NCBI RefSeq assembly: GCF_000304355.2 | Contig: NC_018227.2 | Coordinates: 2,046,001-2,110,000 of the forward strand | Reading direction: 5' to 3' | Length of the DNA: 64,000 bases | Source: Methanoculleus bourgensis MS2 | GTDB lineage: Archaea; Halobacteriota; Methanomicrobia; Methanomicrobiales; Methanoculleaceae | Part shown: one piece after another, positions 1 to 64,000 of the stretch | How the letters are laid out: each line of letters starts with the position of its first letter | Numbering within the stretch: the stretch's first letter is position 1 | Notes under the pieces: generated by a model | Databases searched by the model: none | What the model was told of the DNA's origin: nothing | The model's input: only the letters and a program-made list of their open reading frames with translations | Program-made: the position numbers and the translations under genes

Positions 1-59
1 GAATTGCGATTAGCAATCTATTTAGAGCCCTGGACGAAAAAAGATTCACGGAAGCAAGT

Positions 60-572
60 ATGACTAAGTGCCCACGGTGCCAAGGAGGAAGTCTTGTGAA
101 GACGGTCTTTGGCACTTTCAAGTGCCCACAGTGCCTCTACGAAGAGGGGAAATTTGATCCTCCAATGCCTGTCAGGAAAAATAGTGACGTCAATTCAAAA
201 TTGCGCAAAAAGGACAGTCCTCCCCCTACGTGCTTTAACGCGCACCAGTATTTAGAAGATTGTAGAGAGAAAGAGGAGCGTAGAGCGCAACAGAGAGCTG
301 AGAAAAAGAAGCGTAGAGCGCAAGATATCTCAGACCCTCTCCTGTACTTCACGCAGAACGATGTCACGGAAGATATCACGAAACTCGCCGATATCATCTC
401 TTCCCCGGCTACAAGAAGGCCAGCGCGGCTCGCCGCGATTCAGGCTCTCGGAAGGTGGGGGGATCCAGGCGTACTCGAACTGCTGACACCCTTAATCGAT
501 CATCAGGATATGGACATTCGGAGATATGCCCGTGAAGCAATCGAATCGATTGGATTGCGTCATGGAGTGTAG
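60..572 (+). CDS. Zinc-ribbon and HEAT-repeat-like protein
   Basis: The 170-residue product opens with a four-cysteine zinc ribbon (CPRC near residue 4, CPQC near residue 22). A charged, Lys/Arg/Glu-rich linker (about 60-95) follows, then two short helical repeats (about 100-165) with the look of PBS-lyase/HEAT repeats (RLAAIQALGRWGD, then DIRRYAREAIESIG). The fold suggests a protein-binding scaffold with a metal-binding head. No catalytic residues are visible. The ATG lies about 37 nt after a CTATTTAG TATA-like stretch. It is the first complete gene of the window and stands alone. The exact role is unknown. Confidence 0.75.
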   Translation: MTKCPRCQGGSLVKTVFGTFKCPQCLYEEGKFDPPMPVRKNSDVNSKLRKKDSPPPTCFNAHQYLEDCREKEERRAQQRAEKKKRRAQDISDPLLYFTQNDVTEDITKLADIISSPATRRPARLAAIQALGRWGDPGVLELLTPLIDHQDMDIRRYAREAIESIGLRHGV

Positions 573-1061
573 AACACGTATGGAGCAACATTGGCCTCCC
601 GCATGCCACTATCAGCCGCGAGCATGCCCGACGCCAGCCGGCGATGCGAGCGGCCGTCACGAGTGCGGGCGTCCGCGGTACCGGGCAAGAAGAATCAGGG
701 CGATGTTCTGCAGCGACCACCGGGAGCAAAGAGGCTCGCCCGGTCACACCGCCCGAAAAAGAAGACGCCTCCCCACCACCCCCGGTGAGGAAGTCCGCCG
801 CTTTTTGTGCGTCCGCGGCCGCCTGCCCGCCGGATCTGGTTGTAGGTGCCCCACCAGGTGTGGCCGGAAAGGAGGATGCGGCGAGTCCCCCGCAGCATCT
901 TTGTTTTGTGACACTATTTTGAGAAAGGCGCCTTTCTGAGGCTGCCCTCTCATCCAGTCACGGTTGATTCCTGTGGATTGGAACAACGGTGCAGGAGGAG
1001 CGGATGTTTTTCCCCTCAGGCCGGAGTTACGTTTATATGGCGACCCTGAGTCTTATCGGGT
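573..1061. other. Gene-poor stretch with a perfect 16-bp palindrome
   Basis: I see no convincing gene; the overlapping reading frames here are Arg/Pro-rich and lack any family signature. It contains a perfect 16-bp palindrome (AGAAAGGC followed directly by GCCTTTCT) at 922-937, which could be an operator or a terminator stem. A TATA-like TTTATATGG at 1032-1040 serves the next gene. Confidence 0.5.
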
Positions 1062-1511
1062 ATGGAGAAAGGCTCGCTTGAGAAGATAGGTGCGGCGTTT
1101 ACAGAGATGAACCGTCATTTCGAGGAGATGTATCAGGCGACATTCGCAATACCAGAGGAAGCCCTGCGGGAGAGGAAGAACGGGTCGATGCAGGTTGCAG
1201 CCTTTCATGTTAATTGGGTGTTCGGGGAGGCCGACGGTTACGAATACCTGGAATTTTACCGCTTTCACCGTTTTGGAGACGACCATGCCCGGATATGGGA
1301 GGATGGAACCATCGAACAACTCGATACCCTTGAGACAATGTTTGCATTCGATCCGAAGATCCCCGGCGATGAGGAACGAAAGAGCGAGGAGTCGGCGCGA
1401 AGGTATGAGAACCTGCTCAAGGAACTCGCCGAGGCTGGTCTCCTGGAGGAGATGCCCTATCACACAATGGTGAACTCGTTCCTGGTTTTACGCAAGGAGG
1501 AGATGCAATAA
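1062..1511 (+). CDS. Hypothetical acidic protein
   Basis: The 149-residue soluble protein is rich in Glu and aromatic residues and has no membrane segment or signal peptide. The start is well supported: TTTATATGG is centred about 26 nt before the ATG, the archaeal TATA-to-start-site spacing, so the mRNA is probably leaderless. Codon choice is balanced and unlike its antisense frames. The C-terminal third (residues 110-149) is predicted helical and Lys/Glu-rich. I do not recognise the family. It may be lineage-specific, and its only near neighbour is a MITE-like repeat directly downstream. Confidence 0.7.
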   Translation: MEKGSLEKIGAAFTEMNRHFEEMYQATFAIPEEALRERKNGSMQVAAFHVNWVFGEADGYEYLEFYRFHRFGDDHARIWEDGTIEQLDTLETMFAFDPKIPGDEERKSEESARRYENLLKELAEAGLLEEMPYHTMVNSFLVLRKEEMQ

Positions 1512-1519
1512 TTCACTCT

Positions 1520-1760
1520 TGCATCGATTCCGAATTAACAGACTATATCGGGCCTTCATCCCATCCCCCGCGGAACGCTCCCCTTCGTCCCCCACCCCGC
1601 CCGCGCTTCGCGCTCCTCCCCCGCCCCCGGGAGGGGCGGGGGCAGTGCCCGGGTGTATATCCGGTGGTACGCCGTCTCCAGAATGCAAACCCCCGGAAGG
1701 CGTGAAACGAGATCGATACTCCCCTCCGTTGAGCGTGCCGGTAATTGAGAATCGATGTAC
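1520..1760 (-). mobile_element. MITE-like element, copy 1 (reverse orientation)
   Basis: The ends are imperfect terminal inverted repeats: TGCATCGATTCCGAATTA at 1520-1537, and the complement of GTAATTGAGAATCGATGTA at 1741-1759. The same end pairs bound 14632-14938 and 45999-46576. The interior contains a GC-rich hairpin segment (CTCCCCCGCCCC...GGGGCGGGGGCAGTG) that also recurs near 13480, 38170 and 46120. No transposase is encoded. Together with its flanks it fills the 1512-1834 gap, where I see no gene. Confidence 0.55.
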
Positions 1761-1834
1761 TAGAACACGAAGGGGGTGGTGCGCTGAAGTTTTATGAATC
1801 GTCTGCAGATGAGTGATTGAACATTGAAAAATAA

Positions 1835-2677
1835 TCACTCTACCAGTCCACTGAGATAAGCGACATATTTTCCAGTGTCTGTATTCGAGACGTACAGACT
1901 TCTCCCAATCTTTTCTCGTTTAATATATCCTTTTCTCTCTAATTTTTCAAGAATTGTTTTATTCAGTTTCATTAACTGGCGACTTTGAAGGGTTCTTTTA
2001 GCGGAAATTACCCCCTGTTGGCTATTTTTGCGCTTATCGTTATCGACCAGATCAATATTATCGTAAAACAATTCTTGAAAGCCCTCTACCTGTAAGTCCT
2101 TTAATTTACCCAATAAATCTCTTGTATTGACCTTCTTTCCCTTTTCACAAAGAAATGCCAGTATATTCACACCGATGGGGTCCGGCATGTCGAACTTCAG
2201 GTTAGTCAAATAAGTGATCTCATTACTATCGCAGACGCTGAGACCATGCTCTTTCTGCTCGCCTGGATCATCAGGGTAGCCATCGGCGTGGACGTAGTAG
2301 ACCTGTACATCATGATGCATACCGACGAGTGTTGCAGCTACGGAAGTTAAACGGCCTGCTGCAGACATATTCATCCGGATCCTATTCCCTTCGGTCTTCT
2401 CCCTGACGATTATTTTGGAAATGCTCTTTGTTACCTCAAGGAAATCGAACAGATTTACCGACTCACATTTCACGTCAATTCCCTTTTTTATGAGGGCATC
2501 TCTCACTTTGAGTGCATAGTAGCGCTGATCATTGACCATTTTTAGTGCTGCAGAAGGATCATGCCAGCGCGTGAGGATATACACTCGATCTGCGTTACTA
2601 TCCTCAAAAGGTTTCACTGCTCGGTCATATTCATGACCAAGCGGAATAATATGCACGATCTTTTCCATCCCTGCCAT
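1835..2677 (-). CDS. CARF-like domain winged-helix transcriptional regulator (HFX_2341/DUF6293 type)
   Basis: The 280-residue protein begins with a Rossmann-like segment (KIVHIIPLGHEYDRAVKPF). It carries a Ser/Ala-Gly ligand-loop motif, IRMNMSAAGRLTSVAATLVG, near residues 99-118, comparable to the nucleotide-binding loop of CARF domains. The C-terminal 100 residues form a winged helix (KLNKTILEKLERKGYIKREKIGRSLYVSNTDTGK). The architecture matches Csa3-like and HFX_2341-type archaeal regulators, which are thought to sense cyclic oligoadenylate or related ligands. No CRISPR array or cas gene lies in this window. It is divergent from the small nuclease-like gene at 2787, and four 9-bp tandem repeats sit between them (2704-2739), a probable operator. 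GAGGCGA precedes the chosen ATG; ATG 2668 is an alternative. Confidence 0.75.
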   Translation of the reverse strand: MAGMEKIVHIIPLGHEYDRAVKPFEDSNADRVYILTRWHDPSAALKMVNDQRYYALKVRDALIKKGIDVKCESVNLFDFLEVTKSISKIIVREKTEGNRIRMNMSAAGRLTSVAATLVGMHHDVQVYYVHADGYPDDPGEQKEHGLSVCDSNEITYLTNLKFDMPDPIGVNILAFLCEKGKKVNTRDLLGKLKDLQVEGFQELFYDNIDLVDNDKRKNSQQGVISAKRTLQSRQLMKLNKTILEKLERKGYIKREKIGRSLYVSNTDTGKYVAYLSGLVE

Positions 2678-2703
2678 TCAGTCGCCTCACGGATTCACAA
2701 TTC

Positions 2704-2739
2704 GCTAACAATGTTAACGATGCTAATGATGTTAAGGAG
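2704..2739. promoter_or_regulatory. Four 9-bp tandem repeats between divergent genes
   Basis: Four consecutive 9-mers read GCTAACAAT, GTTAACGAT, GCTAATGAT and GTTAAGGAG, all fitting G(C/T)TAA followed by four variable bases. They lie 27 nt above the CARF-like regulator start and next to a TATA box (TATATA, about 2743-2749) that could serve either direction. This is a plausible binding array for the adjacent regulator; no binding is demonstrated. Confidence 0.5.
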
Positions 2740-2786
2740 AATGTATATATGTGCACATGAATCCTTCTATTTTACCAGGTGTTTAA

Positions 2787-3077
2787 ATGACTCGATCACC
2801 TTCTAAACGTGGCATAGATTACGAAAAACAGAAATCTGCTGCACATGGGGCTCGCCATGTTGGTGGCCCTGGAAAACACGACTACGAGAGAGGAGCAACA
2901 CGAGGGGAAGTCAAGTGTCGGAAGTCCCCTGTAACAAAGCCCGAGTTACAGCGGCTGGTGAACCAAAAAAGGATCACTGAGGTCGACAGCAAAGGGGGCT
3001 TCACAGGCCCTGCAGTTGAATACCGGGATCGATATCGTCCGGATGTAAAACTCTTCAAGCGTGGAAAGAAGATCTAG
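2787..3077 (+). CDS. Small PD-(D/E)XK nuclease-like protein
   Basis: The product is a 96-residue basic protein. Residues about 20-43 contain GARHVGGPGKHDYERG followed by GEVKCRKSP, so a conserved Asp (in KHDY) and an E-x-K triad (GEVK) are spaced as in the PD-(D/E)XK nuclease core. The C-terminus is Lys/Arg-rich. The length is below most restriction or resolvase enzymes, so it may act as a multimer or be a minimal nuclease domain. It is divergent from the CARF-like regulator and followed 12 nt later by a small membrane protein. Nuclease activity is inferred from the motif only. Confidence 0.6.
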   Translation: MTRSPSKRGIDYEKQKSAAHGARHVGGPGKHDYERGATRGEVKCRKSPVTKPELQRLVNQKRITEVDSKGGFTGPAVEYRDRYRPDVKLFKRGKKI

Positions 3078-3089
3078 AGGAGAGATATA

Positions 3090-3281
3090 TTGGCTCAAAG
3101 GATTTCAGGAATGGGATTCTCCGCATCGGGAATGGTAGGCGTTCTCATCCTTGCTGGTGTTTTCTTATCGATGACGGGTGTAAGTCAGATGGCAGGTCAG
3201 ATTGCCATTGGTAGCGGAGTTATCATCGGAATCGCATTGGGAGTACTTGGCGTTGTGGGTGTAGTGTCAAAGTATTGCTGA
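3090..3281 (+). CDS. Small two-helix membrane protein
   Basis: The 63-residue product starts at TTG with AGGAGAG about 8 nt upstream. It contains two hydrophobic helices (about residues 14-29 and 38-59) rich in Gly, Val and Ile and almost no charge. It lies 12 nt after the nuclease-like gene and is probably co-transcribed with it. Its role is unknown; a small holin-like or regulatory membrane peptide is possible. Its end overlaps the decayed end of the opposing HEPN gene. Confidence 0.55.
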   Translation: MAQRISGMGFSASGMVGVLILAGVFLSMTGVSQMAGQIAIGSGVIIGIALGVLGVVGVVSKYC

Positions 3282-3366
3282 ACAACAATTCTGCAATTTT
3301 TCAAGAGTCTTTTTATCGCCGTCTCGCCTGAAACGGGTTTAAGCCCGGGCACCCTCGGCAACCTCA

Positions 3367-3523
3367 TCCGCCTCGCACCGATACCGGCAATCTGCCGTGC
3401 CTCGTCAAGATACGATTGGGCGAGGCTCAACGATTCGTTCGCTTTCTCTGCGGAAGGTGCGACCCTGCGGAGCATCCTCTCCCTGAAGCAATCCTCAAGC
3501 GTTGTCAATGGAGGCACCCCCAA
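3367..3523 (-). pseudogene. HEPN-domain gene, truncated after ~52 residues
   Basis: The first ~52 codons read like the N-terminus of a HEPN protein (SAEKANESLSLAQSYLDEARQIAG), in the normal position just after and overlapping its MNT partner. After about 3367 the frame runs into low-quality sequence (PRVPGLKPVSGETAIK) and then the antisense of the small membrane gene. The catalytic RX4-6H motif that should lie near the C-terminus is absent. It therefore looks like a decapitated toxin whose partner survived. Confidence 0.55.
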
Positions 3524-4052
3524 GGGTTACGCTTGACCGGATGAGACTGGTGTAGAACAACTGATCGGTCTCTCTCAGGTCAGACAGCCTCTCCGGGGTG
3601 AGGATGAGCAGGTTTGTCTCGGTCCCTGCTGCCGCACTCGCGTCTTTCTCGACTCTCGCTGCAAGGATCTCGAGATCGGGTGTATACTCATCAACGAGCA
3701 CCCAGAGGTCAAGGTCGCTGTCGGCCGTGTTCGTCCCCCCTGCATAGCTCCCGTAGATACCTATCCCCCGGGCCCACTCCGGGAGCGGAACTGCCGCCGC
3801 AAGGAGGTCGATGTTGAGCAGGCGCTTGACTGCCAGACTTCGGGCGTTCTCATTCCAGGTGTATGCCCGGCCACGTTGTGTACAGAAACCGCCTTTGACA
3901 AGCAGGCGCAGGTAGCGTGAGACAAGAGGTTTTGAGGTCCCGCTCGCCCCGGCAACTGCAGTTGTTGTTACCTGACGTTGCCCGGCAACATACCGGAGGA
4001 TGCGTATCCGTTCCTCGGTCTTGAAGAGTTCGGTTAACACCGGTTTTCCCAT
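3495..4052 (-). CDS. Winged-helix plus MNT nucleotidyltransferase regulator/antitoxin
   Basis: The 185-residue protein has an N-terminal winged helix (residues about 1-70: LFKTEERIRILRYVAG, then TSKPLVSRYLRLLVKGGF). A minimal nucleotidyltransferase domain follows, with the signature GSYAGGTNTADSDLDLWVLVDE. MNT antitoxins of this kind neutralise HEPN RNases by transferring AMP to a tyrosine; the HTH suggests autoregulation. I start at MGKPVLTELF because homology stops there and the operator-like repeats at 4077-4118 lie directly upstream; a longer frame to 4262 is not supported. Its HEPN partner downstream is truncated. Confidence 0.75.
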   Translation of the reverse strand: MGKPVLTELFKTEERIRILRYVAGQRQVTTTAVAGASGTSKPLVSRYLRLLVKGGFCTQRGRAYTWNENARSLAVKRLLNIDLLAAAVPLPEWARGIGIYGSYAGGTNTADSDLDLWVLVDEYTPDLEILAARVEKDASAAAGTETNLLILTPERLSDLRETDQLFYTSLIRSSVTLGGASIDNA

Positions 4053-4076
4053 GTTGTTGCTGCCTCGTGAAGAGAA

Positions 4077-4118
4077 TGTTTCTGCTCTGGAAACAAAATG
4101 TTTCCGGATCGGAAACAT
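4077..4118. promoter_or_regulatory. Paired GGAAACA/TGTTTCC palindromes, probable operator
   Basis: Two inverted repeats lie 22 bp apart centre to centre: TGTTTC-6-GAAACA (4077-4095) and ATGTTTCC-5-GGAAACAT (4098-4118). The inner arms also form GGAAACA-3-TGTTTCC (4089-4105). They sit 25-66 bp upstream of the winged-helix/MNT start. Spacing near two helical turns suggests cooperative dimer binding, most simply by that protein. Confidence 0.6.
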
Positions 4119-4306
4119 GCGGGGGCACCGGGACAGAGCCACCCACTCCCTGGCACCCGCAGCCGTCCCGGGCGGTTCTGGTTGATCAGGGAGATGATTG
4201 CAGAAGAAGCATAGAATCTGGGATTCGTTCACCCTGTAGGCCAGAGCCGCGGACGACAACATTCATCATCTTCTCACCCCCAGGTACCATCAGGAGGAGA
4301 GTACCC

Positions 4307-4627
4307 GTGGCAGTCCAGATGCGCCGGAACAAGAAGAGCGAGTTCGTCACGAAGCTCGAAGAAGTGCTCCCGCTACTCCGGGAGCGGTTCGGCGTCGCGA
4401 AGATCGGCATCTTCGGATCCGCCGCCCGCGGAGAGGAGCGGCCTGACAGCGATGTGGACGTGCTGGTCGAATTTGCACCGGGGCAGACGACGTTTCGGAA
4501 CTTCATGGAACTTGCCTTCTATCTGGAGGAACTTTTCGGGCGCCGGGTGGACCTCGTCACCGAACAGGGGCTCAGCCAATACCTGCGGCCCTATGTCGAA
4601 CAGGAGGTTGTCTGGTGTGATGCGTGA
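4307..4627 (+). CDS. mntA: MNT nucleotidyltransferase antitoxin
   Basis: The 106-residue minimal nucleotidyltransferase carries the motif GIFGSAARGEERPDSDVDVLVEF (GSxxRG with DSDxD) at about residues 30-52, followed by LEELFGRRVDLVT. In HEPN-MNT systems this protein adds AMP units to the partner toxin. The GTG at 4307 is preferred because AGGAGGA lies 8 nt upstream. The gene overlaps its HEPN partner by 8 nt, the usual antitoxin-first arrangement. It appears intact. Confidence 0.85.
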   Translation: MAVQMRRNKKSEFVTKLEEVLPLLRERFGVAKIGIFGSAARGEERPDSDVDVLVEFAPGQTTFRNFMELAFYLEELFGRRVDLVTEQGLSQYLRPYVEQEVVWCDA

Positions 4628-4970
4628 TGAACTCTTCCTCCGTCATATCCTTGATGAGATCGTGCTTCTCCGTGAGATCGGTAGGGATCTGACATACGAG
4701 GACCTGCTTCGTGACCCGGTGCGGCAGCATGCGATCGTCCGGGCGATCGAGATCATCGGAGAGGCCACGAAGAACATCTCCGAGCACCAAAAAGAGCAGC
4801 ATCCGGAGATTCCCTGGAAACTGATGGCCGGGTCGCGGGATAAACTGATTCACGCATATTTCGAGGTAGACTGGAGGATCGTCTGGGCTATTCTTGAGAC
4901 CGAGATCCCGGTTCTCGAACCGAAGGTTCAGGCAATCCTGCTCGCTCTTGACGCATCAAACCAGGAATGA
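4620..4970 (+). CDS. hepT: HEPN RNase toxin (DUF86/HepT-like)
   Basis: The 116-residue all-alpha protein has the diagnostic HEPN ribonuclease motif R-x4-H followed by Tyr (RDKLIHAYFEVDWRIVW) near residues 79-96. The Arg, His and Tyr are all present. Homologues cleave RNA and are silenced by oligo-AMPylation of the Tyr in RX4HXY by the MNT partner, here directly upstream and overlapping by 8 nt. Length and motif spacing are normal, so this is probably the only functional HEPN-MNT pair of the three in the region. Confidence 0.85.
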   Translation: MRDELFLRHILDEIVLLREIGRDLTYEDLLRDPVRQHAIVRAIEIIGEATKNISEHQKEQHPEIPWKLMAGSRDKLIHAYFEVDWRIVWAILETEIPVLEPKVQAILLALDASNQE

Positions 4971-5024
4971 TGAGCCAAAGGTTCACCGGGGATTTCAAAT
5001 CTCGTTCTTTCATAGAAAACCAGG

Positions 5025-5228
5025 GTGGTGCCGGCGCCTTCGGGAAGCAGTATCCGCTGTGCCGGGATCGAGGAGATTGCGCCGGGGAGCATCGCGGTCG
5101 CAATCTACGGGAGCACTGCGGCGGGAACCTTCGATGAGCAGAGCGACATTGACATTCTGGTCATCGGTGACCCCTTTGTCGCCAGTGTTCTGCGGAACCA
5201 CGTGCTTGTTGCGGGAGCTGCACTATGA
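5025..5228 (+). pseudogene. MNT antitoxin with internal deletion
   Basis: The frame retains the nucleotidyltransferase signature (AIYGSTAAGTFDEQSDIDILVIG). It then jumps directly to a typical C-terminal segment (GDPFVASVLRNHVLVAGAAL), so the ~30-40 residues that normally intervene are missing. The total is only 67 codons, with no clear start. It overlaps the following HEPN gene by ATGA, as in intact pairs. Deletion decay is the simplest reading. Confidence 0.55.
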
Positions 5229-5645
5229 GGTGGCGGGAGTGTGTCGATCGGGGTTTTATCCGCCCCGACCCCCGGGCAAAGGAGCGTGTTCCCGGGTCAC
5301 TCGCATCCGCGGCAAGGTTCCTGAGGGCGGCAGAGAAGAACGTGATGATCGAAGAGTACGAGATGGCTCACCTCGCCGCATATAACAGTGCCTTCCGTAG
5401 TATCCGTGCGTTTCTGTACGCCGCCGGCTACGTCGAGCGGAGCCACGCCTGCCTCATCACTGCGGTGCGGCATACTGAGGGTGACGACCCTGGGGTTATG
5501 AATCTGGCGAACACCTTCGACAAAATGCGGATCGCCAGGCATAACGTCCAGTACAGCGGATCGCAAGTCTCATGAAGAGGAAGCGGCGTTTAGTATCCGG
5601 CTGACCCATCGAGCCCTTGACCTTGCGCGACAGCGGTTTGGGTAG
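5225..5645 (+). pseudogene. HEPN-domain gene with C-terminal frameshift
   Basis: The frame from ATG 5225 is a HEPN helical bundle (VMIEEYEMAHLAAYNSAFR, then FDKMRIARHNVQYSG) and stops at 5575. Shifting frame by one at about 5565-5571 continues without a stop for 24 more codons (EEEAAFSIRLTHRALDLARQ) to TAG 5643-5645, a convincing native tail. A single-base indel therefore seems to have cut off the last helix. Together with the deleted MNT upstream, the module is probably dead. Confidence 0.6.
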
Positions 5646-5731
5646 GGCGTCATGTCCCCCTGCTTACCAGCCCCGCCCGTTCCGGTGAACTCTCTGGCAT
5701 CTCCCTGTTCCGGAGCGGATGACCGCTCCCC

Positions 5732-6250
5732 TCAACGCTCGATACCCGTGCGGGCTCCCACCCCTTCATTGAAGTAGTGTTTGACCTCCTTCATCTCGGT
5801 GACCAGGTCCGCGGCATCGATGATCTCCTGTGGGGCATACCTGCCGGTGAGCACCACCTCGACACGGGGGTTCCTCCTCTCCAGCACCTCAAGAACATCG
5901 GTCGCCTTAAAGAGGCCGTAGAAGAGCGCCACGTTGACCTCGTCGAGCACCACCAGGTCGTATTCGCCGGACTGCAGAACCCGGTCGCACCGGGCAAGCC
6001 CTTCGCGGGCGGCCCTGCGGTCTTCCTCCTCAGGGTCGCGGTCGATAAAACACCCACGTCCGAACTGGACGATCTCGAAATTCGGGAGGATCTCTTCTGC
6101 TCTCAGTTCACTGTACTCCCAGTCCTTGATGAACTGGCCAAAGAAGACCCGTTTGCCGGCACAGACGCACCGGAGCGATATCCCCAGTGCCGCAGTCGTC
6201 TTCCCTTTGCCGTTGCCCGTGTAAACGTGAATATACCCTCGTTCCACCAA
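5732..6250 (-). CDS. cobO: Cob(I)yrinic acid a,c-diamide adenosyltransferase
   Basis: This 172-residue P-loop enzyme has the Walker A GNGKGKTTAAL at residues 12-22 and the CobA/CobO/BtuR core (FFGQFIKDWEYSE, DLVVLDEVNVALFYGL, EVVLTGRYAPQEIIDAADLVTEMKEVKHYFNEGV). It attaches the 5'-deoxyadenosyl group to the cobalt of corrinoids, in the cytoplasm, as part of cobamide synthesis or salvage, which methanogens need for methyl transfer. Length is normal for the family. It stands alone with no other cob gene in the window. Confidence 0.93.
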   Translation of the reverse strand: MVERGYIHVYTGNGKGKTTAALGISLRCVCAGKRVFFGQFIKDWEYSELRAEEILPNFEIVQFGRGCFIDRDPEEEDRRAAREGLARCDRVLQSGEYDLVVLDEVNVALFYGLFKATDVLEVLERRNPRVEVVLTGRYAPQEIIDAADLVTEMKEVKHYFNEGVGARTGIER

Positions 6251-6765
6251 CCAGAACCCCCTCCTGATGCGATTCTTCAGGTACTCAGGGATTTTGTTTC
6301 TCCTGCACTAATAAGAGGCAGTATTGCACCCGTAGCTGTCGCCGCCGGGCCTGCACAAAAAGGGGCCCTAACAACCGTTCCGTGCAGCGATCGAGCGATC
6401 ACTATGATATACGCAGGGAGTTTTGAGAGGATCATACCTACAGACCAACGCCTGATTCCTCATCCTCCCCCGCAAGCGAGATCGAATCAACAAACTCGCC
6501 CGGGAGATTGCAGCCGCTCGCTCCCACTGATTGCCCGACACTGCATTCAGTCGAGGATACTCCCTGATGAGACCCTCCACAGATGGCCTCCAGATCTGTC
6601 GTATATCTCCACGGCACCAGCCAGACACCCCCCCTCACAGCGGCCGACCTTCCCTGGAAAAGACTTTTTATAGACAGGTCATGTTACCCGCCATACCAGC
6701 ACCGGAAGAGATGCAATGCCGCGCAGCCCCTCCACGAAAAACCCTGCCACCGGCGGTGACGGGCC
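6251..6765. other. Intergenic region carrying the kdp promoter
   Basis: No gene is recognised. A TATA-like CTTTTTATA at about 6664-6672 is the likely kdp promoter, with transcription expected near 6697. A 17-codon ORF beginning ATGCCGCGC at 6716 ends in a TGA that overlaps the kdpA GTG start. It is not hydrophobic, so it is not KdpF, but it might couple translation. Confidence 0.45.
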
Positions 6766-8442
6766 GTGACGCCCCCCAACCCCCTCCTGGACGCCGCAGC
6801 CGCCGCCCTCGTTCTCCTCCTCGTCACCGGAGCGGCGCTGCTCGCAAGCGGCTACATCCACCGGGTCTTCTCCGGGGGCGTATCGGGCCTTCCCGGCCGC
6901 GTCGAGCAGGCAATCTACCGATTCATCGGGACCAGCCCTGATGAGGAGACGGGATGGCGGGGCTACACCCGGGACCTGCTCGCCTTCAACGGCATCGGGT
7001 TTATCGTCCTCTTCGCTCTGCTCCTCCTGCAGGGGAGCCTCCCGCTCAACCCCGGGGGAGCCGGGGCATTCGGCCCCCTGGCCGCGGTGAACGCAGCCAC
7101 CAGTTTTGTCACCAACACCAACTGGCAGGTCTACAGCGGGGAGGTCTCGGTGAGTTACCTCTCCCAGATGGCCGGGTTCACCGTCCAGAACTTCCTCTCA
7201 GCCGCCACCGGGATCTCTGTCGCGCTTGCGGTGATGCGGGGGCTCACCCGCCGCTCGACCGACCGGATCGGAAACTTCTGGGTGGATATGACCCGCTCCG
7301 TCCTCTACATCCTGCTCCCGCTCGCCCTCGCCGCCGCCCTCCTGCTCGCCTCCCAGGGGGTCATCCAGAACCTGGACGCATCCGTCACGGCCGGGTCGCA
7401 GACGATCGCCATGGGCCCGGTCGCCTCCCAGGTGGCGATTAAACTCCTCGGCACGAACGGGGGCGGGTTCTTCGCCGCAAACTCAGCGCACCCCTACGAG
7501 AACCCAACCCCCATCACCAACCTCATCGAGGCCTTCCTGATCCTGCTCATCCCCGCCGCCCTCCCTTTCGTCTTCGGCCGGATGAGCGGGGCCATGCGGC
7601 AGGGGTGGGCCATCTACGCCGTGATGCTCGCGATCTACGCCGCAGCCCTCGGCGGACTCTATACCGCAGAACTCGCCGGAAACCCGCTGGTGGACGAACT
7701 CGGGGTCTTTGGGATCTCCATGGAGGGAAAGGAGGTCAGGTTCGGCCTTCTGGGCACTGCCCTCTTCGCCACCTCGACGACCGCGACGTCCTGCGGTGCG
7801 GTCGACGCCATGCACGACTCGCTCACCCCGCTTGGGGGCATGGTCCCGATGCTCCTGATCCTCCTCGGCGAGGTCGTCTTCGGCGGGGTGGGTTCAGGGT
7901 TCTACACCATCGTTGGTTTTGTGGTGGTCGCCGTCTTCATCGCGGGGCTGATGATCGGCCGGACCCCCGAATTCCTCGGCAAGAAGGTCGAGGCCGTGGA
8001 GATGCGGATGGCCGTCGTCACCGTCCTCATCCCCGGGGTGCTCGTGCTCCTCCTCTCCGGCATCGCGCTCGCTCTCCCCGGGGCGATGGGAAACCCCGGC
8101 CCGCACGGCCTCTCTGAGGTGGTCTACGCCTTCGCATCCATGTCCAACAACAACGGGAGCGCTTTTGGCGGGCTTGACGCCACCGGCCCTTTCTATCTTA
8201 TCGCAGGCGCGCTTGCGATGGCCATCGGGAGGTTTGCCCCGGCCATCGCCATGCTGGCGCTCGCGGGGTCGATGGCAGAGAAACGAGCCGTCCCCCCCGG
8301 CCCCGGGACGCTCCCGACCGCCTCCCCGGCGTTTGTGGCCTGGACGGTCCTCATCATCCTGCTCGTCGGCGGACTCACGTTCTTCCCGCTCCTGGCGATG
8401 GGGCCGGTTGCAGAATACCTGATGATGGCAGGCGGGGTGTGA
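6766..8442 (+). CDS. kdpA: Potassium-transporting ATPase, channel subunit A
   Basis: The 558-residue membrane subunit forms the K+ pore of the KdpFABC pump. Four pore-loop repeats are visible: [11 protein letters not shown] (~117), [12 protein letters not shown] (~227), [21 protein letters not shown] (~340) and [12 protein letters not shown] (~460). The GTG start is fixed by an in-frame TGA at 6757 and by GGCGGTGA 6-7 nt upstream. The gene is followed 4 nt later by kdpB. No kdpF gene is evident. In other organisms the pump works at very low external K+. Confidence 0.95.
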
Positions 8443-8446
8443 GCCG

Positions 8447-10522
8447 ATGGCCCGGAAACGATACCCCGGCATCGCTGCGTTTGAGCCGGAACTGATCCGC
8501 GGGGCCCTCATCGGCGCTGTGCTGAAGCTGGACCCCAGGAGCCTGGTCAGGAACCCGGTGATGTTCCTCGTGGAGATCGGCGGCATCATCACGACCCTGA
8601 TCACCTTTGCCGGGCTGGCTTCCCCGGCTGCCGGGGACGTCTTCTTCTCCGGCATGGTCTCGCTCTGGCTCTGGCTGACCGTGCTCTTCGCAAACGTTGC
8701 CGAGTCGCTCTCCGAAGGCCGGGGGAAGGCGCGGGCCGCGTCGCTCCGGGAGTCGAGGGCCGCTGTCCCGGCCCACAGACTCAGGGAAGAGGCGTTCGGC
8801 GCCCAGGCCGATGAGGTGGCATCCTCAGACCTCAGGCAGGGCGACCTCGTCCTGGTGCGGGAAGGTGAGATCGTCCCGGGCGACGGCGAGGTGGTGAAGG
8901 GCGCCGCCCTGGTCAACGAGGCGGCCATAACCGGCGAGTCCGCCCCGGTGGTGCGTGAGGCCGGCGGCGACCGGAGCGCTGTGACCGGGGGGACCACCGT
9001 GATCGCAAACGAGATCATCGTCAGGATCACCGCCGAGCCCGGGCAGACGTTCCTCGACCGGATGATCGCCATGGTCGAGGGGGCGGAGCGGCGCAAGACC
9101 CCGAACGAGATCGCGCTCGATATCCTGCTCCTCTCCCTGACCGCTGTCTTCCTCCTGGCCGTCGGGAATATCTACCCGGCCTCTGCCTACAGCGCGGCCG
9201 CAAGCGGCACAGGAGCACCTGTTGGGCCCGTGGTCCTCGTCGCACTCTTCGTCTGCCTCGCGCCCACGACCATCGCGGCACTGCTGCCGGCGATCGGTAT
9301 CGCGGGGATGGACCGGCTCTTCCAGAGGAACGTCGTCGCCCTCTCGGGACGGGCGATCGAGGCCGCAGGCGACGTGAACGTCCTGCTCCTCGACAAGACC
9401 GGGACGATCACCCTCGGCAACCGGCAGGCGGCCGAGTTCGTCCCGGTGGAGGGGCAGAGCCGGGCAGACCTGATGGAGGCCGCCCTCCTCTCCTCTGCCG
9501 CCGATGAGACGCCTGAAGGGCGGAGCATCGTCGCTCTCATCAGGGAGAAGGCCGGGGCTGATGTCACCTGCCCCCCTGGGGCGAAGTTCATCCCCTTCTC
9601 GGCAGTGACCCGGGTGAGCGGCGCCGAGTGTCACGGGACGACCTACCTGAAGGGTGCCGCCGACGCGGTCGTGAAGGCGGTCCGGGAACACGGCGGAACC
9701 CCACCCCCTGACCTCGCGGCGAAGGTGACCGGGATCGCATCGGCGGGCGGCACGCCGCTCGTTGTGGCCCGCGGCCCGACGATCCTCGGGGTCATCTACC
9801 TCAAGGATATCCTGAAGACCGGGATCCGGGAACGGTTCTCTGACCTGCGCCGGATCGGTATCAGGACGGTGATGATCACCGGTGATAATCCGCTCACCGC
9901 CGCCGCCATCGCGGCAGAAGCCGGCGTGGACGACTACCTGGCCGAGGCGAAACCGGACGACAAACTCCGGCTGATCCGCGGCTACCAGAACGAGGGCTAC
10001 ATGGTCGCCATGACCGGCGACGGGACCAACGACGCGCCTGCCCTCGCCCAGGCCGACGTGGCGGTCGCGATGAACAGCGGCACCCAGCCCGCCCGCGAAG
10101 CGGCGAACATCATCGACCTCGACAGCGACCCGACAAAACTCCTGGACATCGTCGAGGTCGGCAAGGAGATCCTGATGACCCGGGGCGCCCTGACCACCTT
10201 CTCGATAGCAAACGACGTCGCCAAGTACTTCGCCATCATCCCTGCCGCGCTCGCCGGGGTCTACCCGCGGCTCGCGGTCTTAAACATCATGGGCCTGGCG
10301 ACGCCCGGGTCGGCCATCCTCTCGGCGGTCATCTTCAACGCGCTGGTCATACCGCTCCTGATCCCGCTCGCGCTCGCCGGGGTCAGGTTCAGGCCGATGC
10401 CGGCATCGCAACTCTTCGTCTACAACCTGATCATCTTCGGCCTCGGGGGCGTCGTCGTGCCGTTCATCGGCATCAAGGTGATCGACCTTGTCATCTCCGG
10501 CATATTGCCGGCAGGAGGATGA
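8447..10522 (+). CDS. kdpB: Potassium-transporting P-type ATPase, subunit B
   Basis: The 691-residue catalytic subunit is complete. The actuator loop TGES lies near 162, the phosphorylation site DKTGT near 315, the nucleotide-binding motif KGAA near 404, and the hinge [11 protein letters not shown] and [11 protein letters not shown] near 478 and 521. Membrane helices lie before the actuator and at the C-terminus. It hydrolyses ATP to drive K+ through KdpA. The stop overlaps the kdpC start by 4 nt, so translation of B and C is coupled. Confidence 0.96.
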
Positions 10523-11100
10523 TGATGATGAAAGAAACACTCATGCGCGCCGTGCTCCTCTTTGCCCTGCTCGCGGCCGTCACCGGGGTCGCCTACCCTC
10601 TCGCAGTGACGCTCATCGCCGGTGCTGCCTTCCCCTTCCAGGCACACGGGAGCCTTGTTACCGGCGACGACGGAGAGGTCATCGGGTCGGTGCTCATCGG
10701 CCGGGAATTCACCGCACCGTTCTACTTCCAGGGCCGCCCGTCGGCGACGCCCCTGGCCCCGTACAACGCCGCGCACTCAGGCGGGTCAAACCTGGGGCCG
10801 ACGAACCCCATCCTCCTCGAGCAGGTTGCAGAGCGGGTGCAGGCGCTCAGGGAGGCCGGTGTGGCCGGCCCGATCCCTGCCGACCTGGTCATGGCGTCGG
10901 GGAGCGGGCTTGACCCGCATATCAGCCTTGACGCGGCGCTGGTGCAGGTCCCGGCGGTTGCGAAGGCGCGGGGCCTTCCTGAAGAGGAGGTCCGGGCGCT
11001 CGTCATGGCTGAGGCCGTCGGTTCGCCGTTCGCGGGGACCTACGTCAACGTCCTCTCGCTCAACCGGGCGCTTGACCGCCTGGGAGGAGGGGATGCATGA
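10519..11100 (+). CDS. kdpC: Potassium-transporting ATPase, subunit C
   Basis: The 193-residue accessory subunit has one N-terminal membrane helix (residues ~8-30). A soluble domain follows with family motifs: [43 protein letters not shown] and [11 protein letters not shown]. It stabilises the KdpA-KdpB complex. The start region holds ATG codons at 10519, 10522, 10525 and 10528, and the first overlaps the kdpB stop. It overlaps kdpD by 4 nt. Confidence 0.95.
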
Positions 11101-13028
11101 CGGCCGGTGAGGAGGAGGTGCGGCCCCTCCCAGAGGACCTGCTCGCCATCGCCCGCCGTTCAGAAGAGAAGGAGAGAGGGCGGCTGACGGTCTACCTCGG
11201 CTACGCCGCCGGTGTGGGGAAGACCTACACGATGCTCCAGGACGCCCTCCAGCGGCGGGGGAGGGGGTCGATGTCATCATCGGCTACGTGGAGACCCATG
11301 GCCGGCCCGAGACCGAGGCACTCGCCGCGAGGCTTGAGACCGTCCCCCCCCGCTACCGTCGACTACCAGGGCCTTGCCCTCCGGGAGATAGACCTCGACG
11401 CGGTTCTTGAGCGCCACCCCGAGATCGCCCTCGTCGACGAACTTGCCCACACCAACGCGCCGAACAGCCGCCACGTCAAGCGCTACGAGGACGTCGAGGA
11501 ACTCCTTCACGCCGGTATATCGGTCTATACGACCGTCAACATCCAGCACGTCGAGAGCCAGAACGACGCTGTCGCCCAGATCACCGGTATCCGGGTCTCA
11601 GAGACACTCCCTGATACGTTCATCTCCGGCGCCGACGAGATCAAGCTCGTCGACGTCACCCCGGAGGAGCTGCGGCTCCGCCTCAGGGCAGGGAAGGTCT
11701 ATGTCAGGGATATGGCCGAGACGGCGATACGCCGGTTTTTCAGCACCGGCAACCTCCTCGCCCTGCGGCAGCTCACCCTGCGTTACGTGGCGACCGCCAC
11801 CGACCTGCAGATGATCGGTCATATGCGGGCCCGCGCCATCCCGGGCCCCTGGCCGGCAGCCGAACGGCTCCTGGTCGGGATCAGGCCGGGCCCGACAGCC
11901 GGCCAGATGGTGCGGGCCGGATACCGGCTTGCCACCCGGTTCGATGCCGACTGGGTGGTGCTCACGGTGGACCTGCAGAGCGAGCGAGCGCTCACGGTCA
12001 GGGAGCGCGCCTGGCTCACGGCGGCGCTGGAGACGGGGCGGAGGCTCGGGGGCCGGATTGTCCGTCTCCGCGGTGAGGATGTCGCCGACGAGATCCTCCG
12101 CTACGCCCGGCGGAACAATGTCACCATGATCATGCTCGGGAAGCCCCGGGGGATCGATGTCATCTTCTCCCCGGTCTACAGGGTTCTGCGCCGGTCCCGG
12201 GGCGTCGACATCTTCCTCTACGAGCCGAAAGGCGACTTCGTGCGTATCCCCGTCCACCGGCAGGTCCCGCACCTCCTCTCCTGGGACTACGCCGTAACCC
12301 TCATCCTGATAGCCGCCGCCTGGGGGGCAAGCATCCTCCTCCAGGGTGTCGTCCAGCCGGAGCTCCTCCTGGTCCTCCAGCTCCTGCCGGTCGTCGTGAC
12401 CGCGCTCTTCTTCAGGCGGGGGGCCGCCCTGCTTGCGGCCATCGCAAGCATCCTTGCATTCGACCTCATCTTCGTCAAGCCCTACTACTCCCTGACGATA
12501 GACGACTGGGGTTACTTCGCCGCGTTTGCCGGCTATGTCATCATTGCCCTCGTGGTCAGCAGGCTTGCCGCCCGGCTCCGCCGCCTGCTCCCCCGGATCA
12601 GGGAGAGCGAGGCCGAGGTTGAGGCGGTTGCCGGGCTCTCCCGCGACCTTGCCCGGGATGTCACCCGCCAGGAGGTCTTCGAGACCCTTGCCCGCCACAT
12701 GCAGGGATTTGCTCCCGGCTCATCTGCGGTGCTCGTCCCACGCCCTGCCGGGCTGCACGTCCAGGCCGGCGACGCCGCCTACCCGATCGACCAAAAGGAG
12801 CGGTCAATCGCCCAGTGGGCCTACGAGAACGGCGAGGTAGCAGGCCGGGGGACTGATAACCTCCCCTCCGGGAGGGGGCACTACATCCCCATCAGGGCGC
12901 ACAGGCCCATCTTTGGGATCATGGCGTTCGTCTTCGACGACCCGGAGGAGGTGCTCACCCCGGAGAACAAGGAGACCTTCCAGACGATGGCGCTCCTTGC
13001 GGCGCTGGCCCTGGAGCGGATGGACTAA
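11097..13028 (+). CDS. kdpD: KdpD-type K+ sensor without a histidine kinase domain, with paired frameshifts
   Basis: The 643-codon frame has the KdpD sensor with Walker A GYAAGVGKTYTML (~35-47) and DELAHTNAPNSRH (~112). A USP-like domain (~250-370), four-helix DUF4118-type membrane segments (~395-495) and a C-terminal GAF-like domain follow. It ends there: no H-box or ATPase domain, and no kdpE follows. Between a G-run (11257-11267) and a C-run (11344-11351) the frame reads nonsense. Shifting frame restores the conserved GVDVIIGYVETHGRPETEAL, so a missing base and an extra base compensate each other. Either sequencing error or mutation replaces about 29 residues. Translation is coupled to kdpC by a 4-nt overlap. 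Confidence 0.85.
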   Translation: MTAGEEEVRPLPEDLLAIARRSEEKERGRLTVYLGYAAGVGKTYTMLQDALQRRGRGSMSSSATWRPMAGPRPRHSPRGLRPSPPATVDYQGLALREIDLDAVLERHPEIALVDELAHTNAPNSRHVKRYEDVEELLHAGISVYTTVNIQHVESQNDAVAQITGIRVSETLPDTFISGADEIKLVDVTPEELRLRLRAGKVYVRDMAETAIRRFFSTGNLLALRQLTLRYVATATDLQMIGHMRARAIPGPWPAAERLLVGIRPGPTAGQMVRAGYRLATRFDADWVVLTVDLQSERALTVRERAWLTAALETGRRLGGRIVRLRGEDVADEILRYARRNNVTMIMLGKPRGIDVIFSPVYRVLRRSRGVDIFLYEPKGDFVRIPVHRQVPHLLSWDYAVTLILIAAAWGASILLQGVVQPELLLVLQLLPVVVTALFFRRGAALLAAIASILAFDLIFVKPYYSLTIDDWGYFAAFAGYVIIALVVSRLAARLRRLLPRIRESEAEVEAVAGLSRDLARDVTRQEVFETLARHMQGFAPGSSAVLVPRPAGLHVQAGDAAYPIDQKERSIAQWAYENGEVAGRGTDNLPSGRGHYIPIRAHRPIFGIMAFVFDDPEEVLTPENKETFQTMALLAALALERMD

Positions 13029-13751
13029 GGGGTGAACTCCTCCCCGTGAGGACCTTGAAGCCTGACCCCCTGAAGGCATACCGTCGAAGGGCGGAGTGAT
13101 GGCAGCCTTGCCTCCCACTCGCATAACCGCACCTACTGGTTTCCATCAGGGATCACCGTGTTCGGAGATACCGGTAAAATCCTCTTTATCGGCCCCCACT
13201 CCGCCCCTGGGGAGAGCAGTGTGCGTGGATATCTGGTGGCGATCGGTTTTTAGGGGTGGCTCCGGAGAGGAGTTCCCGGAGGGGGGCAGGGGGTCCAGAG
13301 ATAGACAGAGCCCGGTTCATTCCCGTGCATCTCCCCGTACAGTGGACCGTGGTGGCCATCGCCCTTGGGGGTGGGGACCGGGGAGGGGGCGGCCCCCTCC
13401 CCGCAGGCGGCGGAACTCATAGGTCCCTCCTCGTTGCCCCACCCCGCCCGGCCTCCGGCCTCCTCCCCCGCCCCTGGGGGGCGGGGGCAGTGCGTGGCGA
13501 AGAGCCAGTGGGAAGCCACGTCCGGGAGCGGCTCTGGACCCGGTTCTTCCCCGGGCCTGTCCCCAGGCACTGGACCGTGGTAACCATCGCACTCTGGAGA
13601 CCGGGCTCCCCTCACCGCATCAGGTGGCACCCCGCAAACCCCCACCCCGCTCAGGAGCAGGAGCGAGCATCTGGATTGAGCAACCAGTTCAAAAGATATG
13701 GGTTCATAGTGCTCTGATCCTGAGAACCGCAGAGCCGGAAAAAAAGATGGA
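13029..13751. repeat. Gene-free stretch with GC-rich composite repeat (reverse copy)
   Basis: No gene is visible. From about 13340 to 13600 the sequence carries, in reverse orientation, the GC-rich composite seen near 46100-46270 and 59930-60000. It includes GGACCGTGGTGG, GGGGACCGGGGAGGGGG and a long C/G hairpin at about 13465-13490. The remainder (13029-13255) shows nothing I can name. Confidence 0.5.
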
Positions 13752-14102
13752 TTAATCGATGGCTATGAAGGCCTGTTTCCCGACTTTGGCATAGACGCCG
13801 CAGACCGGGCATATATAACTCTCGGGCAGGTCCCGGAAATCTGTCCCGGGGGGTATGCCCCGTTTCGGCTCTCCCCGCTCAGGGTCGTAGATGTAGCCGC
13901 AGGCCACACAGAGGTACCGGCCTGTTCGTCCAGCCAGGAGCAGGAACGACCTCGGCCCTGCTCCGCAGACCGGGCAGGTGTAGTCTGCCGGCAGTTCTTC
14001 AAAGGCGGTCCCGGGCGGTATCTTCTGCCCCGGCTCTCCCCGCCCGGGCTCGTAGATGTAGCCACATACTCCGCACCGATAGGGTTGCATGCTCTTTGCC
14101 AT
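13752..14102 (-). CDS. Two-domain rubredoxin
   Basis: The 116-residue protein holds two complete rubredoxin domains in tandem (about residues 4-51 and 61-108). Each has two C-x2-C iron-binding pairs (CGVC/CPVC, then CVAC/CPVC) and the GYIY(E/D)P and PPGT.F..LP signatures. Rubredoxins shuttle single electrons, in methanogens often to oxygen or peroxide detoxification. The ATG at 14102 is chosen because GAGGAGATACC lies just upstream and homology begins there; a longer frame to 14198 is not supported. A TATA-like TTATATC is present about 65 nt upstream (14168-14176). Confidence 0.9.
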
Positions 14103-14427
14103 TGGTATCTCCTCGAGGAAAACAGGTACCGCTCGTGCCGGTACTCTGCGCGGTAATAATGAGGCCCCTGATATAATCTTTTCCTCCCTTGCACCCACCG
14201 GAGGGGTAAGGGGTGCACCGGCGGGTCATGCGGGGGGCCGGTGGGCTTGGGGGATCGTGGATGGGTCGGGGAGCGCTCCTCCCCGGCCGGGGTTCCGGTC
14301 TCCTCCATCGCAGCCCCGCACAAAGGTATTTCATGTATGACGACATATTTAATGAGGTGAGCGGGGCGCGAAAGCGCGTTCAACGCATTTTCTATCTCCG
14401 TTCTGCGTTCACCACGTTCTTCCCCAG

Positions 14428-14512
14428 GCGAGGGTTGCCAAGCCAGGTCAAAGGCGCAAGGTTGAGGGCCTTGTCTCGCAGGAGTTCGAGCGTTCAAATC
14501 GCTCCCCTCGCA
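14428..14512 (+). tRNA. tRNA-Leu (GAG anticodon)
   Basis: The 85-nt cloverleaf has acceptor arms GCGAGGG and CCCTCGC with discriminator A, and D-arm GCC...GGC. The anticodon stem CAAGG/CCTTG has loop TTGAGGG (anticodon GAG). A long variable arm (class II) precedes the T-arm GAGCG-TTCAAAT-CGCTC. CCA is not encoded. It reads CUC and CUU. The ~60-nt 5' flank includes a small GCGC-GAAA-GCGC hairpin and an upstream CATATTTAATG possible TATA box (14344-14354). Confidence 0.95.
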
Positions 14513-14631
14513 TTTGTTTTGTATGAATGTCGCCTGCAGAGACGATTTGTGCGACTCCGGGGTGTTGATGCGGGCAGATGGCATCGTCTCCGGCGGGAGT
14601 TTTTCTACGGCTGGATTCCAGTGCATCGACT

Positions 14632-14938
14632 CCCAATACCCAGTACACTCACGAGAAGCGATGACCGATCGGGTTTCGCCCGATCTTGACACTCGCGCGT
14701 CCCGGCGCCACACCGGGGCATCACCACGCACTGCCCCGCTCCGGGGACGGGGGTTTCGTGGGGCGTGCCTCGTGCGGGGAGGGGGCTTGCCCCCTCCCCG
14801 GTCCCCACCCCCCAAGGCGATTCCCACCACGGCCCACTGCCCGGGGCGAGCCCGAGGAAATCCACCCCGCCGGGGCGGGGACGAGCACCTGGACCCGAAC
14901 AGGGGGTCAACAGAGTCTGATAATTCGGAATCGGTGTA
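14632..14938 (+). mobile_element. MITE-like element, copy 2
   Basis: The left end TGCATCGACTCCCAATAC (14632-14649) and right end TAATTCGGAATCGGTGTA (14921-14938) are imperfect inverted repeats shared with the copies at 1520 and 45999. Just inside the left end is a perfect hairpin (GATCGGG-TTTCG-CCCGATC, about 14667-14685), also found in the 45999 copy. The interior is GC-rich composite sequence with no coding capacity. It fills most of the 14513-14956 gap. Confidence 0.6.
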
Positions 14939-14956
14939 CTAGGTGCAGGAGTCTGT

Positions 14957-15499
14957 TCAGGCCGGGGCAACCGGTTGAGTTGCCAGCGCGTGGGCGATGC
15001 TCTCGGCCCAGGCCTCGATATTGTTCCAGTCCCGGAAGTCGCCCTCTGGAAGGATAGCGCGTGCGGCCGGGAGTTTTCGGAGCGTCCTGTGCATAAACCC
15101 CAGTTTGCCCGGGTCCAGTGCACCGAAGAAGACCCGGTGGCCCCTGGGGTGGATGGCCTCCAGGAAACCGCTGATCTCTTCCGGTTCCAGTTTTGGATCG
15201 TCTATCGAGGCGATCTCGGGCCCGAGTTCAAGCGGGCCGCTACTGAACAGCCAGACCGGCATGCCGGTCAGGGCGGTGCGGTTCCGCCGCACAAATTCCA
15301 CCGCCTCCTTCATCCAGTGTCCCATATACACAGCGCTCCCGATCACGACGGCATCGTAATCTCCGGGATCCGGGGCCGCGTCAACGCTCCGGGCCTCCGC
15401 CTGCACCCCACGCTGCCGGAGCTTCTCCGCGATGAATTCGGCAATACCCTTCGTGGACCCGTATCTGCTCGCATAGAGAACGATAACCCTCATCTGCAC
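14957..15499 (-). CDS. Flavodoxin-domain protein (HemG-like)
   Basis: The 180-residue protein starts with the FMN phosphate loop ASRYGSTKGIAEFIAE (residues ~9-24). It continues with DAVVIGSAVYMGHW and a C-terminal flavodoxin-5 pattern (FFGALDPGKLGFMHRTL, then DFRDWNNIEAWAESIA) typical of menaquinone-dependent protoporphyrinogen oxidase-like flavodoxins. It probably carries FMN and transfers electrons; the substrate is not deducible. A second start, ATG 15493, is nearly equivalent. It is transcribed toward the tRNA-Leu/MITE region with no operon partner. Confidence 0.85.
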   Translation of the reverse strand: MQMRVIVLYASRYGSTKGIAEFIAEKLRQRGVQAEARSVDAAPDPGDYDAVVIGSAVYMGHWMKEAVEFVRRNRTALTGMPVWLFSSGPLELGPEIASIDDPKLEPEEISGFLEAIHPRGHRVFFGALDPGKLGFMHRTLRKLPAARAILPEGDFRDWNNIEAWAESIAHALATQPVAPA

Positions 15500-15607
15500 T
15501 CAAACCCCCCATGGTCACGAGGGACACCAGACCCCCTCACCTCATAAGAGTAACCCCCGGAGCAGATCCTGACCCTCGTGCCGCGGGGAGGTCTCGGACA
15601 ACCACGT

Positions 15608-16717
15608 TCAGATCACCAGCGTCACCACGCCGATCCCGAGGAGAAACACCCCGATGACGAGCCTGAGCGCTCTCCGATGCCCAAGCCGCCAGGTGTCGAC
15701 CCGCTCCGGTGGAATGCCAAGACCGATACCGGCGGTGATGGCAAGGAGCGGCAGGATGAACATCAGGTTGTAGGCGAGGAGGTAGAGGATACCCTCCGCA
15801 ACGGTCGCGTGCTCAGAGAGGATGGCAAGGACCGCAAGGTAAACCCCGCCGGTGCAGGGGAGCTCGAAGATCCCGGCGAGGACGCCGAACAGGCATGCGG
15901 CTGGCACGCTCGCCTTCTGCATCAGGGGAGCGAGGTATTGCTTTCCCCGCCCGGGGATCCCAGGCCTGATCGGGAGGTCCGGGGCAAGGGCGGAGGCGAC
16001 CTGCAGGATCCCCACAGCGATGGCGATGCACCCCGCGGCGGTCGAGAAGAGCGCCACGACCTCAAACGACTGGACTGCCGCAAACAGCCCGAACCCCGCG
16101 AGGAAGTAGACCGCAAAGACCGCCAGCGAATACGCAACCCCGGTGGCGAAGACCCGGCCCCGCGTGCCGGCGCCGAGGACGCCGACCAGCAGGAAGACCA
16201 GCACCGTGAAGGCGCAGGGGTTGATACCGTCAAGGAGACCGGCGGAGAGCACCAGGGGGAGGGTGAGCACCACGGTGGAGGTGTGCCGGGCAGCGTCCTT
16301 CCACCGCTCCTCGTAGGCGGCGGAGGGAATGAGGCCGTGTTCGAGGGCGACGACCACGTCTTCGAGGTTTTCTCGGATCTCCTCTTCCCCGGTGAGCACG
16401 ACGGTATCCCCGGCAAAGATCACCGGGATAGAGGGTTTTGAGGAGCCGTAGGCTGCATCGAAGGCGGAATAGAGCTGGTATACGTCGCCGCCGGAGGCGG
16501 TGTCGTGGTACGCGAACCGAACCCCCTGGTGGGCGGCGGCGATATCCCGGACGACGGGCATGACCTGGACGCATGACGAACAGCGGGAGCTGTAGAAGAC
16601 GGTCACCTGGTGGTCTGCGTCGGGGGGAACGGCTACGGTATCCATCCCCTGGACGGCTGCACCGCAAAGTAGGGCCAGTATGATGCCGATAACTGCCAGG
16701 CGACGAGAGCATTGCAT
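15608..16717 (-). CDS. Thioredoxin-like domain fused to CcdA/DsbD-type membrane domain
   Basis: The 369-residue protein has an N-terminal signal/anchor helix and an exported thioredoxin-like domain with the redox pair CSSC (FYSSRCSSCVQVMP). Six or so membrane helices of the CcdA/DsbD family follow, with the conserved cysteines in NPCAFTVLVFLL and ELPCTGGVYLAVL. Such proteins pass reducing power across the membrane for extracytoplasmic disulfide reduction. ATG 16717 puts a clean hydrophobic segment at the N-terminus; an upstream ATG at 16762 adds 15 polar residues. Confidence 0.85.
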   Translation of the reverse strand: MQCSRRLAVIGIILALLCGAAVQGMDTVAVPPDADHQVTVFYSSRCSSCVQVMPVVRDIAAAHQGVRFAYHDTASGGDVYQLYSAFDAAYGSSKPSIPVIFAGDTVVLTGEEEIRENLEDVVVALEHGLIPSAAYEERWKDAARHTSTVVLTLPLVLSAGLLDGINPCAFTVLVFLLVGVLGAGTRGRVFATGVAYSLAVFAVYFLAGFGLFAAVQSFEVVALFSTAAGCIAIAVGILQVASALAPDLPIRPGIPGRGKQYLAPLMQKASVPAACLFGVLAGIFELPCTGGVYLAVLAILSEHATVAEGILYLLAYNLMFILPLLAITAGIGLGIPPERVDTWRLGHRRALRLVIGVFLLGIGVVTLVI

Positions 16718-16890
16718 GATCTTCCCGGAGGAATTCCGGTTCCCGCTCTCCTGAGACCACACTATGGCTTAATGGTATGCAGGTGAGTCTGCCGGATCCT
16801 GTGTGCCCTGCAGGGGAAGATGCTCGCAAGGATAACCCGGAACCGCCCTTCACGAGCCGAAAAGAGCGATGATATCAGGTCTGGATGGTC

Positions 16891-17082
16891 TCATGCGAGC
16901 ACTTCATGGCGCCGCTGGCACCGGGCCCGCAACTCGTCCCACTCATCGGGGTGCTCTGCAGCCCATGCAAGGATTGCCCGGGCCACCCGGGCCCGCGACT
17001 CCGGGTCGCCCCGGTAGTCGACCAGGATACAGTCAACAACCACCCCTACCTCTTCCTCTGGCTTCTCGCCACGTTCTGCCAT
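16891..17082 (-). CDS. Small acidic hypothetical protein
   Basis: The 63-residue product has GGGAGGTG about 5 nt before its ATG, which supports real translation. The sequence has a hydrophobic strand (VGVVVDCILVDY) followed by an amphipathic helix rich in Arg, Ala and Glu (RARVARAILAWAAEHPDEWDELRARC). I do not recognise it. It is divergent from dph6 and separated by about 230 nt. Confidence 0.6.
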   Translation of the reverse strand: MAERGEKPEEEVGVVVDCILVDYRGDPESRARVARAILAWAAEHPDEWDELRARCQRRHEVLA

Positions 17083-17311
17083 ACGACACCTCCCGGATAC
17101 GTCCCCGGGCGCTCACACTGACTGAGAGATCTGATACCATATAATCCTGTTCATCACCGGGCGCGGGCACCTGAAAAACCCGGATCTGCCTGAAAGATGA
17201 TGACGGAGGTTGGGGAGTGGTCGGCAGCGGGTGCCCTGTTCCTGACCACCTCGCCCCCGATACCGCCGCAGGGGTTATCGTTCCCCCGGGAGAACAGGTA
17301 CGGCAACAACC

Positions 17312-17992
17312 ATGAGACTCGGCGTGCTCTTCTCCGGCGGGAAGGACTCCCTCTTCGCCTGCTGGAAGGCAATGCAGCATGAGGAGGTGGCCTGCCTGAT
17401 CACGGTCGTCTCCCGAAACCCCGAGAGTTACATGTTCCATACCCCGAACATCCACCTCGCCGGACTGCAGGCTGAGGCGGCGGGGCTCCCCCTCGTGGAG
17501 GTGGAGACGGCCGGCGAGAAAGAGGCGGAACTTCTGGACCTGAAGCGTGCCCTCCTTGAGGCCAGGGACCGGTTCGGGATCGAGGGGGTCGTCACGGGGG
17601 CGATCCTCTCGGTCTACCAGGCGACACGGGTCCAGAGGCTCTGCCATGAGCTGGATCTCTGGTGCTTCAACCCCCTCTGGCACACGGACCAGGAGGCCTA
17701 CATGGAAGAACTCATCGGTGCCGGATTCCGGGTCATCATCGCGGGCGTCTTCTCCTGCCCTTTCGATGCATCCTGGCTCGGGAGGGAGATCGACCACTGC
17801 ACCCTCGACGAACTCAGAAAAGCCACCCAAAAATACCAGATAACCCTCACCGGCGAAGGGGGGGAGTTTGAGACCTTTGTCATCGACGCCCCCTTCTTCT
17901 CCCGGCGGATCGCGATCGAGGAGGCATCACGGGTCTACCGGAACTACAACGGCGTTCTCCGGATCGAGCGGGCGGGGCTGGTGGAGAAATGA
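17312..17992 (+). CDS. dph6: Diphthine--ammonia ligase
   Basis: The 226-residue N-type ATP pyrophosphatase has the PP-loop FSGGKDS at residues 7-13, and the family motifs GAILSVYQATRVQRLC and GEGGEFETFVIDAPFF. It performs the last step of diphthamide formation on elongation factor 2, using ATP and ammonia. Length matches archaeal MJ0570-type enzymes. The stop overlaps the downstream GATase-like gene by 4 nt, hinting at a functional link. Confidence 0.93.
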   Translation: MRLGVLFSGGKDSLFACWKAMQHEEVACLITVVSRNPESYMFHTPNIHLAGLQAEAAGLPLVEVETAGEKEAELLDLKRALLEARDRFGIEGVVTGAILSVYQATRVQRLCHELDLWCFNPLWHTDQEAYMEELIGAGFRVIIAGVFSCPFDASWLGREIDHCTLDELRKATQKYQITLTGEGGEFETFVIDAPFFSRRIAIEEASRVYRNYNGVLRIERAGLVEK

Positions 17993-18552
17993 TTCTGGTC
18001 ATCGACCTCTGCTACAGGGAAGGCTCGCTCTCCCGGGACGAGTTCGTCGGGCCGGTTGCACGGATTCTCCGGGAAGCGGGAGCGTCGCCCGTCGTCCGCC
18101 ACTACACCACCGTCGGCGCACCTGACCTTGAGGCCGCTGACGGGGCGGTCCTCTGCGGGACGGCACTGAAAGACAGGGGTTTTGCGGAGCACCCCGGGCG
18201 GTTCAGGTGGCTTTCGGCGTTTGAGCGCCCGGTGCTCGGCATCTCCTCCGGCATGCTGGCCCTCGCGGCGGCCTTCGGCGGCGGCATTGAGCCGTGTCCC
18301 GGGATCGGTATGACCGACGTCCGGGTGGTCGCGCCTGACCCCCTTCTCGCCGGGAAGGAGACCTTTGCGGCGTACGAACTCCACGAATGCACCGTGCAGA
18401 TCCCGGACCGGTTCATACCGCTCGCCGTCTCGGACCGGTGCGTCCAGGCGATCCGGCACCGCTCGCTCCCCCTCTACGGTCTCCTCTTCCACCCTGAGGT
18501 CAGGAACGAGTGGATCATCGAGCGGTTCCTCAGGCTGGTGGAGTCGGCCTGA
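17989..18552 (+). CDS. Class I glutamine amidotransferase-like protein lacking the catalytic Cys
   Basis: The 187-residue protein has a class I GATase fold resembling GuaA-type amidotransferase subunits (GAVLCGTALKD, then FHPEVRNEWIIERFLRL). The His and Glu of the triad are present (FHPE). The nucleophile elbow, normally GICxG, reads GISSGM, so Cys is replaced by Ser. It is therefore probably unable to release ammonia from glutamine by the standard mechanism. The ATGA overlap with dph6, an ammonia-using ligase, makes a partner or regulatory role for this dead domain attractive but unproven. Confidence 0.8.
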   Translation: MILVIDLCYREGSLSRDEFVGPVARILREAGASPVVRHYTTVGAPDLEAADGAVLCGTALKDRGFAEHPGRFRWLSAFERPVLGISSGMLALAAAFGGGIEPCPGIGMTDVRVVAPDPLLAGKETFAAYELHECTVQIPDRFIPLAVSDRCVQAIRHRSLPLYGLLFHPEVRNEWIIERFLRLVESA

Positions 18553-18695
18553 GCGTGGGGCAACCAGTTACACTTATTACTGGTTCCTCCGTTAATGGGG
18601 GCAGAGGCGCTCCGGATGCTCTCCGGGTGCACCTCCACGAGGATGAAGCCGAAGTTCTATTGTCTCCATAACTCCGCCGGCGGGGGTGTGAGGGG

Positions 18696-20582
18696 TTGAG
18701 CGACCCGCTCAGGCTGCTCGTCATCACCCAAAGCCCGGGCGACGCCCGCATGATCAGGGAGGTGCTCCGGGAGGCCGGGCTCCCGTCCGAGGTGGTCTGG
18801 CGCAGTCGGTCTCGCGATGCGCTTGACGCCCTCCAGGGAGAGCCATTCGACCTTCTCCTGCTCGACCCCGACCCCGAGGTGGTGGCGCAGGCAGGCGAGA
18901 GAGCCCCCGGAACCCCAATCGTCCTCCTCGTCTCGCGGGACGATATGGAGACGGCGGTCAGGGCACTGGGGCGCGGGGCAGATGACCACCTGGTCAGGGA
19001 GGATATCACCCCCGAACTCCTGGTCTGCACCGTCCGGCACGCCCTCACGCTGAAACGCATGAAGACGGCGCTCGAAAGAATGGGGGGAATGTGGCGCGAG
19101 ATCGTCGGGAACCTGCACGAGGGGGTCATGGTGGCCGACCGTGAAGGCACCACGCTCTTTGCCAGCGCCAGGATGGCAGAGATCCTCGGCTATGCCGCAG
19201 AAGAGATGCTAAAGGCCCCCTTCCTCTCTTTTGTCGACCCGGAGGACGCCCCCAGGGCGGAGGCCCTGCTCGGGACGGCCGGGCGCGCGGAGGCCGAATT
19301 TCGGCTCCGGCGTTTTGATGGGGAGAGGGTCGGCGTCAGGCTCATCGTCTTCCCGGTCACGTGCGGGACGGCCGTCGGTGTCATGGATATCAGAGAGAGA
19401 CCTGCCGAGGAGGAGATCAGGCGCAGGAATGTCCAGCTCTCCATCATCAACCAGGTGGTCAGGACCGCCACGTCGTCGGCAGATATGGACGAACTGCTCA
19501 CGGGAGTGCTCGGGAAGACCGTGAACCTTCTTGGATTTGGAGGCGGCAGTGTGTACCTGATCGATTCCGGCAGGTCCCGGGCCGAGCTGGCTGCGGAGAT
19601 CGGGCTTCCGGAGGGTTTCTCGTTCAGGCAGCGGATCGCCGACATGAACGCCCCGCCCTACGATACGGTCCTCGGGCAGGGCGTCCCGCATTTTGTGGAG
19701 GACTACCCGCGTCGCTACCCGCAGGATGCCGGTGCCGGGATCCAGGCGTTTGCAAGCATCCCTATCACCGCCGAAGGACGGGTCATCGGCGCCGTCAACC
19801 TGGTCAGCCGGGAGATGCACACCTTCTCCCCCGCCGAGCGGGAACTGCTCACCTCCATCGGCCAGGAGATCGGGAGCGCCGTCGAGCGGATGCGGCTCCG
19901 CAAACGGTTGGAGAAGGCGCACGAGGAGGCGAACTTCTACCTGGACGTCATGACGCACGATATCAACAACGCAAACACCACCGCCATCGGCTACGCGGCG
20001 CTTCTTTCGGAGGCGCTCTCCGGGCCGGAGAAAGATCTTGCCCGGAGGATCTCGGCCGCGGTCAGGCAGAGCGCCGAGATCATCGGGAACGTCTCGACGA
20101 TCCGCCGGATCGCGGAAGAAACTCCCGCACCCGGGCCGGTGAGCCTTGACGACGTCATCGGGCATGTCAGCTGCTTCTTCGCGGACGCTGATATCAGGTA
20201 CGCACCACAGGGTCTGTGGGTCGCTGCCGACGACCTCCTCTCGGCGGTCTTCATAAACCTCCTCGGCAACGCCGTCAAGTTCGGCGGCCCACAGATCGTG
20301 ATCCAGGTCACCGCCCGGGAGGAGGACGGAACCGTCACGGTCTCGGTCGAGGATACCGGGCCCGGGATACCGGACGCTGAGAAACCCCTGGTCTTTGAGA
20401 AGTTCAGGAAAAGCGGCGCAAGAAGCGGGAAAGGGATCGGGCTCTACATCGTCCACACCCTGGTCGAGCGTTATGGGGGCAGGGTCTGGGTCGAAGACCG
20501 GGTGCCGGGACGCCCCCGGGAGGGCGCCGCCTTTCGGTTCACGCTCCCGGCGTGCCCGCCCGTCACCGGCCGTACTGGTTGA
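18696..20582 (+). CDS. Sensor histidine kinase (receiver-PAS-GAF-HisKA-HATPase)
   Basis: The 628-residue soluble kinase has domains in order. A receiver-like domain comes first (about 1-118, acidic residue in LLLLDPDPE). Then come PAS (about 125-235), GAF (about 255-400), a HisKA-like helix with the phospho-acceptor in VMTHDINNANT (~418), and HATPase with N-box NLLGNAVKFG (~522), DTGPGIPD (~555) and GKGIGLYIV (~580). It starts at TTG after GAGGGG. No response regulator is adjacent. The 3' end overlaps the convergent mmp10 by 20 bp. Confidence 0.9.
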   Translation: MSDPLRLLVITQSPGDARMIREVLREAGLPSEVVWRSRSRDALDALQGEPFDLLLLDPDPEVVAQAGERAPGTPIVLLVSRDDMETAVRALGRGADDHLVREDITPELLVCTVRHALTLKRMKTALERMGGMWREIVGNLHEGVMVADREGTTLFASARMAEILGYAAEEMLKAPFLSFVDPEDAPRAEALLGTAGRAEAEFRLRRFDGERVGVRLIVFPVTCGTAVGVMDIRERPAEEEIRRRNVQLSIINQVVRTATSSADMDELLTGVLGKTVNLLGFGGGSVYLIDSGRSRAELAAEIGLPEGFSFRQRIADMNAPPYDTVLGQGVPHFVEDYPRRYPQDAGAGIQAFASIPITAEGRVIGAVNLVSREMHTFSPAERELLTSIGQEIGSAVERMRLRKRLEKAHEEANFYLDVMTHDINNANTTAIGYAALLSEALSGPEKDLARRISAAVRQSAEIIGNVSTIRRIAEETPAPGPVSLDDVIGHVSCFFADADIRYAPQGLWVAADDLLSAVFINLLGNAVKFGGPQIVIQVTAREEDGTVTVSVEDTGPGIPDAEKPLVFEKFRKSGARSGKGIGLYIVHTLVERYGGRVWVEDRVPGRPREGAAFRFTLPACPPVTGRTG

Positions 20583-21789
20583 TCGTGTTGATCAGGGCCG
20601 CAAACCCTTCCATCTCTTTCTCAAGCACCTCAGCCCGGGTCATGCCCATGCTGGTCTCCGCATCGGCAGTCAGCATCTCGGGGCCGCGCACCACCTCGCG
20701 GTCGACGCCGTCGGCCGAGAGGATCTCCCGGGCCTCGGCGTCATGGACGAACGCCCGGCCGGGGAGGATCACGACATCCTCGAGCCGCTTTAAGTTCACT
20801 CCGGCGAGGTCGTCGGCGGTGATGAGGCAGGCGATCTCTTTTCTGACCCTGACGACCCTTGAACGGCCGCCGCGGATCGAGAGGAGCCGCTGGATGAAGG
20901 GGGCCGCCACGCTCCCGGTGATCACCGTCGCGCGTTTCCGGACCCGGGGGAGTTTCCGCAGCAGGTCGGGTTCATGGAGGATTGCAAACGGCGAGCCTAT
21001 CGAGGGGTCCCAGAGCGGGGTCCCGCTGATCTTCATCGAGAACTGTTCGTTGAGGTGGGTGACGATATCGCGGAACTCGTCGACGGTGTGGACCTGCTGC
21101 CCCTCGATGAGCGGTGCGTTGCCGAGGATGAGCCCCTGGTCGGTCCGGTTAGCAAACCGCATCAGGATCAGTCCTTTTGCGCCCCGCTCCTCGAGCCACG
21201 CACAGGTCTTCTCAAGGGTCTCGCCGTCATTGACGCCCGGGATGATGACCGCGGCGGCATAGACGTCGATTGCGCCGCAGAGCCGGTCGAGGACCGCAAG
21301 CGAGGCTTCCGGTGTCGGGTCGTTCATCCAGCGCCGCCGCAGATCGGGGTCGGCGGCGAAGACGGTGTAGGAGACCTCGGAGAGACCGTTCTCGACGAGA
21401 AAATCAGCTACGTCCGGGTCGTCGAACCCTTTCCCGCTGGTGTAGCCGATATGGATCGGCGCTTCCATACTGGCGAGCAGTTCGACCAGGTCGCGGAACT
21501 CCGGGTAGCAGCTCGGGTCCCCGCCGCCGCTGATGGTGATCCGGTCGACGTTGTCGGTCATCACCTGGAGGTTGCCGAGTATCTCGTCGGCAACGGTCCG
21601 GAGGTCCTTGAACCCCGAGTACTGCTCCCGGACGCCCCGGGTGCAGTAGTCACAGCCTTTCTGGAAGGGGAGGCAGTATTTGCAACCGAACGAGGTCGTC
21701 CCCTGGACGTGTTTGAAGTAGCAGTACGAACAGAATCCCCGGCAGTCGAGGCCGGGCCGGCCCCCGAGATCGACGGTGAGATGCGACAT
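20563..21789 (-). CDS. mmp10: Methanogenesis marker protein 10, radical SAM methyltransferase
   Basis: The 408-residue radical SAM protein has the C-x3-C-x2-C cluster motif (CRGFCSYC, residues 16-23). A second Cys-rich stretch (FGCKYCLPFQKGCDYC) and the SAM-binding TISGGGDPSCYPEF follow. Mmp10 methylates a specific arginine in McrA, the methyl-coenzyme M reductase active subunit, and is nearly confined to methanogens and relatives. Length is normal. Its presence supports a methanogenic host. The 3' end overlaps the convergent kinase gene. Confidence 0.95.
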   Translation of the reverse strand: MSHLTVDLGGRPGLDCRGFCSYCYFKHVQGTTSFGCKYCLPFQKGCDYCTRGVREQYSGFKDLRTVADEILGNLQVMTDNVDRITISGGGDPSCYPEFRDLVELLASMEAPIHIGYTSGKGFDDPDVADFLVENGLSEVSYTVFAADPDLRRRWMNDPTPEASLAVLDRLCGAIDVYAAAVIIPGVNDGETLEKTCAWLEERGAKGLILMRFANRTDQGLILGNAPLIEGQQVHTVDEFRDIVTHLNEQFSMKISGTPLWDPSIGSPFAILHEPDLLRKLPRVRKRATVITGSVAAPFIQRLLSIRGGRSRVVRVRKEIACLITADDLAGVNLKRLEDVVILPGRAFVHDAEAREILSADGVDREVVRGPEMLTADAETSMGMTRAEVLEKEMEGFAALINTINQYGR

Positions 21790-21931
21790 CCTGCTGGTAC
21801 TCTCTGTGCTCCTCTGTTATGAATATTGCAGCCCTGTCCCCATCGCTGCTTCGCGGCCTGCATCACCGGTTTGCCGGCGGGGCGACACCATACACCTTAT
21901 GTTCCGGCGGGATGAAGTATCCGCGGAGGAG

Positions 21932-22213
21932 ATGATGGGTGTGCGAACGAGTCACCGGCTGCTGCTCCGGTTCTACCATGATCCCGGCTACGACTTCTCC
22001 CGGGTCCGGGTCGAGTACGTCAACCGCGGGGCCCCGGGGGATCGCTCGGCGGTGCAGGGGGACCGGATTCTCGCGCTCGACGCCCAGTACCTGGAGGTGG
22101 ATGCCGGGACCCATGTTGCCTGCATCCCCTACCACCGGATCCTCCGCATCCTCTACGACGACGAGGTTGCCTGGGAACGCGGCGGGCGGGTGGAGGAGGG
22201 CGGGGAGACATGA
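21932..22213 (+). CDS. UPF0248 family protein (MJ1316-like RNA-end domain)
   Basis: The 93-residue protein matches the UPF0248/DUF504 pattern: RTSHRLLLRFYHDPGYDFSRVRVEYVNRGAPGDRS, then IPYHRILRILYDDEVAWER (each seen in short blocks). The related MJ1316 domain has been proposed to recognise cyclic phosphate RNA ends; the function is not proven. GGAGGA at 21925-21930 supports ATG 21932 or 21935; an upstream ATG at 21899 gives eleven extra residues. tRNA-Thr lies directly downstream on the same strand. Confidence 0.85.
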   Translation: MMGVRTSHRLLLRFYHDPGYDFSRVRVEYVNRGAPGDRSAVQGDRILALDAQYLEVDAGTHVACIPYHRILRILYDDEVAWERGGRVEEGGET

Positions 22214-22264
22214 GGGGGATCGGCGCCACCTTTTTTACTGCAGACGATCCACGATATAAGGTAT

Positions 22265-22337
22265 GCCTCAGTGGCTTAGCTGGCAGAGCGGGTGACTTGT
22301 AATCACCAGGTCCCGAGTTCAAATCTCGGCTGGGGCT
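22265..22337 (+). tRNA. tRNA-Thr (TGT anticodon)
   Basis: The 73-nt cloverleaf has acceptor GCCTCAG/CTGGGGC with one G-T pair, D-arm GGCTTAGCTGG-type, and anticodon stem GGTGA/TCACC with loop CTTGTAA (anticodon TGT). T-arm CCGAG-TTCAAAT-CTCGG and discriminator T are present. CCA is not encoded. It reads ACA and wobble threonine codons. Confidence 0.95.
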
Positions 22338-22489
22338 CTATCTCTTTTGTGCAAAACCGGCTTCGATAGTTGCCTATTTTACGGGAATAAATTAAATTGA
22401 CTCTCTCCAGGGCTCCATCAGGGATTGGGAAAACTTCTGGGAGCACTAACGATCCAGAACACGGTCTCTAAACTCGCCTAAGTTCAGGA

Positions 22490-23832
22490 CCTCGGGCTTA
22501 GTCAACTACCCCCAACTTCAGTCGGGGGCATGATGCCGTGGGTGGCACCATGCTCTTTGTAGGCTTGCGCTTCCACCTCTCCCCCGGCGTTGGGGGAGCA
22601 GACCGCAATAGGCCGGTTGACGGCGGCCCTGGCAGCGATGTTTCGAGGCTTGCGTTCAGATCGGCGTTCTCGGTATGCCCGCACGCGAGGCAGCGGAACG
22701 CTGCCTGAGTCAGGCGGTTGTCGGGGTGGACGAACCCGCAGACACTGCACTGCTGGCTCGTGTACGCCCCGTCGATCACCTGCACCGTGACTCCGGCCCG
22801 TTGGGCCTTGTACTCGATGAAGGATCGGAGTTGGCGAAACGCCCACTTGTGGTGTCGTTCGCGCTGGTCGTGTCGAACCGTGGTCCGCAGGAGAATGCCG
22901 TTGAGGTCTTCCAGAGCAATCCCCCGCTTCGTGCCTTCTGCCGCGCAAACGATCTGCTTGCTGATGACGTGATTGGTATCGGTTTTAAACCGGTGTTCTC
23001 TCCCGGCGATCTTCCGCAGTTTCCGCTTGGCCGACCTGGTACCCGTCTTCTGGAGAGCCCCCCGGAGTCGGCCGTAGCGCTGCCGCACCTTCTCGGTGGC
23101 AGCGCTGGAGAAGGCCTCTCCGTCGCTCGTGGTGGCGATGTTGACCACCCCGAGATCGACCCCGAGGTACTCGGTGGGTTCGGCAGGCTCGGTGTCCGGG
23201 GTCTCGACGGTCGCGTAGAGCCAGAACGCCCCGTCTCGGTAGACGAGGTCCGTCTGCTTGACGGTCGTGACCGCCGGGAAGTATGCGGGTTTGCTGTATC
23301 GGAGCTTGATCCGACCCTCCAGTGTCCAGATGCTCACCCGGTTCTGGCCGAGGGAGAGTACCCGCGCATCGTAGCCGATGGCCCCGTGCTCCCGGAAGGA
23401 GAGCTCGGTGAGGGTCTTCAGGGGTTTGCCAAGAGCAGCGAGAACCTTGTTCTGTTCCTTGATTGCCTCTTTGGTGCTCCGGTAACTCCCGGCAACCTTG
23501 CGGATGGCAAGCTGGGCCATCTGCGCCGAGAGCCCGAAGGTTTCCCGGACGTGAGAGTACAGCCGCTTCTGCAGGCCGATGTTGGAGAACTGTCGTTCAG
23601 AAAAGGCAACCGGCGAAACCGCGTTGCAGGCTGCATTGTACCGCTCCATCGTGGCGAACAGCATCCGCCGTTCGTCGGGAGACGCAAACAACCGCAACTT
23701 CGTCACCGATTGCATACACCTTCTCGGTTGACACTCACCCGGCATAAAGAATATCTCTGCGGGGTGAAAGTGTATCGTGATATGCGGAGGGCCGATGCCT
23801 CCCCCGACGAAAAGGAGGGGGGCTCCTCGGCC
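22490..23832 (-). mobile_element. IS200/IS605-type element with tnpB only, inserted in a PIN gene
   Basis: The element holds one tnpB and no tnpA. The end beyond the tnpB stop carries the family hairpin CCCCC-loop-GGGGG (22509-22528) and TAGTTGAC. The other end has an imperfect hairpin between about 23791 and 23831 (GCCGA...CCTCC...GGAGG...TCGGC). It splits a PIN-domain gene: codons YGFRIM lie just beyond 23832. A plausible PIN tail (NLGEFRDRVLDR, then stop) reads on the minus strand from about 22485 to 22447. Exact ends are uncertain by about 10 bp. Confidence 0.75.
22498..23715 (-). CDS. tnpB: TnpB RNA-guided nuclease (IS200/IS605 accessory protein), C-terminal frameshift
   Basis: The 405-residue TnpB has RuvC residues Asp in YLGVDLGVVNIAT (~205), Glu in GIALEDLNG (~288) and Asp in ENADLNAS (~357). 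The zinc ribbon CSVCGFVHPDN...CLACGH lies between the last two. TnpB is an RNA-guided nuclease using an RNA from the transposon's right end. After ADLNAS the frame leaves the family consensus, but one frame over the native tail (PRNIAARAAVNRPI, then GEVEAQAYKEHG) continues to 22502. A one-base deletion has thus replaced the tail while sparing all catalytic residues. The ATG at 23715 has GAAGGTGT upstream. Confidence 0.88.
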   Translation of the reverse strand: MQSVTKLRLFASPDERRMLFATMERYNAACNAVSPVAFSERQFSNIGLQKRLYSHVRETFGLSAQMAQLAIRKVAGSYRSTKEAIKEQNKVLAALGKPLKTLTELSFREHGAIGYDARVLSLGQNRVSIWTLEGRIKLRYSKPAYFPAVTTVKQTDLVYRDGAFWLYATVETPDTEPAEPTEYLGVDLGVVNIATTSDGEAFSSAATEKVRQRYGRLRGALQKTGTRSAKRKLRKIAGREHRFKTDTNHVISKQIVCAAEGTKRGIALEDLNGILLRTTVRHDQRERHHKWAFRQLRSFIEYKAQRAGVTVQVIDGAYTSQQCSVCGFVHPDNRLTQAAFRCLACGHTENADLNASLETSLPGPPSTGLLRSAPPTPGERWKRKPTKSMVPPTASCPRLKLGVVD

Positions 23833-24254
23833 CATGATCCTGAATCCGTATTTGGTTAATGCGTGCGGGAGCTGGTATGATTTGATCAATGTGTCGGTAG
23901 ATATAAAGTACTTAAACCCGTATGCGATTGCATAGGCCAGATGGGTTCTGTCGGTGATCTGTCCTGCCATCCTGGAATCAGTGTGGTCCTCACCCATCTC
24001 GTAACAGATGATCCGAACACTGTCGTTGGGTACGTAAAAATGCATCTCCCATTCTTTAATTAATTCGACAAACTCTGATATTTTCTGCCCGGAGCCATCT
24101 TGCCTGAGCATGGTAATTAGAGTTTCACCTAAAACAGTTATTGAGGTGCAAATACTGAAGTCAACATTGTGAGCTCGGTCAACGATCTGTTTGCACCGGG
24201 AGTGCTCGATACAATCGTAAAAAACACAAGTATCAAGAAAATAAAGTTATTCAT
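23833..24254 (-). pseudogene. PIN-domain (VapC-like) RNase gene, split by TnpB element and frameshifted
   Basis: On the minus strand, frame LYFLDTCVFYDCIEHSR, then ITDRTHLAYAIAYGFKYFISTD, then LTKYGFRIM is a PIN RNase with its N-terminal LD, central E and D residues. Two lesions are visible. The natural ATG at 24254 (MNNFIF) is one base out of frame with LDTCVF, implying a lost base in the T-run near 24237-24243. The IS insertion also removes the last ~12 codons, which persist beyond 22490. A small antitoxin-like gene ends 7 nt upstream. Confidence 0.7.
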
Positions 24255-24261
24255 AAAATGC

Positions 24262-24417
24262 TCAGGGGTTCTTTATTCGCTTCATCAGGAGATTGTGCTC
24301 TTCCTCACTGACAGCATACACAATCCGTCCCTGGAAGTCGACGGCACCGCCGTATGTAAGCATACCCCGTTCATACTCCTGCCCGATAATTTGTTTATGG
24401 TCATATTTTTCCACCAT
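24262..24417 (-). CDS. Small antitoxin-like protein upstream of the PIN gene
   Basis: The 51-residue acidic protein (EKYDHKQIIGQEYERGMLTYGGAVDF, seen in part) starts at ATG 24417 with GGAGGTG 5 nt upstream. It stops 7 nt before the PIN start, the VapB-VapC order and spacing. No DNA-binding motif is obvious, so its identity as antitoxin rests on position. A longer frame to 24516 lacks support. Confidence 0.55.
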   Translation of the reverse strand: MVEKYDHKQIIGQEYERGMLTYGGAVDFQGRIVYAVSEEEHNLLMKRIKNP

Positions 24418-24600
24418 TTCTACACCTCCAGGAGCATTCTTTTGGGACCCCGTATTCATCATCCGGATGGAATTCATGCGCTGTTTGGAACACTTTAAGC
24501 AACGCCGCTGTCGCATCTAAATGCACCAATGCGTGCCAGCGCATTACCGGTGTGCGCTGATAATTGCTATTGCTGTCATGTTATTTATCTGGATGGTATT

Positions 24601-24765
24601 GAGCACATCCCAAAAGCACCCTGCGACCGGATATCCCCATGATTCAGATTATTCTGACGCATGTTCGCAAAGAATTGAGCACGAACCAGCGTTAGATCGC
24701 TGACACGGCTTTCCACCGGGTATTGTCTCGCGGGGAGGGACCAGGAGGGGACACCCCCTCCTGGA
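24601..24765 (+). repeat. ~150-bp interspersed repeat F, copy 1
   Basis: The segment shares CCCTGCGACCGG, GACGCATGTTCGCAAAGAATTGAGCA and CGCTGACACGGCTTTCC (short blocks) with 59560-59720. It also matches, in reverse orientation, 27764-27915. It ends in a GC-rich GGAGGGACC hairpin block like the others. No coding capacity. It accounts for most of the gap 24418-24818. Confidence 0.6.
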
Positions 24766-24818
24766 AGAGGCGTTTTGGGACGACCTCACCAGCATAGTGC
24801 TCCTGCCAGGATCACCTG

Positions 24819-25280
24819 GTGGTTGTCCACCCCGCCATCACAACTATATCATCTACCGCAGAGAATATTCCAGCCGGAACCGGAGGACCAACCACGAATA
24901 TCAGAGTCATTCATTCTTTTTCGACAGAGGATACCGCTAACCCCGGGGTATCGCCGGCGGTCCTCGAGGTCGGTGTGAACCAGGGGGACATCCTCGCCGC
25001 AGACGAGATCCTCTCGTTCGCGTCCATCCACGGGGATTTCGCCTGTATCCCGGACCGCATCTTCCACCGGTTCGAGGTCATCCTCCCCCCGGAGAGCCGC
25101 CTCGAGATCCTCAAAGACGCACTCCTCCAGATCATGCACCTCGAAGACGGAGGGGCGCGGAGCGAAGGCCTCACCCCCTACCAGGTCGAAGACCTCATCG
25201 ATGCCCTCGAGAGGACGCGGCAGACGCTGGTCAACGGGAGGGATGCCGCCGGGGACGATACGCCGGCCGGCGCCCCCTGA
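24819..25280 (+). CDS. Hypothetical protein
   Basis: From about 24945 the frame shows the strong G/C third-position bias of the genome. It reads as a soluble acidic protein (VLEVGVNQGDILAADEILSF, HGDFACIPDRIFHRFEV, LEILKDALLQIMHLEDGG) with a C-terminal helix. The first ~40 residues are of lower quality, and GTG 24819 is only a guess for the start; the true start could lie near 24950. I do not recognise the family. Confidence 0.55.
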   Translation: MVVHPAITTISSTAENIPAGTGGPTTNIRVIHSFSTEDTANPGVSPAVLEVGVNQGDILAADEILSFASIHGDFACIPDRIFHRFEVILPPESRLEILKDALLQIMHLEDGGARSEGLTPYQVEDLIDALERTRQTLVNGRDAAGDDTPAGAP

Positions 25281-25662
25281 TACGCTTGAATCTGGGTCGG
25301 GGTGCGAATCTCCCCCTCCCCGCCAGCGGCAACAACCTGACCCGGGAGCCCCCCGTTACCGGGACGGGCGAGGTTTTCATCCGTGCCCCCTCCCGCTCCA
25401 CCGCAGGAGCGTTCGACCCTGTGCAGTGCGAGTGGATCATTGCATCTAATATTTCCAAATGATTGTTGCGTCACGCAGAAGTGCGCGAAGTTCGGCTGCT
25501 GGGCGGTATAAGCCCCCTTCGCGCTCTCCCGCGTGGCTTTCCGCGAGAGACCGGCGATCCCTCCCACGCCCCCCTCAAGGTAAGGTGAAATGCTCCAATA
25601 GTCCGGCATACGTTGCCGCGCCCATTCGTTCACCTTTTTTTGGGAGGACCGCGAACCTCTAG
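25281..25662. repeat. Gene-free stretch with a CGCGAAG-type repeat
   Basis: No gene is visible. Positions about 25470-25560 hold GCGTCACGCAGAAGTGCGCGAAG and a following CCTTCGCGCTCTCCCGCGTGGCTTTCC, seen as short blocks. These resemble the REP-like units near 27180, 43860 and 44230. GGGAGGA at 25642-25648 lies before the methyltransferase. Confidence 0.5.
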
Positions 25663-26520
25663 GTGATCGGAGTGGCAGAAGAGAAGAGAGGGGTGGGGGG
25701 GTCCGGCGGGCTTGCCATCAACACCATCCATACCATGGACTGTATAGAGGGTATGCAGCGCCTCCCGGCAGGCTCGGTCGACATCATCGTCACATCACCG
25801 CCCTACAACATCGGGAAGGACTACAACTCCTACGACGACCGAAAGCCCAGGGAAGACTACCTCGACTGGATGGGGGAGGTCGCCGCCGCGGCCGCACGGG
25901 TCCTCGCCGACGAAGGTTCGTTCTTCCTCAACGTCGGCGGCAAACCCCGGGATCCCTGGATCCCCTTCGACGTCGTCCAGCGGTTCCGCCCGCACTTTGC
26001 ATTGCAGAATGTCATCCACTGGGTCAAGTCGATCGCCATCGCAAAAGAGGATGTAGGGAACTACGAAACGATCACCGGCGACGTCGCAGTCGGCCACTAC
26101 CAGCCGGTGAACAGTCCCCGCTACCTGAGCCAGTGCCATGAGCACATCTTCCACTTCACAAAGATTGGAGACGTGGCCCTGGACAAACTGAGCGTCGGTG
26201 TCCCCTACCAGGACAAGAGCAACATCGGGAGGTGGAAGGCGGCCGAACGCGACCTCCGCGACCGGGGGAACACCTGGTTCATCCCCTACCAGACCATCCG
26301 CTCCTCGCGGCCCCACCCGACCACATTCCCGGTGAAACTCCCCGAGATGTGCATCCGGCTCCACGGCTGCCGCCCGGGAACGCTCGTCATGGACCCCTTC
26401 ATGGGCATCGGGAGCACGGCGCTTGCGGCAATCGCCCTCGGTGTCGACTATATCGGGTTTGAGATCGACCCGGCCTACCGGGAGATCGCAGAGGCCAGGA
26501 TCGCCGAAGCCCGCAGTTAG
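25663..26520 (+). CDS. Orphan site-specific DNA methyltransferase (beta-class)
   Basis: The 285-residue enzyme has catalytic motif IV TSPPYN at about residue 44 and the SAM-binding motif [14 protein letters not shown] near 244. The order (catalytic first) marks a beta-class methyltransferase; SPPY is common in N4-cytosine enzymes and also occurs in N6-adenine ones. The recognition site cannot be read from sequence. No restriction endonuclease gene lies next to it, so it is an orphan here, perhaps used for regulation or protection. The GTG 25663 start is the longest; a later start is possible. Confidence 0.88.
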
Positions 26521-26638
26521 TGGAACATTGCAGATAAAATTTCCACAAAGACATCCCCGGGTTGGCGACTAGGAGGCTCCCTGCGCTGTTCCATCGTGCC
26601 CCGGGTCCGGCTTGTGCGGGGAGGGGGTGAGCCCATAC
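26521..26638 (+). repeat. Repeat C segment preceding element B
   Basis: TTCCACAAAGACATCCCCGG and CGTGCCCCGGGTCCGGCTT recur, in the same order, near 43330-43390 and 62960-63010. In each place the segment follows a TGGA(A/G)CATT start and leads into GC-rich sequence or element B. It is non-coding. Confidence 0.5.
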
Positions 26639-26820
26639 GCGCTAACGTTCGGTATGGAGACTCGTGAGGATACCGTCCAATTCAGGAGACGGACGTCGTT
26701 TTCGGGCACTATTGACCAGTCTGCGGTCAATCGTCCACCTCCTCAGAAAACGGTCTTGATCTTTGTCGGGGGGCAACCGGTGAGAGCCCGACCGGTTTGC
26801 ACCAGAAGTTCATCGTGCCC
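26639..26820 (+). repeat. ~180-bp interspersed element B, copy 1
   Basis: The element begins GCGCTAACGTTCGGTATGGA and ends around GAGAGCCCGACCGG...TTCATCGTGCCC. Copies lie at 37955, 43419 and 59721. It includes an internal hairpin (TTGACCA-GTCTG-CGGTCAA, 26712-26730, one mismatch). It is followed by GC-rich sequence and element D. Confidence 0.7.
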
Positions 26821-26949
26821 GGGCGAGGTGGGGGGTTCGCAGTACCGCCGCCTGCGGGGAGGGGGCTCGCCCCCTCCCCTGCCCCCACCCCCGGGATGAT
26901 TGCCACCACGGTCCACTGCCCGGGTGTGCCGGGGGATACTCCGCGTTCA

Positions 26950-27015
26950 TGCGTACAGCCTCTCGCTCTGCCCCATGAACGCTCCCGCGTGGCTTTCCAC
27001 GAGAGGCTGGTGATC
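26950..27015 (+). repeat. Hairpin element D, copy 1
   Basis: A perfect 10-bp inverted repeat CAGCCTCTCG (26956-26965) and CGAGAGGCTG (27000-27009) encloses a conserved loop with CTCTGCCCCATGAACGCTCC. The same arms and loop occur at 43705-43770 and, reversed, at 31425-31490. A diverged copy is near 63126. Confidence 0.65.
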
Positions 27016-27052
27016 CCCGCACCAGAACCCGCAAAATAAGATGCAATAGTCT

Positions 27053-27530
27053 ACTAGTGCCGAGTCAATCATTCAACGTCGGGTATGGGCGTGCTAGTGC
27101 TTGTTGTCATCTTCAACGTAGAGATCTCCTGTCCTTCTTCGCGACCTCCCGCGTGAGATGTTGGTGCTCTCTAGTATCCCTCACGCGAAGACGCGAAGAC
27201 GCGAAGACGCGAAGACGCGAAGGGCGTTGCAGGTACCCAAGACCAATCTTCGCGCGCTTCGCGCACTTCTGCGTGAGTTTTCAGTACAGGGGGGTGATCG
27301 AGCCTCTCGCGCTCTCGCGCGAAGGGGCGTTGCATTTCACGCCTCAAAATCTTCAAAATAACGTGACACGATGCACTATTGCGACAATTCGTCGTTGACT
27401 TGGCACTAGTGAAGCATTTCGTCTAATTCTGCCTATGCAGTATCGCCTTACGCGGAAGTTCGCGAAGACGCGAAGTCTGTGTAGCTCCTCCCAACCGGAA
27501 CCCTTCGCGCTCTTCGCGCCTTCGCGTGAG
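27053..27530 (+). repeat. ACTAGTG-bounded modules with CGCGAAGAC tandem units
   Basis: ACTAGTG occurs at 27053 and 27405. Between and after them are clusters of a 9-bp unit (CGCGAAGAC), with about five tandem copies at 27181-27223. Opposing CTTCGCG/TCACGCG stretches can fold into hairpins. The same organisation is repeated at 43806-44390. There is no spacer diversity of CRISPR type and no coding. Confidence 0.65.
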
Positions 27531-27639
27531 GTGGCGATCACGCCCACACACTCGCACCATACGATGAACCGGTCCACTCGTTCATTATTCCAGGACGTGA
27601 TCGTCTTACTGCGGAAGGGGGATACTCCGCGTTCCCCAC

Positions 27640-27930
27640 CCATGCTGAGGTGGGTGGGGACGATCACCAGAACCGACATGGGGGTTCAACAGAGCTTGAA
27701 CCTCGCCGATAGCCAACCCGGAACGCAGTGCCCCCATGGTTGCGTTCGCGCCAATGGGGGCTCGCCCCCTCCCGGTCCTCCCCCGCGAGGCGGTACCCGG
27801 GGGAAAGCCGTGTCAGCGATCTAACGCTGGCTATTGCTCAGTTCTCTGCGAACGCGCATCAGCATGCTCGGAACCATGGGGATATCCGGTCGCAGGGCAC
27901 TTTTGGGATGTGTTCAAAAAAAGATTCTCC
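27640..27930 (-). repeat. GC-rich composite and repeat F, reverse copy
   Basis: From 27764 to 27915 the sequence is the reverse complement of repeat F (24601, 59560), for example CGGGGGAAAGCCGTGTCAGCG and GGTCGCAGGG. Before it, GCGCCAATGGGGGCTCGCCCCCTCCC matches the boundary sequence found near 31820, 46420 and 60150 (short blocks). No gene is visible in 27531-27938. Confidence 0.55.
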
Positions 27931-27938
27931 GGCCCCGC

Positions 27939-28433
27939 TCACGGAACAGTGTGAGAGAGTGCCGGGATGGTGCTCTGGTTGGAGAAGGTCTCCTCGTGGT
28001 CGTCCGGGAACCTGACCACTGTCAGATCCGGTGAGAAGTCGGCATGGACCAACGGCGCAAACCAGTAGCGGTCGAGCATCGCCTGTGCCCCGGTGAAGTC
28101 GAGCGCCGGCGTGGAGTAGACAGTCCCGTTCTCGGTGTTTTGGGCCTTTGCAAAACCCGGAACCGAGAATACAGCGACGTCGCTCTCGGCCGAAGTCACC
28201 GTTACGGGAGCCCCGGACGCCTCCTCGAGCGCAGACTTCAGTTCCTGCTCGGGCTCAGCGATCTTGAAGAAGACGGCGATCCTCTCGATCCACGAGAGGG
28301 TATAGTTAAAGGTGATATTCGCGCCCCCGTCCTCGTCCACAAGTATCCGGAGTTCATCTGCGCTGAAAGCCCCCGCAGGGGCCACCACGAACGCCAGGAC
28401 CAGGAGAGAGGCGACCAGGATTCCGCGTTTCAT
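27939..28433 (-). CDS. Secreted hypothetical protein
   Basis: The 164-residue product has a classical signal peptide (MKRGILVASLLVLAFVVAPAG, cleavage near AGAFS). An exported domain follows with mixed beta character (LRILVDEDGGANITFNYTLS) and several N-x-T/S sequons. Likely cell-surface or pseudoperiplasmic. No family is recognised. Its C-terminus abuts the repeat mosaic, which raises the possibility that the end is altered. The neighbours downstream (28570-30651) are also exported or pilin-like. Confidence 0.7.
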   Translation of the reverse strand: MKRGILVASLLVLAFVVAPAGAFSADELRILVDEDGGANITFNYTLSWIERIAVFFKIAEPEQELKSALEEASGAPVTVTSAESDVAVFSVPGFAKAQNTENGTVYSTPALDFTGAQAMLDRYWFAPLVHADFSPDLTVVRFPDDHEETFSNQSTIPALSHTVP

Positions 28434-28569
28434 CCGTTGTACCTCACACCTTCTATGATTGTTTGCGGCTATAAAGGTTTGGAGCGGCCGGTTACCCGGG
28501 GTTCACCGGCCTTTCGCGCTGATAACCGGAGCCATGCGAAAAATGGGGCGAGGGCGTTTTGTACCGCCG

Positions 28570-29304
28570 TCAATGCACCCGCAGCCAGAGGTGCAGGTCG
28601 CGGTAACTGGCAGCGATATGATCGCTTTGGTCTTCTGGAGGTGCCTCCCTGAAGAGGAGAAACTCGAGCCTGTTTGTATTCGGATCCATGATCCGGAAGG
28701 TGTAGGGCTGCTCTATGGTCTCGTTATGCGGCACCGTGACTGAAAACCGGTCAAGGAGCGTCGCGGAGACGATCACCGACTGGTTCGTCGCCTCATCGAA
28801 CCTGCTCCGTACGGCAAACGTCTCTACCGTGTAGGTTATATCCTGGTACTCCTGGTTCCCGATCCCGATGATGACCGTCTGCGGGGTTCCGGACATGAAC
28901 TCGGTCGGGTAGTCGGCTGCCTTCCCCTTCGGCCCGAGGATGTAGAACTCGGTGAACTTCTCCCCCTCCTCCGGCGCCAGGATGATAAGGACCGTCGTCC
29001 CGACGGCCACGAGGACGGCGGCGATAAGGATGATGCTCAAGGCCTGCCCCGCCCGGGGTGCAGGGCTGCCGAAGAAGGATTCTTTTATCGCGGCAAAGAA
29101 CGCACCCGAGCGCATCTCGTGCCGGCAAAACAGCGCAGCAACCCGGGCGGCGATACCGGATACTCCAGGAGCGTGGATGGCGGAGCCGGGTCGCATGCCC
29201 CGGGGCGTATGGTTGTGTGCAGGCCCGGCGAGGAGGATCCACGCATAGATGCTCGTTACGTCCGGGGGTCCGGCGGTGGGTCTGGTGGCGGTTTCGGGCG
29301 GCAT
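28570..29304 (-). CDS. DUF1616-like membrane protein
   Basis: The 244-residue frame has one membrane helix (ALSIILIAAVLVAVGTTVLII, ~90-110). An extracellular domain of DUF1616 type follows (FTEFYILGPKGKAADYPTEF, then GTPQTVIIGIGNQEYQDITYTVE). Full DUF1616 proteins usually carry more helices before this, so the gene may be a short form. The ATG 29304 lies about 29 nt after TTTATATATACT (29326-29340), consistent with a leaderless transcript. The first ~60 residues are low-complexity, and a later start at ATG 29115 is possible. Confidence 0.7.
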   Translation of the reverse strand: MPPETATRPTAGPPDVTSIYAWILLAGPAHNHTPRGMRPGSAIHAPGVSGIAARVAALFCRHEMRSGAFFAAIKESFFGSPAPRAGQALSIILIAAVLVAVGTTVLIILAPEEGEKFTEFYILGPKGKAADYPTEFMSGTPQTVIIGIGNQEYQDITYTVETFAVRSRFDEATNQSVIVSATLLDRFSVTVPHNETIEQPYTFRIMDPNTNRLEFLLFREAPPEDQSDHIAASYRDLHLWLRVH

Positions 29305-29519
29305 CTGCTACCCATACACGGCCATGAGTATATATAAATTCCCGGCGGGCCGCCGGCGTGCAGGCCGGGGCTGATCGGAATGGTCGCACCGATCGGTCGG
29401 ATCTCAAAGAGCGCCATCGGACAGGGTCACGCATCGCGCGAGTCTCCGGGCGCCGGTGGAGAAACAACTCCGGAGCACATCGGCATACTTTAATTCGTGC
29501 GCATCCAACCCTCGATTGG

Positions 29520-30080
29520 ATGGACCGGGACGAGAGGGATGATCGGGCTTTCACCGGACTGGAGGCAGCTATTGTCTTCATCGCCCTCATCGTCGTTGCA
29601 TCGGTCTTCGCGTATGTCGTGGTCGGCGCGGGTATTGCCGCGTCACAGAAGAATCAGGAGGTGATGCATGCCGCCCTCGAAGAATCCGGGTCTGCCCTCC
29701 GCCCGGGGCAGGTGGTCATCGCCAAACTGGATAACAATGAGGGGCTGCTCTATTCCGTTGAGTTCGACCTTGAGACCGCAACCAACCTGGCCGCGGTCGA
29801 TATGGGGGGCGTGATCTATACTGTCGCCACACAGGAGACACTCGTCACGTTTCCTCCCGGCGACTCCCACATAACATTAACCTGGCGGTGCCGGGAGGAT
29901 ACCAACGACCTCCTGGAGGCGGGGGAGGTCGTCACGGTGAAACTGGTGGTGAATCGCATGCGAATTCAAAGGGGAGAGACGTTCACCATCGGGATGACCA
30001 CTGCAGGGGGGGCGACTGCCTCGTTGACCAGAACAATTCCCGCGGGCATTGGGAAGAATGTCTTCATCGAGCTCTTCTGA
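29520..30080 (+). CDS. Archaellin/type IV pilin-like protein
   Basis: The 186-residue protein has a class III signal sequence: a short charged leader (MDRDERDDRAFTG) and then a 20-residue hydrophobic helix (LEAAIVFIALIVVASVFAYV). This is the arrangement cleaved by prepilin peptidase in archaellins. The rest resembles the archaellin beta domain. TTTAATT lies about 28 nt before the ATG, suggesting a leaderless transcript. It overlaps a paralogue by 23 nt. No archaellum assembly genes lie nearby. Confidence 0.82.
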   Translation: MDRDERDDRAFTGLEAAIVFIALIVVASVFAYVVVGAGIAASQKNQEVMHAALEESGSALRPGQVVIAKLDNNEGLLYSVEFDLETATNLAAVDMGGVIYTVATQETLVTFPPGDSHITLTWRCREDTNDLLEAGEVVTVKLVVNRMRIQRGETFTIGMTTAGGATASLTRTIPAGIGKNVFIELF

Positions 30081-30651
30081 TGCAGAGGCCGGGTTCACCG
30101 GACTCGAGGCCGCGATCGTACTCATCGCGTTTGTCGTGGTCGCATCCATCTTCTCCTACACCGTCCTGGCGGCGGGTTTTCACTTCTCCGGGGAGAGTCA
30201 GTCGGTCATTCACCAGGGTATCCAGCAGGCCGGATCGAGTTGTACCGTGGCTGGAACTGTCTACGGCGTCAGTACCTCTCCGGAATCACTAAGATACATC
30301 ATCATTCCCATCGGCCTTACCGCCGGCGGTGAGCCCATCGATATCACCACAGTATCAGTCCGTATCGTTGGTCCTAAGCATAAGGAGATAATTGAGCAGA
30401 ACAGCCCTCTTATTGATACATTTTCCACATGGGGGCACTGGAGCGTCCAAGAACGGCAGAACAGCGACTCTGACAATCTTCTGGAGACCGGGGAGCGGTT
30501 CATCCTGAACATCTCGCCGTCGTTCTGCGTTGACCTCGTGCCGTATGGTTCCTTTGCCATAGAGATCAAACCTGCGGGCAGGGCGGCGCTCCGGGTGGAG
30601 AGGACCGTCCCGGGCCGAATCGACAGGTTGACCCAACTGGGCAGATGGTGA
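30058..30651 (+). CDS. Second archaellin/pilin-like protein
   Basis: This 197-residue paralogue of the preceding gene has a leader MSSSSSSDAEAGFTG followed by the hydrophobic helix LEAAIVLIAFVVVASIFSYTV. The FTGLEAAIV processing region is identical in both. Its start lies inside the 3' end of the upstream gene (23-nt overlap), so the two are translationally coupled and may form a heteropolymer. ATG 30058 is chosen; TTG 30049 is an alternative. Confidence 0.82.
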   Translation: MSSSSSSDAEAGFTGLEAAIVLIAFVVVASIFSYTVLAAGFHFSGESQSVIHQGIQQAGSSCTVAGTVYGVSTSPESLRYIIIPIGLTAGGEPIDITTVSVRIVGPKHKEIIEQNSPLIDTFSTWGHWSVQERQNSDSDNLLETGERFILNISPSFCVDLVPYGSFAIEIKPAGRAALRVERTVPGRIDRLTQLGRW

Positions 30652-30654
30652 CCC

Positions 30655-31341
30655 TCATCCGGCGTCCAGGAACTCCCGGTGTCTGGCGATCCCGATAATC
30701 CCGGCGACCCCTGCCGCTGCGAGCATCAGGTGCTCCTCCGGCCCGGCCCCGGCCATCAGGATACTTTCCGGGACACCGGCCGCCCAGGCGAAGAGGGAGG
30801 CGAGGGTGAGGGCTGCAAGGAGCGGGACTGCCGCGCGGGTGAGCGTGCGCCTGAGCTCGGAGTGGTCGTGGCCGAGGTCGTGACCGGCGGCGAGGGCTAT
30901 GGCGGTTGATGCGAGGAGAAATAGCCACTCTGAGAGTGAGGATACCTCTCCCAGGATGGCGTTGCCGAAGTAGCCGGTAAACTCACCCGGCTCGTAGGGA
31001 CCAAGAAGCGGGAAGTACCAGGTGACGGGCATCGCCCACATCGCATCAAGAACCTGGTGGGAGGCGACGCCTGCAGCGACGGCGAGGAGCACAAATGACC
31101 CCCGCCGCCTCCTGAGGGCGACGCCCACGATGAGCAGGAGTGCGAGGAAGAGCAGTCCGTGCCCAATTATCCGCCCGGAGTTGAGCGACTCCGCAAGCAG
31201 GATGTGGCCCACCGGTTTATCGAGCAGGTCGGGGAGGACGGCCCCCAGGGCAGAGAAGCCGATAAACCGCCGGTCGTCCAGGCGGTCGGCGATCGCCAGG
31301 CCCAGGACGAGGCCGATGAACAGGTGGCAGGCGACAAACAT
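30655..31341 (-). CDS. Membrane-bound metal-dependent hydrolase-like protein (DUF457/YdjM type)
   Basis: The 228-residue integral membrane protein has about six helices. The histidine/aspartate positions of the family are present: CHLFIGLVLG (~5), LPDLLDKP (~36-43), IGHGLLF (~59) and SHQVLDAMW (~92). Such proteins are annotated as metal-dependent hydrolases, some induced by DNA damage in bacteria; the substrate is unknown. It is convergent with the second archaellin-like gene, 3 nt apart. Confidence 0.78.
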   Translation of the reverse strand: MFVACHLFIGLVLGLAIADRLDDRRFIGFSALGAVLPDLLDKPVGHILLAESLNSGRIIGHGLLFLALLLIVGVALRRRRGSFVLLAVAAGVASHQVLDAMWAMPVTWYFPLLGPYEPGEFTGYFGNAILGEVSSLSEWLFLLASTAIALAAGHDLGHDHSELRRTLTRAAVPLLAALTLASLFAWAAGVPESILMAGAGPEEHLMLAAAGVAGIIGIARHREFLDAG

Positions 31342-31424
31342 CCTTCATGGGAAGGATGCCGGCTGGCTATAACCCTCCGGTTTTGGGTAGTGGCCCATAT
31401 CCCTCATCTTGCGGGTTCTGGTGC

Positions 31425-31580
31425 GGATCACCAGCCTCTCGTGGAAGCACGCGCGGGAGAACTCATGGGGCAGAGCGAGAGGCTGTCCCCCGGGTTCCCC
31501 GGGCAGGGGACCGTGGGTGGTGAGAATCGCCTTGGGGGTGGGGGCCGGGGAGGGGGCTCGCCCCCATAGGCGTTAACTTA
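31425..31580 (-). repeat. Hairpin element D (reverse) plus GC-rich block
   Basis: Inverted repeat CAGCCTCTCG (31432-31441) and CGAGAGGCTG (31476-31485) has the loop of element D reversed. GGGGACCGTGGGTGGTGA and GGGGAGGGGGCTCGCCCCC follow, the reverse of the order seen at 26860-27010. It lies within the gene-free span 31342-32647; I see nothing in 31581-31850. Confidence 0.6.
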
Positions 31581-31890
31581 CCAGCTGGGTGGAATGCATT
31601 CTCGGTGATACCGGCAAGTACCAGGCAATCGGCGAGTTCTCATCTCTGCCCCAAGGCAATCCGTTTCCCATGAGATTTCCCTGATCCCTATCGTTTTCAG
31701 CGGAGGAGGACCATTGCCGCACACCACCGGAATTGTGTGGCCGATATATCGTCAAATTAGCCACATTTCACCAAATAGGGCATTATCCGCTCGAATTCTC
31801 ATGGCTAAAGTTAGCGCTTATGGGGCTCGCCCCCTCCCCCCACAAGCCATCCCGAAGTGCTGCCTCTCCGGGTGAGAGGACCCGGGGCTG

Positions 31891-32062
31891 TCACTCTTCC
31901 TTCAGCATCGCGTTGATCGCCGCTGCCGCACGCTTCGCCGAGCCCATCGCCTCGATCACCGTCGCTGCGCCGGTGGCGATATCCCCGCCGGCGTAGACAT
32001 GGGGTATGGACGTCCGGCCGTTCTTGTCGATGACGATGTCCCGGACGTTCCATTCGTCGCAC
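31891..32062 (-). pseudogene. 3'-terminal fragment of a gltA/nfnB-type gene
   Basis: On the minus strand a frame reads NGRTSIPHVYAGGDIATGA, then TVIEAMGSAKRAAAAINAML and KEE-stop at 31891. It closely matches the end of the intact gene at 35019-36362, down to long stretches of identical DNA. It has no start and upstream similarity fades at about 32020-32060. It is a duplicated tail left about 3 kb from its source or paralogue. Confidence 0.75.
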
Positions 32063-32647
32063 TCACGAATCGCCGCAAGTCACCCTTTCGGCGTTTCGAC
32101 TCCTTTCTCTGCGGAGAAGCCGCACAGCAGAGCCCGACGGCTGCTCAGAGCCCGGTTCCCAACCGGCAGTACACGAGAACGGGGGTACCGGCCGGATTTC
32201 GCATCCTCCGAGAGGTCATAGTTCGAGGCATTCCCGGGCACGGCTTTCCATCGGTATTATCGCCGTGACAGCCTCCGGAGGAATACGACGAGAGCCGGAT
32301 ATGGTCGGTTAGTCCGGCATCATTGCACTACAACGTAGACCGCGCGATCTTCCTTGCCGCGAAAACGGCCGTTCTCCTGCGCTTGCATCCCTCAGAATGA
32401 GATCAAATGCTTCATTTTTGCAAACAGCCGATGGACGTGTAAAGAGAAGGGACAGAAAACATAAATGGCCTGACGCCTATGTCCCTGTGCGGATGCCTGG
32501 AACGTGTTCGCAAAACCGCGGAGGCTCACCCCATCCGTCCAAGACCGGATGAGCCCCCATCTGCCCGAAGGCAAAAGAATGGTTCGCATTCCATGTACTT
32601 ATGGTTGTGCCTCTTTTGCCTCCGGGGATGTTATAGGAGGAAAGCAA
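32063..32647. other. Gene-free stretch upstream of the transglutaminase gene
   Basis: No gene is recognised. It contains GCACTACAACGTAG and GTGTTCGCAAAACCGCGG, faintly like parts of repeats C and F. ATAGGAGGAAAG (32634-32645) is the ribosome-binding site of the next gene. The upstream frame extension from 32504 is not supported. Confidence 0.4.
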
Positions 32648-33955
32648 ATGAACGGAAACATTGGAATGCGGGCACTTTCCATGCTCCTGGCGGTGCTGCT
32701 GGTGAGCATGGGTGTTGTGCCGGCGGTGAGTGCAGAGAATGAATCAAGGGGCTGGCTCGATACGTTCGATCGATGGGTTGAGCCGAGAGATATGTCGATG
32801 TACAATCCGGTCATTGAAACCCCACAGAGGGTTCCGATCACTGAGGAGATCGCACGGCAGCACCCCGGAGTAATTATTCTGGATCCAAAGAGGGTGTCAG
32901 AATTCCAGGTGATCGATGCGGATATGGTTCCAGTCTCACCCGGTAAGGTTTCGTTGACGCTGCAAACCGAGAGCGGCGACCCCGGCACCCGGGATTTGAT
33001 GCCGGACGTGAGAATGACCCAGGGAACTATCTCCTGGTACTGGACACAGGACACATTTGTCTATCACGAGATCACAATCCATAACTATGCTTCTTCTGCA
33101 GCGAGCGGGATGGTCATCCTCTGGTCGCTTAAGGATGGGTATGGGTGTGGCGTACCTTTTTCGGATCTTGCAGCGGGGGCGGACCTCACTGTGACGGTTC
33201 CATTCGAGGTTCTCCCACAGCATAGTTCCATCGGAATAAAACCGATGGCAGTCGAGATCAGAGTTGATCCGACCGGCCTTACGTCATGGATGGCAAGGAT
33301 GCCGATCGATGCCGTAGAGAAGTATAACAACGATGCGTCGCATCTCCTCGATCCTGACGGCGGAGAAAACCTCGAGACGAGCGACCTGTATCATTTCCCG
33401 TTCAGTGAGGGATATAGAGTGCTACTCGAAGCAGCGCAAGCGGCTGATGGTACGACAGAGCCGTATCAGTCCGCATATGCGATAACGCAGTATGTCAATG
33501 GGGCTATGAATTACACATACGAAGACCCATATCTTGAATATATATTCTCCGACCTGTACATGATGGATCACCCCTCTCCCATAAACGGAAAGTATCTGGG
33601 GGTCTGCGATGAGTATGGAACCCTGTATACCGCCTTCGCCCGGGCGCTGGGCATCCCTACGCGGTTTCTGTCGTTCTCGATGAGAGAAGTGGCTACCGGT
33701 AATGTTTCGGGGCATGCCATTGCAGAATCGTGGAACGGAACTACCTGGGTTCACTCGGATCCGACATGGAATGTATTTGACAATCCCCAGGTTTACAGGA
33801 CGGCGGGCAACGATCACATCAACATTACCGTCTATGGCGATGCCGACGACTCCTATTACACGCAGGACCCGAACGACCCGACCGGCGATGGTATTCTCAG
33901 GTACGAAGATTTCAGAACACAGATTCTCCTCGGTGAGGTTCCGAGGTACAATTAA
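32648..33955 (+). CDS. Secreted transglutaminase-like protein
   Basis: The 435-residue exported protein has a signal peptide (about residues 1-28) and a transglutaminase-like cysteine-protease fold at about 275-400. The catalytic Cys is in LGVCDEYGTLYTAFARALGI, His in SGHAIAESWNG and Asp in WVHSDPTWN. The preceding ~200 residues look like beta-sandwich modules. It could crosslink or hydrolyse surface proteins or pseudo-peptides. AGGAGG lies about 8 nt before ATG 32648. The next gene encodes a PGF-CTERM surface protein 10 nt downstream, probably co-transcribed. Confidence 0.85.
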   Translation: MNGNIGMRALSMLLAVLLVSMGVVPAVSAENESRGWLDTFDRWVEPRDMSMYNPVIETPQRVPITEEIARQHPGVIILDPKRVSEFQVIDADMVPVSPGKVSLTLQTESGDPGTRDLMPDVRMTQGTISWYWTQDTFVYHEITIHNYASSAASGMVILWSLKDGYGCGVPFSDLAAGADLTVTVPFEVLPQHSSIGIKPMAVEIRVDPTGLTSWMARMPIDAVEKYNNDASHLLDPDGGENLETSDLYHFPFSEGYRVLLEAAQAADGTTEPYQSAYAITQYVNGAMNYTYEDPYLEYIFSDLYMMDHPSPINGKYLGVCDEYGTLYTAFARALGIPTRFLSFSMREVATGNVSGHAIAESWNGTTWVHSDPTWNVFDNPQVYRTAGNDHINITVYGDADDSYYTQDPNDPTGDGILRYEDFRTQILLGEVPRYN

Positions 33956-33965
33956 CCCAATTTTT

Positions 33966-34820
33966 ATGTCGAAAAGTGTTCTCCTTCTGGCACTCGGGCT
34001 CACCGTTGCGGTGCTCGTCTGCAGCATCCCTGTTGGTGCGGTAGTGACCCCCCTCCCCGGGCAGGGGAACCAGACAGGCATCCTGTTTGGGGTCCACCCA
34101 AACGCGAAGACCAACGAGACGATCACCGCGTTCATCGCCGAACACGGGGAGATCTGGTGGCATGAGGGTATTTACAATCACACCCACAAGTACGTGTACA
34201 TCGTGCCGGCGAACGCCTGCGAAGAACAGCTCGTCTATTTAAACAAGATAGCCGACGAACACGGCGGCGAACCGTCTATCGGAAACATCTGGATCATCGG
34301 CTGCGATGAAGCGATGCCCCTGGCCGCGGAACTCACATTCCCGGAGATCTTTGCGGAGTACCCGGCACTCAGCAACAATGCAGATCTGCGGTCGTACATT
34401 GAGAATCAATCCCCGAACCGCTACGAGGAGGTTACGGCCAAGCCTTCGCGGACGCAGGTCTACTTCATCAACGATACCGGCGTGTTCACGGAGTACATCG
34501 TCGACCTCTCAGGCGGGGAGGTCGTCTCCACCACTTACGTCTCGGAAGAGAACCTCACGGTCGGGAGAGCCGAAGCGGAGGCGCAGGCCATCTCCGGACA
34601 GCCTCCGGGCGCCCGCGTCGAGAACATCGTGCTGAAAGTCTACGGCGGCGACCAGATCGTCTGGGAGATCACCGTCCGGGCCGATCAGAAGATTGACATC
34701 GTGCAGGTCCCCTCTGACCTGGCGCCCGGGCAGTCGCTCCGGACGACGCCGGGGTTCGGAGCGGTCCTCGCGGCTTTTGGCGTAGGGATGAGTTTCGTCC
34801 TATACCGGAAGCGGAGATAG
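33966..34820 (+). CDS. Surface protein with PGF-CTERM sorting signal
   Basis: The 284-residue protein has an N-terminal signal peptide (SKSVLLLALGLTVAVLVCSI) and several N-x-T/S sites. It has a C-terminal tripartite signal: TPGFG, a hydrophobic helix (AVLAAFGVGMSFVLY) and a basic tail (RKRR). This is the PGF-CTERM signal processed by archaeosortase A, which removes the helix and links the protein to a membrane lipid. A PepSY-like stretch (AEAEAQAISGQPPGARVENI) precedes it. The function of the ectodomain is unknown. It follows the transglutaminase gene. Confidence 0.8.
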   Translation: MSKSVLLLALGLTVAVLVCSIPVGAVVTPLPGQGNQTGILFGVHPNAKTNETITAFIAEHGEIWWHEGIYNHTHKYVYIVPANACEEQLVYLNKIADEHGGEPSIGNIWIIGCDEAMPLAAELTFPEIFAEYPALSNNADLRSYIENQSPNRYEEVTAKPSRTQVYFINDTGVFTEYIVDLSGGEVVSTTYVSEENLTVGRAEAEAQAISGQPPGARVENIVLKVYGGDQIVWEITVRADQKIDIVQVPSDLAPGQSLRTTPGFGAVLAAFGVGMSFVLYRKRR

Positions 34821-35018
34821 GGTCGGAGCGGCGGATACGCCCTTTGCAAACACTCCCGTCCGGCCTGCGCGCTGCCCACCCGGGCATGAGGGGGCATCCC
34901 GCTCGAAGATCGCCCGCCCGCTCGAACTCCGCTTTGGTGAAATATCGCCCCTCCAGGCGGCAAACCTGAAGAACAGGTTGGACCCGGTCTTGTCCTGGGA
35001 CCGATCCGGAAAAAGAAT

Positions 35019-36362
35019 TTACTCTTCCCGGAGCATCGCGTTGATCGCCGCTGCCGCACGCTTCGCCGAGCCCATCGCCTCGATCACCGTCGCCGCGCCG
35101 GTGGCGATATCCCCGCCTGCGTAGACGTGAGGGATGGACGTCCTGCCGTTCTCGTCGACGACGACGTTCCCCCTCCGGCCGCGCTTGAGTCCCGGGATCA
35201 GGGAGACGAGGAGCGGGTTTGGGCTTGTGCCGATCGCCTGGATCACCATATCCACATCGAGAGTGAACTCGCTTCCCGGAATCGGCTCCGGGGACGGGCG
35301 GCCGCTCGCATCAAGGTCGCAGAGCGACATCTTCACGCACTCAAGCCCGGAGACGCACCCTTCGCCGAGGATCCGGGTCGGGTTTGTGCAGGTGAGAAAC
35401 TCGATCCCCTCTTCCTTCGCGTGCAGAACCTCGACCCTTCGTGCCGGCATGTCCTCCTCGCGCCGCCGGTAGACCAGGAAGACCTTCGCGCCCATGCGGC
35501 GTGCCACCCGGGCGGCGTCCATCGCGACGTTCCCGCCGCCGATCACCGCCACGCGCCCCCCGTGGAGGACTGGCGTGTCAAACTCCGGGAACGCGTCGGC
35601 GTGCATCAGGTTCACCCTCGTGAGGAACTCGTTTGCCGAGTAGACACCGTTGTGGTTCTCTCCCGGGATACCCATAAACGCAGGCAGCCCGGCCCCGGTC
35701 GCGAGGAAGACCGCATCGTAGCCGAGGAGTTCGTCGACGCTGACACTCCTCCCCACCAGGTAGTTCTTCTTTAAGCGGACATCGAGGGCGAGCACCTGGT
35801 CGATCTCCGCCCTGACGACATCCTTTGGCAGCCGGAACGCAGGGATGCCGTAGGTCAGGACGCCGCCGGCCTCGTGGAGCGACTCAAAGATCGTGACGGC
35901 GTGGCCGGCGCGGGCGAGCTCGGCTGCAGCCGTCAGCCCTGCCGGGCCGGACCCCACGACCGCCACACGCTTCCCGGTCGGCCGGGCGGTCTTGGGGAGT
36001 TCGGCACCGTTCTGCCGCTCCCAGTCGGCCACGAACCGTTCAAGCGCGCCGATCCGGATCGGGGTCTCCTTGATGCCGAGGACGCAGGCTCCCTCACACT
36101 GTGTCTCCTGCGGGCATACCCGCCCGCAGATGGCGGGGAGCATGTTCTGCTCCTTGAGCGTCCGTGCGGCCCCGGGGAAGTCTCCTTCCGCGACCTCGCG
36201 GATGAACGCGGGGATATCGATGCAGACCGGGCAGCCCTTTACACAGAGCGGCTTTTTGCACTGGAGGCAGCGCTCTGCCTCGGCAATCGCCTCGTCGGCG
36301 GAGAGTCCGGTATCGACTTCTTTGAAGTCCCTGACCCGGACGTCGGCCGGTCGGTCACCCAT
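35019..36362 (-). CDS. nfnB: NADPH-dependent oxidoreductase, glutamate synthase small-chain type (NfnB/SudA/GltA)
   Basis: The 447-residue flavoprotein has an N-terminal domain with two Cys clusters for Fe-S centres (CLQCKKPLCVKGCPVCIDIP and CGRVCPQETQCEGACVLG, in part). An FAD-binding GSGPAGLTAAAELARAGH and a second dinucleotide fold (VIGGGNVAMDAARVARRMGA) follow. With the upstream FAD/2Fe-2S subunit it forms an NfnAB/SudAB-like complex that moves electrons between NAD(P)H and ferredoxin or sulfur. I start at MGDRPADV (36362), which overlaps the partner by 8 nt. Confidence 0.9.
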   Translation of the reverse strand: MGDRPADVRVRDFKEVDTGLSADEAIAEAERCLQCKKPLCVKGCPVCIDIPAFIREVAEGDFPGAARTLKEQNMLPAICGRVCPQETQCEGACVLGIKETPIRIGALERFVADWERQNGAELPKTARPTGKRVAVVGSGPAGLTAAAELARAGHAVTIFESLHEAGGVLTYGIPAFRLPKDVVRAEIDQVLALDVRLKKNYLVGRSVSVDELLGYDAVFLATGAGLPAFMGIPGENHNGVYSANEFLTRVNLMHADAFPEFDTPVLHGGRVAVIGGGNVAMDAARVARRMGAKVFLVYRRREEDMPARRVEVLHAKEEGIEFLTCTNPTRILGEGCVSGLECVKMSLCDLDASGRPSPEPIPGSEFTLDVDMVIQAIGTSPNPLLVSLIPGLKRGRRGNVVVDENGRTSIPHVYAGGDIATGAATVIEAMGSAKRAAAAINAMLREE

Positions 36363-37215
36363 GGTGGTGGCCCCCTTCGCCGCACCGGCACTGGTGCTCA
36401 GCGAACCGCTCAAGCAAGACCTTCTCCTGGCTTGTGTAGATTCGCTGCCGCTGCATTAGTTCGGCAAAATCGACCTGGTGGGCATCGAACTCAGGGCCGT
36501 CGACGCAGGCAAACTTCGTCTCTCCGCCGACGGTCACCCGGCAGGATCCGCACATCCCGGTCCCGTCGACCATAATCGGATTGAGGCTCACGTAGGTCTT
36601 CACGCCGTAGGGGACCGTCACGCCGGAGGTGACCTTCATCATGATGGCAGGGCCGATGATCCAGACCCGGTTGATCGTCCGCTCGTTCAGCAGACCTTTG
36701 AGGGCGTCGCTTGCAAACCCATGAACACCCTTGCTCCCGTCGTCGGTCGTGATATAGAGTTCGTCGCATATCGCGCGCATCTCGTCCTCCAGGATGAGGA
36801 GATCGGCGCTCCGCGCCCCGATGATCCCGATGACGTGGTTGCCTGCCTCTTTTAGTTCCTTTGCGATGAGCGGCGTGCTTGCGATCCCGACACCGCCGCC
36901 GATGACGCAGCAGGTTCCGTACTTCCCGATCTCGCTCGGCTTTCCGAGCGGTCCTGCGACGTCCTTGATGCTGTCCCCCGCACGGAGCGTCGCAAGTTCC
37001 TCGGTCGTCTTGCCGACGGCCATAAATATTACCCGGACAGCATCTCCCCTGACTGCGGAGATGGTGAGCGGTATCCGCTCGCCTGTCTCATGCAGGCGCA
37101 GGATGAGAAACTGGCCTGCCCGTGCATGGTGCGCCACCTGCGGCGCGTGTATCCAGTATTCGTAAACCCGGTCGGCGAGTTTGGTCGCCAATTCCACCTT
37201 ATACAACCGCTTCAC
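36355..37215 (-). CDS. nfnA: FAD/NAD-binding 2Fe-2S subunit (NfnA/SudB type)
   Basis: The 286-residue subunit of the ferredoxin-NADP reductase-like family has FAD-binding GQFLILRLHETGERIPLTI and NAD-binding CCVIGGGVGIASTPLIAKEL. A C-terminal 2Fe-2S site carries cysteines in DGTGMCGSCRVTVGGETKFACVDGPEF (given in short parts). It is the partner of the adjacent flavoprotein. The pair may bifurcate or simply transfer electrons between NADPH, NADH and ferredoxin. Co-transcription is clear from the 8-nt overlap. The His-rich tail (GEGGHHHG) is unusual. Confidence 0.9.
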   Translation of the reverse strand: MKRLYKVELATKLADRVYEYWIHAPQVAHHARAGQFLILRLHETGERIPLTISAVRGDAVRVIFMAVGKTTEELATLRAGDSIKDVAGPLGKPSEIGKYGTCCVIGGGVGIASTPLIAKELKEAGNHVIGIIGARSADLLILEDEMRAICDELYITTDDGSKGVHGFASDALKGLLNERTINRVWIIGPAIMMKVTSGVTVPYGVKTYVSLNPIMVDGTGMCGSCRVTVGGETKFACVDGPEFDAHQVDFAELMQRQRIYTSQEKVLLERFAEHQCRCGEGGHHHG

Positions 37216-37385
37216 TCCTGATATTCCTGTTCGATGATAACGTCAAACTGTATCTAACGCTTCCATACACATTATGACTCCAGCCTCTTTACTGCAGCTA
37301 TTCTGCGCGGGGCAGGCCCCTGGGAATGGGGAGAGCACGAACGGTTATCCCCGCACCAGTCATATAAGTACCTATGCGGAGCCAG

Positions 37386-37529
37386 ATGCGCTGGGGTATT
37401 GCCCTGACCGTTATCGGCGCGGTTGTCGCGCTTCTCGTGCCCTTCTACGGCATCCCGCTCGTCGTGATCGGTATCGCGCTGATCATCTGGCGGGGGCGCG
37501 AGGATGTCATCGACGAGATCAAGGAGTGA
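37386..37529 (+). CDS. Small two-helix membrane protein upstream of a YbjQ protein
   Basis: The 47-residue frame reads MRWGIALTVIGAVVALLV, then PLVVIGIALIIWRG and a charged tail EDVIDEIKE, i.e. two helices with a short turn. ATATAAG at 37364 is ~20 nt before ATG 37386 but only ~10 nt before ATG 37374, which would then be untranscribed, so I prefer 37386. The stop is 4 nt before the YbjQ gene start. The gene is below usual length cut-offs. Its role is unknown, perhaps in anchoring its neighbour. Confidence 0.65.
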   Translation: MRWGIALTVIGAVVALLVPFYGIPLVVIGIALIIWRGREDVIDEIKE

Positions 37530-37533
37530 ATAC

Positions 37534-37857
37534 ATGATACTGACAACGACCGAAGAAGTGCCGGGCTACGCCGTGGGAGAGATCCTCGGCGTGGTCTTTG
37601 GGAACACGGTACGGACGAAGCACCTGGGAAAAGACGTCATGGCGGGCTTAAAGAGCATCGTCGGCGGCGAACTCCAGGAGTACACAGATATGCTCTCCGA
37701 TGCCCGGACTGAGGCATACAACCGGATGGCCAACGCCGCGCGCGATCTCGGGGCCGATGCGGTCGTGAACATCAGGTTCACGACGTCCCAGACGATGGCG
37801 ACGGCGGCGGAGCTCCTGGCCTACGGGACGGCGGTGAGGCTCGTCCCGAAGAAGTAA
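37534..37857 (+). CDS. YbjQ family (UPF0145/DUF74) protein
   Basis: The 107-residue protein shows the family pattern: TTTEEVPGYAVGEILGVVFG, then EYTDMLSDARTEAYNRMANAA and LGADAVVNIRFTTSQTM. YbjQ proteins are small pentameric beta/alpha proteins, some regulated by redox or metals; no reaction is known. It is co-transcribed with the small membrane protein 4 nt upstream. Confidence 0.85.
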   Translation: MILTTTEEVPGYAVGEILGVVFGNTVRTKHLGKDVMAGLKSIVGGELQEYTDMLSDARTEAYNRMANAARDLGADAVVNIRFTTSQTMATAAELLAYGTAVRLVPKK

Positions 37858-37954
37858 GGGTTTTGGGTTTTTTGGGCAGATACACTGCCTCTTTTTTGGT
37901 TACATCTAGAGGTCGTCTCCAAATCCCTCAGCCGGGGAGGAGGACACCCAATTG

Positions 37955-38138
37955 GCGCTAACGTTCGGTATGGAGACTCGTGAAGATACCGCCAATTCAG
38001 GAGACAAACGTCGGTTTCGGGTATTATTGACCGGTCTGCGGTCAATCGTCCCCCTCCCCGGAAAACGGTCGTGATCCTTGTCGGGGGCAATCAGCGAGAG
38101 CCCGACCGGTTCGCACCAGAAGTTCATCGTGCCCGGGC
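37955..38138 (+). repeat. Element B, copy 2, with downstream GC-rich hairpin
   Basis: The best-preserved B copy has a perfect hairpin TTGACCG-GTCTG-CGGTCAA (38027-38045). It continues into GGTATCGCCACGCACTGCC and a C/G hairpin with flanking GAGGAGCGCGAAGCGCGGG (to about 38220), the reverse of the interior of the MITE-like copy at 1520. No gene lies in 37858-38421. Confidence 0.7.
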
Positions 38139-38421
38139 AGGGTTTGCCCCTGGGTATCGCCACGCACTGCCCCCGCCCTCGGTAGGGGCGGGGGAGGAGC
38201 GCGAAGCGCGGGTGGGGTGGGGTGACGAGTAGTACGGGACACTGCGTGTTGGAGACAGTGGAGGGGGGGCATGCCCGCACCTATTGGTGCTCAAAAGCCG
38301 CTCTCGCTCGCACTTCTCGCGAGCCGCCTCCCCCAATGGCGATACTCGATGCAATTGATAAAAATCTGAGGTCAAACGCCTCAAAACGTGATTCCCAGGG
38401 AATAGAACCCCCTGGACTTGC

Positions 38422-40062
38422 TCACTCCCCGATCTTCTTCGTCTTCCGCACCCTGACCGCGACGCCGCGCTTCGACCGGAGCATCTCGTCCGCTCCCATC
38501 ATCGCCCGCCCGGTGGCGACCACGAGTGGCCCTTCCACGAGCACCTCGTCGCCCTCCCGTATCCGGGGGTCGCAGTCCACGACGCCCGGGGCGAGGACAT
38601 CACCCTGCGGCACGAACGCATCGATCCTGACCCGGTAGCCCTCCGGGATCATCTTCCAGCCCTCAAATGTCGGGCGGAAGAGCCCGGTCCCCTCATCGAC
38701 GCTGAAGAGCTGCTGTTTCCCGCGGAGGACCGCCATCTGCATGCTCCTGCCCCGGAGGGAGAGCCCCTTTGTGTTGATATCGGTCGCAAACTGCCAGGAG
38801 ACCGTGCCCCGGATGGTATCGGTCTGCATCCGGCGCTCACCCTCAAGGGCGGCGTCCAGCGCCGCAAGCGACTGCGGCGATGTCGGGTGGCCGCGGCAGG
38901 TCACCTCAAGGTCGATGCCGCAGGCCTCCGCCGCCATCTCCGCGACGGTGAGCGCCCCGCCCTCGAGGTGGGCGATCACCCGGCTATAGGGGTGCGCGGC
39001 AAAGTAGCGGGCGAGGATATCGGCGATGAAGGCGCACTCCTCGTGGTCCCAGTAGCCGGTCACCGGCACATCGTAGTGGCCGGCCGGGTAGATCCGCTCC
39101 ACTTCCCGGGGCACGAGGCCGAGGGGCGAGGTGACGATCAGTTCGTGCGCCCGCCGGTTCACCGTGTTCATAAAGAGCCGGTGGCTCTGGGAGAGCGAGT
39201 AGGGCTTCCGCGCCGAGCAGGGGAGGAGGACTGCAACGTCGGTCCGGGTCGGGACGAACCGCTCGATCACGCGGTCGGCGAACCGCCGGATCTCGGCCCG
39301 GTTCTGCGACTCGGCCGTGTTTGCCCCCATAGGCACCGCCCGCGCCACCGGAAGGGAGCGTTCCATACATTCGTAGTTCCGGTCGAGGAACCGGAGGATG
39401 CCCACCTGTGCGGCGTTCGCGCGGCACCGGGACTCCATCAGTTCCCTGAGCCTTCCCGCCTCGATGTAGTGCCGCACGAGAGCGATCTCGTGGTCCAGCG
39501 CCAGACGGTTGTGCTGCACGAGGTCGCCGGCCCGGCAGCCCTCACACCCGCAGACCCCGGTCTCCATGACCGAGGCAGGGAACTCGCCTTCAGGCAGGCA
39601 GAAGGTCTTCTGTGCTGATGCAAGGTCGACGGCGCGGTAATCAAAGAGGTCGAAGCCTGAGTAGATGAGGAGGCAGGCGGTCGAGGGGAGCGCCGAGGCC
39701 GGGGCGTACCACGCGGTGTCCGGCGGGACGCTCTCCTTCAGGTCGGCAAGCCATCTTGCGTAGTTCCTGGGATTTTTGAGCGCCGTATGCCAGTTCGCGA
39801 CCAGGGTGCAGTCGCCCGACTCCGGCACCGGCGGGGCGAGCGGGTGGACGGCTATTGGCTGATCCCCCTCTCCCGGGGAGAAGTAGTCCCTGACAAACGC
39901 CTCCTCCGCAGAGAGCGGAACGTTTGAGAGCGCTCGCCTGCCGAGTGCGGGAAAGAGATCATTCGTATCCAGGGCGGCGGGGAGGGAGATGCTCCTCTTC
40001 CCGTCTTCGTAGGTGCTTATCCGTGCCAGCCCATCACGCTTCTTCACCTCATACACGCTCAT
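38422..40062 (-). CDS. arcS: Archaeosine synthase
   Basis: The 546-residue protein converts preQ0 at position 15 of archaeal tRNA into archaeosine. It shows the ArcS signature [14 protein letters not shown] (~280), which marks the lysine-addition site, a TGT-like N-terminal region without the transglycosylase aspartates, and a C-terminal PUA RNA-binding domain ([17 protein letters not shown], then [19 protein letters not shown]). The start overlaps tgtA by 14 nt, so the two tRNA-modifying enzymes are made together. Confidence 0.93.
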
Positions 40063-41500
40063 GGTACACCTCCGCGCCAGGGACCTCGTTGAGGACGAGT
40101 TGCGCCCACACGTCACCGCACCGGACGGCAAACCGGCTCTCCGGGTGCGCCTCCATCAGGGCGCGGATCCCGGCGCATCCTGAACGGACCATATCGTCGT
40201 CCCACTCCGGGACCTCGCTCTGACCAATCGGGAACGTCTCTGCGAGTTCTACAGGATACGGCCCGAAGGGGGGTTTGAAGTTCAGCACCGTATCAAACCC
40301 GGGGACCTCCCGGCCGTCGAACGAGACCAGCACCCGCTCCCCGATGGGGATGCGGGGGACGACCTCATGGTAGCGCAGCACCTCCGTCCGCCGGCAACTC
40401 TCCGACCCGCAGTAGAAGAACCGGCGTTTGGAGACGTTGTCGTAGTGCTCGAGTTCGGTCGCGTGAGCGAGGAGTTTCCGGTAGCCGGCGAGCAGGCGCG
40501 GGTGGCTCCGGCACCGCTCGTCGACCAGCTCCCAGAGGGTCCCGTCCTGGACCGCCTGCCTGATGCGGGCGATCTCTGCAAGGGTGACGTAGAGGTTGTG
40601 GAGGGCGAGCAGCCGCTCCCGGTCTTCGGACCGGCGGAGTTCGTCGGCGGTCATCGACCGGCAGACCTTACAGGGGCAGGGGAGTTCTGCAAGTTCGTCG
40701 ATCTTGAAACTCCCGTGCGGGGTGATGTAACGTCCTTCCCGGGCAAAGAGGGCGTATGCGGCCGAGTCGAAGAGGTCGCACCCCATCGCGACGGCGAGGG
40801 CGAACATCGACGGGTGGCCTGCGCCGAAGAGGTGGACGGCGGTCGCCGGGGAGAGGCCGCGTTTGGCCGCAAGGACGACCTCTACCAGGTCCTGGTAACG
40901 GTAGTTCTCCATCAGCGGCACAACGGCGCCGACCGGGCAGAATGAGAACCCGAGATCCTGGACGGCGCGACCGGCCTCTTCGCGGAGGTCGGTGAAGATC
41001 CCGCCCTGCACCGGTCCTGCAAGGTTCGCGTCAGGGAAGAGTTCGCGGGCCTCCCGGATCCGGTCCATGGTGGTCGCAAGTTCCCGTGCGGCCCTCTCCC
41101 GGCCAGCGTCCGGCGGGGTGGGGATGTCCAGGGGGACGATGATGTCGCTTCCTATCGCCTGCTGGAACTCGAGCGTCTCCCGGTTGCTCACCTCGACCTC
41201 ACCATAGACCGAGAGCTGGAACGAGCCTGAGTCGGTCATGATGGTGCCGTCGAAGTCGAGGACGCTGTGGAGTCCTTCCGCGAGCGCTTTATCGCAGAAC
41301 TCTGTGCTCCGCCTGAAGATGTAGGCGTTCGTGATCAGGGCCTCAACCCCCATCTCCTGCATCTCGCGGGGGGTCACCAGGGGGAGGTGGGGGTTGACGA
41401 CCGGGAGGAGCGCGGGCGTCCGGACCGTTCTGCCGTTCACCCTGAGTTTGCCGACCCTTCCAGCGATATCTTTGTGTATGACTTCAAAAGTGATTGCCAT
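40049..41500 (-). CDS. tgtA: tRNA-guanine(15) transglycosylase
   Basis: The 483-residue enzyme exchanges guanine 15 for preQ0 in archaeal tRNA. Landmarks are the catalytic Asp in IMTDSGSFQ (~95), the second Asp region PLDIPTPP (~130), and the zinc site CPCKVCRS with a later His (~275-305). Archaeal-specific C-terminal extensions follow. It is the first gene of the tgtA-arcS pair and lies 5 nt after the AMMECR1 gene on the same strand. Confidence 0.95.
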
Positions 41501-41505
41501 TCGGG

Positions 41506-42072
41506 TTAAACCGCCTTTTCGTCGAATATCTGCCCCTCAAAGACCTGTACGGCGACGTCGTCGCGCCTCCAGCACCCGGCCGGGAGCCCGGCCTTGAGGC
41601 AGGTCTGGTCAAGGAACTCAGTGCTGGTCCAGCCGTACTCCGCCGGGACCTGCGGGAGGAGGAGTCCTCCTCTCCCGAGACCGCTGACGATCAGGCCGTG
41701 CTTCCCGACCTCGACAGAGTTCGGGCGCTCTTCAGGTGGGCAGTCGAGCGGCCGGGGTTCTGTGAGCACCGTCACCTCGAGGTCGATATCGTCGAGTTCC
41801 CGCGGGGATACCGGCATGAACCGGGGGTCCTCGAGGGCTGCCGATACGGCCGCCTCGACGATCGCCTCACCAAGCGGCATCCTGGGGTACGGGACGCCGA
41901 TGCATCCGCGGAGATATCCCTGCCGCTTGATCGTGACGAAGACGCCGCGTTTCTCCTGGAAGACCGGGGGGAGGTTTTGCAGTGCCATCCGTCCACCGTT
42001 TACGGCTTTCTCGATGCTGCTCCTTGCCAGGTCTACTGCCGTTCTGCCTTCTTCCGGGGTCAGCATTGCCAT
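41506..42072 (-). CDS. AMMECR1 domain protein
   Basis: The 188-residue protein has the family hallmark LRGCIG (~54) and [18 protein letters not shown]. In the C-terminal half are [23 protein letters not shown] and [17 protein letters not shown]1 proteins are nearly universal in archaea with undefined function; an RNA or cofactor role is suspected. It is likely co-transcribed with tgtA-arcS (5-nt gap). Confidence 0.92.
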
Positions 42073-42101
42073 CAGAATGGATCGTGGGATATTGAATACT
42101 T

Positions 42102-42677
42102 TTAGTCTTTCTCTGGAGGAGAGACGCCTGTGCCGGCTGCAAGGACCCTGACCGGCCCGGTGATCGTGCAGGGTGTGTATCCCTCGGGGCGCACCTTCAC
42201 AGTCAGGCAGTCACCGGCAGGGACGGGGCGGTCGAGGCAGAGCCTGACCGTGCATTCCTCCTGGGCGAGAAGGAGCGTGCCGCCGCCCGAAGGCAGTGTT
42301 GCCGTCCACATCCCCGGTCCCGGGAGGGAGTCCCCTGACCGTGTGAGGATCTCGAGGTAGTCTCCTGCCATGACCGTCACGGTGACCCGGGAGAGGTCGA
42401 TGGCCTCGTCCTCCCCTGTGTGGGCGATGCGGAAGGTCAGGGTATCGATGGAGGTGCCGACGGGTCCCGGGACCGAGAGGGAACCGGTGATCTCCCCGAC
42501 CAGTGCGAGATGCGGCTCATCCGCGGCCAGGACCGGGTATGCGCCTACGCCGGCCACCGGCCCGCTGCCTATGGCGCCCGCCCCGAATGAGACGAGCGAG
42601 AAGAGCGTGGCGACGGCAATGAATGCCGCAAAGGTTGCCGCAAGCTCAAGGTGTGTACAGGCCTCACTTCCCCCCAT
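42102..42677 (-). CDS. Archaellin/pilin-like protein, third copy
   Basis: The 191-residue protein has a short leader (MGGSEACTHLE) followed by a hydrophobic helix (LAATFAAFIAVATLFSLVSFGAG) and an archaellin-like beta domain. It resembles the pair at 29520-30651, but the processing region departs from FTGLEAA. TTTATATACT lies about 30-40 nt upstream (42707-42717) of the chosen ATG. It is a stand-alone gene. Cleavage and assembly into a filament are uncertain. Confidence 0.72.
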   Translation of the reverse strand: MGGSEACTHLELAATFAAFIAVATLFSLVSFGAGAIGSGPVAGVGAYPVLAADEPHLALVGEITGSLSVPGPVGTSIDTLTFRIAHTGEDEAIDLSRVTVTVMAGDYLEILTRSGDSLPGPGMWTATLPSGGGTLLLAQEECTVRLCLDRPVPAGDCLTVKVRPEGYTPCTITGPVRVLAAGTGVSPPEKD

Positions 42678-42861
42678 GATGACACCTGAGGGTAAGACCC
42701 AACCACGAGTATATAAACCTACCCCGTTTGTACGGAGATGCCCCCCGATCTCTTCATCCGGTATGCCTGTGGCCCCACGGGCATCATGCGGTTCTGCGCG
42801 GTATGCGCGGCCGGGTCGGTTCCGGCCAGCGGTGCAGGGGTTGTCAGGGCGGGGTATGCAC

Positions 42862-42874
42862 GAGTATATATTCC
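42862..42874 (+). promoter_or_regulatory. TATA box of RNase P RNA
   Basis: AGTATATATTCCC is centred near 42867, about 26 nt before the inferred RNA 5' end at 42893, the normal archaeal spacing. Confidence 0.7.
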
Positions 42875-42892
42875 CTCCCGTGAATATTACAT

Positions 42893-43244
42893 GGGAGAGG
42901 GAGAGTGCGGCCGACGGTGGCACATGTTTTGTGCTGCTGAGGAAAGTCCTCCCACCGGCCAGGCACGCAGCCGCATGCAAGTGCGGGTGGCGAGAGTCAC
43001 GGCAATGACACAGAAACGACACGGCCCGCCGTCAGTGATGAAACGACTGAGCCCCCGTTAACGGGGCGAGAAGCGCACTCGTTTGCGCAAGCAACTCGTT
43101 GAACGTAGCGGCGGGATACGATGAAACGGTGAATCCCTGCGGGTGCAAGCCAGAATAGGGCAGATGGATTGTCTGGTATCCGCCCAGGTATGGCGCGTAG
43201 CTGAATGCCGCACAGAACAGAAGGAGGCTTACTCCTCCCACTCC
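42893..43244 (+). ncRNA. rnpB: RNase P RNA
   Basis: The ~352-nt RNA has the conserved cores of archaeal type A RNase P RNA: GAGGAAAGTCC at 42939-42949, ACAGAAAC at 43010-43017, and the 3' core AGAAGGAGGCTTACTCC near 43219-43235. The 5' GGGAGAGGGAG and 3' CTCCTCCCACTCC can form the P1 helix. A TATA box fits a start at 42893. A T-rich tail (CTTCTTCTTGAG...TTTGTCTTTT) follows. It matures tRNA 5' ends. Ends are approximate to a few nt. Confidence 0.92.
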
Positions 43245-43299
43245 TTGCTAACTTCTTCTTGAGATGTTTGTCTTTTATCTGTCCCCGGTATAGACCGGT

Positions 43300-43418
43300 A
43301 GTGGAGCATTTCAGCTAAACTTCCATGAAAACCGCCCCGATTTGGCGAGTGGGGATCATGGCTCTGTTTGTGCCCCGGGTCCGGCTTCCTTACGGAGGGA
43401 GGGGGCAAGCCCCCATAC
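43300..43418 (+). repeat. Repeat C segment preceding element B, copy 3
   Basis: GTAGTGGAGCATTTCAGCTAAAC at about 43307, then CATGAAAACCGCCCCG and GTGCCCCGGGTCCGGCTTCC (short blocks), match 26520-26638 and 62946-63025 before running into element B. Confidence 0.55.
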
Positions 43419-43605
43419 GCGCTAACGTTCGGTATGGAGATTCACGAGAATGACGCTCGATTCAGGAGATGAGGGTCGGTTTTGGGTATTACTGGTTGGT
43501 CTGCGGCCAATCGTCCTCCTCGGGAAACTGTCTTGATCCCTGTCAGGGAGCATACGATGAGAGCCCGACCGGCTCGTTCCGGGAGGTTATCATGCCCCAG
43601 GCAGG
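43419..43605 (+). repeat. Element B, copy 3
   Basis: It starts GCGCTAACGTTCGGTATGGA and ends near GAGAGCCCGACCGGCTCG. The internal hairpin is diverged: only TTGG (43496-43499) and CCAA (43507-43510) pair cleanly. It is followed by GC-rich sequence and element D. Confidence 0.65.
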
Positions 43606-43704
43606 GTTTGCCCCGGGTATCGCCCGGGCACCGCCCCCGCCCCCTCAGGGTGATGCCCACCACGGTCCACTGTCCGGGTGCGCCTGGGAAATCAGTCGCT
43701 TCCC

Positions 43705-43770
43705 TGTGTACAGCCTCTCGCTCTGCCCCATGAATGCTCCCGCGTGGCTGTCCGCGAGAGGCTGGTGATC
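43705..43770 (+). repeat. Hairpin element D, copy 2
   Basis: Arms CAGCCTCTCG (43711-43720) and CGAGAGGCTG (43755-43764) and a loop with CTCTGCCCCATGAATGCTCC are nearly identical to 26950-27015, including the following GTGATC. Confidence 0.65.
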
Positions 43771-43805
43771 GCTCCGACGTACCGCAAATTAAGGTGAAAT
43801 AGTCC

Positions 43806-44390
43806 ACTAGTGGAGCATTTCACCTTATGTTGCGGGTCCTGATGCGGGGCGAGCGATCGCCACCGCACGCGAAGGCGCGAAGGACGCGAAGGGGACTATG
43901 CCGCCCAGCAACCGAACTTCGCGGCTTCGCGCCCTTCGCGTGAGATGGTATTGCATGGACAATATTAGATGCAATGCTCCACTAGTGGACCGTTTCACCT
44001 TATTTTGGTGGTCCCAGTGCGCGGAGGATTGCCCTCGCACGCGAAGCCGCGAAGGACGCGAAGGGTTCCAATTGGGAGGAGCGACACGGACTTCGCGTCT
44101 TCGCGTCTTCGCGCTCTTCGCGTGAGGTGACATTGTGTGAAGATTTAGATGCAATGGTCCACTAGTGCATCGTGTCATCTTATTTTAGAAACTTTTGTCG
44201 CGTGTTGGGACGGGCACTCTGGTCTCACGCGGGAGTGCGCGAAGGTTGGTATAATCCCCTGCAACGCCCCTTCGCGTCTTCGCGTCTTCGCGTGAGGGGT
44301 AATAGAGAGTACCGAAGTCTCACGCGAAGACGCGAAGAGAGACGGGAGATCTCTACATTTAAGATGACAACAAGCCCTAGTAGGGCAAAC
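43806..44390 (+). repeat. Tandem ~175-180-bp ACTAGTG modules with CGCGAAG units
   Basis: ACTAGTG occurs at 43806, 43981 and 44161, defining modules of 175 and 180 bp and a third, longer one. Junctions are palindromic (TCCACTAGTGGA). Each module starts (G/C)(A/C)(G/C)CATTTCACCTTA-like or a variant, contains CACGCGAAG...CTTCGCGTGAG inverted stretches, and ends near AGATGCAATG(G/C)TCC. The array ends just before the TATA box of the HTH-CBS gene. Confidence 0.7.
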
Positions 44391-44422
44391 GTATAAGTGA
44401 AAAAATTACCTATAGTAATAAT

Positions 44423-44977
44423 ATGGAGATACCCACCCCGGCCGAACTGCGGGAAAAGAGAATCCGTATGGGCTTAAAGCAGGCAGACGTGGCCCGTATG
44501 GCCGGAATCAGCCAGTCTATGGTCGCGCGGATCGAATCCGGCAGTGTGGACCCGAGGGTCAGCACGCTCGCGAGGATTGTGGAAGTCCTGCAGGCGGCGG
44601 AGCGCTCTGCGATCACGGCGGCCGATGTGATGACCTCACCTGTGTTCTCTGTCGCCCCTGATGAGCCCGTCAACCGCGCTGTCGAGATCATGGGCCAGAA
44701 CAGCATCTCCCAGTTGCCCGTGCTCGAGAAGGGGGTGCCTGTAGGCTGCATATCGGAATCGGCGATCATGAACGCCATGGAAGAGGGGGGGTTCCACCAG
44801 ACGCACCAGAAACTGGTACGGGACTGCATGGAGCCGGGTTTCCCGACGGTCCCCCCGACGGCACCCATTGATACGATTGTCCATCTCCTGCATCACAACC
44901 ATGCGGTCCTGGTACTCGAGAGGGGGAAGGTGCGTGGTGTCATCACCAAACACGACCTGATATCGCTGATAGCGTGA
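44423..44977 (+). CDS. XRE-type HTH plus paired CBS-domain regulator
   Basis: The 184-residue protein has an N-terminal helix-turn-helix (LREKRIRMGLKQADVARMAG, ISQSMVARIESG). Two CBS motifs follow (about 65-120 and 125-184: DVMTSPVFSVAPDEPVNRAV and CMEPGFPTVPPTAPIDTIV). CBS pairs bind adenosine nucleotides, so DNA binding may respond to energy charge. GTATAAGTG (44390-44398) lies about 30 nt upstream of the ATG, fitting a short or absent leader. It is convergent with tpiA (5-nt gap). Confidence 0.9.
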   Translation: MEIPTPAELREKRIRMGLKQADVARMAGISQSMVARIESGSVDPRVSTLARIVEVLQAAERSAITAADVMTSPVFSVAPDEPVNRAVEIMGQNSISQLPVLEKGVPVGCISESAIMNAMEEGGFHQTHQKLVRDCMEPGFPTVPPTAPIDTIVHLLHHNHAVLVLERGKVRGVITKHDLISLIA

Positions 44978-44982
44978 GACCT

Positions 44983-45657
44983 CTAGATCAGCGAGACAAG
45001 GTCCCGGAGAACCGCCTCGGGGTCGTCGGCTTTGACAACGCTTGACGCCAGCAGGACCCCGGAGGTTCCAAGGTCGACTGCTATTTTTACGCACTCGCCT
45101 GACTGGATCCCCGCCCCGGTCAGGACTCTCACGTCCGGGTTCACGGCCCTGACTGCGTTGACGGAGCGCTCGATGATCCCGGGGTCGGCCTTCGAGACCG
45201 AGACCCCACTCCCGATCAGCTCCGGGGGCTCGATCGCCACGTAGTCGGGCCGGAGCGCTGCTGCGGCGGCACTGGTGGAGTCGTTGTTCGTGCAGACGAC
45301 CGATTCAAGGCGGAGCCTCCGGGATGCCTGGACACAGGCGTCGATATCGGCCAGGGTGAGGCGGCGTTCGGAGTGGTTGATCAGGGTGCCGTGTGCGCCC
45401 GCCGCCCTGACCTCTTCAGGCAGAATATGGCCGGTATGGGCGCCGGGAGTGATCGCGTCGATATGCTGGGCATAGACCGGTATTGCATAGTGCTGGCTCA
45501 TCGGGCGGATCTCGGTGAAGACCGGCGCGATGCCGATGACAACCCCGCTCTCTCTCCCCACGGTCTCGGCCGCAGCGGCGATCCGGTGAGCGTTTTGGCC
45601 CATACCCTCATGGTAGGTCTTCAGATTGACCAGAATCAACGGTGAAACCATATCCAT
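44983..45657 (-). CDS. tpiA: Triosephosphate isomerase
   Basis: The 224-residue archaeal-type enzyme interconverts glyceraldehyde-3-phosphate and dihydroxyacetone phosphate. Motifs are NLKTYHEG (active Lys, ~11), INHSERRLT (catalytic His), [11 protein letters not shown] (catalytic Glu) and [10 protein letters not shown]. Its short length is typical of archaeal tetrameric forms. I start at MDMVSPL (45657); the frame to 45750 is not supported. Confidence 0.95.
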
Positions 45658-45998
45658 CACGTCTGCCTGATAGGTTGCTCCTCCCTGTATTAACTCTGAT
45701 GCAGGACGCTGTACACAATGCCGATGAGGCTGTGCCTCCCAGAGGATCAACTGATGAAGATCGAGAATCCGGCCGTCATTTCCTCATTTGAACCGATCTT
45801 GGGGCAATCTGTGGCTGGTACAAAAACTCTATGGGATGCAGAGCAGCCGCTGGACCAGGTACCTGTTCGCCCGGGTGAACCAGCTCCAGGCTGCCCACCT
45901 GGTGAAGCCCGGAGCCGGACTCTTCCTCTCTGTGGAATAGGGCGTTTTCATCAGTGCGACCTCTGCTCTGGGTGGATTTCGTGTGAAAGCAGTGCTGG
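45658..45998. other. Gene-free stretch before MITE-like copy 3
   Basis: No intact gene is visible. A frame near 45813-45941 (LYGMQSSRWTRYLFARVNQL) has coding-like base use and ends at TAG; it may be a gene remnant, but I cannot name it. Confidence 0.35.
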
Positions 45999-46576
45999 TG
46001 CATCGACTCCAAATAACCAATACACTCACAAGAAGCGATGACCGATCGGGTTTCGCCCGATCTTGATACTCGCGCGTCCCCGGTCACGTCTGGGCAGTTT
46101 TCCCCTGGGTATCACCATGCACTGCCCCCGCCCCCTCAGGGGGCGGGGGAGGAGGCCGGAGGCCGGGCGGGGTGGGGGCGACGAGGAGGAACCTACGAGT
46201 TCCGCCCTGTGCGGGGAGGGGGCGAGCCCCCTCCCCGGTCCCCACCCCCCGGGTGATAACCACCACGGTCCCCTGTCCGTGTGAGGCGGGGAACAGTCCA
46301 GATCTGGTATCCGGGCTTCGTCAGATCCGGGTTTCAAGCAATTGACTGGGATTCAGCAAAGGTTGAGACTCTCCGGTACCACCATGAGTGCATTGCCCCC
46401 ATGGTTGCGTTCGCGCCAATGGGGCGAGCTCCCTCCCCTACCCCCTTCCCTAAGGCGAAGAGTCACCACGGTCCACTGCCCGGGGAGAGCCCGGGGGAAT
46501 CCACCCCACCGGGTGGGGACGAGCACCTGAACCCGAACGGGGGGTCAACTGAGTCTGATAATTCGGAATCGGTGTA
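45999..46576 (+). mobile_element. MITE-like element, copy 3, with nested repeat
   Basis: The left end TGCATCGACTCCAAATAA (45999-46016) and right end TAATTCGGAATCGGTGTA (46559-46576) match copy 2, and outer bases extend the inverted repeat (GCTGG before, CCAGC after). The interior repeats the GATCGGG-TTTCG-CCCGATC hairpin (about 46040) and the GC-rich hairpin (46118-46150). It contains an extra ~130-bp segment (46275-46400) that recurs at 60005-60130, explaining its greater length. Confidence 0.6.
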
Positions 46577-46637
46577 CCAGCACCCCACCGGCATCCTCAA
46601 GAACAGGTTAATATAGCGTAAAGTTTCAGGGGAGAGT

Positions 46638-46901
46638 ATGGCCGCAAACAGGGAGGAGCAGCAGAACGTCATCGAGAAGGTCAGGGAAATCCTCTCGACC
46701 TACCACACCCGGGATGCCGTCCGCGAAGAACTGGAGTCGCTCGGCTTCGATGTCAGGGCGGAACATGGGGACGTCGTATCCCTGGAGAACACGCATGCTG
46801 AGATCTTTGTCCAGATCTTTGTAAACGACCGGGGCGATCTCTTCGACTCGCACGTCGTGACGTTCGATGAGCTCGAACTAAAACCACGGGCGAAAGACTG
46901 A
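46638..46901 (+). CDS. Hypothetical conserved-looking protein
   Basis: The 87-residue acidic protein has an N-terminal helical segment (REEQQNVIEKVREILSTYHT) and a C-terminal beta portion (FVQIFVNDRGDLFDSHVVTF). GGTTAATATAGCG (about 46605-46617) gives a TATA box ~27 nt before the ATG, and GGGGAGAG precedes it. Function unknown. It is convergent with PAN. Confidence 0.7.
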   Translation: MAANREEQQNVIEKVREILSTYHTRDAVREELESLGFDVRAEHGDVVSLENTHAEIFVQIFVNDRGDLFDSHVVTFDELELKPRAKD

Positions 46902-46949
46902 TCCTAAAAGCCCATCCCGTCGGGAGGATTCGCAGAAAAAGGGTGGTTT

Positions 46950-48188
46950 TCAGGCGAACATCTCGCCGTAGGTGGTGTGGAAATGGTGCTGGTCAAAATC
47001 AACCGAGAGTTTATCGATCGCCTTCATGAAATCCTCGTGACCGACCGTATCGTGCTCCATCCTGATGGCAAACATGCCCGCTTCCATGCATATCGCCCGG
47101 AGGTCTGCGCCGTTCTTGCCCTCAGTGAGCCGGGCCACCTCCGAGAGGTTGACATCCTCGCCAAGGTTCATGTTCTGGGTATGGATCTTTAGGATGGCGA
47201 GCCTTCCCTGATGGTCGGGGAGCGGTATCGCGATCATCCGGTCGAACCTGCCCGGGCGGAGAAGCGCACGGTCGAGGATGTCGATCCGGTTAGTCGCGGC
47301 GATGATCTTGACGTCGCCCCGGTTCTCGAACCCGTCCATCTCGGCCAGGAGCTGCATCAACGTCCTCTGGACCTCGCGGTCGCCCGACGTCGTCGAGTCA
47401 TTCCGGTGCGCGCCGATCGCATCGATCTCGTCGATGAAGATGATCGAAGGCGACTTCTGCTTCGCAAGGTCGAAGAGTTCCCTGACCAGGCGTGCCCCCT
47501 CACCGATGTATTTCTGCACCAGCTCCGAGCCGACCACGCGGAGGAAGTGCGCGTTCGTATGGTGGGCCACCGCCCGCGCAAGCAGAGTCTTCCCCGTGCC
47601 GGGCGGCCCGTGGAGCAGCACACCCTTCGGTGGGGAGATCCCGACCTTCTCGAAGAGGTGCGGTTTGGTCAGGGGGAGCTCGACCGCTTCCCTGACCTCC
47701 TCAATCTGCGCCTCAAGCCCGCCGATGTTCTCGTAGGTCTCCTCCGGAGAATCAACCAGTTCCATACCGTAGATCTGCGCGTCGTAACTTGTGGGGAGCA
47801 CATCCACGATGGCGAGGGACTGCTGATTGAGTGTGCACCGTACGCCGGGTTTGAGGAGATCAGGGTCGATAAGCTGCGATGTACGGACCAGGAACCGTGG
47901 CCCTGCGCTGCTTCGCACAATCACCCGGCTGTTGTCAATCACATCCGTTACCGTCCCGATCACGAGAGGAGGACTCCGGAGTTGTTCGATTTCACTCTTC
48001 AGTTTACGCAGTTCGCGTTCGTAGCGGATCTTCTGGGTCTCAATATATCGTTTCTCGGACTCCATCTGGCGAAACTGTTCGCGTAGCTCCAGGTTTCGGT
48101 TTTCGAGGTTAGTTATCCGTTCCAGGAGATACTGGTAGATGTCTTCACCGGTATCCTTCTCTGGTGCCTGCCGAGCGATATCTCCCAT
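46950..48188 (-). CDS. pan: Proteasome-activating nucleotidase (PAN)
   Basis: The 412-residue AAA+ unfoldase has an N-terminal coiled coil (about 18-75), an OB domain (~80-150), Walker [11 protein letters not shown] (~195), Walker [12 protein letters not shown] (~252) and a second region of homology with [10 protein letters not shown]. The hexamer feeds proteins into the 20S proteasome. Its C-terminus is EMFA, so the usual HbYX gate-opening tail is replaced by Met-Phe-Ala. GAGGAG and TATATAATT precede the ATG. It is divergent from MBF1. Confidence 0.95.
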
Positions 48189-48245
48189 AGGTCTCCTCGA
48201 TTAATTATATAGGTTAAAATGAATATAAAGTTGTTTGCGAGACTT

Positions 48246-48731
48246 ATGCAGTGTGAACTATGCGGTGCTCCCATACAGGGATCACCGAAAACCATTCAGA
48301 TCGAGGGTGCAGAACTCCGTGTCTGCGTCCGATGTGCGAAACACGGTACAGAAGTCCAGCAATCGCGACAGAGGGTTGTCCAGAAAAAAACGGGCATCGC
48401 TGTCACGCAGACCAGAAGAAGGCCGCGGGACGTCTTTGACATGATGGAGGGAGAGATCGTCGAAGACTACGCCGACCGGATTCGTGTCGCCCGGGAAGAG
48501 AAGGAATGGTCCACCCTTGACCTTGCACAGGAAGTTAAGGAACGTGAGGTCCTGATCAAGAAGATCGAGAAGGGTGATCTCATCCCCGAAGACGATCTCC
48601 GGCGAAAACTTGAGAAAGCACTCGATATCAGGCTGATCGATTCAGCCGAAGATACCACTTCCACCGGCGGGCCGGGACGGGTGACCATGACCATCGGCGA
48701 CGTCATAGCGTTTCGGAAGGGCCGGAAGTAG
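48246..48731 (+). CDS. mbf1: Multiprotein bridging factor 1 homologue
   Basis: The 161-residue archaeal MBF1 has a zinc ribbon at the N-terminus (QCELCGAPI, then CVRCAKHG), a basic linker, and a helix-turn-helix (YADRIRVAREEKEWSTLDLA, then EREVLIKKIEKGDLIPE). It is thought to act as a transcriptional co-activator or ribosome-associated factor. ATG 48246 is chosen because homology begins at MQCELCG and AATATAAAG lies ~20 nt upstream. It shares a 57-bp promoter region with the divergent pan gene. Confidence 0.9.
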   Translation: MQCELCGAPIQGSPKTIQIEGAELRVCVRCAKHGTEVQQSRQRVVQKKTGIAVTQTRRRPRDVFDMMEGEIVEDYADRIRVAREEKEWSTLDLAQEVKEREVLIKKIEKGDLIPEDDLRRKLEKALDIRLIDSAEDTTSTGGPGRVTMTIGDVIAFRKGRK

Positions 48732-48743
48732 GGCCTTCCCCAT

Positions 48744-48790
48744 ACTTTTTTCCCCATGAAACGCTCATGAGGCTGCACAACGAGCCTCAT
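48744..48790 (+). terminator. Probable mbf1 terminator (T-run) and hairpin
   Basis: A CTTTTTT run at 48745-48751 just after the mbf1 stop fits archaeal oligo-T termination. A perfect 8-bp hairpin ATGAGGCT-8-AGCCTCAT follows (48767-48790). I see nothing else in 48791-48930. Confidence 0.5.
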
Positions 48791-48933
48791 CCCCGGGACT
48801 GTGGTTGGCATCGCGCCGGGGCCGGGGACCTTCTGTCCCCCCAGACCGGCGAGGAATCCAAGGAAGCGCGCACGCGGGTTTCATGGGGGCCGGGCTGACC
48901 CTGGATTTCCATCTCGCGCAACCTCCCGGCATC

Positions 48934-48946
48934 TTTTTATATAAGG
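48934..48946 (+). promoter_or_regulatory. TATA box of the aromatic amino-acid operon
   Basis: TTTTTATATAAGG is centred near 48940. Archaeal spacing puts transcription start at about 48966, exactly the ATG of the leader ORF, so the operon mRNA would begin with ~197 nt ahead of the first biosynthetic gene. Confidence 0.65.
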
Positions 48947-48965
48947 ACGCGTAACGATATACGCA

Positions 48966-49013
48966 ATGCAGGGTGAATGTTTTTTCGCCGGTGACTGCTT
49001 TTACCTCGGTTAA
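48966..49013 (+). CDS. Putative leader peptide 1 of the aromatic operon
   Basis: The 15-codon ORF encodes [15 protein letters not shown]: three Phe and one Tyr among 15 residues. Its ATG coincides with the predicted transcription start, so it would be translated from a leaderless mRNA. It precedes genes for Phe and Tyr synthesis. Such Phe/Tyr-containing leader ORFs are the sensing element of bacterial attenuators; here the role is inferred, and a chance ORF is possible. Confidence 0.4.
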   Translation: MQGECFFAGDCFYLG

Positions 49014-49113
49014 CGGAGTGGCCGCCCTCGCAGAAGCAACACGTCAGTTCTTAACCGCCGGTATCCGTGACTGCGGAGCGGCAGCGTTCTATCGCTATTT
49101 TACCCGGTTTTAA
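48973..49113 (+). CDS. Putative leader peptide 2, overlapping, ending FYRYFTRF
   Basis: In a second frame an ORF with possible GTG starts at 48973, 48991 or 49018 ends at TAA 49113. Its last eight codons are Phe-Tyr-Arg-Tyr-Phe-Thr-Arg-Phe, the densest aromatic run I noticed in any leader here. Codon use is not GC3-biased like normal genes, which fits a control peptide or non-coding sequence. No clear ribosome-binding site fixes the start. Confidence 0.35.
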
Positions 49114-49153
49114 ACCATCCCGGAGACTGTATTCACTCGAAGATCCGGGGGAG
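49103..49153 (+). promoter_or_regulatory. RBS-covering hairpin with two alternative left arms
   Basis: CCCGGA (49119-49124) can pair with TCCGGG (49144-49149), which covers the start of the ribosome-binding site GGGGGAG (49147-49153) of the first biosynthetic gene. A second CCCGG at 49103-49107, inside the last codons of leader ORF 2, can compete for the same right arm. A ribosome stalled on FYRYFTRF would mask that competitor. Folding is by eye. Confidence 0.4.
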
Positions 49154-49162
49154 ATTGTGGTT

Positions 49163-49954
49163 ATGAGAGGAAAAGAGATTCGTCTGGAACGTATTATGGA
49201 TCGGAATACCGGCAGGACTATCATCGTGCCGCTTGACCACGGCGTGACGCTCGGCCCCATCCCGGGGCTGGTCGATGTTGGGAAGACTATCGACCTTGTC
49301 GCCGATGGCGGAGCAAACGCGGTGATCGGTCATCTGGGGCTTGCGCTGCACGGCCACCGTGGGCATGGGCGGGACGTCGGCCTTATCATGCACCTCTCGG
49401 CGAGCACCAGCATCGGCCCTGACCCGAACGACAAGGTGCTCGTAAACACCGTCACAAACGCCTTGAAGATGGGCGCCGACGGCGTCTCGGTGCATATCAA
49501 CGTCGGGGCCGACTCCGAAGCAAAGATGCTTGAGGACCTCGGCAGGGTCGCGGTCACGTGCATGGAGTGGGGGATGCCGCTCCTTGCGATGATGTACCCC
49601 CGGGGCCGGAAGGTCGCGGATGAGCACGAGGTCGAGAGTGTCAAGCTCGCCGCGCGGGTGGCGGCTGAACTCGGTGCAGATATCGTCAAGACCGTCTACA
49701 CCGGGGATCCGGACTCGTTCCGCGAGGTGACCCGGGGTTGCCCGGTGCCGGTCGTGGTCGCGGGTGGCTCAAAGACCGACGACCGCGCGATCCTCGACCT
49801 GGTGGAGGGCGCGATGGAGGGGGGTGCCGCCGGGATATCGATCGGGAGGAACGCCTTCCAGCACCCGGCGCCTGACCGCCTGATACGGGCCGCGGCGCTG
49901 ATCATCCATGAGGGACGGTCGGCAGAGGAAGCGGTAGAGATTCTTGAGATGTGA
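49163..49954 (+). CDS. aroA': 2-amino-3,7-dideoxy-D-threo-hept-6-ulosonate synthase, paralogue 1
   Basis: The 263-residue class I aldolase-like barrel catalyses the first committed step of the archaeal route to dehydroquinate, from L-aspartate semialdehyde and a 6-deoxy-5-ketofructose phosphate. Active-site positions visible are Asp in PLDHGV (~25), Tyr in MYPRG and the Schiff-base Lys in [16 protein letters not shown] lies 9 nt before ATG 49163, and the paralogue starts at the equivalent residue. It is the first gene of the eight-gene operon. FBP aldolases are close relatives, so one of the two paralogues could have that role. Confidence 0.88.
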
Positions 49955-50742
49955 TGAAGATGATTGGAAAAGAGATCCGCCTGGAGCGGATAATGGACCG
50001 GAACACCGGTCGCGCCGTGATCATTCCGATGGATCACGGGTTTACCATGGGCCAGATCGAGGGGCTCCGCAACATGACGGGTATCGTCAGCGAGGTGAGC
50101 GAGGCCGGGGCGAACGCCATCGTGCTCCACAAGGGCATGGTGAAGGGAGGGCACCGGAAACGCGGAAAGGATATCGGTCTCATCGTGCACCTCTCCGCGA
50201 GCACGTCGATGAACCCTGACCCCAATGATAAGGTGCTCGTCTGCACCGTGGAGGAGGCGGTCGCGCTTGGCGCCGATGCAGTCTCCATCCACATCAACCT
50301 GGGCGCGCCGAACGAGTCACGGATGATCGAGTCTGCGGGCGCGGTGGTGCGGGACTGCAACCGCTGGGGGATGCCGCTCCTGATCATGATCTACCCCCGC
50401 GGCAAGGGGATCGACCCCACATCGCCACAGGCGATCGGGCACTGCGTCCGGGTCGCTGAGGAACTCGGGGCCGACCTGATCAAGACGACCTACACCGGGG
50501 ATCCGGCAACCTTCCGCCAGATCACTGAGGCCTGCTCGGTGCCGGTGATGATCGCCGGCGGCGAGAAGGGAGGGGATCTCGAGACGCTCACGACCATCAG
50601 GGATGCCATCGGTGCGGGCGCTGCCGGGGTCTGCATGGGAAGAAACGCCTTCCAGCGCGAAGACCCAGGTCGGTTCATCGGCTCGATCTGCCGGGTGGTG
50701 CATGAGGGTGCAAGCCCGGCCGATGCGCTGGAGCGTGAGTGA
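49954..50742 (+). CDS. ADH synthase family protein, paralogue 2
   Basis: The 262-residue protein is about half identical by eye to the preceding gene ([31 protein letters not shown]). It keeps the active-site residues (PMDHGF, IYPRG, LIKTTYTGD). It arose by tandem duplication. In methanogens this family includes both ADH synthase and a fructose-bisphosphate/6-deoxy-5-ketofructose phosphate aldolase, so the pair may supply and use the sugar precursor. Its start overlaps the upstream stop (TGATG). Confidence 0.85.
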   Translation: MKMIGKEIRLERIMDRNTGRAVIIPMDHGFTMGQIEGLRNMTGIVSEVSEAGANAIVLHKGMVKGGHRKRGKDIGLIVHLSASTSMNPDPNDKVLVCTVEEAVALGADAVSIHINLGAPNESRMIESAGAVVRDCNRWGMPLLIMIYPRGKGIDPTSPQAIGHCVRVAEELGADLIKTTYTGDPATFRQITEACSVPVMIAGGEKGGDLETLTTIRDAIGAGAAGVCMGRNAFQREDPGRFIGSICRVVHEGASPADALERE

Positions 50743-51728
50743 TGAAGCAGTTCTGGGTTGATATCAGGCCGTGGAGCAAGGACCTCGCGACCACCGCGAT
50801 CGAGAGCGGGGCTGACGCCCTGGTGGTGGACGACGCAGGGCGCGTGCGCGAACTCGGGCGGGTGACGACCGTTGCGAGAGAGGGCGACCTCGTCCCCGGA
50901 AAGGACGTCTTCGAGGTTGAGATCGTCGACAAGGCGACTGAGGAGGAGGCGCTCAGGCTCGCCAGCAGGGGCCGGGTCATCGTGCGGATGCGGGACTGGA
51001 CGGTCATCCCGCTTGAGAACCTCGTCGCACAATCCGACCGGATCATCGCCGCGGTCACGACCGCCGATGAAGCAGCGGTCGCCCTGAGCGTCCTCGAGCG
51101 CGGGGCGGCGGGCATCCTCCTCGCAACTGACGACCCGGCGGAGATCCGGCGTGTGGCGGGCGTGATCGCAGGTTCAGGCGCCGAGGTCGCCCTCGTCCCG
51201 TTCGAGGTGACCAGGATCGCCCCTGTCGGCATGGGGGACCGGGTCTGCGTGGATACCTGCTCCCTCCTCGCCGACGGGGAGGGGATGCTCGTCGGCAACA
51301 CCTCCTCGGCGTTCCTGATGGTGCACCCCGAGACCCTGGAGAACCCCTACGTGGCCCCGCGCCCGTTCCGGGTGAACGCCGGGGCGGTGCATGCCTACAC
51401 CCTCCTCCCTGACGGGAAGACCGCATACCTCGCCGACCTCGCGGTGGGTGACCGGGTGCTCATCGCCGAGCATACCGGCGCGACCCACGAGGCGGTCGTC
51501 GGCAGGGTGAAGATCGAGCGCCGTCCGCTCCTCCTCGTCGAGGCGAAGGCAGGTGACGCGAAGGTGAGCCTGGTCCTCCAGAACGCCGAGACCATCAGGC
51601 TTGTTGCGGAGGACGGCAGAGCGGTATCGGTCGTCGATCTAGCGGTGGGCGACCGGGTGCTCGGGAGCGTCGCGGAGGGCGGGCGGCACTTCGGCATCGC
51701 CGTCGCCGAGACCATCCTGGAGAAGTGA
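50742..51728 (+). CDS. aroB': 3-dehydroquinate synthase II (AroB')
   Basis: The 328-residue archaeal enzyme oxidatively deaminates and cyclises ADH to 3-dehydroquinate with NAD. It has the family start KQFWVDIRPWSKDLATTAIE, the central GDRVCVDTCSLLADGEGMLVG and NAGAVHAYTLLPDGKTAYL. It replaces bacterial AroB, as expected in a methanogen. The start ATG overlaps the preceding TGA by one base. Confidence 0.94.
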   Translation: MKQFWVDIRPWSKDLATTAIESGADALVVDDAGRVRELGRVTTVAREGDLVPGKDVFEVEIVDKATEEEALRLASRGRVIVRMRDWTVIPLENLVAQSDRIIAAVTTADEAAVALSVLERGAAGILLATDDPAEIRRVAGVIAGSGAEVALVPFEVTRIAPVGMGDRVCVDTCSLLADGEGMLVGNTSSAFLMVHPETLENPYVAPRPFRVNAGAVHAYTLLPDGKTAYLADLAVGDRVLIAEHTGATHEAVVGRVKIERRPLLLVEAKAGDAKVSLVLQNAETIRLVAEDGRAVSVVDLAVGDRVLGSVAEGGRHFGIAVAETILEK

Positions 51729-52558
51729 CGACGATGCTTGCAGGCATCATCGGCGGCACCGGGCAGATGGGGCGGTTCTTCGCCGGGGTCTTTCGGGCGG
51801 CCGGCTGGGACGTGATCGTCTCAGGGACAAAGACGCCCCTCACCAACCGTGACGTCGCGGAGATGGCTGACCTCGTCATGGTCTCGGTGCCGATCCGCGC
51901 CACCGTCGGGGTGATCCAGGAGGTTGCGGGGCTGCTCTCGGAGGAACAGGTCTTCTGCGACCTCACCTCCCTCAAGGTCGAACCGGTCCGGGCGATGCTT
52001 GCCTCCCGTGCTGAGGTGATCGGGCTCCACCCGATGTTCGGGCCGGGCGCCGTATCGCTCAGGGGCCAGACGATCGTCGCCACCCCGGCCAGGTGCGATC
52101 CCGCGACCCTCGAGGGGCTTCTTTCGGTCTTCCGCGACCAGGGCGCGGCGATCACCCTCTCGACACCGGAGGACCATGACCGGATGATGGCGGTGATCCA
52201 GGGCCTCACCCATTTCGGGACGCTCGCAAAGGCCGAGGCCATCCGCCGGACCGGCGCCGACGTGGATGAGACCCTCTCGTTCACAAGCCCCATCTACCGG
52301 ATCGAGATGGGGCTTGTCGGGCGACTCCTCGCCCAGGACGCGGGGCTCTACGGGGACATGCTCCTGATGAACCCGGCAGTCCCGGAGGTGCTTGCCGCGT
52401 TCGAGGATGCGGTCCGGACACTCCGGGCGATCGTGGAAGGCGGCGACGACGAGCAGTTCCGGGCGTTCTTTGCTGAGAATGCCGCCCACTACGCCTCATA
52501 TCTCGCGGCCGCGACAGAAGAGACCGACGACCTCATCAACCATGTGGTGATGAGATGA
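51725..52558 (+). CDS. tyrA: Prephenate dehydrogenase
   Basis: The 277-residue NAD-dependent enzyme makes 4-hydroxyphenylpyruvate for tyrosine. It has a Rossmann GIIGGTGQMGRFF (~7), VMVSVPI (~51), and the catalytic region GLHPMFGPG with the conserved His. It is a single-domain TyrA without fused chorismate mutase or ACT domain. GTGA overlap with aroB'; ATG 51734 is a possible later start. Confidence 0.92.
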   Translation: MTTMLAGIIGGTGQMGRFFAGVFRAAGWDVIVSGTKTPLTNRDVAEMADLVMVSVPIRATVGVIQEVAGLLSEEQVFCDLTSLKVEPVRAMLASRAEVIGLHPMFGPGAVSLRGQTIVATPARCDPATLEGLLSVFRDQGAAITLSTPEDHDRMMAVIQGLTHFGTLAKAEAIRRTGADVDETLSFTSPIYRIEMGLVGRLLAQDAGLYGDMLLMNPAVPEVLAAFEDAVRTLRAIVEGGDDEQFRAFFAENAAHYASYLAAATEETDDLINHVVMR

Positions 52559-53349
52559 CGGTCCTGACCCTTGGGCCGGCCGGGACGTTCAGCCACGAAC
52601 TCGCCGCCGCACTCTTTGGCGACGATATCGAACTCCTGCCGACGATCCGCGCCATCATCGAGCGTGTGGCGGGGGGTTCTGCCGACGGCCTCGTGCCGAT
52701 CGAGAACTCTGAGGCCGGCGGCGTGGGGGAGACGCTCCAGGGACTCATGGAGTTCGGCGTCTCTATCACGGGAGAGGCCTACATGCCGGTCAGGCACCAC
52801 CTTGCGGCCCGGGAAGATCCTGAGCGACTTATGGTCATCTACGCCCACCCGCAGACGCACGAGCAGTGCTCTATCCTCCTCGGGAGCCTCGGGGTCGAGG
52901 TTGTGCACACGAGCAGCAACGCTGCAAGCGCGGTGGCGATGCAGGGAGACAGCCGCGCCGGCGCGGTCATCCCGGAGATGGCGGCGACGATCTACGGTCT
53001 CCCAATCGTTCTTCGGGATATCCAGAACAATAGGGAGAACACCACCCGGTTCGTGCAGATATCCGCCACTCCCCGCGAGGGTGCCCGGTGCACGAAGTGC
53101 AGCCTCCTCGTGGACCCCGGAACCGACCGGGTCGGGCTCCTCGCCGAGATCCTCGGGGTCTTTGCCCGCCGTGGCATCAACCTGACCAGGATCGAGTCGC
53201 GCCCGTCCCGGCGCGGGATCGGCAGGTATGTATTCTTCATCGACCTCGAGATCTCAGAAGGATGGCAGGAGGCAAAGGAGGAACTCAAAAGGATGACCAC
53301 CGTCAGGGAACTCGGGTGCTACGCTCGCCTGGAGGTGCCGGGCATATGA
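52555..53349 (+). CDS. pheA: Prephenate dehydratase with ACT domain
   Basis: The 264-residue enzyme converts prephenate to phenylpyruvate for phenylalanine. It begins LGPAGTFSHELAA, contains the catalytic TTRFVQIS (~165), and ends with an ACT domain (LLAEILGVFARRGINLTRIESRPSR) that in homologues binds Phe for feedback inhibition. No chorismate mutase domain is present. It overlaps tyrA and aroA by 4 nt each. Confidence 0.94.
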   Translation: MTVLTLGPAGTFSHELAAALFGDDIELLPTIRAIIERVAGGSADGLVPIENSEAGGVGETLQGLMEFGVSITGEAYMPVRHHLAAREDPERLMVIYAHPQTHEQCSILLGSLGVEVVHTSSNAASAVAMQGDSRAGAVIPEMAATIYGLPIVLRDIQNNRENTTRFVQISATPREGARCTKCSLLVDPGTDRVGLLAEILGVFARRGINLTRIESRPSRRGIGRYVFFIDLEISEGWQEAKEELKRMTTVRELGCYARLEVPGI

Positions 53350-54614
53350 TCGTCAGGGTATCCGGGATCGGGCCGGTGGATGCGACGTTTGAGGCGCCTT
53401 CTTCCAAGAGTTACACCCACCGGGCCCTGATCGCCGCGGCGCTCGCCGCCGGGAGGTCGCGGATCACGGCGCCGCTCCGCGCCGCCGATACAGAACTGAC
53501 GGCACAGGGGCTCGAAAGCCTTGGGGTGCCGATCGAGTGGCTTCCGGGGGTGATCACCGTCACCGGGTGCAGCGGGGCCTTCCCGGCGCCGGGAGAGGTC
53601 ACGATCGACTGCGGGAACTCAGGGACGACCCTCCGGCTGCTTGCCTCGGCGGCGCTTCTCGCTCCGCACCCGGTGGTGCTCACGGGGAACGCGCGGATGC
53701 TTGAGAGGCCGATAGGGCCGCTTGCCGATGCCTTGCAGGCTCTCGGCGGCGACGTCGCGTTCACCGGCCGTCCGGGCTTTCCGCCCATCCGGGTCTCCGG
53801 CAGGCTCAGGGGCGGGAAGGCAGCAATCGACGGGAGCATGAGCAGCCAGTTTATATCATCCATCCTGATGGCGGCGCCCTACGCGGACGAGGACGTGGAA
53901 CTCACGCTCCCGGCTCCCCCCGCATCCCGGTCCTACCTCGACGTGACCGCGGACGTTATGCTCAGGTTCGGCGCCCGGCTCGAGCGGCGGGGCTACGAAT
54001 GGTTCCGGGTGAAGAGCGGTGTGCCCTACCGGGGGCGGGGCTACCGGGTCGAGGGTGATTACTCGTCGGCGTCCTACCTCTTTGCGGTCGCAGCCGTCTG
54101 CGGCGGGCGGGTCACGGTCACGGGCTTAAACCCGGCGTCGGTCCAGGGAGACCGCCGGTTCCTCGACGCTCTTGAGGCGATGGGGTGCCGGGTGGCCGCC
54201 GATGCCGATGCGGTGACGGTGGAGCGGACGGGTGATCTGGAAGGCATTGAGATCGATATGTCCTCGTCCCCCGACACCGTCCAGACACTCGCGGCGGTGG
54301 CGGCGTTGGCAGCGTCGCCGACGACGATCACGGGGATTGCGCACCTGCAGTACAAGGAGAGCGACCGCGTCGGGGTGACGGCAGAGACCCTCCGGAGGAT
54401 GGGGGCGGGTGTTTTGGTCACTGACGACTCCCTCACGGTCACGCCCGCGCCCCTCCACGGCGTGCTCGTCGACCCGCATGACGACCACCGGACGGCGATG
54501 GCGTTTGCGGTGCTCGGGCTCGCGGTCGGGGGGATGGCGATCCGCGACCCCGGGTGCGTGGAGAAGTCCTTTCCCGGGTTCTGGGAGGCGCTCTACGGGG
54601 AGGGGCTGTTGTGA
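53346..54614 (+). CDS. aroA: 3-phosphoshikimate 1-carboxyvinyltransferase (EPSP synthase)
   Basis: The 422-residue enzyme joins shikimate-3-phosphate and phosphoenolpyruvate. Motifs are APSSKSYTHRALIAAALA (~16-33), DCGNSGTTLRLLAS (~88), and the C-terminal KESDRV and DPHDDHRTAMAFAV. ATG 53346 (MIVRVSGIG) overlaps the pheA stop; a longer upstream frame is an antisense-type artefact of the pheA gene. Confidence 0.95.
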   Translation: MIVRVSGIGPVDATFEAPSSKSYTHRALIAAALAAGRSRITAPLRAADTELTAQGLESLGVPIEWLPGVITVTGCSGAFPAPGEVTIDCGNSGTTLRLLASAALLAPHPVVLTGNARMLERPIGPLADALQALGGDVAFTGRPGFPPIRVSGRLRGGKAAIDGSMSSQFISSILMAAPYADEDVELTLPAPPASRSYLDVTADVMLRFGARLERRGYEWFRVKSGVPYRGRGYRVEGDYSSASYLFAVAAVCGGRVTVTGLNPASVQGDRRFLDALEAMGCRVAADADAVTVERTGDLEGIEIDMSSSPDTVQTLAAVAALAASPTTITGIAHLQYKESDRVGVTAETLRRMGAGVLVTDDSLTVTPAPLHGVLVDPHDDHRTAMAFAVLGLAVGGMAIRDPGCVEKSFPGFWEALYGEGLL

Positions 54615-55966
54615 AGAAGATCGTCCTCACCGGATTCCGGGGGACGGGGAAGACCTCAGTCGGGCGGATCCTTGCTGAGCGGCTGCAGGTGCCCTTCTTT
54701 GACACCGATACTTTGATCGAGCGCCGGGCCGGGATGCCGATCCCTGAGATCTTCCGGCGGCACGGGGAGGCAGCGTTCCGGGCCCTCGAGCGAGAGGTGA
54801 TCGCGTCGCTCCGGGATGCGGAGGGCGTGATCAGCACCGGCGGGGGGGCGGTCTTGGACCCCGCAAACGTCGCCGATCTGCGGTGGCACGGCACGGTCTT
54901 CCTCCTCTCTGCCGAGCCCGGGGTCATCTATGAGCGGATCGCCGGGAGCGACCGGCCTGGGCTGACCGATCTCCCGCCGGCAGAGGAGGTGCAGACACTC
55001 CTCGCCCGGAGGAGGGAGGCATACCTGGGCGCGGCCGATGCCTGCATCGATACCGGGAGCCGCACCCCCGGTGAGGTCGCGGACCTGGTTCTCCGGGGTG
55101 CAGGCATCTCCCCGGACGATGCGCATGAGCGGGACACCCTCCTTGAGCGGTTCGGGCTTTCGGCGCTCGGGGAGATGCTTGACCGCGACCCCGGGCTCCG
55201 GGTATGCGCCATCGCCGGCAACCCCTGTGCCCATAGCAGGAGCCCGCTCCTCTACAACCGGCTCTTTGCGCACTTTGGCATGCACTACCACTACACCCGC
55301 TTCGAGTGGCCGGATGTGGAGACGATCATCCGCCTTGCCTCTCTCCTCCCCACAAAAGGGCTCTCGGTCACCATACCGTTCAAGACCGACGTTATGCGCT
55401 ACATCGACGAGGTGGACGACCATGCGGCTGCCATCGGGGCGGTAAACACCGTCGTTAGATGCGGTGGACGAACATACGGCCATAACACCGACTGGCTGGG
55501 CGTGCGGGCCCCGCTCGCCCACCGGCGGGGCGCCCGGGCGGTGGTTCTCGGCGCCGGGGGTGCGGCGGCTGCGGCGGTCTACGCCCTCATATCGCTTGAT
55601 ATGGATGTTCTGGTGCTCGCCCGGCGTCCTGATACTGCACGGAGGCTTGCGGAGCGGTTCGGGTGCCGGTGGGGCGGACTGGATGAGTTCAAGGGGGTTG
55701 ACGTCGATGTGGTGGTACACGCAACCCCGGTCGGGATGGAGCCTGACACCCGGAGCCTGCTTGCCCCCCGCGACCTTGAGCCGGGGACGACCGTCTTTGA
55801 CCTCGTCTACACGCCGCCGGAGACCCCCCTCATCAGGGCGGCGAAGGAGGCCGGGTGCGCGACGATACCGGGCACCGAGATGTTCGTCCACCAGGCGGTG
55901 GAGCAGTTCCGGCTGATCACCGGGATCGCGGTCACGCCCGCGCTGGTGAGGGAGATGCTTCTATGA
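54611..55966 (+). CDS. aroKE: Fused shikimate kinase-shikimate dehydrogenase
   Basis: The 451-residue bifunctional protein has residues ~1-165 as a bacterial-type shikimate kinase (P-loop [31 protein letters not shown]). Residues ~190-451 are shikimate dehydrogenase ([25 protein letters not shown] with the catalytic Lys, [24 protein letters not shown]). Most archaea use a GHMP-type shikimate kinase instead, so the fusion points to acquisition of a bacterial-type kinase. It catalyses the consecutive steps dehydroshikimate to shikimate to shikimate-3-phosphate. GTG start overlaps aroA by 4 nt. Confidence 0.92.
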
Positions 55967-56961
55967 ACACGTTTGGGAGAAACTTCAGGTGCACGACGTT
56001 TGGTGAGAGTCACGGGAAGGCGGTGGGTGTGGTCATCGACGGCTGCCCGCCGGGGATCGCTCTCACTGAGGATGATATCCAGCCCTACCTCGACCGGAGG
56101 CGGCCGGGGAAGAGCCCGCTTGAGTCGGCACGGCAGGAGCCCGACCGGGTGGAGATCCTCTCGGGGACGTTTGAGGTGAGGACGACCGGTGCCCCGATAG
56201 CGCTCGTCGTCAGGAACCGGGACGTCCGCTCGGAGGACTACGACGCGCTCAGGGACGTCTTCCGGCCCGGGCACGCCGACTACACCTACCAGGCAAAATA
56301 CGGGCTCCGCGACCACCGCGGCGGCGGGAGGAGCTCAGGGCGGGAGACCCTTGCCCGGGTCGCGGCCGGGGCGGTGGCGGTGCGCTGCCTTGCGCCGTAC
56401 GGCGTCGCGGTCAGCGGGAGGGTCGTTGCGGTGCACGGGGCGACTGAGCCGGAAGCGATGGAAGCAGAGATCCGGGCCGCCCGGGATGCGGGGGACTCCG
56501 TGGGCGGAATCGTCGAGGTGACGGCGACCGGGTGCCCGGCAGGCCTCGGGGATCCAGTCTTTGGAAAACTGGACGCCGCTATCGCCGGGGCGATGATGGG
56601 CATCGGTGCGGTGAAGGGCGTCGAGATCGGCGAGGGATTCGGCGCCGCCCGGATGCTCGGGAGCGAGATGAACGATCCCATCGGCAAAGCCGGGTTTGCA
56701 AGCAACCACGCGGGCGGTATCCTCGGCGGGATCAGCACCGGGCAGGATATCGTTGTCAGGATAGCCGTCAAGCCGACGCCCTCGATACGGCGGGTGCAGC
56801 GGACGGTTGATCTGGCCGGGGAGGAGCGGGAGATATCGGTTGCGGGGAGGCACGACCCCTGCATCGCCCCCCGTATCGTCCCGGTCGCGGAGTGTATGCT
56901 CGCGCTTGTTCTTGTTGACGCGATGCTTGAGCAGGCGAAGTACCGTGGGGCACCGATTTGA
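55963..56961 (+). CDS. aroC: Chorismate synthase
   Basis: The 332-residue FMN-dependent enzyme is the last step of the shikimate pathway. Motifs are [11 protein letters not shown] (~12-22), [13 protein letters not shown], the signature [21 protein letters not shown] and the C-terminal [15 protein letters not shown]. Slightly short compared with bacterial forms, normal for archaea. It overlaps aroKE by 4 nt and ends the operon; the minus-strand genes that follow converge on it. Confidence 0.95.
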
Positions 56962-56972
56962 GATTATCGTAC

Positions 56973-57038
56973 TCAAGAAGGGGGTGCCGCTCTCATCCAC
57001 ACCCTGATGCCCGGGTCCAGCACAACGCTATCGGGCAT
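56973..57038 (-). pseudogene. Truncated PIN-domain toxin start
   Basis: A 21-codon frame (MPDSVVLDPGIRVW, then MRAAPPS-stop) begins inside the stop of the small upstream gene, as VapC genes do after VapB. Only the first beta strand and its Asp (VVLDPG) remain before it runs out 12 nt from aroC. A remnant of a toxin gene is likely; a chance ORF is possible. Confidence 0.35.
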
Positions 57039-57195
57039 CGCGATCCTCCCGGATCAGGTCTGCGGCAGGCCCCCCTTCACCCAGGGAGCGGTGGGCTTCC
57101 CGTGCCCGTGCCAGGAGCCGGGCCTTGCGCCTCTGTACGAAGGCGCGGACATCGTCCTGCCACGTGGGTTCTTCGATCATCTTTCGATCCGGCAT
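57028..57195 (-). CDS. Small antitoxin-like protein
   Basis: The 55-residue basic protein (MIEEPTWQDDVRAFVQRRKA, then ADLIREDRDAR) has ATG 57195 preceded by GAGGTG about 11 nt away. The C-terminal LIREDRDAR resembles tails of VapB-like antitoxins that wrap a PIN toxin. It lies 39 nt after aroD on the same strand and overlaps a PIN remnant. It is too short for standard gene cut-offs. Confidence 0.5.
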   Translation of the reverse strand: MPDRKMIEEPTWQDDVRAFVQRRKARLLARAREAHRSLGEGGPAADLIREDRDAR

Positions 57196-57234
57196 AAGCC
57201 CTTCACACCTCTTCGCTCCGGAAGTATCCTCGCC

Positions 57235-57870
57235 TCACTTCAGCAGGTCAGCGATCTGGCGCGCCTCCTGTATATGGTACTGCCCTTCAGCCGTCGGGGT
57301 GCCGGCATGGCAGAACATGAACTCCGACCCGAAGAGGGGCAGGATCGCACGGGCGTAGCGGAACTCGGCGCCCATGATACTCGTGCAGATGGGTTTCTGG
57401 GCCTGGTGGGTGAAGGCGACGAGCGCAAGGAGGTCGTCGGTGGTGCGGGGTTTCACGACGATCTTCGGGATATCCCCGTAGGACCTGAGCATACTCTCGA
57501 TCTTTCCCAGTTCTGGGGGGGTGGGCATCTCGCTCGTATGCAGCGATGCGAGGATCTGGACCCCCTGGCTCTTGATGAGCGGTGCGTGGTCCCGGTAACG
57601 GGCCTCGACGTCCACGAAATCGACGTATCTCGTGATCGGGCCGATGATCCTGGTCCAGAGGTCCGCGTTGCCGACGAACCGCCCCCCTTCCTCCCTGCTC
57701 CTGAGCGTGGCGATCAGGGGGATTGCGGTCTTCTCCCGGATCACACGGACCTGGTCCAGCAGGTCGCCGGCCATCCTGTCGAGCCTGATCTCGATGAACG
57801 TCGGGCTGTACTTCACCGCCTCGTCGATAACGCCGGCATCCTCCACAGAGACGACGATCTTCATATTCAC
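57235..57870 (-). CDS. aroD: 3-dehydroquinate dehydratase, type I
   Basis: The 211-residue TIM-barrel enzyme dehydrates 3-dehydroquinate to 3-dehydroshikimate. Motifs are EIRLDRM (~27), [13 protein letters not shown] (~53), [14 protein letters not shown] with the catalytic His region, KIVVKPRT with the Schiff-base Lys, and [13 protein letters not shown]. It supplies the step missing from the plus-strand operon but is transcribed convergently to it. ATG 57864 is an alternative start. Confidence 0.94.
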
Positions 57871-57943
57871 CGGAGATATAACCGCTCTATCATTTAAATG
57901 TCTGCCCGCCTCCTCCGGCGTTCAGGAGCGGCCCCTGCCCCCA

Positions 57944-58744
57944 TCACTCCCCCATCGCATCGTGACGCTCCAGCATGGCGGCGAAGACCTCGTCAAAGAC
58001 TCCCGGGAGCCGTTGCCGGAGTTCCTGCACCCCGACCTCGGTTATGCCGCCGCCGGTCGCGACCCGCCGGATCAGGTCAGAGGGAGCCTCGCCGGTCTCC
58101 CTGAGGTAGGCGGCCGTAGCCGTGACCATCCCTGTCGCCAGCACGAGTGTCTGGTCCGGCGAAAGTCCGCTTGCCCGGGCCGTCGCCCCCGCCAGTTCCT
58201 CGATGATGGCGGCAAGCAGCCCCGGGCCGCAACTCGAAAGAAGCGTTGCCGCCGGGAGTTCATCCTCCTCGACGAGCACCACATCCCCGATCGACGAGAA
58301 GATCCCCTCCACCCGGAGGGCGTCGTTCATCCCGATCTGGCGCCCGTGGCAGATCAGCGTCGTCCCCTGCCCGACCGCGGAGGTGACCGTGGGCACAACG
58401 CGGGTGACCGACCCCGTAAACGCCGCTTCGAGATCAGCAAGGCCCACGCCGGCGGCGAGCGAGACGATATGCTCATCCCCGTCCATCACCGGAACAATCT
58501 CGCGGAGGACAGTCATTATCTCCTGCGGCCTGACGGCGATGATGACCGTGCGGCACCGCCGGGCGAGTTCAGCGTTCGTTGCAGCGATGCCGATCCCGGG
58601 CCATGCGGCGGCGCATGCGTCCAGGCTCCTCTTGCTCTTCGACGAAACCACGACCTCATCGATCTGGAGCACCCCGGATGTAAGAAACCCGTTCACCAGC
58701 ATGCTGCCCATCTGCCCGTAGCCGATAACCCCTAAACAGTCCAT
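57944..58744 (-). CDS. proC: Pyrroline-5-carboxylate reductase
   Basis: The 266-residue NAD(P)H-dependent enzyme makes proline. It has N-terminal GVIGYGQMGSMLV (~5-17), VIIAVRPQEI (~68), VSLAAGVGLADLE and the C-terminal family signature VATGGGITEVGVQELRQ. Length is normal. It lies 73 nt upstream of aroD on the same strand and may share its transcript. Confidence 0.93.
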   Translation of the reverse strand: MDCLGVIGYGQMGSMLVNGFLTSGVLQIDEVVVSSKSKRSLDACAAAWPGIGIAATNAELARRCRTVIIAVRPQEIMTVLREIVPVMDGDEHIVSLAAGVGLADLEAAFTGSVTRVVPTVTSAVGQGTTLICHGRQIGMNDALRVEGIFSSIGDVVLVEEDELPAATLLSSCGPGLLAAIIEELAGATARASGLSPDQTLVLATGMVTATAAYLRETGEAPSDLIRRVATGGGITEVGVQELRQRLPGVFDEVFAAMLERHDAMGE

Positions 58745-58958
58745 GATCCTTCTTCCCGTTGGTCTCCGTCATAATAAAGGATAGACGTTTTTCCGTGAGG
58801 GCTGATGTGAAAATAGTATCCGGGGGTACGATGGAACTGAGCAGGGAACCTCCCATTCTCCAGACAGGGGGAGTATTCATGGAACAATTCTGGCAGTGCG
58901 CTGGACGATAACTGAAAATGAATTGTCAGGAACTCCTGCCTGGATCAGGCATAATCTG

Positions 58959-59183
58959 TTACAGGAGTGCCTGGAATTCTTCGGGCGAGATCCCGGCCTG
59001 GAGAAGAATTGCCTGGAGCGTCTTTGGCGCAAGGGTCTTTTTGGAGTGGACGGGAACGGTGACGATGGCACCGCGCCGGGGGTGGTGGAGATAATGGTGG
59101 CTGCCCCGGATGCCAACCACCTCAAAGCCGGCTTTCTTCAAAGCGCTGATTACCTTCTCCCCGGTGATTCTAGGGAGTTTCAT
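58959..59183 (-). CDS. hicA: HicA mRNA interferase toxin
   Basis: The 74-residue dsRBD-like toxin has the start LPRITGEKVISALKKAGFEVV and the catalytic His in RGSHHYLHHP. The full toxin length and fold signature (VPVHSKKTLAPKTLQAILLQAGIS, in part) are kept. HicA cleaves mRNA unless bound by HicB. It overlaps hicB by 4 nt in the antitoxin-first order. It appears functional. Confidence 0.92.
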   Translation of the reverse strand: MKLPRITGEKVISALKKAGFEVVGIRGSHHYLHHPRRGAIVTVPVHSKKTLAPKTLQAILLQAGISPEEFQALL

Positions 59184-59413
59184 ATCTCTGCGTTACTTGT
59201 ATTGAGAGGGACAGAGACCTCAACCGGAATTGGCTTCCCCAGTTTTTTAGCCACCTCGATATACCCCGAGATCGCCTCCTCGATATGCGCCAGGGCCTCT
59301 TCCCAGGTAGACCCCTCGCTGATACATCCCGGAAGGGAGGGAACCGTTACGGTATACCCCCCATCTTCATTCTGTTCCATAAGGACTGTGTAGCGGAGAC
59401 GAGTGGCTGACAA
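59180..59413 (-). CDS. hicB: HicB antitoxin
   Basis: The 77-residue partial-RNaseH-fold antitoxin (YTVLMEQNEDGGYTVTVPSL, PGCISEGSTWEEALAHIEEA) neutralises HicA. It lacks the C-terminal DNA-binding domain seen in longer HicB proteins, so autoregulation must work differently. The start is TTG with GGAGGG 5 nt upstream, and that site lies in one arm of a perfect hairpin (59419-59434). CTATATAG at 59446-59453 is the likely TATA box. Confidence 0.9.
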   Translation of the reverse strand: MSATRLRYTVLMEQNEDGGYTVTVPSLPGCISEGSTWEEALAHIEEAISGYIEVAKKLGKPIPVEVSVPLNTSNAEI

Positions 59414-59418
59414 CTGAT

Positions 59419-59434
59419 CCCTCCAGTGGGAGGG
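59419..59434 (-). promoter_or_regulatory. Perfect hairpin over the hicB ribosome-binding site
   Basis: CCCTCC-AGTG-GGAGGG at 59419-59434 is a 6-bp perfect inverted repeat. On the hicB strand the arm nearest the start is the Shine-Dalgarno GGAGGG, so folding would hide it. It could also be an operator. Confidence 0.45.
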
Positions 59435-59559
59435 TTGTCCATGACACTATATAGGGGTTATGTCGGCCAGGAGATGGACTCCGGCATTCATCTCTTCCCG
59501 GGATGGGGGTATTCTGCCTGGTTTCTTCATAACGCTGCTCGTTCATCATGGAAGGAGCG

Positions 59560-59720
59560 CATCCCAACAGTACCCTGCGACCGGGTATCCGCAGGGTTCA
59601 GAGCATGCTGGCGCATGTTCGCAAAGAATTGAGCAAGAGCCGGCGTCAAAAGCGCTGACACGACTTTCCCCCGGGTATCGCCTCACGGGGGAGGGACCGG
59701 GAGAGGGTGTCCCCCCATTG
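59560..59720 (+). repeat. Repeat F, copy 2
   Basis: CCCTGCGACCGGGTATCC, GCGCATGTTCGCAAAGAATT and GCGCTGACACGACTTTCCCC (short blocks) match 24601-24765 and the reverse of 27764-27915. It runs directly into element B. Confidence 0.6.
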
Positions 59721-59910
59721 GCGCTAACGTTCGGCATGGAGACTCGTGCGGATACCGCCAATTCAGGAGACGAACGTCGGTTTCAGGTATTATTGACCGG
59801 TCTGCGATCAATCGTCCACCTCCTCGGAGAACGGTCTTGATCCTTGTCGAGGGGCAATCAACGAGAGCCCGACCGGTTCGCTCCGGGAGGTTATCATGCC
59901 TCGGGCAGGG
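59721..59910 (+). repeat. Element B, copy 4
   Basis: It starts GCGCTAACGTTCGGCATGGA and has the internal hairpin TTGACCG-GTCTG-CGATCAA (59793-59811, one mismatch). It ends near GAGAGCCCGACCGGTTCGC. It is followed by the GC-rich block and the ~130-bp segment shared with 46275-46400. Confidence 0.65.
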
Positions 59911-60180
59911 TGGGGGGTTCGCGGTACCGCCGCCTGCGGGGAGGGGGCAAGCCCCCTCCCCGGTCCCCGCCCCCCGGGGCGATTCCCACCACGGCCCCCT
60001 GTCTGGGTGAGGCGGGGAACAGTCCAGATCCGGCATCCAGCACCGGGGTTCGTCAGATCCGGGTTTCAAGCAATTGACCGGGATTCAGCAAAGATTGAGA
60101 CTCTCCGGTACCACCATGAGTGCACTGCACCCATGATACGTTAGCGCCAATGGGCTCGCCTCCTCTGTCCTAAGGTCGGG
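59911..60180 (+). repeat. GC-rich block and ~130-bp segment shared with MITE copy 3
   Basis: GGGGAGGGGGCAAGCCCCC and CCCACCACGGCCCCCTGTC lead into GTGAGGCGGGGAACAGTCC, CGTCAGATCCGGGTTTCAAG and GACTCTCCGGTACCACCATG (short blocks). These are the same order and near-identical sequence as 46250-46395. No gene lies in 59414-60338; TATATA for the next gene is at 60304-60310. Confidence 0.6.
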
Positions 60181-60338
60181 CCTCCGGCAGGATACCCACC
60201 ACGGTCCCGGGGAAACGGCCCCGGTTCACTCTTGCATCCGGTGTGCCTACCTTCAAAGGTTCAAGCCCGAGGGCAGTGTCCCACGAACGCCTGCCGGGGT
60301 GGAATATATAGTCCGGCGGGGTGACTGTACTGGATCAA

Positions 60339-62852
60339 ATGCCGCACGATTATCCAGAGACCGGTTCGGCCGCATCGCCGGAACTGCTTGCCCCTGCCGG
60401 GTCGCCGGAAGCCCTTGCCGCAGCAGTCGCCGCCGGCGCCGACGCGGTCTACCTTGCAGGGAGACGTTTCGGGGCCAGGCACTATGCGGCGAACTTCTCG
60501 GACGATGAGCTCCGGTCCGCCGTCGGTTACGCGCACCTCCGGGGTGTGCGGGTCTATGTCACCGTAAACACCCTCGTCAGTGACGCCGAACTCCCCGACG
60601 TGGTCCGCTACCTCCTCTGGCTCTACGAGACCGGGGTCGACGCGGTCCTGGTGCAGGACACCGGTGTGGCGGCGCTCGCCCGGGAGGTTGTCCCGGACCT
60701 CCCCCTCCACGCCTCCACCCAGATGACGATCCACAACCGCGAGGGCGTGGCCCGGGCCGCGCGAGAGGGGTTCTCCCGCGTGGTCCCGGCACGGGAACTC
60801 ACCCTCCCCGAGATCGAGGATATCGCGGAGGTGCCGGGGATCGGCATCGAGGTCTTCGCCCACGGTGCGCTCTGCTACTGCTACTCGGGGCAGTGCCTCC
60901 TCTCCTCGGTCATCGGGGGCCGGAGCGGGAACCGGGGGATGTGCGCCCAGCCGTGCAGGAAGCCCTACCGGCTCGTGACCGCCGAGAAGGACGAGTACGG
61001 CCGCCCACGAAACCTCCGGGCCGTGCCTGCAGAGGGGCAGTACCTGCTCTCGACCCGCGACCTCGCGGTATACCCCAGCCTCGACCGGATAGCGCGCGCA
61101 CCGGTGGCGTCGCTCAAGATCGAGGGGAGGATGCGCTCCGCAGAGTATGTCGCCACGGTGGTCGCCATCTACCGGCGCGCCCTCGACGCGATCGCCGCCG
61201 GGGAGGCCTGGTCGCCCTCTGGAGAGGATATGCGGGACCTTGCGCTTGCGTTCAACCGGAAGTTCACGGAGGGCTACATCCTCGGCGCATCCGATATCAT
61301 GGCCCGCGACCGGCCCGGGAACCGCGGGATCCTGCTCGGCACGGTCGTCGGTTACGATCCCGGGCGGCGGGAGGCGACCGTCCGCCTCACCGGGGAGGTC
61401 GTGCCCCGCTCCGGCGACGGACTGGCCTTCTGCACGGAGGACCCCGAGCGCGACGTGGGCGCGGTCGTCCGCGGCACCCCTGCCGTCCGCCGCGGCATGG
61501 TGCGGGTCGGGGTTCCTGCGCCTGTCGGACGGGATACTGAGGTCTTCCTGACGAAGAGCGCGGACCTCGAGGCGCGGGCAACAAAGATCGCCGAGCATTT
61601 GGAGCCGCTGCCGATCGATGTTACGGTCACCTGGGATGACGGCACGCCCTGCTTTGAGGGGGTGCTCCCCGGGCGCGGCGGAGAACCGCTCCGGGTCTTG
61701 TACCGGGCAGACCTGCAGATGGAGCCGGCGCGGAGCCGGCCGCTCGCCCCGGAGGAGATCGCGGAGCAGTTCACCAGGACCGGGGGGACGCCGTTTGTTA
61801 TCCGGCGACTGGACCTCCGCTACCCGGGCGGACTCTTTACGCCGCTGAGTGCGTTGAACCGGGTTCGCCGGACATTCTTAGAGAAGGTCGAAGAGGCCGT
61901 GGCCGCCGCGCATCGACCTGGGCCGGATGCGGTGCGTGCGGCCCGGGAACGGGCGGAAGCGGCGATCTCCGGGCTGGTGCGCACGGGCGGGGTCGCGAAC
62001 CGGCTCCCATCGGTCTCGGTCTACACCGACACCCTTGAGGGCGTGGAGGCTGCTGTCCGGGGCGGCGCCCGGACCGTCTACTTCGAGCCGGCCGGTCCTG
62101 TGGTTCCCGCCCTCCTCGAGGAGGCCGCCGCCCTCTGCCGGGCGGGTGGTGCGGACGCTGTCTGGAAATGGCCGTCGATCACGCGACGCGCCTTCCTCGA
62201 TGCAGCCGCCCCGCTCCTCCCGTCGCTCTACGATGCGGGCGTCCACGGTGTCATGGTGAGCGGGCTCGGCGCCGCTGATGCGGTGCGGGAGGCCGAACCC
62301 CGGATGAGGCTCTTTGGGGCAGCTGGGCTGAACGTCTGGAACCACTGTACCACGAGGGTTCTGGCCCCGCTCTTCCTGCGGTGCACGGCATCCCCCGAAC
62401 TCCCGGCCGGCGACCTGGCCCGGCTGGCCGAGTTGACCGGGGACGCTCCCGGGCTCGAGGTGCTCGTGCAGGGGAACATCGAGGCGATGGTGACCGAGGA
62501 CCGGCTGGCGGCGGTCTCCGGCGACCGGTTCCTGGGGCTGCAGGACCGGCGGAACCACGTCTTCCCGCTCCGGTGCGACAGCGAATCCCGGGTGTATATC
62601 GCCAACGCCGTCGAGACCTGCCTGATCGACCACCTGCCCCGGATCATCGGGATGGGCATCGATGCGGTCGCGATCGATGCGCGGGGACGGGGGCCCCGGT
62701 ACGCCGGGGAGATGGCCCGGCTCTACCTTGCCGGGATCGAGTCCGTGGGCCGGGGAGACCCGGGCATGCTCGACGTGCTCAAGGATGAGGTAAAACAGCG
62801 GGCCCTCGGCGGTATCACCGGTGGGCATTTCGTCCGGGGACTTACAGGGTAA
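60339..62852 (+). CDS. U32 family peptidase-like protein
   Basis: The 837-residue U32 protein has an N-terminal TIM-like domain (ELLAPAGSPEALAAAVAAGADAVYLAG). The U32 signature region with Cys cluster follows (AHGALCYCYSGQCLLSSVIG, GNRGMCAQPCRKPYR). A long C-terminal half includes a second barrel-like region. Related bacterial proteins act in tRNA or rRNA hydroxylation or as collagenase-like peptidases, some binding Fe-S; here the substrate is unknown. TATATA is centred near 60306, so GTG 60321 would lie before the transcription start; ATG 60339 fits a 7-nt leader. Confidence 0.87.
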   Translation: MPHDYPETGSAASPELLAPAGSPEALAAAVAAGADAVYLAGRRFGARHYAANFSDDELRSAVGYAHLRGVRVYVTVNTLVSDAELPDVVRYLLWLYETGVDAVLVQDTGVAALAREVVPDLPLHASTQMTIHNREGVARAAREGFSRVVPARELTLPEIEDIAEVPGIGIEVFAHGALCYCYSGQCLLSSVIGGRSGNRGMCAQPCRKPYRLVTAEKDEYGRPRNLRAVPAEGQYLLSTRDLAVYPSLDRIARAPVASLKIEGRMRSAEYVATVVAIYRRALDAIAAGEAWSPSGEDMRDLALAFNRKFTEGYILGASDIMARDRPGNRGILLGTVVGYDPGRREATVRLTGEVVPRSGDGLAFCTEDPERDVGAVVRGTPAVRRGMVRVGVPAPVGRDTEVFLTKSADLEARATKIAEHLEPLPIDVTVTWDDGTPCFEGVLPGRGGEPLRVLYRADLQMEPARSRPLAPEEIAEQFTRTGGTPFVIRRLDLRYPGGLFTPLSALNRVRRTFLEKVEEAVAAAHRPGPDAVRAARERAEAAISGLVRTGGVANRLPSVSVYTDTLEGVEAAVRGGARTVYFEPAGPVVPALLEEAAALCRAGGADAVWKWPSITRRAFLDAAAPLLPSLYDAGVHGVMVSGLGAADAVREAEPRMRLFGAAGLNVWNHCTTRVLAPLFLRCTASPELPAGDLARLAELTGDAPGLEVLVQGNIEAMVTEDRLAAVSGDRFLGLQDRRNHVFPLRCDSESRVYIANAVETCLIDHLPRIIGMGIDAVAIDARGRGPRYAGEMARLYLAGIESVGRGDPGMLDVLKDEVKQRALGGITGGHFVRGLTG

Positions 62853-62869
62853 GCAGCCGGGGCTACAAG

Positions 62870-63180
62870 GAGGGACCTACGAGGACCGCCGTCTGCGGGG
62901 AGGAGGCGATCCTCCTCACACCGGCAAAATACGGTGAAACGCTTCACTAGTGGAGCATTTCAGCTGAAATTTCCCATGAAGACATCCCCGGTTTGGCGTC
63001 GTGCCCCGGGCATGGCTTCCTTATGGGGGGAGGGGGCTCGCCCCCTCCCCTGCCCCCACCCCCCAGGGTGATGTCCACCACGGTCCACAGCATGGGGTGA
63101 AGTGGGCGAATGGGGTCTTATCCTGCGTACAGCCGCTCGCTCTGCCCCATGAATTCTCTCGCGTGCGGCCGGCGATCAAT
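62870..63180 (+). repeat. Composite repeat: GC-rich block, ACTAGTG junction, repeat C and diverged D
   Basis: ACTAGTGGAGCATTTCAGC at 62946 begins a repeat C segment (CATGAAGACATCCCCGG, GTGCCCCGGGCATGGCTTCC). The GC-rich block GGGGGCTCGCCCCC with CACCACGGTCCAC and a diverged D (CAGCCGCTCGCTCTGCCCCATG, ~63130) follow. Element B is missing here. No gene is seen in 62853-63218. Confidence 0.6.
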
Positions 63181-63218
63181 CTCCCACACCAAAACCTACA
63201 AAAAGATGGCTTGAGGCA

Positions 63219-63659
63219 CTATTCCGCCGGGTACTCTTCTTCAGTACACCAGACCTCAAGCACTGTATCTTCGGGCTCAACCTGGTCCGCATATGCCTGG
63301 GGCGTTGTTCCCGCATCCATCCATATGGTGTCGACCGGGTGGTCGGAGATGCGGTAGAGGCAGCGGTATTTCCAGGGCGATGCGGGTTTCACGTCGCGTT
63401 CGTAGATCTGTTGGGCAAGGCTGGACGAGCAGAAGATGCCCTTCTCAGGCTCGAAGAGAACCTCTTCGACGTACCGCTGGATGTACCACCGGAGCTCGGA
63501 GACGAGAGCAAGCGCACTCCCGAGCGACGCCGTCCGGATGCGCATACCGTACTCCAGCCTGTCGGGTTTGTAAAAACGAAGGGCATCCCTGCTGGTTTCG
63601 GAGTTAAGCAGGGTGGTGTAGAGATCAACACCCTCCGGCTGAATAAGGAGGACGTTCAT
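63219..63659 (-). CDS. Hypothetical protein
   Basis: The 146-residue mixed alpha/beta protein (LGSALALVSELRWYIQRYVE, KYRCLYRISDHPVDTIW) is acidic, with no signal peptide. The frame has good codon bias and no competing frame of comparable quality. I do not recognise the family. It is encoded downstream of the PAN-like gene on the same strand, about 135 nt away. Confidence 0.65.
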   Translation of the reverse strand: MNVLLIQPEGVDLYTTLLNSETSRDALRFYKPDRLEYGMRIRTASLGSALALVSELRWYIQRYVEEVLFEPEKGIFCSSSLAQQIYERDVKPASPWKYRCLYRISDHPVDTIWMDAGTTPQAYADQVEPEDTVLEVWCTEEEYPAE

Positions 63660-63794
63660 CGTATATCATGTACGACCGGGAGGTCGATAAGGTTTCCCTG
63701 GAATGGAGCGTCCAGGGCAGCCGTACCGGTCAGGACAGGGACCTGACCTTCTGACGGCACATGGAGGAAACGATGTGGATTGGGGAGATCCACA

Positions 63795-64000
63795 TCAGAT
63801 ATACATGCGGGTATCGGGTGTCGCCACCTCGCGCTTCACTTTTTTGATCGCCGCAAGGAAGTCATCCCGCTCAACGGCCCCGGCGTCGCGCCGGACCGCC
63901 ATCATGCCCGCCTCACGGCAGATCGCCTGCAGCTCCGCGCCGGTGGTCTTCCCGGTAAGTTCCGCGATCCCGGCGAGGTCCACATCCCCGGCGAGGGTCA
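63795..64000 (-). CDS. Second PAN-like AAA ATPase, C-terminal part (runs off the window)
   Basis: The visible ~67 residues are the last AAA+ helical domain (LAGIAELTGKTTGAELQAIC, REAGMMAVRRDAGAVERDDF, LAAIKKVKREV). They match the end of PAN at 46950 ([20 protein letters not shown]). It ends in RMYI, a classical hydrophobic-Tyr-X proteasome gate-opening tail, unlike PAN 1. The rest lies beyond position 64000. Confidence 0.85.
   Translation of the reverse strand, partial: TLAGDVDLAGIAELTGKTTGAELQAICREAGMMAVRRDAGAVERDDFLAAIKKVKREVATPDTRMYI

Follow-up and report, generated by a model that had tools for sequence, protein, structure and literature searches.

In bacteria, the attenuators pheL, trpL and hisL set a short open reading frame (ORF), rich in codons for the product of the operon, beside an RNA structure that precedes the first gene, and the leader described here has the same general layout. 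It differs from these attenuators in being archaeal, in lying at or near the 5′ end of its RNA, and in being split over two reading frames; moreover, most predicted folds show its structure overlapping the ribosome-binding site, and no terminator is evident. A second group of related systems uses programmed +1 frameshifting. In prfB (RF2) and antizyme, overlapping ORFs, a YUU U codon and a slow A site are combined for a regulatory purpose. The leader likewise has +1 overlapping ORFs, a shift-prone YUU U codon and a slow A site, but here the A-site codon is one for Phe or Tyr and not a stop, two sites stand in tandem, and the product is a leader rather than an enzyme or a factor. A third is frameshifting at ‘hungry’ codons, known for decades as an error, which in E. 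coli occurs while the ribosome awaits a scarce aminoacyl-tRNA, as we propose here.

The passages of a 2016 frameshifting review that deal with such cases (PMC5009743) state that no functional starvation-specific trans-frame products are known, and regard the frameshifting that occurs on pheL of E. coli as incidental. They name one leader, that of ermC, in which a frameshift, induced by telithromycin, carries the ribosome onward so that the start of the next gene is unfolded; unlike the case here, its trigger is a drug and its site is not a conserved programmed one (PMC5009743). Frameshifting in archaea is described for fucA1 and magnesium chelatase (PMC8211752). In the portions of that review covered here, the archaeal cellular cases are −1 or of unstated direction, none lies in a leader, and the word ‘attenuation’ is absent from the text. 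Term searches of PMC13158618 and PMC11456600 returned nothing on such a leader, and an archaeal leader-peptide attenuator of this kind was not found in searches of the open-licence PubMed Central literature.

The leader lies in a stretch of 64,000 nucleotides from Methanoculleus bourgensis MS2 (the window), whose 2.79 Mb genome is a single contig. It is placed between the aMBF1 gene and a Phe/Tyr biosynthesis operon (Table 1). The enzymes of this operon form the archaeal route to chorismate and onward to Tyr and Phe, and both branch enzymes are present, prephenate dehydrogenase for Tyr and prephenate dehydratase for Phe, each called with a score below the curated cut-off of its best model. The ORF that follows the dehydratase gene and runs to 54614 we take, from its translation, to encode EPSP synthase. 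The tandem 2-amino-3,7-dideoxy-D-threo-hept-6-ulosonate (ADH) synthase paralogues (49163-50742) are 53% identical and both score above the family cut-off. When the whole window was searched with Rfam at gathering scores, the matches were RNase P RNA and one tRNA only; a riboswitch or T-box leader was rejected, since Rfam gives no match to the leader. No comparable leader was evident at trpE of the same genome, where the ORF of the upstream gene extends into the 500 bases before trpE.

Table 1. Positions of the leader features and neighbouring genes within the window.
Feature	Position	Strand	Description
aMBF1 gene	48219-48731		upstream neighbour of the leader
TATA box	48936..48943	+	TTTATATA, from sequence; operon promoter
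ORF A	48966..49013	+	ATG 48966, TAA 49011-49013; 15 codons; predicted to be leaderless or nearly so
ORF B	48973..49113	+	frame +1 relative to A; 46 codons, GTG 48973 to TAA 49111-49113
Proposed +1 shift site 1	48981..48986	+	TTT (P site) TTC (Phe, A site); next frame-B codon TCG
Proposed +1 shift site 2	48999..49004	+	TTT (P site) TAC (Tyr, A site); next frame-B codon ACC
Aromatic tail FYRYFTRF	49087..49110	+	five F/Y among eight codons
Predicted hairpin, 7 bp	49118..49150	+	fold; 49118-49124 pairs with 49144-49150, directly 3′ of the stop of B
Shine-Dalgarno GGGGGAG of first structural gene	49147..49153	+	from sequence
ADH synthase, first gene	49163..49954	+	TIGR01949, 345.8 bits, above cut-off
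Remainder of operon	49957..53349	+	profile search: ADH synthase paralogue, 3-dehydroquinate synthase II, prephenate dehydrogenase, prephenate dehydratase

We found the leader across the order Methanomicrobiales, where 130 split leaders (129 distinct) from 27 genera could be scored; this set was built by fetching the region upstream of ADH synthase in further genomes. The pattern for the start of A matches 99 of the 232 genomes of the order (22 of 40 genera), or 103 genomes and 23 genera if CTT is permitted at codon 6. In a set of 392 genomes the motif occurs in 48, every match lying within the order, and none of the 309 genomes from the phylum's other classes has it. Across the genomes of 84,980 species the pattern returned 91 stretches, the relatives so found including Methanoculleus, Methanocalculus, Methanolinea and other Methanomicrobiales; of the 80 listed, 61 belong by title to methanogens or archaeal bins and 19 to bacteria, the latter being taken as chance matches. 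Outside the 130 are G108 (a fused leader), G056 (the contig ends inside B), genomes for which no leader was fetched, and G128, G132 and G164, which were not classifiable. Also outside are five genomes whose gene start was missed by the script, in which A and an open B are present (G097, G099, G100, G101 and G119), and G191, missed by the regular expression, in which A is present. For G053, the script set the start of A upstream of the conserved ATG, leaving the frame and site counts unaffected. That this is a real, order-wide leader is nearly certain.

The position of the TATA box places the predicted transcription start at 48966, the ATG of ORF A, or within a few bases of it. This arrangement recurs: in 121 of the 130 split leaders the centre of the best-scoring TATA match lies 25.5-33.5 nt upstream of the ATG (26.5-30.5 nt in 116), while eight of the remaining cases are weak and one lies elsewhere. 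ORF A is conserved in all 130, across the 27 genera, and is made up of two repeats of an 18-nt unit. Leaders of genera g30 and g34, and several of g40, have three units with the first one decayed, and in these 23 leaders the slip sites are the last two units.

The two proposed slip sites are invariant in form. Site 1 is YTT TTY and site 2 is YTT TAY in 130/130 split leaders, with the A-site codon always Phe at the first and always Tyr at the second, and the spacing between them is exactly six codons throughout. Among 106 tabulated two-unit leaders, codon 6 is TTT in 101 and CTT in five, and codon 12 is TTT in 89 and CTT in 17; TTC, CTC, ATT and GTT are absent from both positions. A P-site tRNA on TTT finds a perfect match again after moving one base forward. 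Bacterial prfB uses CTT followed by T as its shift codon, which is our basis for taking CTT to TTT re-pairing as workable. A tRNA-Leu(GAG), which would read CTT, is encoded in the window at 14428-14512. As a possible stimulating signal, many leaders also carry a GGTGA-like sequence four bases upstream of the slip codon. Two hallmarks of programmed +1 frameshifting, a conserved +1 relation of the overlapping ORFs and a conserved site for one-base-forward re-pairing in the P site, are thus present in 130/130, the latter at both sites. The overlap codes in both frames, so part of this invariance would follow from dual coding as well.

The earlier note had described two overlapping ORFs in different frames at this place, and they are indeed there, A with 15 codons and B in the +1 frame; as it pointed out, the two cannot be read simultaneously because they overlap in different frames. 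The GTG listed for B is merely its first possible start. Past the stop of A, frame B contains no stop in 4,751 codons of the 130 split leaders, compared with 214 in 4,751 codons in frame A, 170 in 4,621 codons in the third frame and 177.5 (∼178) expected from base composition, which excludes an ORF B left open by chance. Of the ORFs that end beyond the stop of A, the one with the most aromatic end lies in frame +1 in 130/130. Over the last 12 codons, the share of F/Y/W is 0.558 in B but 0.104 and 0.200 in the remaining frames, and every one of the 130 leaders has its highest value in B. A short ORF upstream of an operon, with many codons for that operon's product, is one hallmark of a leader-peptide attenuator, and it is found here.

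The middle of B has a different character. Its F/Y/W share (7.1%) is no richer than those of the other frames (8.3% and 10.5%), and in 34 aligned leaders of the Methanoculleus group its pN/pS is 0.73, compared with 0.94 and 0.51 in the other frames. Amino-acid conservation as proof of coding is thus unsupported for this part, and because the amino acids are not conserved, openness is the sole sign that it is read; the middle of B looks like a passage that needs to stay open, rather than a functional peptide. The near-neutral codon bias that had been ascribed to B fits this middle part, but not the tail: in genus g1 the tail has 91 TTT, 23 TTC, 69 TAT and 0 TAC codons, i.e. almost only TTT/TAT, opposite to the usage of eight neighbouring genes (17 TTT, 42 TTC, 4 TAT and 32 TAC). 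Frame-breaking indels in close relatives had been named as grounds for refutation, and the outcome speaks against it: B is open in 34/34 leaders of the Methanoculleus group (g1). Both ORFs are conserved across the order, which leaves the suggestion that one of them may be irrelevant without support.

Between the stop of B and the first gene, the predicted hairpin overlaps with its 3′ arm the GGGGGAG ribosome-binding site. In the window its z-score is 0.01, and the hairpin is weak alone in this genus (median z of −0.65). Over the 130 leaders, folded from the stop of B to the ATG of the gene, the median z is −1.42 with 39/130 below −2, the first paired base lies a median of 2 nt past the stop of the tail, and three or more of the six bases of the ribosome-binding site take part in pairing in 98/130 predicted folds, a pairing figure that has no control of its own. 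Consensus folds contain double-change pairs in four of six genera (g14, g32, g34 and g38) and none in g1 and g40; in Methanoculleus (g1), hairpin covariation was not found, the consensus fold having only four pairs. Control of translation start by the hairpin is plausible from these models, with support weakest in Methanoculleus.

In 31 further genomes, from six genera, a single uninterrupted leader ORF of 41-73 codons starts at a promoter-proximal ATG and ends in an aromatic tail. These fused leaders precede the same gene, ADH synthase, as the split ones. Most of those in g19 and g21 start like A itself (MCGE, MCGEC, MCGD or MCGA), and in the fused leaders of family f5 the tail is read from an ATG with A's own start, MCGE(C). 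On a tree of ADH synthases with 116 rows (21 fused and 95 split, genus g1 being thinned), the fused/split label needs five changes, of which four are forced by strongly supported branches. In the best pairwise alignments of genus g9 with its split sister genus g6, G046 lacks a base at site 1 and G047 lacks one at site 2, and the pairwise alignment of G108 puts the missing base within the T run of site 1; each of these placements is the first of three to seven equally good ones. In a joint mafft alignment, the gap falls at site 2 for G046 as well as for G047. T runs are mutation hot spots as well, so these positions support, but do not prove, a ribosomal frame change there.

The same tree joins the ADH synthases of g13 with those of g21, apart from g13's own family, and given this grouping across families the operon may have moved between the two. 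Members of both genera (L279 and L292-L297) share a fused leader, most ending in FWFRQ and a stop, and after this tail comes a long strong hairpin of the CTGCACCAGA/TCTGGTGCAG type with a T-rich stretch. This arrangement suggests termination in g13 and g21, instead of control of translation start. Further afield, aromatic-rich leader ends (e.g. FWFSFRYFYYRFSY and a stop) precede ADH synthase homologues in L315, L316, L330 and L329, which belong to families f31 and f9 of other classes. These leaders are apparently single ORFs, the aromatic end lies 89-93 nt upstream of the homologue in three of the four, and L316 has a second ATG 10 bases upstream in a different frame.

From the two ORFs and their frame relation, the sites with their spacing, the open frame B, the tail and the fused relatives, we infer a frameshift, its dependence on starvation and a hairpin step. 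A and B probably form a single leader, whose halves are linked by +1 frameshifting under shortage of Phe or Tyr. The broader reading, in which starvation-induced +1 frameshifting is the sensor and the tandem Phe and Tyr sites are an OR gate throughout the order, we hold to be slightly more likely than not. The leader would sense charged Phe-tRNA and Tyr-tRNA. The RNA would begin at or beside the ATG of A, and ribosomes would translate A. With Phe and Tyr plentiful, both sites would be read in frame and the ribosome would stop after 15 codons, leaving the rest of the leader untranslated; the hairpin could then form and hide the ribosome-binding site of the first gene, or, alternatively, the untranslated RNA could be terminated. 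With Phe scarce, the ribosome would pause at site 1, its P site on TTT or CTT and its empty A site on the Phe codon, and the P-site tRNA would slip one base forward onto TTT, moving the ribosome into frame B. Scarcity of Tyr would cause the same slip at site 2, whose Tyr codon would no longer be read after a slip at site 1. Since a slip at either site leads to the same frame, the leader would act as an OR gate for the two products of the operon. A ribosome in frame B would reach the run of Phe and Tyr codons ending beside the hairpin, where stalling or slowing would keep the hairpin open and the operon expressed. The predicted shift product is 48 amino acids long; the site-1 form is MQGECF-SPVTAF...FYRYFTRF, and the site-2 form also ends in FYRYFTRF.

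The earlier note had suggested that, if both ORFs are real, stalling on A could decide initiation on B. That stalling on A decides whether B is read seems probable, but a link through initiation is not supported: B is without a plausible start, and 31 relatives have the tail in one uninterrupted frame with an ATG close to the promoter. In its full form this alternative comprises two separately started leaders, with a ribosome stalled or terminating on A deciding the start of B at its own GTG or ATG, and we consider it unlikely, though it has evidence to draw on. A GTG or ATG stands three codons ahead of the shared TTT in 129/130 split leaders, and the overlap, including the n-TT at the slip codons, would stay constant as well if two ORFs with starts of their own both coded there. 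In the g30 and g34 leaders the candidate GTG or ATG of B lies near base 26, compared with base 8 or so elsewhere. Against separate starts, the distance of B's possible start from the promoter varies, whereas that of A's ATG does not. B also lacks a clear ribosome-binding site, as had been remarked: no Shine-Dalgarno sequence was seen before GTG 48973, which is ∼7 bases from the predicted 5′ end of the RNA. Nor would separate starts need both slip motifs or their spacing. We favour frameshifting from A to B over a second initiation, because B has no plausible start, A's ATG is fixed relative to the TATA box, and in the fused relatives the tail is reached from a promoter-proximal ATG.

A frameshift from A to B could also proceed at a constant rate or under some other control, for instance the state of tRNA-Phe modification, with the tail alone acting as the sensor, as it would in the fused relatives. 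Fused leaders evidently work without a switch, and wye-type modification of tRNA-Phe is linked to frameshifting at U-rich sites in the relevant passages of PMC5009743. A constant rate does not call for Phe in the A site of site 1 and Tyr in that of site 2, which are seen in 130/130 leaders, and we judge this explanation improbable, much as we do separate starts and marginally more so. RNA polymerase slippage, by which some transcripts would lose a base within the T run and so carry A and B in frame, is very unlikely: the window and most leaders do have a T6 run, but site 1 is CTT TTC, a four-T run, in 9/130 leaders, the T run at site 2 is often no longer than four, and the Phe and Tyr codons and the site spacing are left unexplained. 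That the T-rich tail is a transcription terminator with its F/Y codons as a by-product, as the U-rich tails and the strong hairpin and T run after the tail in g13 and g21 might suggest, is largely refuted and has next to no probability, given that the aromatic codons are confined to frame B in 130/130, although a terminator could still act alongside the leader.

Starvation-induced frameshifting from A to B, if true, would put hungry-codon frameshifting to functional use and would be an instance of leader-peptide attenuation in Archaea, in which archaea couple the translation of a leader to the expression of an operon. As a candidate for this, the leader is conserved in over 20 genera, with its fused relatives as natural controls, and it would give a compact frameshift site for studying the role of tRNA-Phe modification.
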